Counted from the first letter of the stretch, positions 1 to 42,285 are shown. The stretch: 42,285 nt of DNA from Planctomycetales bacterium (GCA_027449865.1 DAIDKV010000192.1:1-42285); one strand, 5' to 3'. Program-made: numbers and translations. Notes: generated by a model from the letters alone, not told the origin.

Positions 1-2
1 TG

Positions 3-110
3 TATGAGACGGGCCGCAAATGCACCGCGGGCTTCAAGGAGTCGATGAAGATCGTGTTCGACGAGATCCTCCCCAAGTGGAACTATACGGCCGTCCCTCA
101 GCCCGCATGA
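3..110 (+). CDS. C-terminal end of an ISAzo13-like transposase (cut by window start)
   Basis: The first 35 codons form an open frame ending at TGA 108-110, with no start inside the window. The translated tail has Tyr-x-Thr-Gly-x-Lys near its beginning and ends in LPKWNYTAVP. From memory of the family, ISAzo13-type transposases finish with a Y-x-x-G-x-K stretch followed about 20 residues later by a [FL]-P-x-W-N-Y-T-x-x-P ending, and the spacing here agrees. It is therefore probably the last part of a DDE transposase, but only about 35 residues can be judged. The bases from 111 to 200, up to the convergent PPC gene, show no recognisable inverted-repeat end. An unrelated protein ending in a chance match remains possible. 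Confidence 0.55.
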   Translation, partial: YETGRKCTAGFKESMKIVFDEILPKWNYTAVPQPA

Positions 111-200
111 GATCGGGAAGTTATCCCTGGCCTATTCCTAAATCGGCTGAGACTGGGGGAGGAAGGTCTTCATCGAACCGACCGCGAGAGCGGTCAGTGA

Positions 201-635
201 TCATGGACGGATGAGGGCGAGCCCTGATTCCGGATCATGCACTTTCCGCAGGTGGGCCGGCGACTCGGTGAGGATCACCTCCAGGGTCGGCCGGACGTGC
301 CCCTCGATCAGGTGCCCGCCGCGGGTCGTGCCGTCTGATCGTCCGACGACGATGTGAACGTGGACCCTGGGCTTCCCCTGCTCCTGCGCCACGTCGCCGA
401 TCAGCGAGAGAACCTCCACCTGCTCGCCCACCGGAATTTTCTGATATTCTTTCTTTTCCCAGTTGAAGTAGCCCAGGGTCACTTCGCGGAATGCGCCGAT
501 GCCGGTGATCTGGGCGGCGCCCAGGTTGTTTTCGTGGGCGAATTGTTTCAGGCCCGCCATCGCCTCGTCGCCCGTTTCGAAGACCAGTGCGAAGGTCCGC
601 TGTCCCTGATTTTCGTGGATTGACCTGGATCTCAT
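201..635 (-). CDS. PPC/DUF296 domain protein (PD1-like)
   Basis: A 144-residue protein made almost entirely of one PPC (plants and prokaryotes conserved, DUF296) domain. The signs are the early strand ALVFETGDEAM, the glycine-rich turn in ITGIGAF, and the family signature PRVHVHIVVGRSDGTTRGGHL around residues 88-109, whose histidines bind metal in trimeric bacterial members. Bacterial PPC proteins are small soluble trimers of uncertain function; in plants the domain is fused to AT-hooks. The start at 635 follows AAGGAG about 8 nt upstream, and the gene begins 6 nt after the stop of the preceding small gene, so it is probably the last gene of the operon running from 7032. It has no AT-hook or other DNA-binding motif, so a direct DNA-binding role is not supported. 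Confidence 0.9.
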   Translation of the reverse strand: MRSRSIHENQGQRTFALVFETGDEAMAGLKQFAHENNLGAAQITGIGAFREVTLGYFNWEKKEYQKIPVGEQVEVLSLIGDVAQEQGKPRVHVHIVVGRSDGTTRGGHLIEGHVRPTLEVILTESPAHLRKVHDPESGLALIRP

Positions 636-641
636 CGGATC

Positions 642-944
642 TTACTCCTTTGATGTGTCGGGCATGGTCAGCTCGGATCGGAGTCCGGCGAGTGGATCTC
701 TGGGCGGCGGACCGTCGCCGGCCCACCGCGCCTGGAAGAGGTAGCGGACCTTGCCGGCCCGTACCTTGGTCTGTCGCATCACGCCGTATCCGCGGTTGGC
801 GAGAGCCTCGGCGATGGCTCGGATTCTTGAGCGGTCGAGGTCGATCGCGTCGAGGACGGCCGCCTCGCCCGCCTGGTTTCTGCGTGCATAAATCAGCACG
901 CCATCGACCTTCCCCAGTTTGCATTCCTCGATGGCGATTCCCAT
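642..944 (-). CDS. small conserved-looking protein of unknown function
   Basis: A 100-residue protein not recognised by family. The ATG at 944 is chosen because GGAGGA lies about 8 nt upstream and the frame lies between two genes of the same operon, 35 nt after the FAD/Fe-S dehydrogenase stop and 6 nt before the PPC start. The N-terminal 75 residues read as an alpha/beta fold: a first strand with VDGVLIYARR, a helix rich in Arg, Ile and Ala (SRIRAIAEALANRG), then a basic strand pair (VMRQTKVRAGKVRYLFQARW). The last 25 residues are Pro- and Asp-rich and probably disordered. There is no signal peptide, membrane segment or cysteine pair. Its position suggests an accessory role to the dehydrogenase, which is inference only. 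Confidence 0.7.
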   Translation of the reverse strand: MGIAIEECKLGKVDGVLIYARRNQAGEAAVLDAIDLDRSRIRAIAEALANRGYGVMRQTKVRAGKVRYLFQARWAGDGPPPRDPLAGLRSELTMPDTSKE

Positions 945-979
945 GGCTTCCTCCTTCGATTTCGCCGAGATGCGGTCGG

Positions 980-3900
980 TCAGATCCGTCGACGAAGGGC
1001 GACCCGCGATGAGCCCTGGACGAGTGCCAGTCCCAGCAAGGCACCGGCGCCAAGGGCCAGCATGACAACCCCGGGCGTGATCGCCGGCTCCCACTTGCCG
1101 AGCGGCTGATACTCCATTTCGGGACGTTCCTTCTCGACGCCGCGCGGTCCCTCGCGCAGGGCCATCTGCATGACCTGAGCCAGGTGCAGGGCACCTCGAT
1201 CGGTCAGCCCGGCGATCTGCTCGCGGCAACTGAACCCGTCGGCGATGATCAGTTCGTCGACGGCCGAATTGCGGACGGCCGGAAGCAGCACTCGCTCGCC
1301 GATGGCCACCGAAACATCGTAGTGTCCCGCCTCGAAGCCGAACGAGCCGGCCATCCCGCAGCACCCCGAGTTCAGGAGTTCGAAGTCGAGGCCCATGTCC
1401 TTCAGCAACGAGATCTCGTGCTTGAGTGTCATGACATGCGTGTGGTGGCAATGTCCATGAACCTTTGCCCTGCGGCGGAGCTTCGGAAGCCGGTATCCAG
1501 GCGCTTTCTTGTTGAGGAATTCGGCGAGGGTGAAGAAGTTGTCGTGTAGTCGATTGGCGTCTTCATCCATGGGGAAAAGGTTGTGCATTTCATCGCGGAA
1601 GACGGCAACGCAGCTTGGCTCCAGGCCGACGAAGGGAATCCCTGCCTCGATCTCCGGGCGGAGCCTGTCGAGGATTTCGCGGAGGAGGCTCTTGGCGGTG
1701 TCGAGCATCCCGAAATCGTAGAGTGGACGACCGCAGCAGAGAGACGGCCGAGGGACGATCACCCGGAAGCCGGCGTCCTCGATGACCTCGACGGCCGCCC
1801 GCAGGGTTTGGGGATGGAAATGGTTGTTAAACGTGTCGGCCCAGAGGATCACACCGGGCCTTCCGACGTTACGGACCGGCCTTCTGGACCACCATTCCTT
1901 GAACGTCTGGGGAGCGAACGCTGGCATCTTCCTTCGGGTGGAGATGCCCCCCATCCACTGGAGGACCTTGCCGACGACCGGCGCGTGGGTCATTGCATTG
2001 ACGACCCCGGGCATCCACGAAGCGAGCCGGGCCCACCAGTAGATCCAGCCCATTGCATAGGCGTGGCGTGGCCGCAATCGTCCCTCATAGTAATGCGAAT
2101 AGAATTCCGCCTTGTACGTCGCCATGTCGACGTTGAGCGGGCACTCGGTTCGGCATCCCTTGCAGGCCAGGCAGAGGTCGAGTGCTTCGCGGACCGGTTC
2201 CGCTTTCCAGAGCCCCTTCATGGGGTCGCCCTGGAGCATCTCGAAGAGGAGGTGGGTTCGGCCTCGGGTCGAGTGCATCTCTTCTTTTGTGACCATGTAG
2301 CTCGGGCACATCGTTCCCGATTCTTCCTTCCGGCACTCTCCAACACCGACGCAACGCTCGGTCGCGTAGGCAAAGCTGCCGTGGTCGTTGGGGAACTTGA
2401 AGTGTGTCTCGACCTGGGGCGGATTGTAGCTCGGTCCCATGCGGAGGTTTTCGCCCGGCAGCGCGGGGTCGACCACCCGATGCGGGTTCATCTTGTTCTC
2501 CGGGTCCCAGATCGCCTTGAACTCGCCGAAGGCATGAACCAGCTCGGGGCCGAACATTTTCGGTAGGAGGGCGGCCTTTGACTGGCCATCGCCGTGTTCG
2601 CCCGAGATCGAGCCCCCGTACCGCGAGACCAGGTCGGCCGCCTCGTCGAGGAAGGACCGGAAGTGGCGGACACCCTCGTGCGTCTTCAGATCGAAATCGA
2701 TCCGCGTGTGGACACATCCCTGGCCAAAATGACCGTAAAGCGAGCCGTCGTAGTCGTAGCGCTGGAGCAGTCTGCGCAGGTCACGAAGATAGTCGCTCAA
2801 TTTGAGAGGGTCGACGGCCGAGTCCTCCCAGCCCTCCCAGGCGTCGGGTCGGCCGGGAATCCTCGCCGTGGCGCCCAGGCCCGACTCGCGAACCTTCCAC
2901 AAATGCTCTTCCTCGGCCTCGTCGTCGAACAGCTTCATCGACGGAGAGTTTCCCATCGACTTGAGCCTCGACATCAACGCGTGTGCTTTCTCGTCGGCCT
3001 CGTCCTTGGTCTCGCCTCCGAACTCAACCAGCAGCCAACCGCCGCCGGGTGGCAGAAGCTGCACATCATCCGGGTGAATGCCCTTGGTCTTCATGTCCTT
3101 CACGAGGATGTCGTCGAGCCCTTCGAGACCAATCGGTTTCGCATCAAGGATCTCGCCGACGTGGGCGCCGGCTTCGAAGACGTCAGGGTAGCCGAGGACC
3201 AGTAATGATCGCATCGGCGGGCTGGGAACCAGGTGTACCTGCGCCTCGAGGATTGTCACGCAGGTTCCTTCCGTCCCGCCGAGCGCCCGGGCGACGTGGA
3301 AGCCGTTTTCAGGGAGGAGGTCATCGAGGTTGTATCCCGAGACCCTTCGCGGGATTTTGGGGTATCGGGCACGAATGAGGTCGGCGTACCGGTCGCGGAG
3401 GGCTTTCAACTTCGCGTAGATCTCGCCCCGTCGGCCGCCGGCCTGGATGATGCGCTCCAGCTCGTTCTCGCTCGTTGGGCCGACGGTCATCCTTGTGCCG
3501 TCGTAGAGCAGAATCTCCAGCTCGTCAATCTGGTCGGACGTTCGGCCGGTGCCGAGACCTATGAGCGAGTGAACACCGCACGAATTGTTGCCGATCATTC
3601 CTCCGAGGGTGCAGTGGTTATGGGTCGAGGGGTCGGGAGCGAAGGTTAGCCCGTGCTTTTCGGCCTCGTCCCGTAGCTTGTCGAGCACGCATCCGGGCTG
3701 CACGCGGGCGAGTTTACGGGTGGGATCCACCCAGAGAACCCTGTTCAGGTACTTGGACCAGTCGATCACAACGGCGATGTTGCAGCATCCACCTGTGAGA
3801 CTGGTACCTCCGCCTCGCGAGAGAATCGGGGCCCCATGGCGATGGCAGACCTCGATCGTCGCGATCACGTCGTCGTAGCTCAGTGGGACGACGACGCCGA

Positions 3901-4102
3901 TGGGGACCTGCCGATAATTCGATCCGTCGGTCGCGTAGAGTGCGCGGCTACCGTCGTCAAACCGGACCTCCCCCGCGACCGCCGTCCGGAGCTCGCGGGC
4001 CAGTGAGCCAGCGTCGACGAAGAGAGGAATCCTCGCCTCTTTGCGGTGGCGCTGCCGAGGGCTTGTCTCCGTCAGATCGTGTCCGACCAGGCTGCGTGAC
4101 AT
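980..4102 (-). CDS. FAD-linked oxidase / Fe-S 2-hydroxyacid (D-lactate or glycolate type) dehydrogenase with C-terminal membrane segment
   Basis: A 1040-residue fusion of GlcD-like and GlcF-like parts. Residues about 65-210 are an FAD_binding_4 module (GGGTSLTGG, then MIGNNSCG), followed by the FAD-oxidase C domain. Around 582-598 lies a cysteine cluster (CVGVGEC...MCPSYM) and around 643-655 a classical 4Fe-4S signature CLACKGCRTECP. Two CCG domains follow, with the CCG triplets near 787 and 913 (LCCGRPL and GCCGMAG), typical of quinone-coupled succinate and glycolate-type dehydrogenases. It should oxidise a 2-hydroxyacid and pass electrons to quinone. The last 30 residues carry one predicted membrane helix (VMLALGAGALLGLALV), an unusual tail that could anchor the enzyme. 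GGAG lies about 11 nt before the ATG at 4102. It sits 38 nt downstream of the enolase-superfamily gene. The substrate cannot be told from sequence. Confidence 0.93.
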   Translation of the reverse strand: MSRSLVGHDLTETSPRQRHRKEARIPLFVDAGSLARELRTAVAGEVRFDDGSRALYATDGSNYRQVPIGVVVPLSYDDVIATIEVCHRHGAPILSRGGGTSLTGGCCNIAVVIDWSKYLNRVLWVDPTRKLARVQPGCVLDKLRDEAEKHGLTFAPDPSTHNHCTLGGMIGNNSCGVHSLIGLGTGRTSDQIDELEILLYDGTRMTVGPTSENELERIIQAGGRRGEIYAKLKALRDRYADLIRARYPKIPRRVSGYNLDDLLPENGFHVARALGGTEGTCVTILEAQVHLVPSPPMRSLLVLGYPDVFEAGAHVGEILDAKPIGLEGLDDILVKDMKTKGIHPDDVQLLPPGGGWLLVEFGGETKDEADEKAHALMSRLKSMGNSPSMKLFDDEAEEEHLWKVRESGLGATARIPGRPDAWEGWEDSAVDPLKLSDYLRDLRRLLQRYDYDGSLYGHFGQGCVHTRIDFDLKTHEGVRHFRSFLDEAADLVSRYGGSISGEHGDGQSKAALLPKMFGPELVHAFGEFKAIWDPENKMNPHRVVDPALPGENLRMGPSYNPPQVETHFKFPNDHGSFAYATERCVGVGECRKEESGTMCPSYMVTKEEMHSTRGRTHLLFEMLQGDPMKGLWKAEPVREALDLCLACKGCRTECPLNVDMATYKAEFYSHYYEGRLRPRHAYAMGWIYWWARLASWMPGVVNAMTHAPVVGKVLQWMGGISTRRKMPAFAPQTFKEWWSRRPVRNVGRPGVILWADTFNNHFHPQTLRAAVEVIEDAGFRVIVPRPSLCCGRPLYDFGMLDTAKSLLREILDRLRPEIEAGIPFVGLEPSCVAVFRDEMHNLFPMDEDANRLHDNFFTLAEFLNKKAPGYRLPKLRRRAKVHGHCHHTHVMTLKHEISLLKDMGLDFELLNSGCCGMAGSFGFEAGHYDVSVAIGERVLLPAVRNSAVDELIIADGFSCREQIAGLTDRGALHLAQVMQMALREGPRGVEKERPEMEYQPLGKWEPAITPGVVMLALGAGALLGLALVQGSSRVALRRRI

Positions 4103-4140
4103 GGTGGGAGTGCTCCGTTTTTTTGCGGCCGTGTTGCGGC

Positions 4141-5250
4141 TCAGACGGCGTACCTCGCCGTGTCCTGTCTCTTGAATTCGAGGCCCAGGCCCGGACGGCC
4201 CGGGTCGGGGCGAAGGGCTCCGTCGATGGGCGACAGAGCGCCGTCGAAGAACAGTTGCTCGATTCGATCGTGGTCATGGAAGAATTCGAGGTGCCGGAAG
4301 GCCGGCATGGCACATCCTGGGTGCGCGTGGAGTGCTGGCGCGCAGTGGGCCGAGATGGGCATCCCGCGCGCCTCGCAGAGAATTCCGGCCGCCAGGAATC
4401 CGGTGATGCCGCCGCATCGGGTTGCGTCGGCCTGAAGGACGTCGACGGCGCCTGCGTCGAGCATCCGGCGGAAGTAAAAGAGATCGTATCCGTATTCGCC
4501 TGCCGTGATATCCATGCCGGCGGGGGCGCGGTCGCGGATGAGGCGCAGGCCGTCGAGGTCGTCGGAGGAGACGGGTTCCTCGAACCAGGTCACGCCGAGA
4601 TCGGCGAAGACCTCGGCGAAGGCGAGGGCCTGCTTGCGGTCGTAGGCGCCGTTGGCGTCGACGAAGAGGTCGACCGACCGGCCAATGGCCTCGCGTGCGA
4701 TCCGGACGCGTTGGAGGTCGTCCGAAGGATTGCGGCCGATCTTCATTTTGACTCGGGGAATTCCGCGTTCGACCCACCCCCCGAATTGTTCGCTGAGTTG
4801 CCTGTCGGAGTACGATGTGAAGCCGCCGCTCCCGTAGACCGGGGCTGTCTCGCGGACAGCTCCCAGGAGGGTGACGAGCGCCACGTCGAGAAGCTTGGCC
4901 TTGAGGTCCCAGAGTGCTGTGTCGACCGCGGAGATCGCCATCGAGGCGATTCCCGGACGCCCGTGGTTGCGGATAGAGGCCACCATGGCCGCGAACGAGC
5001 CCGGGATACCCAGGGCGTCACGGCCGGTCACGACGCTGGCGAGCAGGTCCGCGATCAGCCGGGCGGTGGACGTGTCGGCGTAGGAGAAGCCGAGGCCGGT
5101 TTGGCCGCCGGCGGTCGCCTCGACGATGACGATCGTGGTGGAGTTCCATTCAAAAGTGCCGTCCGACTCCCGCGCATCGGTCGGCACCCTGTAGGCGGAG
5201 ACCTCCACGCGGTCGATGGGGACGGACGAAGAACCGAGCCGGGCAGGCAT
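4141..5250 (-). CDS. enolase-superfamily enzyme (mandelate racemase / sugar-acid dehydratase group)
   Basis: A 369-residue protein of normal length for the mandelate racemase/muconate lactonizing enzyme group. An N-terminal capping domain (about 1-125) is followed by the (beta/alpha)7-beta barrel. Catalytic elements are intact: the Lys-x-Lys base pair K168/K170 (VKMKIG), metal ligands D198 (FVDANGAY), E224 (WFEEPV) and E252 (TAGEYGYD), then D275 and the general acid/base H302 (ISAHCAPALH). The KxK plus His arrangement is that of the mandelate racemase subgroup, whose members abstract the alpha-proton of an acid sugar or hydroxyacid. Dehydration of a sugar acid to a 2-keto-3-deoxy acid is the likeliest reaction but is inferred. 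The start at 5250 follows GGAGG 9 nt upstream. It lies 27 nt after the PoxB-like gene and 38 nt before the hydroxyacid dehydrogenase. Confidence 0.9.
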   Translation of the reverse strand: MPARLGSSSVPIDRVEVSAYRVPTDARESDGTFEWNSTTIVIVEATAGGQTGLGFSYADTSTARLIADLLASVVTGRDALGIPGSFAAMVASIRNHGRPGIASMAISAVDTALWDLKAKLLDVALVTLLGAVRETAPVYGSGGFTSYSDRQLSEQFGGWVERGIPRVKMKIGRNPSDDLQRVRIAREAIGRSVDLFVDANGAYDRKQALAFAEVFADLGVTWFEEPVSSDDLDGLRLIRDRAPAGMDITAGEYGYDLFYFRRMLDAGAVDVLQADATRCGGITGFLAAGILCEARGMPISAHCAPALHAHPGCAMPAFRHLEFFHDHDRIEQLFFDGALSPIDGALRPDPGRPGLGLEFKRQDTARYAV

Positions 5251-5277
5251 GACCCGTCGCCTCCGTCAGATGATCGA

Positions 5278-7032
5278 TCAAATCAGTTCCTTGACCTTGT
5301 CCTTCACGACCGATCGAATAATCTTGCCGGCATCCGGCTCGCCGCGGACCAGCGACTCGGCGAACTTGATGGCCTGCTGTGGTGTGGCGGCGGCGGGCAT
5401 CGGTGGTTCGAATGGGTCGACCACGGCCTCGACGATCGCCGGCCTGTTGCTGGAGAATGCCGCCTGGAGGGCCGGTCGGACATCCTCCGGTCGCTCGCAG
5501 CGGAATCCCAGACCTCCGCAAGCCTCCGCGAATTTCACGAAGTCGATCGGGTGCAGTGCGACCTCGTACTCAGGATTGCCAAGGAAAACCATCTGTTCCC
5601 ATTTGATCTGACCAAGCGTGTTATTCTTGATGATGACGACCTTGATGGGCAACTCGTGCTTGACCGCCGTGGCGAAATCACCCATCAACATCGTGAATCC
5701 GCCATCGCCGACGAATGCGACGACCTGGCGGTCCGGATAGGCGGCCTGGGCTCCGATCGCGTATGGGAGCCCGGGCGCCATCGTCGCGAGGTTGCCCGAG
5801 CACGAGAACTTCATCCCCCGCCGGATATGAAGGTGGCGAGCCGCCCAGGTTGTGATGGTTCCCGAGTCGGTTGAGATGATCGCGCCGTCCTTCAGCAGGT
5901 CGTTGACATGCTTCGCCACCACCTGTGGCTTGACCGGCGTGTCGTCGCGTGACTCGCGATTGCTCATTAATTCCATCCAGTCCTTCATGCCGCTCTGGGC
6001 CTTCTCGAGGAACGAGCGGTCGGCCTTCGGCTGGAGGAGAGGGAGGAGTTGTTGCAGGGTCGCCTTGGCATCGCCGACCAGGCCGATATCGACGGTGTAG
6101 CGGAGGCCGATCCGGGTGGGATCGACATCGATCTGGACACACCTTGCCTGATGCGGCTTGGGGTACCACTTCAGGTAGGGAAAGGTCGTGCCGACCATGA
6201 TCAGGCCGTCGCATTCTTCCATGGCGACCTCGGAAGGCCGGGTGCCGAGCAGGCCGACGCCTCCGGTTGTGAACGGCGAATCATCGGGGACGCTCGCCTT
6301 GCCGAGGAGGGGTTTGACGATTGGCCCGGCGACGATATCGGCGAGACGCTCAAGCTCTTCGCCAGCCTCGAGCGCTCCCATTCCGGCCAGGACGACCACT
6401 TTTTTGCAGCCGTTGATCAGCTCGGCGGCGGCCTTGAGGGTCTCGGCCTGGGGGACCGTGATCGGCGGTCGCCACGACGACGATGTGTGGCCGCCGACCA
6501 TTTGCATCGACGATTCCTCGTCCGAGAGCGTCCAGTCCTGGATGTCGGACGGCGTGGTCAGGTGCGAGACCGTTCGTCCCGAGAGCGCAGCTCGACAGGC
6601 GATGTCGACGACCTCTCCGGCGTGCTTTGGACCCAGGATCATCTGGTTGTATGCCGCGACGTCGCTGAAGAGTTGCAGGATGTCGATCTCTTGCTGGAAC
6701 TTGGTTCCGAGCATATCGTGAAAGGTGTGGCCGGTGATCGCGAGGACGGGAGCGTGATCGAGCTTGGCGTCGTAGAGTCCATTGAGCAGGTGGATCGCTC
6801 CTGGCCCGCTGGTGGCGAAGCAGACACCGAGTCGTCCGGTGAACTTGGCGTAACCGCATGCGGCGAAGGCGGCGGCTTCCTCGTGGCGGCACTGAATGAA
6901 CCGGATTCGGTCCTTGTTCTTCCGAAGCGCCTCGAAGATCCCGTTGATTCCGTCTCCGGGAAGGCCGAAGGCCGTGTCCACGCCCCATCCGATCAATTTG
7001 TCGACGATCACGTCGCCGGTGGTTTTTGCCAT
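5278..7032 (-). CDS. thiamine-diphosphate enzyme, pyruvate oxidase / quinone pyruvate dehydrogenase (PoxB) type
   Basis: A 584-residue three-domain ThDP enzyme. The PYR domain has the catalytic glutamate E51 (RHEEAAAFAA) and GLPGDGIN; the middle domain is Rossmann-like (about 200-330); the PP domain has the Mg/ThDP motif GDGGF at 442-446 ending with NN at 470-471. Length and order match E. coli PoxB and related pyruvate oxidases rather than acetolactate synthase, whose usual FAD-loop signature I do not see. The expected reaction is oxidative decarboxylation of pyruvate, or another 2-ketoacid, with electrons to quinone. The C-terminus (IIRSVVKDKVKELI) could form an amphipathic helix like PoxB's lipid-binding tail. 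AGGAGG lies about 9 nt before the ATG at 7032. It is the first gene of the 7032-201 operon. A 7-bp hairpin lies upstream at 7110-7135, and no clear promoter was found. Confidence 0.88.
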   Translation of the reverse strand: MAKTTGDVIVDKLIGWGVDTAFGLPGDGINGIFEALRKNKDRIRFIQCRHEEAAAFAACGYAKFTGRLGVCFATSGPGAIHLLNGLYDAKLDHAPVLAITGHTFHDMLGTKFQQEIDILQLFSDVAAYNQMILGPKHAGEVVDIACRAALSGRTVSHLTTPSDIQDWTLSDEESSMQMVGGHTSSSWRPPITVPQAETLKAAAELINGCKKVVVLAGMGALEAGEELERLADIVAGPIVKPLLGKASVPDDSPFTTGGVGLLGTRPSEVAMEECDGLIMVGTTFPYLKWYPKPHQARCVQIDVDPTRIGLRYTVDIGLVGDAKATLQQLLPLLQPKADRSFLEKAQSGMKDWMELMSNRESRDDTPVKPQVVAKHVNDLLKDGAIISTDSGTITTWAARHLHIRRGMKFSCSGNLATMAPGLPYAIGAQAAYPDRQVVAFVGDGGFTMLMGDFATAVKHELPIKVVIIKNNTLGQIKWEQMVFLGNPEYEVALHPIDFVKFAEACGGLGFRCERPEDVRPALQAAFSSNRPAIVEAVVDPFEPPMPAAATPQQAIKFAESLVRGEPDAGKIIRSVVKDKVKELI

Positions 7033-7218
7033 CTTGTGGCCTCCTGGAGGTGGAGAGTCGCCGTTGGAGGGTGATCGCAGGATCGCCTTCCGTTGACTCG
7101 ACCGCGCGAGGGGACCCGGGCCCGCGGAGGTCCCCGGGCGTTTGCGGGCAATCTCTGTCGGTTGAAAGTCCGCAAACCGGAAGCCAAATACAGACGCCGG
7201 ACGGCCGAATCTCCGCGA

Positions 7219-8311
7219 TCAGTGTCGGGAAGACTCTGCCGCGATTCGCGCACCAGAGCCCGCTTCGAGGTGGGTTCGAACCTGTTTGGCGACGAAGGCG
7301 GTGAAGAGTGAAGCCCCCTCGCGGGTCAGATGGTTCAGGTCGAAGAACAGACTGGTCTCATAGAGGAGTAGCTCGGGCAGGTCGACACGAACGTGGGGAT
7401 ACCGAGATTCCAGGCGGTCGGCCCAGGCGTGGAGCATCGGCGATCTGGGTGGTGAGCTCCCCGAGAAGGGGGTGAGGCGGATCAGCAGCGGAACCCCGTG
7501 TCGCGATGTCAGCTGGATCATCTCTTCCAGCTCCTGGTCGAAGCGATCGGAGATCCGGAACGGATCACGGGTGGCGGACGAATCCCGAGGGGGGGATCTT
7601 CACCAGGAGACGATTCGGAGGGATGGAGTAGCCACGCTCCTCGATCGAGATCCGGCGGAAACTGTGGTAGGTCTCGGGTGAACGCCCGGGGATCGGGCTG
7701 TCGGTGAAGTGGTCGAATCCCCCGACCAGGAGGCCGTAGCCGTGCTTGAAGCCTTGACGCGAGAGGTAGGCGAACGAATCGTGGGGCCGGGGCTCGCTCC
7801 CCGCCTCGCCGTAGCACCAGAGGAAGCGAGCCTTGACGTCACGCATTTCCTCGGGCATGAAGATGTCCTCATGCAGGTCGAGAGCCGTCGGAAGGAGGCC
7901 GAGGACGACGAGCCGGGGCTTTGGATGTCGGGAGGTCAGGTAGGCCTCGAGCATTTGCGTGTAGCCAGCCAGGTTGAGCACGCCGACACTTCCGAGATTG
8001 TAGGCACGCAGCCCCGACTCCCGCTCGAAATCACGGGTTTGGATTCCGTACCGAAGGCTGCTATCTCCCACGAAGATCACGTTATTGGGTTCGTCCGAGC
8101 CCAGGGCGTAGTCCATGCAGAAACTGGAGAACGTCTCGAATTCGTTGGGAGTTCGGTAGTTGCGGAGGAAGATCCGACGGTCGTCCTGCCGCCTTCCGAC
8201 GAGATACATCGTCGGAAGCAGGACGGCGGAAACCACAGCAACGACGGCCAGGACGAGAAGCGTCGGCGCGATCCATCCCCGATCGCGCGTTTCGGGAGGG
8301 ATTCCGGGCAC
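7219..8311 (-). pseudogene. SGNH/GDSL-like O-acyl-transfer partner protein (AlgX/AlgJ-like), frameshifted at a G7 run
   Basis: Two overlapping frames together encode one protein of about 363 residues. It starts at GTG 8311, 2 nt after the MBOAT stop, with an N-terminal membrane anchor (TLLVLAVVAVVSAVLLPTMYLV). The SGNH block I (VIFVGDSSLRYG) is near residue 75, and the C-terminal catalytic block DLNHLTREGASLF is in the other frame (7219-7521). The first frame runs into TGA about 25 nt after a run of seven G (seven C on the coding strand) at 7589-7595. Removing one base gives a continuous reading (KIPPRDSSATRDPFRISDRF) into the second frame. Both catalytic blocks are intact, so the lesion is either recent or a homopolymer sequencing error. 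The partner MBOAT is also broken. SGNH proteins beside MBOATs pass acyl groups to extracellular glycans. Confidence 0.8.
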
Positions 8312-8313
8312 GG

Positions 8314-9798
8314 TCAGAACCTCATGTAGGCGATCTCCGGTTCCTTCTCCAGGCCCCAGAGGCAGATGAGCAGCAGGGCGACCACGACCGATTTGATCAG
8401 GACCGCCATGTAGAGCGACTGCGGTCGGTCGGCCATCCGCCGCCCGATCCGGTCGAGCCTTGAGACGATCACGTCGCGATACCAGAAGACCAGCATCAGC
8501 GACGCGGCGATCGTCAGGGCCTGCGCGACGAAGGCCTGGCCACGAGACGGATCCCAGCCCGACGGCAGGGCCAGTATCGCCCGGCCGGCGATGGCGAGCA
8601 GGCGCGTCGCGTCCTTGACCGTCGAGCCGAAGTACACGAAGGCGAGGCCGACGTAGTGGAGCGTCAACAGGTTCGCCAGCCAGTGCGCGACCCGGCTCTT
8701 CTCGTACCGCTTCATCCCGTCGCGGCCAAGCCACAATCGAAGGGCGTCCGCGTAAATCCGCGTCGCCGCCACGCCGATCCCGTGGATCACCCCGAAGATC
8801 GCGTACGAGGCCGTCGAGCCGTGCCAGATCCCGGAGAGGAATAGCGAGAAGAACAGCAGGCCGTAGCCAAGGGCCCGGCCCCGCCGCGGGAATCGCTCGA
8901 TCGCCGCCTTGAACCACAGCATGAACACATAATCGCGAATCCAGTGTGAGAGCGTGATATGCCACCGATTCCAGAAATCGATCATGTTTCGGGCCAGGTA
9001 CGGCCGGTCGAAGTTCTCGGGGAGCCGCAGCCCTATCAGTCCGGCCGCGGCCACGACCATGTCGGTGTAGCCCGAGAAGTTGAAATACATGTAGACCGGA
9101 TAGCTGTAGAAGACGGCGGCGAAGCGCGAGAGTTGCGACATCGGGTCGATGCCGGATTGGTTCAGGAGCGCGAAGCGGTTCGAGTCGAAAATGTCGAAGG
9201 CCATCGGCGCGACGAGGCCGGCCTTGATCGCCCCGGTGAGGAACCGGCTCCAGCAGAGGAGGACGTCGTGACGCCCCGGCGCGGGCGGGGAGGGATCGTT
9301 TCAGAACGCATAAAATTCGTTGTATCGCTGGATCGGGCCGGCGGTGACGGTGAAGAACAGAAGTTGATACCCGGCGTAACTGGCGAAGCCGAACGGCGGC
9401 AGCATTCCCTGCGAGAGGTCGACGGCCATGTGGATGAAGCGGAAGAGCATGTACGAGATGCCGACCACCTCGGGAATCCGTTCCCAGAGTGGCTCCGGGA
9501 ACATCCCCTCCAGGAAGGAGTACCGCTTCAGAACGAGGAACACGGCGATGGCGGCGGCGACGACGGCCGGGACTGTCCACCGCGAGGGCCGCGCCCGGAC
9601 CAGCAGCAGGGCGAGATAAGTCGCCATGACGAACCCGGCCAGTCCTGCCGCGTCTCTCTTGGTCTGGACCACCGTGGCGAGGAAGAACAGATTGGCGGCG
9701 AGGAAAAGTGCCTGCCGGGGCCGGGCACCCCGGATCATCGGGAAAAGAATCGCGAGCGAGGCGCAGAAGGCGAGGAAGCCCACCGAGCAGGTTGTCAT
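8314..9798 (-). pseudogene. MBOAT-family O-acyltransferase (AlgI-like), interrupted by an in-frame TGA
   Basis: A single frame of 495 codons from ATG 9798 to TGA 8314 has one internal stop, TGA at 9301-9303 (codon 166). On either side the protein is a typical AlgI-like membrane-bound O-acyltransferase: many hydrophobic helices, AGPIQRYNEF just before the stop, then YFNFSGYTDM, WNRWHITLSHWIRDYVF and the catalytic-His region SGIWHG after it. The 32 codons between the stop and the next ATG (9204) are still good coding sequence in the same frame, and the context (FYAF-stop-NDPS) fits a tryptophan, so a TGG-to-TGA change is the simplest reading. The family moves an acyl group across the membrane to an SGNH partner, which is the next gene. 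The start overlaps the esterase stop by 4 nt. Reinitiation at 9204 would lack the N-terminal third. Confidence 0.85.
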
Positions 9799-11216
9799 TG
9801 TGCTATCATCCCCCGGCGCCCCGGTCCGGGTCCCGGATGAGTGATTCTCCTGCCAGCCCCTTTACACTGGATTGCCCAGTTCACATCTTTCCCATGTTCA
9901 TCAGGATAATGCCCACCCGTCTCCACGTCAACTTGCGGGGTTCTGGTCGAACTGTCGGCCTCCGACACGCGAGGGCTCGGGGCCTGATCGCGCCAGAGCC
10001 ACCGGAGCGTGTCGGGCAGGATTGATCGGCCGTGCCGGTCGCTGTGGAAACCCGGGCCGAAGACGAATTGGTAGTCGTATTCGCGAAAGGCCAGCGCCCG
10101 GGCCATCTGCTGGTTGGCGAGCGGCCAGTTACCGGCCTCGTTGTCGAGGTCCCCGGCTCCGTCTTGGAGGAAGACGCGGATCGGCTTGCGTGGCGACCGG
10201 CGGATGAGGGCCTCGTAGTTGTGGCCGCCCTCAAGGCCGGTCGGGCCTCCGGCGATATTTGTGAAGCTGCCGATCCACGAGACAACCTTGCGGAGCGCGT
10301 CCGGTCGTTGCCAGGCGACCGTCCAGGCGGCAATCCCGCCGCTGCTCATCCCGGCGATCGCCCGGGCCTCGGGGTCGCGGCGGAGCCGGACCGTCTCCTC
10401 GACTGCGGGCAAGATCTCCTCCAGCAGGAATCGGGCGTACTGGTCGTTGAGACGGTCGTACTCAAAGCTCCGTTGAATGAGTCCTTCGCCGCCGGGCCCG
10501 ATCCCAGGACTTATGAAGATGCCGACCGTGACCGGCATCTCCCCGTTCGCGATCAGGTTGTCGAATAGAGTCGGAATAAACGGCGTGAACTGCGGGCCGT
10601 CGAGAAATGCCATCACGCAGGCGGGTTTCTCGCCGTTGCATTGCGCGGGGACGTAGGTCCACCAGATGTGCCGGGTGCCCGGGTAGGTCGCCCCGGTTCG
10701 ATCCGGCATCCGGATCAGCTTGCCGTGAGGGCGGTCGGGTCGAGGCGTGTATTCGGGGGGCTCGCGGAAGGCCTCCAGTCGTCCGTCTCCCAGGACTTTT
10801 CCTCCGTCGGCCACGCACGACCAGCGGAGGGCGGTGCCGTCGAGGAAGGTATTCATGGCAACGAACAGAGATGTCCCGCTGACGCGGATCATCGGCAGTG
10901 ATCGTCCGTCGGCCAGCCGGATCGAGGCGGAGTGCACTCCTGCCGCCTCGACGGCCCAGGCGGCTTCGATCCCTTGAACCTCCACGGCTGGCCGATCGAG
11001 GGTCGCCCCTCGCCCTCGGGGGTCCTCGACGAACCATCGGCGAACGTCCGCGGCAAGAACCAACGCCTCGTCGCCGGAGGGGTGGGTTGCAAGCCGCTCT
11101 CGCAATTCCCGGATCAAGAGTCGATCATTCGCGCCGGCGGCGGTTGCGAGCGTAAAGACCGCGGGCAGTAGCAGTACCGTCCCCGCTCTTCGACCGATCC
11201 GATGACGGCTCCTCAC
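9795..11216 (-). CDS. secreted alpha/beta-hydrolase, putative esterase (enterochelin/feruloyl esterase-like)
   Basis: A 473-residue protein read from GTG 11216. This start is chosen because it gives an N-terminal signal peptide (basic RSRHRIGRR, then TVLLLPAVFTLATAAGA); the frame extends further up but loses coding character. The catalytic domain is the esterase D/Fes type (PF00756): an oxyanion strand (CVMAFLDGPQF), the nucleophile elbow GMSSGG near residue 300, a following acid region (VFLQDGAGDLDN) and the His in the FHSDRHGRS segment. The N-terminal 150 residues are beta-rich and may bind substrate. The final 45 residues are low complexity. Family members cleave carboxylic esters of sugars or siderophores. 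Its 4-nt overlap with the MBOAT gene suggests it acts on the same O-acylated polymer, which is inference. A TATACT element lies 52 nt upstream. Confidence 0.82.
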   Translation of the reverse strand: MRSRHRIGRRAGTVLLLPAVFTLATAAGANDRLLIRELRERLATHPSGDEALVLAADVRRWFVEDPRGRGATLDRPAVEVQGIEAAWAVEAAGVHSASIRLADGRSLPMIRVSGTSLFVAMNTFLDGTALRWSCVADGGKVLGDGRLEAFREPPEYTPRPDRPHGKLIRMPDRTGATYPGTRHIWWTYVPAQCNGEKPACVMAFLDGPQFTPFIPTLFDNLIANGEMPVTVGIFISPGIGPGGEGLIQRSFEYDRLNDQYARFLLEEILPAVEETVRLRRDPEARAIAGMSSGGIAAWTVAWQRPDALRKVVSWIGSFTNIAGGPTGLEGGHNYEALIRRSPRKPIRVFLQDGAGDLDNEAGNWPLANQQMARALAFREYDYQFVFGPGFHSDRHGRSILPDTLRWLWRDQAPSPRVSEADSSTRTPQVDVETGGHYPDEHGKDVNWAIQCKGAGRRITHPGPGPGRRGMIAQ

Positions 11217-11267
11217 GACCCAATCCCCGGCGAGGCCCAACGTTCTGACGTTTGGTTCATCGAAGAA

Positions 11268-11273
11268 AGTATA
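11268..11273 (-). promoter_or_regulatory. candidate -10 element for the esterase-MBOAT-SGNH genes
   Basis: On the minus strand this reads TATACT, five of six matches to TATAAT, 52 nt before the GTG at 11216 and inside the 112-nt gap after the GlmU-like gene. No good -35 is visible at the expected spacing. Similar TA[TG]ACT elements precede other genes in this window. Confidence 0.35.
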
Positions 11274-11328
11274 GGCGATCCCGATCGCGGGCGTCCACCT
11301 TCCGAACGGTTCGATCGGTCGATCGCCC

Positions 11329-12666
11329 TCAGAACGCGGCCTGCGACCGGTCGCGACGGGAGGGCGCCGACACCGGCCATCCGTCGCCGTGTCGTTCCTT
11401 CTCGCGGTGGAAGGCACGTTCGCGCTCCAGCCGGGTCTGGTCGTACAGAGACGAATAGAGATGGTGTTCGGCCTCGCTGAAGGTCTGGCCACGGCGTCCC
11501 ATCACGACTTGGGCCGTCTCGAAAAGTCGCTCCATCGGGAACCCGGGCGAGACTCGGCCATACATCACCGCCGTGAACGAGGGGATGTGCTTCGGAAGGA
11601 GGACGCCAGCGGGCAGAACGTTGCACATCACGCCCACCGAGGTCCCGGTGTTGAGCAAGCTCCCCATGCCGGTTCGGGTGTGGTCGCCGAGGAAACAGCC
11701 GATCTTGGTCTGGCCGGTTGGGATCGGGTCGCCACGCAACGGGACCGAGACCTCGCCGTAATCGTTACGGAGGTCGCTGTTTGACGTGATCGCGCCCAGG
11801 TTAACCCACTGGCCGACGTAGGCGTGGCCGAGGAATCCCTCGTGGTACTTGTTGGAAAACCCGTGAACGATGGCGGCCTCGACCTCGCCACCGATTCGGC
11901 AGTTCGGACCGAGGGTTACGCTTCCCCGCAGATTCGCCCGGAAGAGTTGCGTCTCCGCGCCGATGGCGCAGGGGCCCTCGATTCGGGTGAACGGCTGGAC
12001 CCAGACATTCGCTCCGAGAACAATCGGTCCATTGGTTGTATCCAGAACCGTGTAGGGATCGATCCTCGCGGATTCGTGGATGCGGAGTCGGTTGGAGGGC
12101 CCGACCAGGGCCATCGCGGTAAGATGCCGGTTCGAGACCGACGAACCGCCCGCCTCAGTGAAGTCGCGGGTCAGGTAGGCCCCGTTGCGCGCGACGAGGT
12201 CCCAGGGCCGGGTGATCCACTCGCCGCCGACGTCCTCGCCCGGGTGCCGGGCCGCGACCCGATCGAACCAGTGGTCGACTCCCGCTGGCTCGAGGCTGAC
12301 GGCGTCCTCGGGCCCGACCACGGCGAACGCCGGCTGGCCCTCGCAGTGGCCGATCCATGCTCCCGATCCGATCGGCGGCTCGAATCCCGACGGCGGCACC
12401 CATCGGCTATTGGCGACGATCACCGAACCGCGAGCCATCCAGTCGCGATCGTTGACCACCCGGTGCGGGTCTCGCTCGCGGACCACGGCGGCGAGGTGGG
12501 GTCGGATCCAACACGCTCGACGGTTCGGGCCTGGCCCGATCCCAAACGCCCGCTCCAGCTTGCTCCCCAGTGACGACGCACCCAGCAAAAGCTCGTGAAC
12601 CGGGCGGGTCAGCGTCAGCGGTTCCAGGCCGCCGGCGCCCATGTCCTCGACCAGGCAGAGACGCAT
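11329..12666 (-). CDS. GlmU-like protein: putative sugar nucleotidyltransferase fused to left-handed beta-helix acyltransferase
   Basis: A 445-residue protein of the alternative GlmU type found in planctomycetes and Bacteroidetes. The N-terminus (LVEDMGAGGLEPLTLTRPVHELLLG) is the conserved opening of that group's nucleotidyltransferase domain, occupying about residues 1-180. From about 190 to 380 there are hexapeptide repeats of a left-handed beta-helix (IHESARIDPYTVL, IVLGANVWVQPF, CAIGAETQL, VTLGPNCRIGG, HAYVGQWVNLGA). The loop after them (TSNSDLRNDYGEV) resembles the acceptor region of GlmU acetyltransferases. The expected role is making UDP-GlcNAc or a related activated sugar from a hexosamine phosphate. 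The last 50 residues are charged and probably disordered. It lies 153 nt downstream of the phosphoesterase gene. Whether it is the cell's GlmU or a pathway-specific paralogue cannot be decided here. Confidence 0.85.
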   Translation of the reverse strand: MRLCLVEDMGAGGLEPLTLTRPVHELLLGASSLGSKLERAFGIGPGPNRRACWIRPHLAAVVRERDPHRVVNDRDWMARGSVIVANSRWVPPSGFEPPIGSGAWIGHCEGQPAFAVVGPEDAVSLEPAGVDHWFDRVAARHPGEDVGGEWITRPWDLVARNGAYLTRDFTEAGGSSVSNRHLTAMALVGPSNRLRIHESARIDPYTVLDTTNGPIVLGANVWVQPFTRIEGPCAIGAETQLFRANLRGSVTLGPNCRIGGEVEAAIVHGFSNKYHEGFLGHAYVGQWVNLGAITSNSDLRNDYGEVSVPLRGDPIPTGQTKIGCFLGDHTRTGMGSLLNTGTSVGVMCNVLPAGVLLPKHIPSFTAVMYGRVSPGFPMERLFETAQVVMGRRGQTFSEAEHHLYSSLYDQTRLERERAFHREKERHGDGWPVSAPSRRDRSQAAF

Positions 12667-12819
12667 CGGTCCTCCGATCCTCGTTCCAAAGGAAGCTTTC
12701 TCGGTCTTGAACCATCCCTGGCCGATCGGCCCGTCTCGCCTACCAATCGACCTCTTTCCCCTGCCCGGCCATCATCTGGGTGCGAATTTGGCGCCCTGGC
12801 GATTGGGCCGGAAACGGGT

Positions 12820-13317
12820 CTACTTCCTGCGGCGGTCCTCGACCTGCAAGGTATCGAGCCGTCCCTCCGGTAGTTGCAGCAAGGCGACGGTCCAGGTCGA
12901 GGCGCGGTGCAAGGCGCCTGGGTTAATGAATCGGGTTGTTCCTCGGCGAACATCCTCGGCATGATGGGTGTGGCCGGAGAAGAAATAGTCGGGCGCCTCG
13001 GCTTCGAGGCGTTCCCGTTCCTTCTCCAGATGGCCGTGAGTCACGGCCAGTCGCACGTCTCCCAGTACGATCAGGCCGCCCCGTTCGAGACAGGTTCCTC
13101 CAATCGAACCGATCGCCCCTCGGAGTAACTCTAGCTCGTCATCACAGTTGCCAAAGACGAAATAGCTGGGGCGTCCCGACAACTCATGGATGACGTCGGG
13201 AATCGTGATGTCGCCGCAATGGATCAATACATCGGCCCCGGCGCCTGCCAGCAGATCGACGGCCGCCCGGGTCCGCTCGACCTGGTCGTGCGTATCGGAG
13301 AGGATTCCCAGTCGCAT
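12820..13317 (-). CDS. YfcE/MJ0936-type metallophosphoesterase
   Basis: A 165-residue calcineurin-like phosphoesterase of the small YfcE type. The ATG at 13317 starts directly on the first strand (MRLGILSDTHD), as in the family; the frame extends upstream but adds only basic non-conserved residues. Metal-binding motifs are in order: D-x-H (SDTHD), GD (HCGDI), GN-[CH]-D (FGNCDDE, with Cys in the usual His position), VTHGH and SGHTHH. These proteins are soluble phosphodiesterases or phosphatases with two metal ions, and the cellular substrate is usually unknown. The Cys replacing His in the GNHD motif is seen in YfcE-type members and need not mean inactivity. The GlmU-like gene follows after 153 nt in the same direction, so joint transcription is possible. 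Confidence 0.92.
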   Translation of the reverse strand: MRLGILSDTHDQVERTRAAVDLLAGAGADVLIHCGDITIPDVIHELSGRPSYFVFGNCDDELELLRGAIGSIGGTCLERGGLIVLGDVRLAVTHGHLEKERERLEAEAPDYFFSGHTHHAEDVRRGTTRFINPGALHRASTWTVALLQLPEGRLDTLQVEDRRRK

Positions 13318-13700
13318 GATCGTGGTGGTCCTGTCAATCGAGGAGGTCTGGCGGCAAGATCGGGGATCTCTGGGCGATCGGGAGGCGATCTGCCGAGCGT
13401 TGAGTTTTCTCAAGCATCGTGCTAGCCGTGGCAACGAGGCCGGGGTAGACTAACGAAAGAGGCGCAGCCCGTCACGCTCAAATCGCCGGTGATCGATTCG
13501 GAAGGAATGGTCTCGCGGTGAAGCGCACGCCCTCTCGGGCGCGGCCTCGACATCCCGCCATGTTGGTCGGATGGGCGGACCGATCGCGATCGGCGGTCGG
13601 CCGCGGGCGATCCGGAACGTTGCCGACGCCGAGGAGACGAGGCGAACGCGCCCCGGGACCATCGCCCTGGCTCTACCCGCGACGCGCGGGGAGGTGTCCC
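13318..13700. other. 383-nt non-coding interval between divergent genes
   Basis: This interval separates the minus-strand phosphoesterase from the plus-strand small gene at 13701. Open frames here lack coding character and family resemblance. The one notable element is GGGGTAGACT at 13442-13451 on the plus strand, matching a motif seen 75 nt upstream of the GAP1-N2 gene and possibly a -10 region. Nothing else is recognised. Confidence 0.5.
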
Positions 13701-13964
13701 ATGTCGATGATGCTCAAGGAGCGACCCCGAACGACCCGTCCCAGTCCGGCCGCCGAGCCGGTCGAGACGGCAAAAGTGAAGGCCGAACGAGATCCGATCC
13801 ACCTGAAAGCCGTCGGGGCCGACCTCGAATTTCCCGAGGAAGCCATCCGCGAGGATGAGGCGCCCGAAATGTGGAAGGAGTGGCATTCCGAGGCCCCAGA
13901 CGCGGGGCAAGGAGAGACACGATCCATCGATCGAGAATTCACGCACGGCCGAAGCCGGAGCTGA
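13701..13964 (+). CDS. small acidic protein of unknown function
   Basis: An 87-residue frame starting at ATG 13701, chosen because GGAGG lies about 7 nt upstream; the frame is open further back but without a better start. The protein opens with a basic, Pro-rich stretch (LKERPRTTRPSPAAEP), then a central part (VKAERDPIHLKAVGADLEFPEEAIREDEAPEMWKEW) that looks like a short structured or peptide-binding segment, and a polar tail. There is no signal peptide or membrane helix, and I do not recognise the family. It converges with the gene at 14175-14858, and a strong hairpin at 14115-14136 lies between them. The good ribosome site and terminator support a real gene, but a chance frame cannot be excluded. 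Confidence 0.5.
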   Translation: MSMMLKERPRTTRPSPAAEPVETAKVKAERDPIHLKAVGADLEFPEEAIREDEAPEMWKEWHSEAPDAGQGETRSIDREFTHGRSRS

Positions 13965-14114
13965 GCGGTCGGGCCAGGCAGCATGGCCGGTCCGGAGGCC
14001 CCACCGCACGGTTCCGCCGGCCGGCGCCCTGGTCTGCCTCGCCCCTCGTCGGGCGAGCGGCTGGGAACTCGAAGATTGCCGACGACAGACATTCCTGCCG
14101 TCGATCAATCAGAA

Positions 14115-14136
14115 CGCCCGGCATGGAGGCCGGGCG
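14115..14136. terminator. hairpin between convergent genes, probable bidirectional terminator
   Basis: A perfect 8-bp GC-rich stem (CGCCCGGC / GCCGGGCG) with a 6-nt loop lies between the convergent genes ending at 13964 and 14175. On the plus strand it is followed by TGACTTATTTC, on the minus strand by TTCTGATTGAT: modestly T-rich tails on both sides. Confidence 0.65.
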
Positions 14137-14174
14137 TGACTTATTTCTACCTGCTTGCTCGTCGCGGTTTCGGC

Positions 14175-14858
14175 TCAGCGATCGATGCTGAGTCGGAACA
14201 GGATCTCCTCGAACTGCTCGTGATACACGTCGTCGGTGGAATGCAGGTGCTCGGCCTCCGAGATAAATTTGAGCGTATCATCGCGCTTCAGGCCGTGCGC
14301 TTTCAGGATCTCCTCGAACGGCTCCAGGTCGTGGGCGTAGACGAAGAGGAGTTTGTGCTCGTCGAACTGGACCTCCATCGGTCCGTTCGGATTCAAGGCC
14401 GCCAGGCCGGTGCAGCCGTCGTTCAGAAGGAGCGGTTCATAGTCGTAGAGCGTACTCTTCAGGATGACCGTGTCGATCTGCTCACGATACAGGTCGGCGT
14501 GGCAGCCGGGCTCCGAGTCGTGGCTCGACTCCATCACCACATCGACCACCTCACCGAGCGGGTCGAGCAGGTCCATGAAGACGTCGAAGAGCCGTTCTGA
14601 GGAAACCGCCGCGGCGAGAACGGGCATCCTGTTCCCGGTCTCCGGATCGCTATAGGTATCGCGCCGATAACCCTCACGCGGAATCACCTCCAGGCCAATC
14701 GACGGTCGGACCGCATCGGTCAGCGTGAAGTTCCCGTAACGTCCGACGCGAAGGTGGGCATCCAGTTGGTCCTGGCTCAAATCGTCGAAGCTGGTGCGCG
14801 CCATCCGGCCTGGATTGTTGCGCAAGACTCGCTCCAGGAATCGCTGCAAAAAACTCAT
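14175..14858 (-). CDS. conserved-looking hypothetical protein, soluble, unknown family
   Basis: A 227-residue protein whose ATG at 14858 follows GGAGGGG about 8 nt upstream. An N-terminal amphipathic segment (SFLQRFLERVLRNNPGRM) leads into an alpha/beta domain. Recognisable stretches include RVGRYGNFTLTDAVRPSIGLEVIPREGY, a region with several acidic residues (VVMESSHDSEPGCHADLYREQID), and a C-terminal part (KLLFVYAHDLEPFEEILKAHGL) that looks like a strand-helix unit. There is no signal peptide, membrane helix or known catalytic motif, and I do not recognise the family. Codon usage matches the surrounding chromosomal genes. A long leader precedes it: an AT-rich promoter-like site at 15071-15080 and a hairpin at 14938-14956, which may bear on its expression. 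Confidence 0.8.
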   Translation of the reverse strand: MSFLQRFLERVLRNNPGRMARTSFDDLSQDQLDAHLRVGRYGNFTLTDAVRPSIGLEVIPREGYRRDTYSDPETGNRMPVLAAAVSSERLFDVFMDLLDPLGEVVDVVMESSHDSEPGCHADLYREQIDTVILKSTLYDYEPLLLNDGCTGLAALNPNGPMEVQFDEHKLLFVYAHDLEPFEEILKAHGLKRDDTLKFISEAEHLHSTDDVYHEQFEEILFRLSIDR

Positions 14859-14937
14859 GGAAAGGCTCCCCTCCTCAAACCGCGACGAAGCTCTGGGAAT
14901 TGGTCGATGATGGCCCTCGGTCACTGCGTCAAGCGGT

Positions 14938-14956
14938 CTTGGGCCGAAGACCCAAG
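14938..14956 (-). other. hairpin with possible UUCG tetraloop in the leader of the 14858 gene
   Basis: On the minus strand CTTGGG pairs with CCCAAG, and the loop can close as C(UUCG)G with one bulged T. An alternative, mutually exclusive stem pairs GGTCTT with AAGACC using 14935-14940 and 14948-14953. It lies 80 nt before the ATG. No U-run follows, so it is not an obvious terminator. Confidence 0.3.
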
Positions 14957-15070
14957 CTGCGCCTCCCAGGCATCCCCTTGACACCGCGCCCAAGGGAGTC
15001 GAAACCCACCCCGGGGACGGTCGCCTTTCCGTTGGCAACGAACGCCGTCTCGTTCTCGCTCTCGTTCCTG

Positions 15071-15080
15071 ATATATAACA
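15071..15080 (-). promoter_or_regulatory. candidate extended -10 promoter for the 14858 gene
   Basis: The minus strand reads TGTTATATAT, an extended -10-like sequence, about 210 nt upstream of the ATG at 14858. No -35 match is evident, as is common for extended -10 promoters. Confidence 0.35.
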
Positions 15081-15275
15081 CGCCGGGTCAGCCCCGCTGG
15101 CCGTCCCGCAAAACCCCCGAAGCCCTGTCCTTCGCACAGTCTTCAACCGGGAGCTTCACCCCCTCCTGGATCTGTGACTGGCACCCCTGGCTCGCAGGCA
15201 TTCTTCACCCATAGCAAGTCCCATACCATGGGTCAGGCTCATCGGTGAAGGCTCGTCTTGCGGCCCGGCCAGATA

Positions 15276-15294
15276 AAAACTTGAGTCAAGTTTT
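15276..15294. promoter_or_regulatory. perfect 19-bp palindrome, possible operator
   Basis: AAAACTTGAGTCAAGTTTT is a 9-1-9 perfect inverted repeat in AT-rich DNA between divergent genes. The one-base centre rules out a useful RNA hairpin, so a dimeric protein binding site is the better explanation. It is over 250 nt from either neighbouring promoter candidate. Confidence 0.4.
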
Positions 15295-15556
15295 GGAAAA
15301 TATGGACTCTCTCGCGAGGAAGTCAACTCTCTCCATGGCATACCGCCATTTTGTAATCTCGGGACCATTCTCTACAAGACCGTAAATCCAGGTTCCCACC
15401 ATTGTTGATGAAGGAAAGCAACGTGGCCCCGGGCGTCGGAAATGGGAATCATTGCCTCCGTGGGTGGGTGATTTTGGCGAATGGGATGTCACCGAGAGCG
15501 AGCGTTTGACAGGAGCTGACGACCATTATGGCTCGCTCGCGGGCGAGGGGCGAGGG

Positions 15557-15565
15557 TGTTATACT
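15557..15565 (+). promoter_or_regulatory. extended -10 promoter candidate for the M20 peptidase (and serS)
   Basis: TGTTATACT fits the extended -10 form TGnTATAAT with one mismatch and lies 84 nt before the ATG at 15649. A TTGACA hexamer occurs at 15506-15511, but its spacing to this element is too long to pair with it. Confidence 0.45.
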
Positions 15566-15648
15566 GAGAGCCGCCGGGAATCGGCCGAGTGGACCGCCGT
15601 CGTGTGGGGCGGGCCGATCCGGTCGCGGCGGGCGAGGATGTGGCTCCG

Positions 15649-17040
15649 ATGGCGAGGGATAATGCGGCGATCCGGCGCGTCGATGAATACCTGGCGGCCC
15701 ACCGAGACGCCTTCGAGCGGCAGCTTGTGGACTTGCTCCGGGTGCCGAGCGTGAGCGCGCAGCCGGACCACGATCCAGAGACCCGGCGCGCCGCGGAGAT
15801 GGTCCGCGACGACTTCAAGGCCATGGGAATCGAGTCGAGGCTGGTGGAGACGGCCCGTCATCCGATTGTCGAGGCCGAGTGGCTCGGGGCGCCGGGGCTT
15901 CCGACGCTTCTGGTCTACGGGCATTACGATGTCCAACCGGCCGAGCCGCTGGAGCCCTGGAATTCGCCGCCGTTCGAGCCGACGGTTCGCAACGGCAACC
16001 TCTACGCCCGTGGCGCGACCGACGACAAGGGCCAGATGCTCACCCATCTGAAGGCGGCGGAGGCGTGGCTGAAGACCGCCGGCCGGCTCCCGCTCAACGT
16101 CCGGTTCCTGATCGAGGGCGAGGAAGAGGTTGGTGGCGCGGGGCTGGAAAAGTACGTTGCCGAGAACGCCGACCGGCTCCGATGCGACTTCGCCGTCATC
16201 TCCGACACCAGTCAGTTCGCGCCCGGAATGCCGGCGATCACCTATGGACTGAAGGGGCTCGCCTATTTCGAGCTGCTGGTCCAGGGGGCCGATCGCGACC
16301 TTCATTCCGGGACGTTCGGCGGCGCGGTTGCCAACCCGATCAACGCCCTTTGCTCGATCCTGGCGAGTCTCAAGGGGCTGGACGGACGAATCCAGATCGA
16401 GGGGTTTTATGATGCGGTTCGGCCGCTCGAAGACTGGGAGCGGGCGGAGTTTGCCCGGCTTCCGTTCTCGGAGGAGGCGTTCCGCGCGGATCTGCACGTC
16501 GACTCGCTGTTTGGTGAGGAGGGTTACACAACCCTGGAGCGGAAGTGGGCACGCCCGACCTGCGACATCAACGGAATCTTCGGCGGTTACGCGGGACCGG
16601 GCCCGAAAACGGTGCTGCCCTGCAAGGCGGGCGCGAAGCTGAGCTTCCGGCTGGTTCCCGACCAGGACCCTCGGATCGTCGATGGGCTTTTTCGCGAGCA
16701 CGTCGCGCGGGTTTGCCCGCCAGGCGTTACCTATGAGATCATCACTCACCATGGCGCTCCGGCGGTCCTCGTCGATGTCGATACGCCCGCGGTCCGGGCG
16801 GCGACGCGAGCCGTCGAGTCGGGGTTTGGGACAAGGCCCGTTCTGATGCGCGAGGGGGGCTCGATCCCGGTGGTCGGGCTCATCAAGAAGCATCTGGGGG
16901 TGGATACCCTTCTGCTCGGTTGGGGCCAGAATGATGATAATCTCCACGGGCCCAACGAGAAGTTTTCGCTTGCCGACTTCCACCGAGGAATCCGGTCGGC
17001 CGCTCATCTACTCGCCGAGTTGGCCGCGGAATCGGAATAA
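15649..17040 (+). CDS. M20 family metallopeptidase (dipeptidase, CNDP/PM20-like)
   Basis: A 463-residue zinc dipeptidase of the M20 clan. The ATG at 15649 is preferred over the upstream ATG at 15589 because homology-like sequence begins with the helix ARDNAAIRRVDEYLAAHRDAFERQLVDLLRVPSVS and AGGA lies about 11 nt before it. Metal ligands are present: His in LVYGHYDVQP (near 95), the bridging Asp in GATDDKGQ, the catalytic Glu pair in EGEEEVGG, Asp in VISDTSQ, and a C-terminal His in DDNLHGPNEKF. The lid/dimerisation domain sits between about 215 and 375. It is cytoplasmic, with no signal peptide, and should hydrolyse dipeptides or N-acyl amino acids. serS follows 82 nt later on the same strand, with a 7-bp hairpin at 17064-17085 between them. 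Confidence 0.95.
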   Translation: MARDNAAIRRVDEYLAAHRDAFERQLVDLLRVPSVSAQPDHDPETRRAAEMVRDDFKAMGIESRLVETARHPIVEAEWLGAPGLPTLLVYGHYDVQPAEPLEPWNSPPFEPTVRNGNLYARGATDDKGQMLTHLKAAEAWLKTAGRLPLNVRFLIEGEEEVGGAGLEKYVAENADRLRCDFAVISDTSQFAPGMPAITYGLKGLAYFELLVQGADRDLHSGTFGGAVANPINALCSILASLKGLDGRIQIEGFYDAVRPLEDWERAEFARLPFSEEAFRADLHVDSLFGEEGYTTLERKWARPTCDINGIFGGYAGPGPKTVLPCKAGAKLSFRLVPDQDPRIVDGLFREHVARVCPPGVTYEIITHHGAPAVLVDVDTPAVRAATRAVESGFGTRPVLMREGGSIPVVGLIKKHLGVDTLLLGWGQNDDNLHGPNEKFSLADFHRGIRSAAHLLAELAAESE

Positions 17041-17121
17041 CCAGTACCGGCAGACCGGCGGCTGGCACCGAGTCTTCCCGGTGCCTCTTCCGGTTCTGTC
17101 GTGGTCTCTAAGGGACGACCG

Positions 17122-18414
17122 ATGCTCGACCTGAAATTTGTGATGGCCAACGCCGAGGCCGTCAAGCAGAACTGCCGAGACCGCAACGCGCCGCCCGACA
17201 CCATCGACGACGTCGACCGCGTCGTCGAGCTGGAGACCGAGCGCAAGGGCCTTCTCCAGTTGGTCGAGGACGTTCGGCGACGTCAGAACGAGGTGGCGCA
17301 GTCAACCGGCCGAGAGAAGGACGCCACGAAGCGATCGGCGCTGATCGACGAGGGGAAGCGGCTGAAATCCGAGGTCGCCGAGCAGGAGGAGCGTCTCCGA
17401 TCGCTGGAGGCCGAGCTGACGCAGCGGCTCAAGAGGATTCCGAACCTCACCCACCCCGATGCGCCGAGGGGCCTCACCGAGGACGAAAGCCGCGAGCTTC
17501 GGAAGGTCGGCACGCCCCGGGCCTTCGACTTCAAGCCGAAGGACCACGTCGAGCTGGGCAAGGAACTCGACCTGATCGACTTCGAGACTGGTGGCAAGGT
17601 CAGTGGGACGGGCTTCTACTTCCTCAAGAACGACGCGGTGCTGCTGGATCTCGCCCTTCAGCAGTTTGCCGTCCGGAAACTGGTCGCGTCCGGCTTCACG
17701 CCGATCATCACGCCCGACCTGGCGCGGAACAGTATCCTCGAAGGGATCGGGTTCACGCCCCGCGGCGAGGAGACGCAGGTTTACTCGATCGAGGATACGG
17801 ATCTGAGCCTCGTCGGCACGGCCGAGATCACCCTGGGCGGGATGCACGCCGACGACATCCTCGAAGAGGCCGACCTGCCGATTCGGTATGTTGGGCTTTC
17901 CCATTGCTTCCGGACGGAGGCGGGAGCCGCCGGCCGGGCAAGTCGCGGTTTGTATCGCGTCCACCAGTTCACCAAGGTCGAGATGTTTGCCTTCAGCACT
18001 CCCGAGACCTCGGGCACGATCCACGCGGAAATGCTCGCGATTGAGGAAGACATCTTCCAGTCACTCGGCATCCCGTATCGGGTTCTGGATATCTGCACAG
18101 GCGACCTTGGCGGGCCGGCTTACCGGAAGTTCGACATTGAAGCCTGGATGCCGGGCCGGGGCGAGAGCGGCGAATATGGCGAGGTGACCAGCACCTCGGA
18201 TTGCACCGATTTTCAATCGCGGCGGCTGAATATTCGATATCGGCCCGCCGGCCAGAAGGGGACGCGGTTTGTTCACACGCTCAACGGAACGGCCATCGCC
18301 CTGAGCCGAACGCTGATCGCCGTTCTGGAGAACTACCAGCGAGCCGACGGCCGGATCGACGTTCCGGAAGTTCTGCGGCCGATCATCGGCAAGGACGTCC
18401 TCGGGCCCTCCTGA
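17122..18414 (+). CDS. serS: seryl-tRNA synthetase
   Basis: A 430-residue class II aminoacyl-tRNA synthetase that charges tRNA-Ser with serine. The N-terminal 110 residues form the long two-helix coiled-coil arm that grips the tRNA variable loop. The catalytic core has the serine-site motif VGTAEITL (TxE), motif 2 (CFRTEAGAAGRASRGLYRVHQFTKVEMF) and motif 3 (NGTAIALSRTLIAVLENYQ), all complete. The ATG at 17122 is chosen over the GTG at 17101 because bacterial SerRS proteins begin with M-L-D-x-[KR], as MLDLKFV does here, and AAGGGA lies 7 nt upstream. Length and motifs are normal. It is a housekeeping gene, which marks this part of the window as chromosomal core. Confidence 0.98.
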   Translation: MLDLKFVMANAEAVKQNCRDRNAPPDTIDDVDRVVELETERKGLLQLVEDVRRRQNEVAQSTGREKDATKRSALIDEGKRLKSEVAEQEERLRSLEAELTQRLKRIPNLTHPDAPRGLTEDESRELRKVGTPRAFDFKPKDHVELGKELDLIDFETGGKVSGTGFYFLKNDAVLLDLALQQFAVRKLVASGFTPIITPDLARNSILEGIGFTPRGEETQVYSIEDTDLSLVGTAEITLGGMHADDILEEADLPIRYVGLSHCFRTEAGAAGRASRGLYRVHQFTKVEMFAFSTPETSGTIHAEMLAIEEDIFQSLGIPYRVLDICTGDLGGPAYRKFDIEAWMPGRGESGEYGEVTSTSDCTDFQSRRLNIRYRPAGQKGTRFVHTLNGTAIALSRTLIAVLENYQRADGRIDVPEVLRPIIGKDVLGPS

Positions 18415-18467
18415 TCCCAGGGGATTCTTCCCCCACAGCGCGGCCGAGCCGCATCCCATCAGAACGG

Positions 18468-18700
18468 ATTCATTACAGAGTCACAGAGGGGACAGAGAAA
18501 AATAACTTTATACTAGATTGTACAAAGATAAGATTGTGCGGGGCGTACAAGATTCTCAAAGTTAGTACAGAGGGGACAGAGTACGGCCAGGGAAAGAGGT
18601 TGAATTGAGAATCTTGAGCGTGTCCATAAGTTTTCCGATTCCCGGAAGCAAGAATTCTCCTGATTTCCTCTCTGTGCCCTCAGTGTCCTCTGTGGTGAAT
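18468..18700. repeat. MITE-like intergenic element with imperfect terminal inverted repeats
   Basis: About 233 bp of AT-richer DNA fills the serS-mgtE gap. The left end ATTCATTACAGAG matches the reverse complement of the right end, ATTCACCACAGAG, at 11 of 13 positions. Both arms continue into ACAGAG/GGACA-rich sequence. The 15-mer ACAGAGGGGACAGAG occurs exactly at 18483-18497 and again at 18567-18581. Inside, CAAGATTCTCAA (18548-18559) and TTGAGAATCTTG (18605-18616) are a perfect 12-bp inverted repeat that would form a hairpin with a 45-nt loop. Similar ACAGAGGACACAGAG-type intergenic repeats are, as I recall, widespread in bacterial genomes. It encodes no protein, so mobilisation would need a transposase elsewhere. 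No target-site duplication could be assigned. Confidence 0.65.
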
Positions 18701-18759
18701 CCTCCTTTGTCCTTCCGGGTGGGTCATCCGGGCGAATCGACGGCAGACGGGGGTGCCCG

Positions 18760-20142
18760 GTGCGACATCCGCTTCTGATTCCCGACCTCCGCGAGTTGAT
18801 CCGCGACGGGGAGCTCGGCGGACTGCGCGACTACCTCAGCGAACACCATCCCGGGCGTGTCGCCGAGTTGATTGAGGACCTGGAGGACGACGAGGGCGAC
18901 GCCCTTTTTCGGGTGCTTCCCGCGCGCAACCGTGCTGAGGTGCTGAGTTATCTTGAGTCCAACCGTCAGGTGAAGCTTGTCGAGGTGATGCCCGCGCCCG
19001 AGGCCGCCGAGCTCCTTCACGTGATGTCGCATGACGAGCGGGCCGACCTGGTCAACCGCCTCGATGAGGAGGTTCTCGATCCGGTCTTCCCCTACCTGGC
19101 GCAGGCCGAGCGTGAAGACATCCGCCGGCTCGCCAGTTACGAGCCCGGCACGGCTGGTGCCGCGATGACGACCGACTACGTGACGCTCCCGCCCCACATC
19201 ACGGTTCGTGATGCCTTCGACCGTCTTCGACGCGAGGCGCCCGACCGCGAGACGATTTATTACTGCTACGTCGTCGATCACAAGCGCCGGCTGATTGGAT
19301 TTGTCTCACTGAAGCGGCTGATTCTCTCGCGTCGCTCCGCGGTGATCGAGGATATCATGCAGCGTGAGGTGATCTCCGCCCGGGTCGATGAGGACCAGGA
19401 AAAGGTGGCCCGGCAGATTGACAAGTACGACCTGCTCGCCATCCCGGTCCTCGACGCCAGCGACCAGCTCGTGGGGATTATCACCCACGACGATGCGATG
19501 GACATTCTCCGCCAGGAGCAGACCGAGGACATCCTCGCCTTCGGCGGTGTCTCGCGCGATTCCGAGGCCAACGAGGAAAGCTACTGGACGAGCCGGATCG
19601 TCGAGGCGGTCCGGCGTCGGATCGGGTGGCTGCTCCTGCTTTTCATCGCGGGGACGCTCACCAGCCGCGTCTCGAAGTTCTTCCACGGTGTGACGCCCGA
19701 TCTTCGCGACCTGGAGATTTATGTTCCCCTGATGATCGGAACCGGAGGCAACGCCGGGAGCCAGACGGTTGGGACGATCATCCGGGCGCTGGCGCTTGGC
19801 GAGATCCAGGGCGCTGATGGTCCCCGCGTCCTTTTGCGAGAGTGGCTCACCGGGCTGCTCCTGGGTATCCTGCTCGGCGGGATCGGCTTCATCTACATCG
19901 ACGCGATCCACCGGAGCGCTCCGTTCGCCGCGGTCATCGCCCTGGCGATCCTTTTTATTTGCATGTGGTCGAACATCGTCGGAGCGATGGTGCCGATCCT
20001 GGCCCGCCGGTTTGGGATCGATCCGGCCGTGATCTCGGCTCCGCTGATCAGCACGCTGGTCGACGCGACAGGACTGGTGATCTACTATTCCGTCGCCATC
20101 CTGATCCTCGGCAAGCTAGCTGGCGGTGGCGTGATCCCGTAA
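18760..20142 (+). CDS. mgtE: magnesium transporter MgtE
   Basis: A 460-residue MgtE channel. The cytosolic MgtE_N superhelical domain spans about residues 15-130 (VAELIEDLEDDEGDALFRVLP, ADLVNRLDEEV). A pair of CBS domains (about 135-260) senses Mg2+ (TDYVTLPPHITVRDAFDRL; IPVLDASDQLVGIITHDDAMDIL). A connecting helix leads to five membrane helices from about 285 to 455 (IGWLLLLFIAGTL; LMIGTGGNAGSQTVGTIIRALALGEI). GGNAGSQ lies in the conserved region of the pore domain, whose Asp ligand near the last helix is also present (STLVDATGLVIYYS). The start is taken as GTG 18760 (GGGGGTG upstream); no in-frame ATG occurs near the natural N-terminus. The gene ends 21 nt from the convergent membrane-protein gene. 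Confidence 0.95.
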   Translation: MRHPLLIPDLRELIRDGELGGLRDYLSEHHPGRVAELIEDLEDDEGDALFRVLPARNRAEVLSYLESNRQVKLVEVMPAPEAAELLHVMSHDERADLVNRLDEEVLDPVFPYLAQAEREDIRRLASYEPGTAGAAMTTDYVTLPPHITVRDAFDRLRREAPDRETIYYCYVVDHKRRLIGFVSLKRLILSRRSAVIEDIMQREVISARVDEDQEKVARQIDKYDLLAIPVLDASDQLVGIITHDDAMDILRQEQTEDILAFGGVSRDSEANEESYWTSRIVEAVRRRIGWLLLLFIAGTLTSRVSKFFHGVTPDLRDLEIYVPLMIGTGGNAGSQTVGTIIRALALGEIQGADGPRVLLREWLTGLLLGILLGGIGFIYIDAIHRSAPFAAVIALAILFICMWSNIVGAMVPILARRFGIDPAVISAPLISTLVDATGLVIYYSVAILILGKLAGGGVIP

Positions 20143-20158
20143 GCCGGCTCGGTCCGGC
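20143..20158. terminator. weak hairpin between convergent genes
   Basis: GCCGG and CCGGC form a 5-bp stem with a 6-nt loop immediately after the mgtE stop, in the 21-nt gap to the convergent gene ending at 20164. There is no T-run on either strand, so the call rests on position and symmetry. Confidence 0.3.
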
Positions 20159-20163
20159 CCTGG

Positions 20164-21096
20164 TCACGAGTTGGCGTAGATGCGGCCATCCCGTCGCGAC
20201 GAGGCCCATCGGGGCCGTCGACGGAACCAGTGCAGCTCGGCCGCGTGGGCGTGGTAGGTGAGGCCGACCATCCGCATCACGACCATCCCCCCGTAAAACA
20301 GGAAGAACCAGAACGCCCAGATGGCGATGGCCTCGGCCCACATCGTTGGGATCTGAAAGAGCAGCGCCCAGAGCCCCACGCCGACGGTCACCAGCACGAT
20401 CGCCGAGATCAGAGCGGCGCGAAGGTAATCCCAGCCGATCCGAACGATCGCCGTGACGACCGTCACCGGGTTCGCGGCGATCAGGTTATCGTGGAGAAGC
20501 GATGCGGCCAGCGCCATCTGCGCGTAGCCGACCCCGATCACGATCAGCCCGAGGAAGACCGACCAGTCGAGCGGCCCCATGTCGATCCGATGCCAGTAGA
20601 AAAAAGCCAAAGGCCCGCCCCCGATCGCGGCGCCGAAGAGGCCGGCCCAGACCCATCGAACGATTCCCTCGGAGATGTCGCTGGGATGCCATTCGGGCCA
20701 TCGGGGGTGATCGTTCTCGCCCAGCGAACTGGAGACCAGGACATGTCCGAGGAACAAAAGCGCGTAGCCGAACGACATCAGGAAGCTAAAGATCATCGGC
20801 AGCATGATCGGGACGATCAGGAGCCCAAGCGCCCAGTCGGCCCGGGTCATCGGCGAGAGGTAGGAGATGACATCATAGACGGGGAGCGAGAGCACCCACA
20901 TGATGGGCGGAAGGAAGACGAGCAATCCTAGACCTGGTCCATCCTTCAACGGATAGGCGAGGCATTCGCCCAGTCCGGGAGCGGTCCGCGGATGCCGCCA
21001 CTTCGAGGCGCTCCACGATTCATCGTACTCGATCCTGGGAACCACTCGCAGGGCGGCGGCGGCGTCCGGGTCGTACCAGCGCTTGGGTCGGGACAT
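20164..21096 (-). CDS. multi-pass membrane protein of unknown function (DUF4013-like)
   Basis: A 310-residue protein with a polar N-terminal 55 residues (MSRPKRWYDPDAAAALRVVP...) and about six hydrophobic helices: near 57-75 (GLLVFLPPIMWVLSLPVY), 90-125, 155-170, 180-200, 225-245 and 250-275. The N-terminal motif with LAYPLKDGPGLGLLVFLP resembles the opening of DUF4013-type membrane proteins common in planctomycetes, but the match is by eye. There are no catalytic motifs. The loop ENDHPRWPEWHPSDISEG is tryptophan- and proline-rich, as in related membrane proteins that accompany planctomycete export or stress genes. It is followed by no partner gene, and its neighbours (mgtE, blaI) give no functional hint. 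Confidence 0.8.
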   Translation of the reverse strand: MSRPKRWYDPDAAAALRVVPRIEYDESWSASKWRHPRTAPGLGECLAYPLKDGPGLGLLVFLPPIMWVLSLPVYDVISYLSPMTRADWALGLLIVPIMLPMIFSFLMSFGYALLFLGHVLVSSSLGENDHPRWPEWHPSDISEGIVRWVWAGLFGAAIGGGPLAFFYWHRIDMGPLDWSVFLGLIVIGVGYAQMALAASLLHDNLIAANPVTVVTAIVRIGWDYLRAALISAIVLVTVGVGLWALLFQIPTMWAEAIAIWAFWFFLFYGGMVVMRMVGLTYHAHAAELHWFRRRPRWASSRRDGRIYANS

Positions 21097-21235
21097 GTTT
21101 CCTTCGATGGCTTCGCGACGATCGTCACGAAGCCACCCCCCCAGACCGGCCGCGGGTCGGGCCCCGCATCAAGATTGAGTCTTCGGTCACCGCCGACGGA
21201 GCACGGCCCGCCGGCGGCGGGGGACTTCACAATCG

Positions 21236-21297
21236 GCAGACGTGGCGTTCCGTCTGCACTGATTCTTACGGAGAGAGGCCCTCGGGGCAAGCCCCGA
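21236..21297 (-). terminator. two hairpins downstream of blaI, possible terminator
   Basis: Two stems lie within the 217-nt gap after blaI: TCGGGGC/GCCCCGA (21282-21297), whose effective loop is about 4 nt, and GCAGACG/CGTCTGC with an 8-nt loop (21236-21257). Neither has a good T-run. They may end blaI transcription. Confidence 0.35.
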
Positions 21298-21313
21298 CGC
21301 ACCGCGACTCCGC

Positions 21314-21718
21314 TCAACGATCTTTCTTCCGACCCTTGTCACCCATCATCTGATCGAGAACCGAGCGGACTTCCTTCGCCTGGTCCGGGTCCAGCGGGTG
21401 CGACTTCAACAGGTGGAGCACCAGCAAGCCCGGTTCCCCCTGGTAAAGCTTGTCGACCAGACTGTTCACTCGCTTCTGCCGGACCTCCTGCCCGGAGATC
21501 ACCGGCTTGTACACGAACGCCAGCTCACGACGGTCGCTGGTCACCAGCCCCTTGGATTCGAGGCGATCGAGCAGCGTCGCCACGGTGGCATAGGACCATT
21601 GTCGTCCGGCGGCGCGCAGAGTCTCCAGCGCCTCGCGGACTGTAGCCTGGCCGAGGTCCCACAGGACCTTCAGCACATCGAGTTCCGAATCGGGTATGGT
21701 AGGAGGACGTTTGGCCAT
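21314..21718 (-). CDS. BlaI/MecI/CopY-family transcriptional repressor
   Basis: A 134-residue winged-helix repressor. Residues 1-80 match the Penicillinase_R domain: IPDSELDVLKVLWDLGQATVREALETL, then the recognition helix region WSYATVATLLDRLESKGLV, and the wing with FVYKPVIS. The rest is the helical dimerisation part (LVDKLYQGEPGLLVLHLLKS), ending in a basic tail. Classical BlaI proteins are inactivated by a BlaR1/MecR1 (M56) sensor protease, but no such gene lies next to this one, so its signal is unknown. A promoter with an operator-like dyad, resembling the ACAnnTGT cores this family binds, lies about 150 nt upstream at 21869-21897, suggesting autoregulation. The nearby GAP1-N2 gene diverges from it and might share control. 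Confidence 0.92.
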   Translation of the reverse strand: MAKRPPTIPDSELDVLKVLWDLGQATVREALETLRAAGRQWSYATVATLLDRLESKGLVTSDRRELAFVYKPVISGQEVRQKRVNSLVDKLYQGEPGLLVLHLLKSHPLDPDQAKEVRSVLDQMMGDKGRKKDR

Positions 21719-21868
21719 CGGCGGTCGTCTCGTCGTTAAGACCAGGGATACTCCCGATCCTCATCGACCCTCGTCTCTCGCGGCGTTCGTCGATCGGATG
21801 GATGGACGCGCGACGGACGGAGCGCACGGCCCGGATCGCGCTCATGGCGGGAGTCTTTCGACGGATGT

Positions 21869-21897
21869 ATCCTAAGACAGTTGTCTAACAAGGTCAA
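21869..21897 (-). promoter_or_regulatory. blaI promoter with BlaI-type operator in the spacer
   Basis: The minus strand reads TTGACC (21892-21897), a 17-nt spacer, then TAGGAT (21869-21874). Within the spacer and overlapping the -10 is TTAGACAACTGTCTTA (21873-21888), a near-perfect dyad with core AGACAnnTGTCT. The ACAnnTGT core is the kind bound by BlaI, MecI and CopY repressors. Binding here would block RNA polymerase, so BlaI autoregulation is likely. Confidence 0.7.
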
Positions 21898-21950
21898 GAG
21901 TTCTGACAAACGATTCGCGATCCCACGGGCTTAACCGGAGAGCTTACCGC

Positions 21951-21960
21951 GGGGTAGACT
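21951..21960 (+). promoter_or_regulatory. candidate -10 region for the GAP1-N2 gene
   Basis: GGGGTAGACT lies 75 nt before the ATG at 22035. TTAACC (21931-21936) at 18 nt spacing is a weak possible -35. The same decamer occurs at 13442-13451 and, with one change, at 28358-28367. Confidence 0.35.
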
Positions 21961-22034
21961 CATTTTGCGGAAGCCCTGGGGGGCGATCGCGATCTGGTAC
22001 GAGGCGGGCCCTGGCGTGGCCCGATCGGGGTGGT

Positions 22035-24356
22035 ATGAGCCAGGAGTTGCATTATACCTCGGCCCCGCGCGGGCTACGGCCGGGCAGTCGGGGCTTCGGG
22101 ATGGTGGCGGCCACCGTCGGGCTCTCCGATTCGATGGCCGACCGGCTGGAGGCGCTGAGTGCCTACCGGTCCGTTTATCCACCCGGCGATCCCTCCGAGC
22201 GGCTCAACCCGATCGCGTATCATCACGTCCGACTCTCGATCGGCGGCATGATTCACGATGTTCTCTCGCGAATCGGCCCGGCCGGTCTGGATTACTCGGG
22301 GCGTCCTAACAAGTATGCCCATCACGTGGTTCTCGATCCCGACGAGCATCCCGAGGCAGGTCCGGCCTGGCTGCTGGCGCGGCCGGAATTTCTTTGCGAG
22401 ACCTGGGAGGGAGAGCCCCGGATCTTTCCGAACGGAGTGGGCGTTCCCCGGGGCGACCGCCCGCCCGATGTCGCCCGACGCTGGGAGGCGCAGGTCGGCG
22501 ACGCGGGATGGGCGGGTGTGCTCGCGGGCTCTTTTCTGGACGACCCCCGACGGCCGGTCTTCCTGGTCTTCCGTCCGGGGATCGAGCTACTCCCGCTTTT
22601 CGTCGAGGCGATCGCGCTTCTGCCCGTCGCGCGGAGGTGGGACGTCGAGTTCACCACCTATCTGACGAGTCTGCCACCCGGTGTCTCGTGCCACTGGCGG
22701 GGCGTGCTGGACGGCTCGCCCGAGCTGAAGGCCGCTCGCGGACTCCCCAACGCGATGATCCTCGACCTCGTTCGGCCGCCCGGCCAGGCGCCAGGTGGCC
22801 GACTCGTCCACCTGGCCCGGACTGGTCAGATGCCCGAGGTCGAGGAGTCGGCCGCCTGGGTCAACGGCTTCACCCCAACCCGCGCGATCACTGCTGGCCC
22901 GCCGCCGAGGCTCCGTCCGACCTCAACGGCCGCGAGCCACGAAAGCCTGCCTGATCTGGCTGCTCAGCTTGCCGGGGAGGTCTCGCTCCTTGGCGGCGAG
23001 TCGATTCGCCGGCCCCGCGCTCGCCGATGGAGCGCCCCCCTCGCGATCACGGCTACCCTGCTGGTGATTGGAGGGGTCGTCGCGCTCTCGGTCTCGACCG
23101 ACCTCCGGCGCGGGATGGGGCTGGAGAAACCCGGCTCTGTTGTTGAGAAGGTGGCTCGGCCGGCGTCTCCACCCGCGCCGCTCGCACCCCGTCCGGTCGC
23201 GCCGATCGAGATTGTCACGCCGCCGACACCGAGCGTTCCCGAAGATACTGGGCTTTCCGCCGCGGTCGTCGTCAACCCGGCGCCCCGGGGTCCGGCCGCT
23301 CCGATTTTGCTTGCCTTCGCGCCACCCGAGGTCCCGCGGTCGACGCTCGGCAATCCGACGCGCCAGGACCGGACGATTCCGCTCCTGGAAGAGACCACTG
23401 ACCGGATTGAGATTCGCAACGGCCCTGGCTTCGTCCTCTCACCAGTCTCTGGCGTGGCGCATGCCTTCGATGTCGCCACGAGGACGGGGAGCGGTCTGGG
23501 TGGCGGCGTTGCGATCGCCCGGCTCACTCGCGACGACCCGCGCGGTTGGCGGTTCGAGTGGACCCCCGCGGCACGAGCCCGGTCGAGCCCGGTTGAAGCT
23601 TTGAAGGACGCTCTCCTCGTATTCGAGAGTCGCGAGGGCCGCTCGATTCGGGTCCTTCTCCGCGGGATCCCGATCGACCGACCGGATCCGCTTGAAGTCT
23701 GGAAGGACCAGCGCATCCTGACAGAACGGCTGGATGCGCGGACAAAATCGGTCAACTGGGCTGGAGATCCCGACCCCGTAGAGGGGAGCCGGTGGAAGCT
23801 CCGTATCCTTCGCTGGAAGCTGACGATCACGCAGGTCGCCCCCCCGAAGGATCGCACCCCGATTGAGCAGGTGATCGAGCCAGCTCCGGTCAACGGCGAG
23901 CCAGCCGCGAACGATGGTCCATCGATGGAGGTGGATCTTGTCCCGGGCGAGGTCGTCGTGAAGATCGCCATCAATCCCGACCGACCCGGGCGGATCGACG
24001 TTCGGATCGATCCCGACGCCCAGCGGATCTCGGTCGGTCGCGAGGATCGGGACACCCAATGGCAGAATTTCACCGCCCGAACGCCCTCGAAGGACGACGG
24101 TTCGAGCCAGGATCCACTTGCCTTCCGCCAGGCAGAGCTACATAGGATGCTCGAGGCGAAAAAGCCGAATCCGGACGCGATCAAAACGCTGCGTAAAGAG
24201 CTGACGGCTCTCCATCGGATCACCGGCATCCGACGGACCGAAACCTTGCTGGCCGGGCGGTCGAGGGCCATTCTCAGTGCGGTGATCGGGCTGGATATCG
24301 ACGGAATCGGTATCCTGGAGGTTCTGAGGACCGGAGAATTCGCGCGCTCTCGGTGA
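22035..24356 (+). CDS. GAP1-N2 domain protein with a transmembrane segment (GTPase-associated conflict-system family)
   Basis: A 773-residue protein. Residues 1-275 match, from memory, the GAP1-N2 domain (GTPase-associated protein 1, N-terminal type 2): opening SQELHYTSAPRGLRPGSRGFG, then NPIAYHHVRLSIGG, LDYSGRPNKYAHHVVLD and GPAWLLARPEF. Such proteins were described in predicted NTP-dependent biological conflict systems, usually beside TRAFAC GTPases. A single membrane helix at about 334-353 is followed by a Pro-rich linker and a roughly 350-residue domain of beta character (FVLSPVSGVAHAFDVATRTG...), ending in a helical stretch. I do not see the usual GAP1-M or GAP1-C regions, and no GTPase gene lies nearby. 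The next gene starts 16 nt after the stop, behind GAGGGG, so the two are surely co-transcribed. Function is unknown; a membrane-tethered adaptor is an inference. Confidence 0.8.
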   Translation: MSQELHYTSAPRGLRPGSRGFGMVAATVGLSDSMADRLEALSAYRSVYPPGDPSERLNPIAYHHVRLSIGGMIHDVLSRIGPAGLDYSGRPNKYAHHVVLDPDEHPEAGPAWLLARPEFLCETWEGEPRIFPNGVGVPRGDRPPDVARRWEAQVGDAGWAGVLAGSFLDDPRRPVFLVFRPGIELLPLFVEAIALLPVARRWDVEFTTYLTSLPPGVSCHWRGVLDGSPELKAARGLPNAMILDLVRPPGQAPGGRLVHLARTGQMPEVEESAAWVNGFTPTRAITAGPPPRLRPTSTAASHESLPDLAAQLAGEVSLLGGESIRRPRARRWSAPLAITATLLVIGGVVALSVSTDLRRGMGLEKPGSVVEKVARPASPPAPLAPRPVAPIEIVTPPTPSVPEDTGLSAAVVVNPAPRGPAAPILLAFAPPEVPRSTLGNPTRQDRTIPLLEETTDRIEIRNGPGFVLSPVSGVAHAFDVATRTGSGLGGGVAIARLTRDDPRGWRFEWTPAARARSSPVEALKDALLVFESREGRSIRVLLRGIPIDRPDPLEVWKDQRILTERLDARTKSVNWAGDPDPVEGSRWKLRILRWKLTITQVAPPKDRTPIEQVIEPAPVNGEPAANDGPSMEVDLVPGEVVVKIAINPDRPGRIDVRIDPDAQRISVGREDRDTQWQNFTARTPSKDDGSSQDPLAFRQAELHRMLEAKKPNPDAIKTLRKELTALHRITGIRRTETLLAGRSRAILSAVIGLDIDGIGILEVLRTGEFARSR

Positions 24357-24372
24357 GGGGTCGACCCGGACG

Positions 24373-27288
24373 ATGGCGGACTATCATCAGATTGTCGAGC
24401 AGATCCGGATGGCGCTCCACGCGGGCGACCCGGGCGTTAATGGTCGCCTGGCGGGGCTTGCCTCGGCCTATGCCGACGCCTGTTCCGAGGCAGCCCTCCG
24501 GCTCGCCCGATGTCATCGCCTGCTCCAGCAGGGACTTCGTTCCGAGGCCATTCAGCTTGCCGAAGACGAGCCGAAACTGCTCGACTTGCTCACCGTCCTT
24601 GACTTTCCCGAGCGCGCCGAGTGGGACGACCTCATCCAGATGCGCGGCCTGGCCGTGGCGCCCCGGATCTCGCTCGAGCCAGCCCGGCTGCTCAACGAGG
24701 CGTATGCCGAGGAAGACCCACTCCAGGATCTGTTGCGTCGACACCGTCGGCTGGCGCTCCAGCGATCGCCGCTTCGCGTCCGGATCTCGGTCCTTCGCGA
24801 GCTGGCGAAGCACGACCCGGGCAATCCCATCTGGACGGAAGACCTGCGCTCCTTCGAGAAGTTCCGGCTCCTCCAGATCCAGGACGAGGCGACGGAAGGC
24901 CTGCGCCGTCAGGACCCGGAATGGACGGCCCGGCTGGTCGCCGAGGTCGAGCAGCCGATCTGGACCGAACCGCCGCCAACGACTCTGGTTCAGTCGCTCC
25001 GGAAACTCGACGCTCAGGTGCGGGGCGATCGGGCGCGCGAGGCACTCGGCGAAGCCGCTGCCCGGCTTGACGAGGCCGTCAACTCCGGTGACCCGATCCG
25101 AGGCCGACTCGCCCGTCGAGAGTGGTCAAGGCTGGTCGCCGCCGCCTCGGTCCCCGGCGATGATCCGATCCTCGCCCGCGCCCGGCCGGCTCTCGACTGG
25201 CTCGACCACCAGGACCAGATCGACCACGAAAACCGGGAGCATGCCGAGGCCATCGCCCGCCTCGTCCGCGCCCTGGATTACCCCGGGCGCATCCTCCCCG
25301 AAGAGCTGGAGCGGCTCGCTCACGATGTCCAGTCGCACGGCGAGGGACTTCCCGAAAACCTCCGGCTGCGCTACATCACCCGGCTTCGCGAGGCCGAATC
25401 ACATCAATCGAGGCGACGTCACCTGATCGCTGCCGGCTCCGCCGCCGCGGTCCTGTTCGTCGGCTTCCTTATTTACATGGCCGCGCACGCTCAGTCGCGG
25501 GCCAACGCGGCCGACCGCGCGGCGCAGTCGATCAGCGATCTGGTCGAACTGGGCGAGATCGAGCAGGCAGCCGCGCAGGTGAAGCGGCTGGAATCGGCGG
25601 ATCCCGACCTCCTCCAGTATCCGGCGCTGGTTGAGGTGCGTCAGCGGGTCGAGGCCTCGCAGTCGAAGGAAGCCGACCGAGCGCTGGCCTTCGACAAGGC
25701 GATGAGAGAGGCTCAGTCGGCTCCGATCACGGGCGAGCCCCCGAGGGCGCTGGAGACGGCCCGGTCGCTCGCCCGGATCGACACGGAAAAGGCGCAGGTG
25801 GATGACCTGGTGAAGCGACGGGCCGCCACTCTCGCCGCGGAGGCCGACCGTCGCGAGAAAGAGCTGGCGCCCCGGCTCGATGCGATCGCCGCGGCCATCG
25901 ATCAGGTCGAGGCTCGCTCGAAATCCGACGGGGGCGTCCCGGCCGAGCTCTCCGAGTCGATGGCCGGAGCCCGGCAATCGATCGCCGAGCTGACTCCTGC
26001 CGCGACCTCGGCAGGCGACGTCGTCCGCAACCGACTGCGTGGTCTCTCCGATCGCCTTGACGCGGTGGGTGCCCGGATGGAGGGCCGCGCCCGGCGTGGC
26101 CGGCTGGAATCGGCCCTCACCGCGGCTGTCACGGGTGCCCCGGTTTTTGACGCTGCCCGATTCGCCTCGGCCATGCAGGAATACGCCCGCGCTTTCCCCG
26201 ACGCGCCCCGCGCCCGCGCGTTTGGCGAGACCCTCCGCGACCAGGCTGTCTGGGACGCCCTGGCCGAGTGGGGCCGTCGCTCGGCCGGATGGAGTCCCGG
26301 CCGCCCCGCGATCCCGTCGAAGGAGGCCATGGTTCGGGCCGAGCAGTGTCGGCAGTACCTGACCCAGTTCCCGGCCTCGCCCGACGCCGCGCGGATCGAC
26401 GCTTACCGGGCCGAGATGGAGGCCATGGGTCATCGATCGGCCGACGGGGCCCTCGGCAATCTTCAGAAGCTGATGACCGACCTCCTGGTCGACCACCTCT
26501 GGATGGTGACGGTTCGACCGCCGGCCTCAAGCGGTCCGCATCGCTACTACGTCTTCGAGGAACCGAAAGCCGGCGCCCGGTCACTCCGATACCTCGCCGG
26601 CTACGACGGCCAGGAGAAGACGTACAACGTCGTCCCCGACTGGGTCGAGAAAATCGAGCTCTCGCCCCAGACTCACGTCTCGCAGAAGTTCAAGCCGATC
26701 CTTTCTCAGGACGCCGCCCGAATCGACTGGGAATCCACCGTGCTCGACCTGCTCGGCCAGGTCCGCAACCAGACCGCGATGGACCCGATCTTGAAGGTGG
26801 CGCTGCTTCGCAAGATTCTTGAGCTGGGCTTCGAGGGGAGCGAACCGCTCCGCCGCGTCCTGGGCAGTCTCCGCGAGCAAATCGACCGTGCCGAGATCGA
26901 TATCAACGTCCCCTGGATGGACCCCGAGAGCCGGGAGGCCGACCAGGTTCGACCCCGGGCGCGGGCGTTTCTCCAGAAGTGGACCGATCCGTCGGACCTT
27001 CGACGCGAGGTGATCGCGCGCCGGGCCGAGACGGAGCGCGTGCTAACCGCTCGTCCCCGGGCGATCGGGTGGCTCGCCCGAGAGCCGCGGGGCTGGGTCG
27101 TTCGGACGGGCGAATCGATTCCCCGGCAAGGCTCGCTCCGAATCGCGGTCCCCTCGGCGGCCGACAAGGCGGCCTGGAAGAACGTCGGCACGATCAAGGA
27201 TGGTCAACCGCGTCTTGAAGTTCGCGAGGATCCCGCGCTGGCCGAGGGCCGGCCGGTCTTCGTTGTCGAGGACGCCGTCTCTTCCTGA
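24373..27288 (+). CDS. very large alpha-helical protein with one membrane helix, partner of the GAP1-N2 protein
   Basis: A 971-residue protein not recognised by family. The N-terminal 345 residues are helical and repetitive in style (MADYHQIVEQIRMALHAGD, LRLARCHRLLQQGLRSEAIQLAEDE), resembling a TPR-like or alpha-solenoid fold rich in Arg, Leu and Glu. One membrane helix lies at about 350-370 (HLIAAGSAAAVLFVGFLIYMAAHA). After it come coiled-coil-like helices (IEQAAAQVKRLESADPDLL; KELAPRLDAIAAAIDQVEARS) to about 580, then mixed segments, and from about 700 a more globular part (LLVDHLWMVTVRPPASSGPHRYYVFEEPKAG). The final 150 residues contain a helical bundle and a beta-like end. No NTPase motif, protease site or signal peptide is visible. 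It lies 16 nt from the GAP1-N2 gene with matching single-span topology, which suggests the two form a complex. Confidence 0.85.
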   Translation: MADYHQIVEQIRMALHAGDPGVNGRLAGLASAYADACSEAALRLARCHRLLQQGLRSEAIQLAEDEPKLLDLLTVLDFPERAEWDDLIQMRGLAVAPRISLEPARLLNEAYAEEDPLQDLLRRHRRLALQRSPLRVRISVLRELAKHDPGNPIWTEDLRSFEKFRLLQIQDEATEGLRRQDPEWTARLVAEVEQPIWTEPPPTTLVQSLRKLDAQVRGDRAREALGEAAARLDEAVNSGDPIRGRLARREWSRLVAAASVPGDDPILARARPALDWLDHQDQIDHENREHAEAIARLVRALDYPGRILPEELERLAHDVQSHGEGLPENLRLRYITRLREAESHQSRRRHLIAAGSAAAVLFVGFLIYMAAHAQSRANAADRAAQSISDLVELGEIEQAAAQVKRLESADPDLLQYPALVEVRQRVEASQSKEADRALAFDKAMREAQSAPITGEPPRALETARSLARIDTEKAQVDDLVKRRAATLAAEADRREKELAPRLDAIAAAIDQVEARSKSDGGVPAELSESMAGARQSIAELTPAATSAGDVVRNRLRGLSDRLDAVGARMEGRARRGRLESALTAAVTGAPVFDAARFASAMQEYARAFPDAPRARAFGETLRDQAVWDALAEWGRRSAGWSPGRPAIPSKEAMVRAEQCRQYLTQFPASPDAARIDAYRAEMEAMGHRSADGALGNLQKLMTDLLVDHLWMVTVRPPASSGPHRYYVFEEPKAGARSLRYLAGYDGQEKTYNVVPDWVEKIELSPQTHVSQKFKPILSQDAARIDWESTVLDLLGQVRNQTAMDPILKVALLRKILELGFEGSEPLRRVLGSLREQIDRAEIDINVPWMDPESREADQVRPRARAFLQKWTDPSDLRREVIARRAETERVLTARPRAIGWLAREPRGWVVRTGESIPRQGSLRIAVPSAADKAAWKNVGTIKDGQPRLEVREDPALAEGRPVFVVEDAVSS

Positions 27289-27331
27289 GAACTCCTCTTC
27301 ACTTCCGATTTCAGCAAGGAGCCCCGATCCC

Positions 27332-28144
27332 ATGCCGGGCGACGAGACGTCGGAAACCTGGTATGTCCGGACGCGAGGACGGATCCTCGGCCCGCTGACC
27401 TGGTCGCAGCTTCGGGCCCTGCGCGATCGTGGCCAGCTTGCGCGTTTCGACCAGCTTTCGCGAGACCGCCAGGATTGGATATCCGCCGATCGGCTGGAGG
27501 CACTCTTCCCGACTGCTGGATCGTCAGGCGCGTTTGTCTCGGGATTCGAACCCTCGCCCAGCTGCCCGAGTCCCCGGCGCGAGCCCGCACCGGATTCGGA
27601 TGCCAATCCCAATATTTTCATGATGCTCGATCCGGAAGAAGAGCCATCGCAAGGGGTTGCATCGGCCATGCCGGCGGCCGACGCATCCAACGATTGGTAT
27701 TATGCTGAGGGCGGAACGCCGCAAGGCCCGGTCGGGCTCTCGGTGCTGGCCCGCCTGGCGAGCGAGGGACGGATCGGGCCAGCGACGCTCCACTGGCGGA
27801 GCGGTCTGGACCAGTGGACCCCCGGCGCCGACATACGCGAACTGAGCCGTCTCTGGCCCTCAGCGAGAAAATCGCCGGCCCCATCGACGCCCGAAAAGCC
27901 GGTCGCTCCGACCGTCCCGGTCGCCCCGCTCGCGATGATTAGTCTGATCGCGAACCTGCTTTGTGGGATTGGAAACGTCGCCTCGGTGATAGTCGGCGCG
28001 CTCGCCCTCCGCCAGATCGCCCGGTCCGGAGGAGAACTCTCGGGACGCCGGCACGCGATCGCCGGTATGGTCCTGGGGGTGGTCGGGCTCCTGATCTGCG
28101 TTATGTTCTATTTTTTGATCGCGAGCCGACCGCCCGTGCCGTAA
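27332..28144 (+). CDS. tandem GYF_2 domain protein with DUF4190 membrane tail
   Basis: A 270-residue protein starting at ATG 27332 behind AAGGAG. It has two GYF_2 modules: residues about 8-58 (WYVRTRGRILGPLTWSQLRAL...LEALFP) and about 125-175 (WYYAEGGTPQGPVGLSVLARLASEGRIGPATLHWRSGLDQW), each with the W-Y-x(n)-G-P pattern thought to bind proline-rich or other short peptides. They are joined by a disordered Pro/Ser/Asp linker. The C-terminal 80 residues are a DUF4190-type double membrane helix (LAMISLIANLLCGIGNVASVIVGALALRQIARSGG...IAGMVLGVVGLLICVMFYF). The GYF modules should face the cytoplasm as docking sites. It lies 43 nt after the large helical protein, and the Pro-rich linker of the GAP1-N2 protein is a plausible partner (inference). 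The gene is followed by a GC palindrome at 28210-28223. Confidence 0.88.
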   Translation: MPGDETSETWYVRTRGRILGPLTWSQLRALRDRGQLARFDQLSRDRQDWISADRLEALFPTAGSSGAFVSGFEPSPSCPSPRREPAPDSDANPNIFMMLDPEEEPSQGVASAMPAADASNDWYYAEGGTPQGPVGLSVLARLASEGRIGPATLHWRSGLDQWTPGADIRELSRLWPSARKSPAPSTPEKPVAPTVPVAPLAMISLIANLLCGIGNVASVIVGALALRQIARSGGELSGRRHAIAGMVLGVVGLLICVMFYFLIASRPPVP

Positions 28145-28466
28145 ATGCGCCGGAAACCTAACTTCGCGACTCAAGATCCCGCCGCTTCCAGCGAATACCG
28201 ATGGTGACCGGGGCGTACGCCCCTTGACCTTTCCGAGAATGACTTGCCATCATGCTCCGGTGGTCGCTCGGGGTCAGGCCAGGGCAATCCCGAATCATCC
28301 ACCCCGAGTCTGGCGGCCTCGTCCCCGAATGGCGCCTTTTCCCTGGAAAAGGGCTGCGGGGTATACTCCGAAAGCTCTCGGGGATAGACTGCATGGAATA
28401 ACCCTCGAAATCGTCGAGGATCACATCATCGGATCGACGGACGGCGAGTCGGACCGGAGACGGGGC
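28145..28466. other. 322-nt interval with palindromes and promoter-like elements before the M48 gene
   Basis: No gene is seen. It contains GGGGCGTACGCCCC (28210-28223), a perfect palindrome 65 nt after the GYF gene; CCTTTTCC-CT-GGAAAAGG (28335-28352), an 8-bp dyad; and the -10-like hexamers TATACT (28362-28367, preceded by GGGG) and TAGACT (28385-28390). The dyad sits where the -35 region of the first hexamer would be, so a regulated promoter for the M48 protease is plausible. Confidence 0.4.
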
Positions 28467-29723
28467 ATGGAACGAGCTGAGGCCGGCACGTTGCGAACCG
28501 CGCTCTGCCCCGATTGTGAATCGGAGGCGGAAGGGAGGGCGTTCGGCATCGCGGCCAGCCGCGAGGAGCGTTCGGCGTGTCCCCGATGCGGAGCGCCCGT
28601 GGATGGCGGAGAGCGTCGGATTTCTTTGGGTGTTTCGGCTCCGCAAGGTTCATCCGCGGTGCAGACGATGGCGGTGGGCGGGCTGGGGCTGGCCTGGCGG
28701 AACCTGGTCCTCCGGGTGATCGAGCGGATGTACTGGTGTGGGACATGCCTTCTTTCGCTAGGGCTTCTTGCCTGCGGGGGATGTGTTCCGGTTGTCCGGG
28801 CCTGGCTCCGGAATCAGATCAACGACTGGCCGGAAGTGGTTGCGAGCCTTGGCGGGCTCTGGTTCCGGGTGGAGACGCTTGACCCGGACAGTGACCTCGG
28901 CCCGGTTCTGGGGCGAGTCGATGCGCCGCAATTGTTCGCGACCATTGATGCCGTGGGTCGTCGCCTGGGTGTGAAGCCGCCGGGACAGGTCCGGCTGACG
29001 TATCTACCATGCTGTGGCGTGGTGGCATGGGGGCGATCTCGGGCCCTGATCATCGGGCTGCCGCTGTTCCGGGTGCTGACCCAGTGCGAACTGCGGGCGG
29101 TGATCGCGCACGAGCTGGCGCATCTGGCACGCGGTGACGCAACCCGGGCGGCGCGCTCGGCGAGGTTTGTCGAGGCGATGGAGCTGGCCTTCGAGCGCGA
29201 GAGCCATCGACTTCGAGGTCCGCTCGGAGCCTGGGCGCGGTTCTGCCTCGACGAGTGCTCCCGGCTGATCGAGCCAGTCGCCCGGTCGCAGGAGACGCGT
29301 GCCGATCGGTTCTCGGCGCTGGTTGCCGGGGGGAGCGCGGCCTCTTCGGCGCTGGTGAAGGTGGCGGTGGTGCAACCGCTCTTTCGCGAATTACTCGAAG
29401 CCTACGACCCATCCGAAGCCGACGGTCAGAACCTTTACGCGTTCTTTCGGACGTTCTGGTATCGCCTTCCCGCGGATGTGCATTCAGCGATGCGCCTGAG
29501 CGTCCTGGCCCGCCGCGAGCATCACACCGACCCCGCGCATCCCCCCCTGCCCGACCGCGTCGCCGCCTTGCAGTCGTATCCCGACCGGGCCGTCCACAAC
29601 GGCGATCTGCAACCGGCGACGACGTTCCTCGGCGATCCTGAGATTTTCGAGCAGATGCTACATAATCGCCTCTTCGCGTTGCCATCGGTCGAGCCGAGCG
29701 TCTTCCATCGGGCTTGCTCGTGA
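28467..29723 (+). CDS. zinc-ribbon M48-family membrane metalloprotease
   Basis: A 418-residue protein from ATG 28467 (GGAG upstream; the frame extends to 28224 without coding character). The N-terminus has a zinc ribbon, CPDC...CPRC, separated by 22 residues. One or two membrane helices lie near 90-115 (YWCGTCLLSLGLLACGGCVPVV). The protease core has RALIIGLPLFRVLTQCELRAVIAHELAHLARGD with the zinc-binding HEXXH at 215-219; the third ligand is probably the Glu of SQETRADRFSAL (the E-x-x-x-D motif of M48). The C-terminal part has a substrate-groove-like helical region. M48 proteases such as HtpX degrade damaged membrane proteins. The N-terminal zinc ribbon is a frequent planctomycete addition and may bind partner proteins. 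It is on the same strand as the GAP1-N2 group but probably has its own promoter. Confidence 0.9.
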   Translation: MERAEAGTLRTALCPDCESEAEGRAFGIAASREERSACPRCGAPVDGGERRISLGVSAPQGSSAVQTMAVGGLGLAWRNLVLRVIERMYWCGTCLLSLGLLACGGCVPVVRAWLRNQINDWPEVVASLGGLWFRVETLDPDSDLGPVLGRVDAPQLFATIDAVGRRLGVKPPGQVRLTYLPCCGVVAWGRSRALIIGLPLFRVLTQCELRAVIAHELAHLARGDATRAARSARFVEAMELAFERESHRLRGPLGAWARFCLDECSRLIEPVARSQETRADRFSALVAGGSAASSALVKVAVVQPLFRELLEAYDPSEADGQNLYAFFRTFWYRLPADVHSAMRLSVLARREHHTDPAHPPLPDRVAALQSYPDRAVHNGDLQPATTFLGDPEIFEQMLHNRLFALPSVEPSVFHRACS

Positions 29724-29906
29724 CCTGAGGGCGAGCGACGACCATGTGAGGCACGTTCAGGGCGCAGGCTTTCCATCCCCCCGTTCGCCGGAGTTTCAGG
29801 GAAGGTCCGCGGGTTTCTTCGCGTCCCCTCTTCGGTCGGGGACTGGGGCCCGGTTAGGATGGAGGCAAGCCACCGAGGCGTTTTCATCCCGTACCGGAGA
29901 TCGCTT

Positions 29907-32900
29907 ATGTCCCAGCGATGGGCTGTCATCGCCGTTTTCACTTGCTTCACGGCGCTTTTCCTCGCTTGCTTTTTCCCGGTCTTTTTCCTCGGGCAGCAAT
30001 TTGGTTTCCGAGATGCCGCCCACTACTATTATCCGCTCTACCAGAAGGTCCAGCAGGAATGGGAGGCGGGACGCGTCCCGCTCTGGGAGATCGAGGAAAA
30101 TGCCGGGATGCCCCTGCTTGGCAACCCGACCGCGGCTGTCCTCTATCCTCCAAAAATCCTCTACACGGTTTTCCCCTATGCCTGGGGAGCGCGATTCTAT
30201 GTTGTCTTTCATACGGCTCTTGCCTTCGTCGCGGTGCTTGTTCTGTTGCGATCCTGGGGGACGAGCTGGACGGGGTCCGGAATCGCGGGTGTCAGTTATG
30301 CCTTCGGAGCGCCGATCCTGTTTCAGTCCGCGAACATCATCTATCTGGTGGGCGCGGCCTGGTTGCCGCTCGGATTCCACGCGGTTGATCAGTGGGCGCG
30401 TCGCGGACGTCGGTGGGCGTTGCTGGAGTTGGCGGCGGTGCTGGCGATGCTTTTGCTCGGGGGGGAGCCGCAATCGGGCTACCTGCTCGGGCTCGCGGGG
30501 ATTGGGTACGCCGCCGGTCTCGCGTGGGAGCGGGCCTCGGCACGCGCTCTTGATCGGCGCGTTGAGGGGCCGACGAGGCGGAATGGGTCGGGCCTCCTGT
30601 GGCTCTTGCTGGTGGTGATCGGGATCGCGATCTACGCAGCGGCAGTGATTGCCGGAGGATGCTGGACGCCTCGTCTGCGTCCTCATACACGACCGGCGTC
30701 ACCGCTGCCGTGGATGGAGTATTTCCCAGTTGGAGTGACGGCGGTCTGGGGACTCTTCGGGATCAGTTTTCTGGTTCGATGGCGATGGAAAAAACGGTCG
30801 CCACTCGGGGTTGCGTGGCTTGGCCTGGGGCTTGCGGCGGCGCTCTCCGTCCTGGTGGCCGGGGCGCAGCTCCTGCCGGTGCTGGAGTTCACCCAGCGGA
30901 CGAGTCGGGCCGCCCAGTCGGGGCCTCACGACATCTATCCGTTCAGCCTGGAGCCGACCCGGCTTGCGGGCCTCATCTGGCCCAACGTGCTGGGAAACTC
31001 GTTCGGTGGAAACGATTCGTGGGCCGAGCGGATCCGGCCGCCCGGGTCGTCGCCCCATCTCTGGGTGCCCTCGCTGTATCTCGGTGGGCTAACGTTGGCC
31101 CTGGCTCTCGCGACGATGGCCGTTCGACGAGGAACGCCGTGGCGTATCTGGCTCTCGATCATCGTGATCGTCGGGGTGCTGGGGAGCCTGGGAAAATACA
31201 CGAGTCCGATCTGGATGGCCCGGGCGATTGCCGAGGGACATCTGCCGATGGCTCAGGGGTTGCAGGACCATGAGCCGGGTCCGCGTGAGATGACGATCGA
31301 TCTGGATCGGGTTGCGCCCTCGCTCCGGCCGCTGATCGGCCAGCTTGGACCGCTCGATACCGACATGGACACGCCAATCCGCGAGGACGATTTCCTCCGC
31401 GACGGCGACGGAGGGATCTACTGGCTTCTCTCGATGCTGCTGCCGGGCTTCCGCCAGTTTCGATATCCGGCCAAGCTCTTCACTCTGACCGCCATGGGAC
31501 TCTCGGCCCTCGCGGGGCTTGGCTGGGACTCGCTCAGCCGCGGCGGAGCCCGACGGGCGACGATTCTCAACGGTCTTTTGCTGGCTCTCAGCCTGGTTCT
31601 TCTCGCAGCCGCACTCATCGGCCGAGGGCCGATCCTTGCCTGGTTTGGCTCCGAGCAGGTCGGATCGCTTTATGGGGCGCCTCGACCTTCGGCGATGTAC
31701 CAGGCGATGGTCCGTGGACTCGCGCAGGGTTCGGTTGTACTGGCGATCGGGCTGGTCGCGATCCGGATGGCGGCCGTCGGTAGAGCCCGCGCCGCGGGGA
31801 CGCTCGCCCTGGTGCTCGTCGCCGCCGACCTCGGACTCGCCAATAGCCATTATGTGATTACCATCCCCCAGTCGGCGCTCGAGGGCGAGCCAGAACTGCT
31901 CCGGGTGATCCGCGAGGCCGAGCGCGTTGACCCGGCCCCGGGGCCGTACCGCGTGCATCGAATGCCGATCTGGAATCCCATTCAGTGGCATTCCGTGGCC
32001 TCATCCGACCGAAGTACCGAGATCGTTCAATGGGAGCGTGGCACGCTTCAGCCGAAGTACGGGATTCCTTATGGACTCGAATACACCCACACGGTCGGCG
32101 TCGCCGAGCTTTACGAGTATGAATGGTTCTACGGCGCCTTTCCCTGGACGATCCGCGACCCGAAGATGGCCCGCGATCTGGGCGTCTCGGTCGGCGATCG
32201 TGTGGTGTATTATCCACGACGATCGTTCGACATGTGGAATACCCGATACTTTGTCGTGCCGATGCTGAGCCGATGGGACGACTCATTCCGCGGGTATGCC
32301 GCACTTCTGATCGACGGCAAGACGATCTATCCCGACGCGAAGACTCTCCGGCCCTCAAAAGGCGTGGATCACACTCGGGAGTGGACGGAGCAGAAGGATT
32401 ATCGGGTGTTGCGGAACCTTCGGCCCAACTCGCGGGCCTGGGTCGTTCACAGGTATCGCTCCATAGATACCCCCCGCGCTCTCGATCCGGGCAAGGAGCG
32501 GCAGAGGGCCGTCAAGGAGATCACCTACGACGCCGACCCCATCTGGAACGATTCGAGACGACGTGTCTTCGACTGGCGTGACCTCGTCTGGATCGAGTCG
32601 AACGATCTGGGCTCGCTCACCGGCGCTTTCTCGGAGCGATCGGTCGAGTCCTCGGAGGTTGTGACCGTGAAGTATCCATCGCCGACGCGAGTCGAGCTGG
32701 ATGTGCACCTCGAAACCCCCGGGATGGTTGTTCTGGCCGATATCTTCTATCCTGGCTGGGAATTGACCATCGACGGCGTCGCCGCCCCGATCTACCGGGC
32801 GAATCGCGCGATGCGGGGCGCGGCGGTCAAGAAGGGCGATCACCATCTTGTTTACACCTACAACCCAGGATCGTTCCGGGTGGGGAAGATCCTCTCGGGG

Positions 32901-33020
32901 CTCGGCCTGCTGGCGATGCTGGTAGTGGCCGGATTCTGCAGGTTTCGGCCGGTCGATGAGTCGATCGTCGAGCGGGGCGAGCTCCAGCCCGAGACAACGA
33001 GCCAGGAGTTTACGTCATGA
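29907..33020 (+). CDS. YfhO-family multi-pass membrane protein (GT-C glycosyltransferase-like)
   Basis: A 1037-residue protein from ATG 29907 (GGAGAT 7 nt upstream; an earlier ATG at 29859 lacks a ribosome site). The N-terminal two-thirds has about a dozen membrane helices. An early loop has GFRDAAHYYYPLYQKVQQEWEAGRVPLWEIEENAGMPLLGNPTAAVLYPP, the YfhO/GT-C signature with an acidic pair thought to be catalytic. The soluble tail ends with the diagnostic YfhO stretch (VVLADIFYPGWELTIDGVAAPIYRANRAMRGAAVKKGDHHLVYTYNP) and one last helix. YfhO proteins are implicated in glycosylating lipoteichoic acid in Firmicutes and in other extracytoplasmic glycosyl transfer. Its stop overlaps the next start by 4 nt, so it acts together with a small secreted protein. 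The substrate is unknown. Confidence 0.92.
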   Translation: MSQRWAVIAVFTCFTALFLACFFPVFFLGQQFGFRDAAHYYYPLYQKVQQEWEAGRVPLWEIEENAGMPLLGNPTAAVLYPPKILYTVFPYAWGARFYVVFHTALAFVAVLVLLRSWGTSWTGSGIAGVSYAFGAPILFQSANIIYLVGAAWLPLGFHAVDQWARRGRRWALLELAAVLAMLLLGGEPQSGYLLGLAGIGYAAGLAWERASARALDRRVEGPTRRNGSGLLWLLLVVIGIAIYAAAVIAGGCWTPRLRPHTRPASPLPWMEYFPVGVTAVWGLFGISFLVRWRWKKRSPLGVAWLGLGLAAALSVLVAGAQLLPVLEFTQRTSRAAQSGPHDIYPFSLEPTRLAGLIWPNVLGNSFGGNDSWAERIRPPGSSPHLWVPSLYLGGLTLALALATMAVRRGTPWRIWLSIIVIVGVLGSLGKYTSPIWMARAIAEGHLPMAQGLQDHEPGPREMTIDLDRVAPSLRPLIGQLGPLDTDMDTPIREDDFLRDGDGGIYWLLSMLLPGFRQFRYPAKLFTLTAMGLSALAGLGWDSLSRGGARRATILNGLLLALSLVLLAAALIGRGPILAWFGSEQVGSLYGAPRPSAMYQAMVRGLAQGSVVLAIGLVAIRMAAVGRARAAGTLALVLVAADLGLANSHYVITIPQSALEGEPELLRVIREAERVDPAPGPYRVHRMPIWNPIQWHSVASSDRSTEIVQWERGTLQPKYGIPYGLEYTHTVGVAELYEYEWFYGAFPWTIRDPKMARDLGVSVGDRVVYYPRRSFDMWNTRYFVVPMLSRWDDSFRGYAALLIDGKTIYPDAKTLRPSKGVDHTREWTEQKDYRVLRNLRPNSRAWVVHRYRSIDTPRALDPGKERQRAVKEITYDADPIWNDSRRRVFDWRDLVWIESNDLGSLTGAFSERSVESSEVVTVKYPSPTRVELDVHLETPGMVVLADIFYPGWELTIDGVAAPIYRANRAMRGAAVKKGDHHLVYTYNPGSFRVGKILSGLGLLAMLVVAGFCRFRPVDESIVERGELQPETTSQEFTS

Positions 33021-33694
33021 AGCCATTGATAACGATTGTAGGAATTTTGACGATAATGGGGCTCGCGGTCGCCGGAGCCCAGACGCCAGCTCAGCCGAAG
33101 GTGGCACCCGGGCCAAACGAGCCTGACTGGGAGGTGATCCTCCGCAACCATTACGGACTCTCGATGTTCGGCGATCTGGCGAACCCGGTTCGAACCACGG
33201 TCGAACAGGTTCCTGGGCTGTTCCGCAAGGCTGGTCCGGGACCGGTCCGGTATCGTCCCGTGATCGCTCTCGGGCTCGAGAAGCGAACTCGAGGCGGCTG
33301 GTATCCCGCTGAGAAGCCCGAAGGAAAGGCGGAGGTCTGGAGTTACGTTTTCAAAAATTCGACCGAGGACATCCGGACCGGCAAGAATCTCCCGCCGCCG
33401 CTCGCCGAGGGTTCATCGACCGAATTTGACCCCGGCGATCGAGCGTTCGGCGTCTGGATCGCCAACGACCAGTTTCCCGGCGAATGCGTCTACAGCGAGC
33501 CGGGACTTGTCGCCCGCCACAACCCCCGGCTTGCCCGCCAGCCCTACAAGGCGATGATCTATCCCAATCGCGATCGGGCGACCGGCAAGGTCATCCCCCA
33601 CAGCTACCTGATCGGCTGGGAATACTCGACCAACGACGACTTCCAGGACGTCGTTTGTCAGATCGATAACGTGACTCTCAATATCGGAAAGTAG
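33017..33694 (+). CDS. small secreted protein overlapping the YfhO gene
   Basis: A 225-residue protein with a clear signal peptide (KPLITIVGILTIMGLAVAGA, cleavage likely before QTPAQP). The mature protein is mostly beta and not a family I can name. Its C-terminal part has WIANDQFPGECVYSEPGLVARHN, then KAMIYPNRDRATGKVIPHSYLIGWEYSTNDDFQDVVCQIDNV. This order, ending in a D-[FY]-Q-D-[VY]-V motif, resembles carbohydrate-binding or anchoring beta-sandwich domains found at the end of planctomycete secreted proteins; that is recognition by pattern only. The start overlaps the YfhO stop as ATGA, implying translational coupling. It may present or stabilise the product of the YfhO protein outside the membrane. 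It converges with the gene ending at 33743, 48 nt away. Confidence 0.8.
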   Translation: MKPLITIVGILTIMGLAVAGAQTPAQPKVAPGPNEPDWEVILRNHYGLSMFGDLANPVRTTVEQVPGLFRKAGPGPVRYRPVIALGLEKRTRGGWYPAEKPEGKAEVWSYVFKNSTEDIRTGKNLPPPLAEGSSTEFDPGDRAFGVWIANDQFPGECVYSEPGLVARHNPRLARQPYKAMIYPNRDRATGKVIPHSYLIGWEYSTNDDFQDVVCQIDNVTLNIGK

Positions 33695-33742
33695 ATTCTG
33701 GAGCGGGGTCGTGGGCGATTTCGGCCGAGGGCGTCCATCGCC

Positions 33743-34591
33743 TTAGCGCCGCCGCGAATCGCCCTTGCCGTTCATGACGACGGGTCGGCCATTCGACGAG
33801 CCTGGCCGTCGGGCCTGAACAATCACGTTGAGGAACCGCTGGCGGGTCTCCGCGTCGAGGCCGGTCTGTCGGCTGACGACCTCGCTCGCCCAGACGGGGT
33901 AGGTTTGCACGAGTCGGCCCATCAGAGAGATGAAGAAACCGGCCTCCTTGACCTGATCCTCGAGGATTCGCTCAACGACAGGCCGCATTGTTCGGGCGAC
34001 GGCCTTCCAGCCCCGGGAATCCACCTTCACGTACGCATCGACGTTGTGCTGAACGTAAGGCTCGTCCTTTCCGTCCTTGAGATAGGCGGTGTTAACCACA
34101 AGGACAATTCGAGCCTCGAGACGGGCGTTGCCGTGCGGGCTCACGAAGTTGAAGCGAGCCAGAAGAACGTGCATCCGGGCGCTGCGGAGAACGAACTCCC
34201 AGGTGGCGGACGAACCCGAGCCGTCGTCGCCGTCGTAGCGGTTGGGTCCGACTTTCTGAAGCTGAACCGGCGAGTCGCCCAGGTCTTTCCAGAGAGCGAC
34301 CGTGACGTGGGGCTCGTTGAGCAGGCTGAGATACAGGCTCGACGGGCAGGCAAAGGTATCGACGTCGCCCTGGCGGTGGAAGGTATGCTCGGCGATCACC
34401 TCGGCGACCTGCGACCGGTACTCGGGCGCGATCTGATCGAGCGGGACGACCTGCGACGGCTCGATGTGTCGGCCGCCGAGCGCGGCGGCATCGATCGTTC
34501 TTGTTGGTGTGATCGTCAGGATCGCCACGGCCCCCGCGATCGCCGCGAGACCTCCGATCCGAACAATCCCGCGGACCAGCATCCTGCTCAT
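33743..34591 (-). CDS. secreted hypothetical protein
   Basis: A 282-residue protein starting at ATG 34591 (GGAG 10 nt upstream). The N-terminus is a signal peptide or single anchor (RMLVRGIVRIGGLAAIAGAVAILTITPTRTIDAAALGG). The mature part is a soluble mixed domain with PLDQIAPEYRSQVAEVIAEHTFHRQGDVDTFACPSSLYLSLLNEPHVTVALWKDLGDSPVQLQKVGPNRYDGDDGSG, then WEFVLRSARMHVLLARFNFVSP and a helical C-terminal third (MRPVVERILEDQVKEAGFFISLMGRLVQTYP). I do not recognise the family and see no catalytic motif. Upstream open sequence to 34768 is not convincing as coding. The DUF1570 gene lies 249 nt upstream on the same strand, with nothing notable in the gap. Confidence 0.8.
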   Translation of the reverse strand: MSRMLVRGIVRIGGLAAIAGAVAILTITPTRTIDAAALGGRHIEPSQVVPLDQIAPEYRSQVAEVIAEHTFHRQGDVDTFACPSSLYLSLLNEPHVTVALWKDLGDSPVQLQKVGPNRYDGDDGSGSSATWEFVLRSARMHVLLARFNFVSPHGNARLEARIVLVVNTAYLKDGKDEPYVQHNVDAYVKVDSRGWKAVARTMRPVVERILEDQVKEAGFFISLMGRLVQTYPVWASEVVSRQTGLDAETRQRFLNVIVQARRPGSSNGRPVVMNGKGDSRRR

Positions 34592-34840
34592 GGAAGACTC
34601 CGTCGCTGTGGGACCCGACCGACGAGGCCGTCGCGACCGGGGGCTCCGTTCCCGATCCGAGACGCGATCGCCATCGCTCACGATGTTCAGATCGGATTCC
34701 CGAGACGGTTTCCTGACAGCCTGCGCGACCGGACCTGAGCCCCTCCATCGACCGAAAGATTCGTTCAAGCCATCGCGAAAGCAGGGGATCCGTCGGATTC
34801 GTCAGGGGAGGGCATGCATCGGGTGGGTGGTAGTCGGCCG

Positions 34841-35836
34841 TTAGAGAGACTGCTGCAAGCGGATCGCCTCCTGCCGGAGTTCCTCATCGAGCCGGGCCAG
34901 GTCGCCGAATTGCGACCTGGCGTCGTCGAGCCGACGCTTCGCGTCGTTCCTCGATCGAAGGGTCTCCAGATAGGCGCGGAACTGGGGGCGCCGCGTGGGG
35001 TCGTTCATCAGATGGTAGACCATCACCCAGCTTTCGGAATAGCTAAGAATCAGGCGATCGGCTGTCCGTCGGAAGCAGCCGCGGTCGTCGGTCAGCAGCT
35101 CCGAGACAGGAATCCATCCCTGTCGCCGTCGGGTGTGCGCTAGCTCGTCGAGTCGACGGAGGTTTGGCTGGCCGGGCTCGGTCGCGCCGAAAAGCTTCCG
35201 TCGCTCGCAGTACATGGCGAGCCCCTCGGTCACGCTGAGCGGGACATCGGCCCGGCGGGAGAGCAGCCCGGTGTTGAAACAGAGCTGGTGCGTGGCCTCG
35301 TGAGAAAGCGTTTCCATGTTCGTCTGGCCGGGTGCGAACGGGAACATGGGCATGTTGCGGAAATCGAAGAGTGCGAGCCAGTTCGACGAGAGGCTGAAGA
35401 AGCCCATCGTGCCCGGAGGCGTGTTCTCGGCAAGCCGAAGGAACGGCCGCTCGTCGCGGAAGACAATGACAGTCAGCCGACGATCGGGCCACTTCACGTC
35501 GAAGCCTCGCGTCTGGAAGTGACGGAGGAACTCGGCCGCGAGTCGCTCGCAGTCGGAGAGGGTCAGTTTCATGAACGATTCGGAGGCGTCTCCGATGGCC
35601 TGGTAATGAGTCGACTTCAAGGTCCGAAGCGGACGATCGGTCGCCTTCCGAGTTCGGGCCTCGGCGCGTTGCAGCTCGGCCTCCTCCTCGGCGTGCGGGT
35701 CGGGCTCGGCTGATCGGGCCGAGCCCAGTTCCGATACCCCCAGGAGGGAGCCGGCCACAGACCGCATCCATAGCCGACGGTCGATCCCGCACGCCGGGAT
35801 TCCGGCCCCGATCTCCTCCCCTCGATGCTCGCTCAT
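34841..35836 (-). CDS. DUF1570 putative metalloprotease
   Basis: A 331-residue protein of the DUF1570 group, common in planctomycetes. The zinc motif HEATH is at residues 179-183 (NMETLSHEATHQLCFNTG), with a probable third ligand E204 in VPLSVTEGLAMYCE, so it has a gluzincin-like arrangement. Just before it, LTVIVFRDERPFLRLAENTPPGTMGFFS forms the expected strand and loop. The N-terminus (SVAGSLLGVSELGSARSAEP) might be a weak Tat-like or ordinary signal region, because RRLWMRSVAGSLLG resembles a twin-arginine segment; this is uncertain. The C-terminal third is helical (LILSYSESWVMVYHLMNDPTRRPQFRAYLETLRSRND). GGAGG lies 8 nt before the ATG at 35836. Upstream on the minus strand a CATAAT hexamer could be a -10. 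Substrate and role are unknown. Confidence 0.88.
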   Translation of the reverse strand: MSEHRGEEIGAGIPACGIDRRLWMRSVAGSLLGVSELGSARSAEPDPHAEEEAELQRAEARTRKATDRPLRTLKSTHYQAIGDASESFMKLTLSDCERLAAEFLRHFQTRGFDVKWPDRRLTVIVFRDERPFLRLAENTPPGTMGFFSLSSNWLALFDFRNMPMFPFAPGQTNMETLSHEATHQLCFNTGLLSRRADVPLSVTEGLAMYCERRKLFGATEPGQPNLRRLDELAHTRRRQGWIPVSELLTDDRGCFRRTADRLILSYSESWVMVYHLMNDPTRRPQFRAYLETLRSRNDAKRRLDDARSQFGDLARLDEELRQEAIRLQQSL

Positions 35837-36087
35837 GGCCTGGCCTCCGACGTCTTCTCGACACCGATCCTCGAACTTCCCTTATTATGAATCGAAAACG
35901 ACCGACAATTCCGCGCGAATTGACGAGCGACATCCTCAAGGCTCTCTCGATCGCGCCGAGGACCGCTTCGATCTCACAGGAGGCTCAAGAGGAATTCCAG
36001 GGAGGGCGAGCCGTTGGGCGATGGAAATCCAGGAGAGCCCGACCGCGAGCTCGGACGTTGTGGTTGAACGGGAAGAACGCGAGGCAG
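35837..36087. other. 251-nt intergenic stretch before the IS66 remnant
   Basis: No convincing gene. Open frames here do not resemble IS66 or any other family. A CATAAT-like element on the minus strand (about 35886) may serve the DUF1570 gene. Confidence 0.4.
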
Positions 36088-36401
36088 AGCGGCGATGATC
36101 AATCGGGATGAAGCGATACGTGGCGGCAGATGACCTGCCGATCGACAACAACGCGTTGGAGCCGTTGCTGCGGACGATCGCCCTGGTTCAAAGGAACGAG
36201 CGGCAAGTCGGGGTTGAACGAGGCGAGCGGACGGCGGCGATCCTGATCAGCGTGGTGAAGAGCTGCAAGCGGCATGGCGTCGATTCGTGGACTTACTTCC
36301 GAGACGTCCTGGACCGGGTGATCACCCACGCAGCCCGACCTAGCTGTCCGGAAGCTCAACGCCGAGCCGTTGATGCTGGCTCCAGTCCTTTTGTACGCTA
36401 A
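36088..36401 (+). pseudogene. IS66-family transposase C-terminal remnant, frameshifted
   Basis: About 95 residues from 36108 match the last part of IS66 (TnpC) transposases: RYVAADDLPIDNNALEPLLRTIALVQRNE, with the D-N-N of the DDE catalytic end region, then RTAAILISVVKSCKRHGVDSWTYFRDVLDRV. Just upstream, in a different frame, INRDEA (36090-36107) continues the family's usual lead-in to this region, so a single-base indel near 36108 separates the two pieces. The helix-turn-helix and catalytic core are absent and the ends cannot be found, so it is a dead fragment. It lies immediately before the defence-type genes, a common arrangement at island borders. An ATG with CGGGATG context exists at 36108, but a functional small protein is unlikely. 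Confidence 0.85.
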
Positions 36402-36762
36402 GATAATCACGCGATGCGTGCTCCAACTCGCTTCCTCCAGGCCAGTTGCGGATTGAAATCGCCCAGGCAGCAAAATGGGGGCTTTGTATCGCCTGGGGCG
36501 GCTAGCCTTAATTTGGCAGAAACGCATAGAATAATCTTAACGAAAAGCCGGAAGAACCTTGATGTCCGTATGTCCCTCAGCCTACGATGCATCGATTGTG
36601 GACGAGGTGAGTCAGGAGACCGATCGAGTCGGCTTCGAAGCACGCTCGACGAGATCGAGCGATGACCCTTTAAGCCGACTACCGGCTCCGCTCCTTGCAG
36701 AGGGGCGAAATGCTCGTGATCGGGTCCGTTGACGTATCCGTGTAAGACTGACCGGGAGCCCC
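36402..36762. other. 361-nt interval between the IS66 remnant and the SNF2 gene
   Basis: No gene is seen. The part from about 36500 to 36560 is AT-richer and contains AATAAT preceded 16 nt earlier by TTAATT, a weak promoter candidate. TTGACG at 36729-36734 has no matching -10 at normal spacing. No inverted repeat that could be an insertion-sequence end was found. GGGAG lies just before the SNF2 start. Confidence 0.4.
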
Positions 36763-39700
36763 ATGCTGAGACTCGAAGACCTCAAGCCCGGTTTGCCGCT
36801 CGTCGGCCTCGAACCATCCGTCGTCGCGACGGTGGCCGCCGTCGTGCCCATCGGCGAAGGCGCCGTCCAGGTCTTCTACCGGACACCTGACGGCACGACC
36901 AGGGAACGGCTCCTGGGGCGTGCCGACGAGCAGGCGCTCGGCGTCGCGACGGTCGAACGTCCGTGGTCGTTCGACGGCGACGGCGCGGCCTTCCAGTTGA
37001 CCTGCGAGGCCAGGCGCATCGACCTGGCGTTCCTGTTCGACCCCATGATGGCCGTGCATACGTCCAACGTGGAGCCACTGCCCCACCAGATCACGGCCGT
37101 CTACGAATCGATGCTCCCCCGGCAGCCGTTGCGGTTCGTTCTGGCGGACGACCCGGGTGCCGGAAAGACGATCATGGCCGGGCTCTACATCCGCGAACTC
37201 ATCATGCGGGCCGACGCCAGGCGCATCCTGATCGTCGCACCGGGCAGCCTCGTCGAGCAGTGGCGGGACGAACTCTTCGAGAAGTTCGGGCTGGAGTTCG
37301 TCATCTACTCCGCCCTGCTCGAAGCGACGACGCCCAGCGGGAACCCCTTCGAGGACCATCACCAGCTCATCGTCCGCCTCGACCAGATTTCGAGGAACGA
37401 GGAGCTCCAGGAGCAGCTCTGCAACGCCGGGTGGGACCTGGCCGTCTTCGACGAGGCCCACAAGCTCGCGGCGCACTACTTCGGCTCGAAGCTCGAGAAG
37501 ACGGGGCGATTCCGGTTCGCGGAGCGCGTCGGCGAGCACGCGCGTCACCTGCTCCTGATGACGGCGACGCCGCACAACGGCAAGGAGGAGGACTTCCAGC
37601 TCTTCCTCTCGCTCCTCGACTCGGACCGCTTCTACGGGAGGTTCCGCGACGGCGTGCACAAGGTGGACGCCTCCGACCTCATGCGTCGCATGGTGAAGGA
37701 GGAGCTCGTCAAGTTCGACGGCACGCCGCTCTTCCCCGAGCGGAAGGCCTACACGGTCAACTACACGCTCTCCGACATCGAGGCCGCCCTCTACGAGGCG
37801 GTCACCGGGTACGTGAAGACGGAGATGGGCAAGGCGGACCTGCTCCGAGGCTCTCGCAAGGGCTCGGTCGGGTTCGCCCTCACGGCCCTCCAGCGCCGCC
37901 TCGCGTCGAGCCCGGAGGCCATCTACCAATCGCTCCGGCGCCGCAAGGAGCGGCTCGAACGTCGGCTGCGGGAGGAGAAGATCGGTGCCCGCGGCCGCAC
38001 GGTCCTGGCCGAGACGCTCGCGCCCGTGCCTGAGGATGACGACGACCTGAATGCCGAGGAGCAGGAGAACCTCGAAGAGTCCCTCGTTGACCAGGCGACC
38101 GCGGCCCAGACGATCAATGAGCTCGAGGCCGAGATCGCCATCCTCAAGGGCCTGGAGCAGCAGGCCAGAGACGTCGTGGTCTCGGGCAAGGACCGGAAGT
38201 GGGAAGAGCTCTCGAAGATCCTCCAGAACGCCCCCGAAATGCGGGACGCCTCCGGCAGGCAACGGAAGCTCATCATCTTTTCCGAGCATCGCGACACGCT
38301 GAACTACCTGCACCAGCAGATCGCGGGGGTCCTCGGGGACCAGGAGGCCATCGTCACGATCCACGGCGGTACGCACCGCGACGAACGCCGCCGCTTGCAG
38401 GCCCTGTTCCGCTCCGACCCGGATGTGCGGGTCCTCGTCGCCACCGACGCCGCCGGCGAAGGCGTCAACCTCCAGAACGCGAACCTGATGGTCAACTACG
38501 ACCTGCCCTGGAATCCCAACCGCCTGGAGCAGCGGTTCGGTCGAATCCATCGCATCGGCCAGGTCGAGGTCTGCCATCTCTGGAACCTCGTCGCCAGCAA
38601 GACGCGCGAGGGCGAAGTCTACCATCGGCTCCTCGAGAAGCTCCGGATCGAGAGCGAGACCCTCAAGGGGCGCGTCTTCGACATCCTCGGGAACGTCTTC
38701 GAGGGCACGAGCCTCAAGGAGCTCCTGATGGAGGCGATCCGCTACGGCGACCAGCCCGAGGTACGGGCCCGACTCACCCGAAAGATCGACCAGGCCCTCG
38801 ATCACGATCACCTCAACTCACTCCTCGACCGGAACGCCCTGGCTCAGGAGACGATGGGCCCCGAGCGGCTCTTCGCGGTCAAGGATGAGATGGAGAAGGC
38901 CGAGGCCCGGCGCCTCCAGCCCTACTTCGTGCGGGCCTTCTTCACGAAGGCCTTCGAGCAGCTCGGCGGCTCGATGTACCCCCGGGAACTCGGCCGGTTC
39001 GAGATCACCCACGTGCCGGCCCTGATCCGCGAGCGGGATCGTCGGCTCACCGGCCGAAACCGCCGCGAGTCCGAGCCGATCCTGAAGCGCTATGACCGGA
39101 TCTGCTTCGAGAAGGAGGCATTGCAGCCGCTCGACAGGCCGGGTCTCACGCGGGCCGTGCTCATGCACCCCGGGCACCCGCTGATGCTCGCCGTGAGCGA
39201 CCTGCTCCTCGAAGAACACGCGAACCTGCTCCGCCGCGGCTGCATTCTCGTGGACCCCTCCGACGACAGTTTCGACCCCTGGCTCCTGTTCCTCCTCACC
39301 CACGAGGTGAAGTCCGGGGACCGACAGGTCCTCTCGAAGCGACTCCAGTTCGTGCGGGTGAATCCCGACGGCTCCTCCTCTTTCGCGGGCTGGGCCCCGC
39401 ATCTCGACTTCGAACCCCTGGCCGAGTCCGAGCGGCCCCTCCTCAAGGGCACCCTGGGCGCCCCCTGGATCAGCGCCGACCAGGAGCACCGGGCCATCGC
39501 CCTGGCCGCCTCCACGCTGGTGCCCGAGCACTTCCGCGAGGTCTCCGAGCGGCGGGTGGCCCACGTCGACAAAACCCTCGCCGCCGTTCATGAGCGGCTC
39601 AGCAAGGAGATCGCCTTCTGGTCCGACCGCTGGCTCAGGCTCAAGGACGACCTCGAGGCGGGCAAGGATGTCCGGCTGAGCGTCGAGAACGCCCGGCGCA

Positions 39701-40266
39701 TCGTGATGGATCTCGAAGGCCGCCTGGAGGGCCGGAGGCGCCAGCTCCAGGCAATGCGGCACGTGGTCAACGGCACGCCGATCGTCCTCGGCGGGGCCCT
39801 CATCGTCCCGGCGGGCCTCATGCGGCAACTCCGCGGGGATGGGTCGCCTCCGAACCTCTCCGCCGACCCCGCGGCCCGCGGCCGCATCGAGCGGCTCGCG
39901 ATGGAGGCCGTGCGGAGGACCGAAGAGGCCAGGGGTTGCCACGTGGTCGATGTCTCGAAGGACAAATGCGGGTGGGACCTGACCTCGCACCCGCCTGCCC
40001 ACGAGCAAAACCCGCCGGAGCCCCGCCACATCGAGGTCAAGGGCCGCGTGAAGGGAGCGGCGACGATCACCGTCACGCGAAACGAGATGCTCTACGCCTT
40101 CAACCAGGGCGAGAAGTTCGTCCTGGCGATCGTCCTCGTCGCCGAGGATGACACCGTCGAAGGCCCGTTCTACATCCGACGACCGTTCGACCGCGAACCG
40201 GGCTGGGGCGTGTCGTCGATCAACTACAACCTGGGCGAACTGCTCCAGAAGGTCGAGACACGATGA
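36763..40266 (+). CDS. SNF2-type helicase with C-terminal DUF3883 (DrmD-like defence helicase)
   Basis: A 1167-residue superfamily 2 ATPase. A small N-terminal domain (1-100) leads into the SNF2 core: Walker [10 protein letters not shown] at 128-136, the DEAH box at 230-233, MTATPHNG near 266-273, then the C-terminal helicase lobe with [23 protein letters not shown] and motif [13 protein letters not shown] near 590-600. A coiled insertion lies between the lobes (about 390-490). Residues about 1085-1150 form a DUF3883 domain ([20 protein letters not shown]), a restriction-endonuclease-like fold seen in defence helicases. Its size and partner fit DrmD of DISARM class 1, or the SNF2 protein of DUF1156/DUF499 clusters; I cannot decide which. 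The stop overlaps the methylase start as ATGA. Codon choice (heavy on CTC, GAG, AAG and GCC) differs from the chromosomal genes to the left, which suggests transfer. Confidence 0.9.
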
Positions 40267-42285
40267 CCATGAGCCACCCCGTGATTTCGCCGAAGAAGCT
40301 GATCGAGGTGGCTTTGCCGCTCGATGCCATCAACGCCGCCGCGGCTCGCGAGAAGTCGATTCGGCACGGTCATCCATCGACGCTGCATCTCTGGTGGGCT
40401 CGCCGGCCTTTGGCCGCGGCGCGGGCCGTGATCTTCTCCCAGCTCGTCCACGACCCCGAGGACCTTTGGCGGTGCCAGAACCCCGGGATCGAGCCGAACG
40501 CCCAGGTCAAGGGGCACTGGACGAAGGCACGCGCCCGGCTGTTCAAGATCATCGAGGACCTCGTGAAGTGGGAGAACACCACCAACGAGGCCGTCCTGGA
40601 GCCGGCGCGTGCCGAGATCCGCAAGGCGTGGCGGGAGTCGTGCGAGCTGAACAAGCACCATCCCGAGGCGAAAACCCTCTTCGACCCCGAGAAGATGCCC
40701 GGCCTTCACGACCCGTTCGCCGGCGGCGGCACGATCCCGCTCGAAGCCCAGCGGCTCGGCCTGGAGGCCCACGCCAGCGACCTGAACCCGGTCGCCGTCC
40801 TCATCAACAAGGCGATGATCGAGATCCCGCCGAAGTTCGCCGGTCGGCCCCCCGTCCACCCCGACTGTCTCCACCGCGACGGCGACTGGAAAGGAGCCGC
40901 CGGCCTCGCGGAGGACGTCCGCTACTACGGCAAGTGGATGCGCGACGAGGCGTTCAAGCGCATCGGCCACCTCTACCCGCCGATCGAGGTGACAGCCGAA
41001 ATCGCGAAGGACCGGCCCGACCTGGAGCCCTACGTCGGCGAGAAGCTCACCGTCATCGCCTGGCTCTGGGCCCGGACCGTGAAAAGCCCGAACCCGGCCT
41101 TCTCGCACGTCGACGTGCCGCTCGCCAGTACATTCGTCCTCTCCAGCAAGGAGGGCAAGGAATCCTACGTCGCACCGGTCATCGGCAAGGACGGATATGT
41201 TTTCACAGTGAAAGTCGGCAAGCCGCCAGCCGAGGCGAAGGGGGGGACGTCATTCGGCAAGCAGAAGGGGTTCCGCTGCCTGATGTCCCAGGCGCCAGTC
41301 AGCTACGAATACATCCGTGAAGAGGCGTTAGCAGAGCGAATGGGCCAGAAATTGATGGCCATTGTTGCGGAAGGCACGCGCGGCCGGGTCTACCTCGCTC
41401 CGACCTCCGAACAGGAAGCGCTCGCGGTTGCGGCTGAGCCTGATTGGAAGCCGGACCTGAAGATACCAGAACGGGCTCTCAGCTTTCGCGTTCAACTCTA
41501 CGGCATGCGGACCTTCGGCGACCTCTTCACCCCCCGCCAGTTGGTAGCCCTGACGACGTTCAGCGACCTCGTCGGCGAGGCGCGAGCGAAGGTGATGGCC
41601 GACGCCCTGGGAGCGCGGGCGTCCCGCCCGCTTAGACCCATCCACAGCCGCGGCTACCTGCCCCACTGGGAAGCCGGCGCGACGCCGCAGGCCATCACGT
41701 TCCGCCTCGCCGACTCTCTCCCCCAAAGCCTCCTCGAAAGCTGGAAGGCCGAGCTCGACCGACTCCCCGCTCAGCAAAGCGCGGCGCGACGCCGCCGGTC
41801 GATCGAGGCGGCGCTCGACCAGGGGATCGGCGCCTGCCACCTGCGACGGCCCGAGATCGCCCGCCTCGTCGAGGACGCCTTGCTCCACTTCGACGGGACT
41901 CGCTACGACCTCCAGGCCTGGACGATCATGCCCAACCACGTCCACGCGCTGATCGTGCCGCTGTACGGGAACAGCCTCAGCTCGATCGTCCACTCCTGGA
42001 AATCGTTCACGGCGAAGCAAGCCAACGCGCGGCTCGGGCTCTCGGGGCCGTTCTGGCAGGAGGAGTACTTCGACCGCATGATCCGCGACGAAGACCACTG
42101 GCACAACGCCGTCGCCTATATCGAGGAAAACCCGGTGAAGGCCGGACTTTGCGCGCGGGTCGAGGACTGGCCGTTCGGCAGCGCGTGCCGCGGTGGAGAA
42201 GAGCGGGCGACCCTGGGAGCGCGGGCGTCCCGCCCGCCAATACCGGGCCAGGTCGATGAAGACATGGGGGGCCTTGAAGAGATGC
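40263..42285 (+). CDS. DUF1156 DNA adenine methylase containing an in-frame REP-associated transposase (continues past window)
   Basis: One frame of 674 codons, with no stop, runs from ATG 40263 to the window end. Residues 1-447 are a DUF1156 methylase start: [45 protein letters not shown], then the SAM-binding motif [28 protein letters not shown] near 150, and near 425 the family stretch [23 protein letters not shown]. From about residue 448 the sequence becomes a complete Y1/RAYT transposase (listed separately) and ends in a second repeat copy, then [11 protein letters not shown]. The methylase motif IV (DPPY-type) is not reached, so it would lie beyond the insert and the window. Methylases of this type modify host DNA in DISARM-like systems. 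A fusion product would be very odd; the intact frame may be fortuitous or selected. Confidence 0.85.
41605..41631. repeat. REP-like hairpin repeat, left copy
   Basis: A 27-bp sequence beginning CCCTGGGAGC and containing GCGGGCG-TCC-CGCCCGC, a perfect 7-bp stem with a 3-nt loop (41615-41631). It is identical to the right copy at 42211-42237, and in the shared frame encodes LGARASRP. Confidence 0.9.
42211..42237. repeat. REP-like hairpin repeat, right copy
   Basis: An exact direct copy of 41605-41631, 606 bp downstream (202 codons), so both are read in the same frame and recombination between them would keep the methylase frame open. The palindromic part matches the hairpin form that RAYT proteins recognise. 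Confidence 0.9.

Follow-up and report, generated by a model that had tools for sequence, protein, structure and literature searches.

We propose, with a probability of about 0.7, that three consecutive genes in the window (the whole stretch of 42,285 nucleotides analysed here) encode the membrane components of a DO-GTPase/GAP1-N2 system of planctomycetes, and that in this genus its GTPase gene has relocated to another place in the genome. An apparent orphan thus becomes a split operon: where a GAP1-N2 locus has no GTPase gene beside it, the cognate one can lie elsewhere, and calls of "incomplete" systems that are based on gene neighbourhood therefore need a genome-wide check. Planctomycete loci that combine GAP1-N2 and DO-GTPase with paired GYF domains were already described by Kaur, Burroughs, Iyer and Aravind in 2020 (eLife e52696, PMC7159879), who, in the passages concerned, report these paired domains fused to a trypsin or to a TM-rich region. 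What is new here is the likely role of the second protein of the window, P2, as a core subunit of the system, the relocated GTPase, and a trio of genes that follows the operon in relatives.

Three membrane proteins in the window

The first gene, GAP1 (22035..24356, plus strand), was analysed by Pfam, own-genome search, hydropathy and an alignment of 13 orthologues. It carries at residues 1-120 the GAP1-N2 domain that the initial annotation had recognised (E 2e-27, 96.3 bits versus a cut-off of 24) and, at residues 150-245, a GAP1-M domain as well (E 5.8e-15, 55.8 bits versus a cut-off of 24), followed by a Pro-rich linker, a membrane helix and a variable C-terminal half. PF20013 occurs only once in this genome. 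The fusion to a membrane helix was also correctly read: hydropathy gives one clear helix at residues 336-354 (23040-23096 of the window), and the N-terminus is probably inside because the strongly positive RRPRARRW directly precedes this helix, with the C-terminal half predicted to lie outside the cytoplasm. The distinct beta-type domain once suspected in this half did not find confirmation; the region is variable and poorly conserved among the 13 orthologues, the structure model (pLDDT 30) gives no usable fold, and a profile search of GAP1 against the PDB returned no match. As for a GAP1-C domain, Pfam shows no third domain beyond GAP1-N2 and GAP1-M in this protein, with its variable C-terminal half.

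The conserved immediate downstream partner of GAP1, P2 (24373..27288, plus strand), follows after 16 nt and is, as previously described, a 971-residue helical protein with one span, although the mostly helical prediction comes with an AlphaFold confidence of only 50. It is laid out as a helical domain (residues 1-350, predicted cytosolic), a membrane helix (residues 351-369, from hydropathy) and a coiled-coil and C-terminal part predicted to be outside; hydropathy and charge predict for both GAP1 and P2 a single-span topology with the N-terminus in. No Pfam family matches P2 above its cut-off, a profile search against the PDB returns coiled-coil-type matches only, and a fold search against the PDB with the model (pLDDT 50, no usable fold) gave nothing at E <= 1e-3. 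BrxC was considered as an identity for P2 (E 2e-4) and dismissed, the match scoring 19.5 versus 400 bits and overlapping the coiled coil. A short form of about 375 residues, which ends at the membrane helix, also exists in Planctomycetia genomes, and we therefore mark residues 1-372 as the P2 core.

The gene that usually follows P2 in the system is the third one (27332..28144, plus strand). Its open frame extends back to 27200, but the likely start is the ATG at 27332, since position 27200 falls inside P2. Pfam finds in its product two GYF_2 matches and a DUF4190 membrane region, in agreement with the initial annotation. In nearly all relatives examined, P2 is followed by a gene for a protein with GYF_2 domains, the tail of which swaps between DUF4190, TM2, Trypsin_2 and RDD; in one genus relative (G019) a kinase-like, TPR-like protein stands in this place. 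Where the tail is a trypsin, one membrane helix lies between the GYF domains and the protease, which has His, Asp and Ser in the expected motifs, and the GYF domains are therefore predicted to be cytosolic and the protease outside. The data speak neither for nor against the idea that the GYF domains read the linker of GAP1. The segment between GAP1-M and the membrane is indeed rich in Pro (10-27%), and it probably shares the cytosolic side with the GYF domains, but the classical PPG-hydrophobic GYF ligand is absent from the linker of the window protein and is not conserved in the 13 orthologues.

A probable cognate GTPase encoded in trans

The absence of a visible GTPase, which had been taken as a hallmark of this locus, is true of the window, where no DO-GTPase lies beside GAP1, and false of the genome. 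When 45 genomes of the order were searched for DO-GTPase2, several genera showed weak matches immediately upstream of GAP1. The proteins concerned are divergent DO-GTPases of 430-480 residues with two zinc-ribbon motifs and a P-loop; they score 18.9-32.6 bits against the Pfam model and so straddle its cut-off of 27. In the window's own genome (G000) the plain Pfam search missed the gene on contig C162; with an orthologue as the query this gene was found, and the absence of the GTPase from the genome is rejected. Orthologues that are 76-80% identical lie on contigs other than that of GAP1 in the window's genome (G000:C162) and in three independent assemblies of genus relatives (G016:C1174, G017:C205 and G019:C292); the C162 protein is 76% identical to the GAP1-adjacent GTPase of G014. 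Its motifs are intact (GSPASGKS, DNAGE, SKLD and CPHC/CPHC), the core residues of these motifs do not vary among 15 orthologues, and a profile search of the GTPase against the PDB gave nothing significant.

Two further DO-GTPase2 genes are present in the window's genome, on C161 and C31, so the partner of GAP1 and P2 could in principle be another GTPase. The distance matrices of P2 and of the C162-type GTPase are strongly correlated (r 0.94, 0/10000 permutations) when each unlinked GTPase is paired with the P2 of its own genome, and each unlinked GTPase orders its relatives in the way that the P2 of its genome does.

Profile searches of 397 Planctomycetia genomes found P2 in 97 (a count that leaves out two genomes with a weak P2), the GTPase in 96, GAP1 in 94 and all three in 87, with Fisher p values for pairwise co-occurrence of 2e-67 to 1e-82, not corrected for shared ancestry. 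For 94 of 110 GAP1 matches the GTPase is encoded on the same strand and no more than 1 kb away, always upstream (94/94), and P2 lies within 4 kb of GAP1 in 80 cases, always downstream (80/80). Most of the remaining cases are contig ends, fragments and second GAP1 copies; the others are the window's genus and one other genome, G258, and these two are the only clear cases of an unlinked GTPase. The comparison of neighbourhoods proposed with the initial annotation therefore yields a fixed order GTPase-GAP1-P2 with GYF as the usual next gene, and the GTPase that some genomes might have added is in fact directly upstream of GAP1 in most relatives. On these sequence comparisons, the planctomycete GAP1-N2 system with its GYF membrane protein is strongly conserved, and P2 appears to be a core subunit throughout the class.

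As in the DO-GTPase/GAP1-N2 systems of the passages cited above, GAP1-N2 and GAP1-M are combined with a membrane helix and, in relatives, with a zinc-ribbon DO-GTPase upstream; as in the planctomycete GYF subtype, two GYF_2 domains occur with DUF4190 in the window and with trypsin, TM2 or RDD in relatives. Unlike in those systems, the GTPase is unlinked in the window's genus, and the helical P2 is a constant third component that does not occur in the cited passages of PMC7159879. FNIII repeats are usual in GAP1-N2 systems; Pfam gives no FN3 match in the window proteins, P2 standing in that place, and we therefore class the system as a variant and not as a standard member. PADLOC defence models matched none of the five proteins searched.

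We can imagine how such a system would work. The cytosolic GTPase, with its zinc ribbons and P-loop, may dock on two cytosolic surfaces, the GAP1-N2 and GAP1-M domains of GAP1 and the helical domain of P2; the parts of GAP1 and P2 outside the membrane would sense an event in the envelope and change the nucleotide state or the assembly of the GTPase; and the tandem-GYF membrane protein would serve as an adaptor or output with an exchangeable tail (a two-TM module or RDD, and in relatives a trypsin-like protease predicted to face outward). A gene set for a MotA/TolQ-type channel, which is absent from the window's genome, may be a further part of the output in many relatives.

A channel-like trio in relatives

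Outside the close relatives of the window's genome, further genes often follow in the operon, for a MotA_ExbB protein and for two proteins with a single span, about 272 and 304 residues long. The first, encoded two genes after P2, has four hydrophobic helices and clearly exceeds the Pfam cut-off (E 3e-11; 43.4 and 42.9 bits versus 22.9). The other two share homology (hhalign 97.9%), and both families have an invariant Asp at the start of their only membrane helix, after a short basic N-terminus. With a profile of the 304-residue (A8-type) protein, 48 genomes gave 51 strong matches; P2 is present in 41 of these genomes, and wherever the two genes are linked (34/34) the A8-type gene is found 2-5 kb downstream of P2. 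The trio, present in about half of the systems with a full-length P2, thus seems to be linked to GAP1-N2/DO-GTPase operons in many planctomycetes; this is a new observation, and the main text of PMC7159879 makes no mention of MotA, TolQ or ExbB.

These data raise the possibility, which we regard as tentative, that the ancestral system was a GTPase-gated, proton-driven envelope machine, made of a MotA/TolQ-like channel and two Asp-bearing single-span proteins, and that the window's lineage keeps only its switch and adaptor. This would extend, rather than exclude, the explanation by a relocated GTPase, with a logic comparable to that of MglA-GltJ-AglRQS or of Zorya-type motors. Put in its strongest form, which we consider doubtful at present, planctomycete GAP1-N2/DO-GTPase/GYF loci, instead of being a suicide-type conflict system, would form the control unit of an envelope machine driven by the proton motive force, with a GTPase switch, single-span GAP1 and P2 sensors, a GYF adaptor, a MotA-like channel and two Asp-bearing axle proteins, and the window's lineage would have discarded the channel and dispersed the GTPase. 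Given a link to a MotA/TolQ-type channel, the conflict role proposed for these systems could be tested directly against a role in mechanics or transport.

GltJ, for its part, has a zinc ribbon and a GYF domain, and the GYF protein of the window weakly matches the NCBIfam equivalog model of GltJ (E 8e-8, 31.8 bits, far under the cut-off of 450). The Myxococcus xanthus gliding apparatus MglA-GltJ-AglRQS (PMC3169522, PMC9389320, PMC12288465) likewise combines a small GTPase switch with a GYF-type membrane protein, MglA being reported to act on both AglR and GltJ (PMC12288465), and its AglRQS part consists of one TolQ-like and two TolR-like proteins (PMC3169522), as the relatives have one MotA/TolQ-family protein and two single-span Asp proteins. 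The differences are substantial: the GTPase is of another family, the score against the GltJ model is far below its threshold, homology to ExbD is unsupported and the window's genome lacks the channel genes. We would therefore use this comparison as an instructive analogy only.

A second comparison is with the MotAB/ExbBD/TolQR 5:2 motors. The relatives have a four-helix MotA-like protein above the Pfam cut-off and one-helix partners with an invariant Asp, in a single-span layout that resembles MotB/TolR and AglQ/AglS, but these partners are not detectably homologues of ExbD (compared with an alignment of planctomycete ExbD, hhalign gives a probability of 0.4%), only the Asp-in-helix layout being present, and all this concerns relatives and not the window's genome. 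Since profile support for ExbD is missing, we treat the proton-driven 5:2 machine as a hypothesis and not as an assignment to that class. The distribution of the trio also counts against an ancestral machine: short-P2 systems lack it in 23/25 genomes, and so does nearly all of the family of the window's genome, where only G026 and G034 keep a MotA-like gene and G033 has a remnant of one with a stop codon. The profile of the 304-residue protein finds no match in the window's genome, which has only a generic MotA/ExbB match.

Has the GTPase kept its partners?

It could be argued that GAP1 and P2 were freed in this genus to form a sensing module independent of the GTPase, which would now do something else. 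The GTPase is unlinked in 4/4 genus members that could be checked, and in G258 too GAP1-P2 and the GTPase are on separate contigs, the latter beside kinase and vWA-like genes. We nevertheless find this improbable, because all members of the genus in the class sample with GAP1-P2 also retain the GTPase with all its motifs intact, because the GTPase co-varies with P2, and because its neighbours at C162, a sulfate permease and PriA (the same two as in G017), suggest no new partner.

A self-contained conflict system of four genes, with the M48 metalloprotease encoded by gene 4 (28224..29723, plus strand) as the fourth, is suggested by the closeness of these genes on one strand but is very improbable, given a GTPase retained in trans and M48 homologues that, in genera other than that of the window, are separated from GAP1 by megabases or by being on another contig. 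As these homologues, present in the genomes of most relatives, are never near GAP1 outside the genus, we consider the protease a bystander, and their positions rule it out as a component of the system. Its description as a zinc-ribbon M48 protease holds for the peptidase domain (Pfam Peptidase_M48, E 1.2e-11), while the zinc ribbon amounts to a Cys pattern with a weak DZR match (E 0.065).

On the other side, a gene for a BlaI/Penicillinase_R-type repressor (21314..21718, minus strand) diverges from GAP1; we do not claim it as part of the system, but it marks a synteny of the genus, MgtE-BlaI-GAP1. This order recurs in an independent assembly (G018) and is therefore no mis-assembly of a single genome; in L058, an independent assembly, a neighbour gene is 99% identical.

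Arrangement of the GTPase and GAP1 genes

A single GTPase gene (DO-GTPase2 type) lies between two GAP1 genes in four genomes (G069:C1, G110:C20, G122:C1 and G236:C1). In G258 the GTPase gene, which has kinase-HEAT and vWA-like genes as neighbours, is found apart from GAP1 and its partner gene P2, the two loci being on separate contigs, C108 and C342 (L076, L077); this is a second, apparently independent separation.

Genes flanking GAP1 and P2

In the window, a BlaI/MecI-type repressor gene (21314-21718) is divergent from GAP1, and no BlaR1-type partner was recognised immediately next to it. Downstream, a MotA-like gene remnant with a stop codon persists in G033 (C100:7998-8276), 3' of P2 and a GYF_2-RDD gene, and in G019:C127 the gene after P2 (L053:8251-11469), judged from its translation, probably encodes a protein-kinase-like, TPR-like protein that replaces the GYF gene.

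Other DO-GTPase2 genes and short GAP1-N2 frames

The window genome carries two additional DO-GTPase2-type genes, at C161:52141-52716 and C31:31272-31844. A type of about 800 aa is found in almost all genomes of the order. Short GAP1-N2 frames (about 220-290 aa) form a separate class, adjoining DO-GTPase2 genes of 300-350 aa in other members of the order (L033-L048, e.g. G037:C1:4289477, G023:C52 and G012:C2:2694388).
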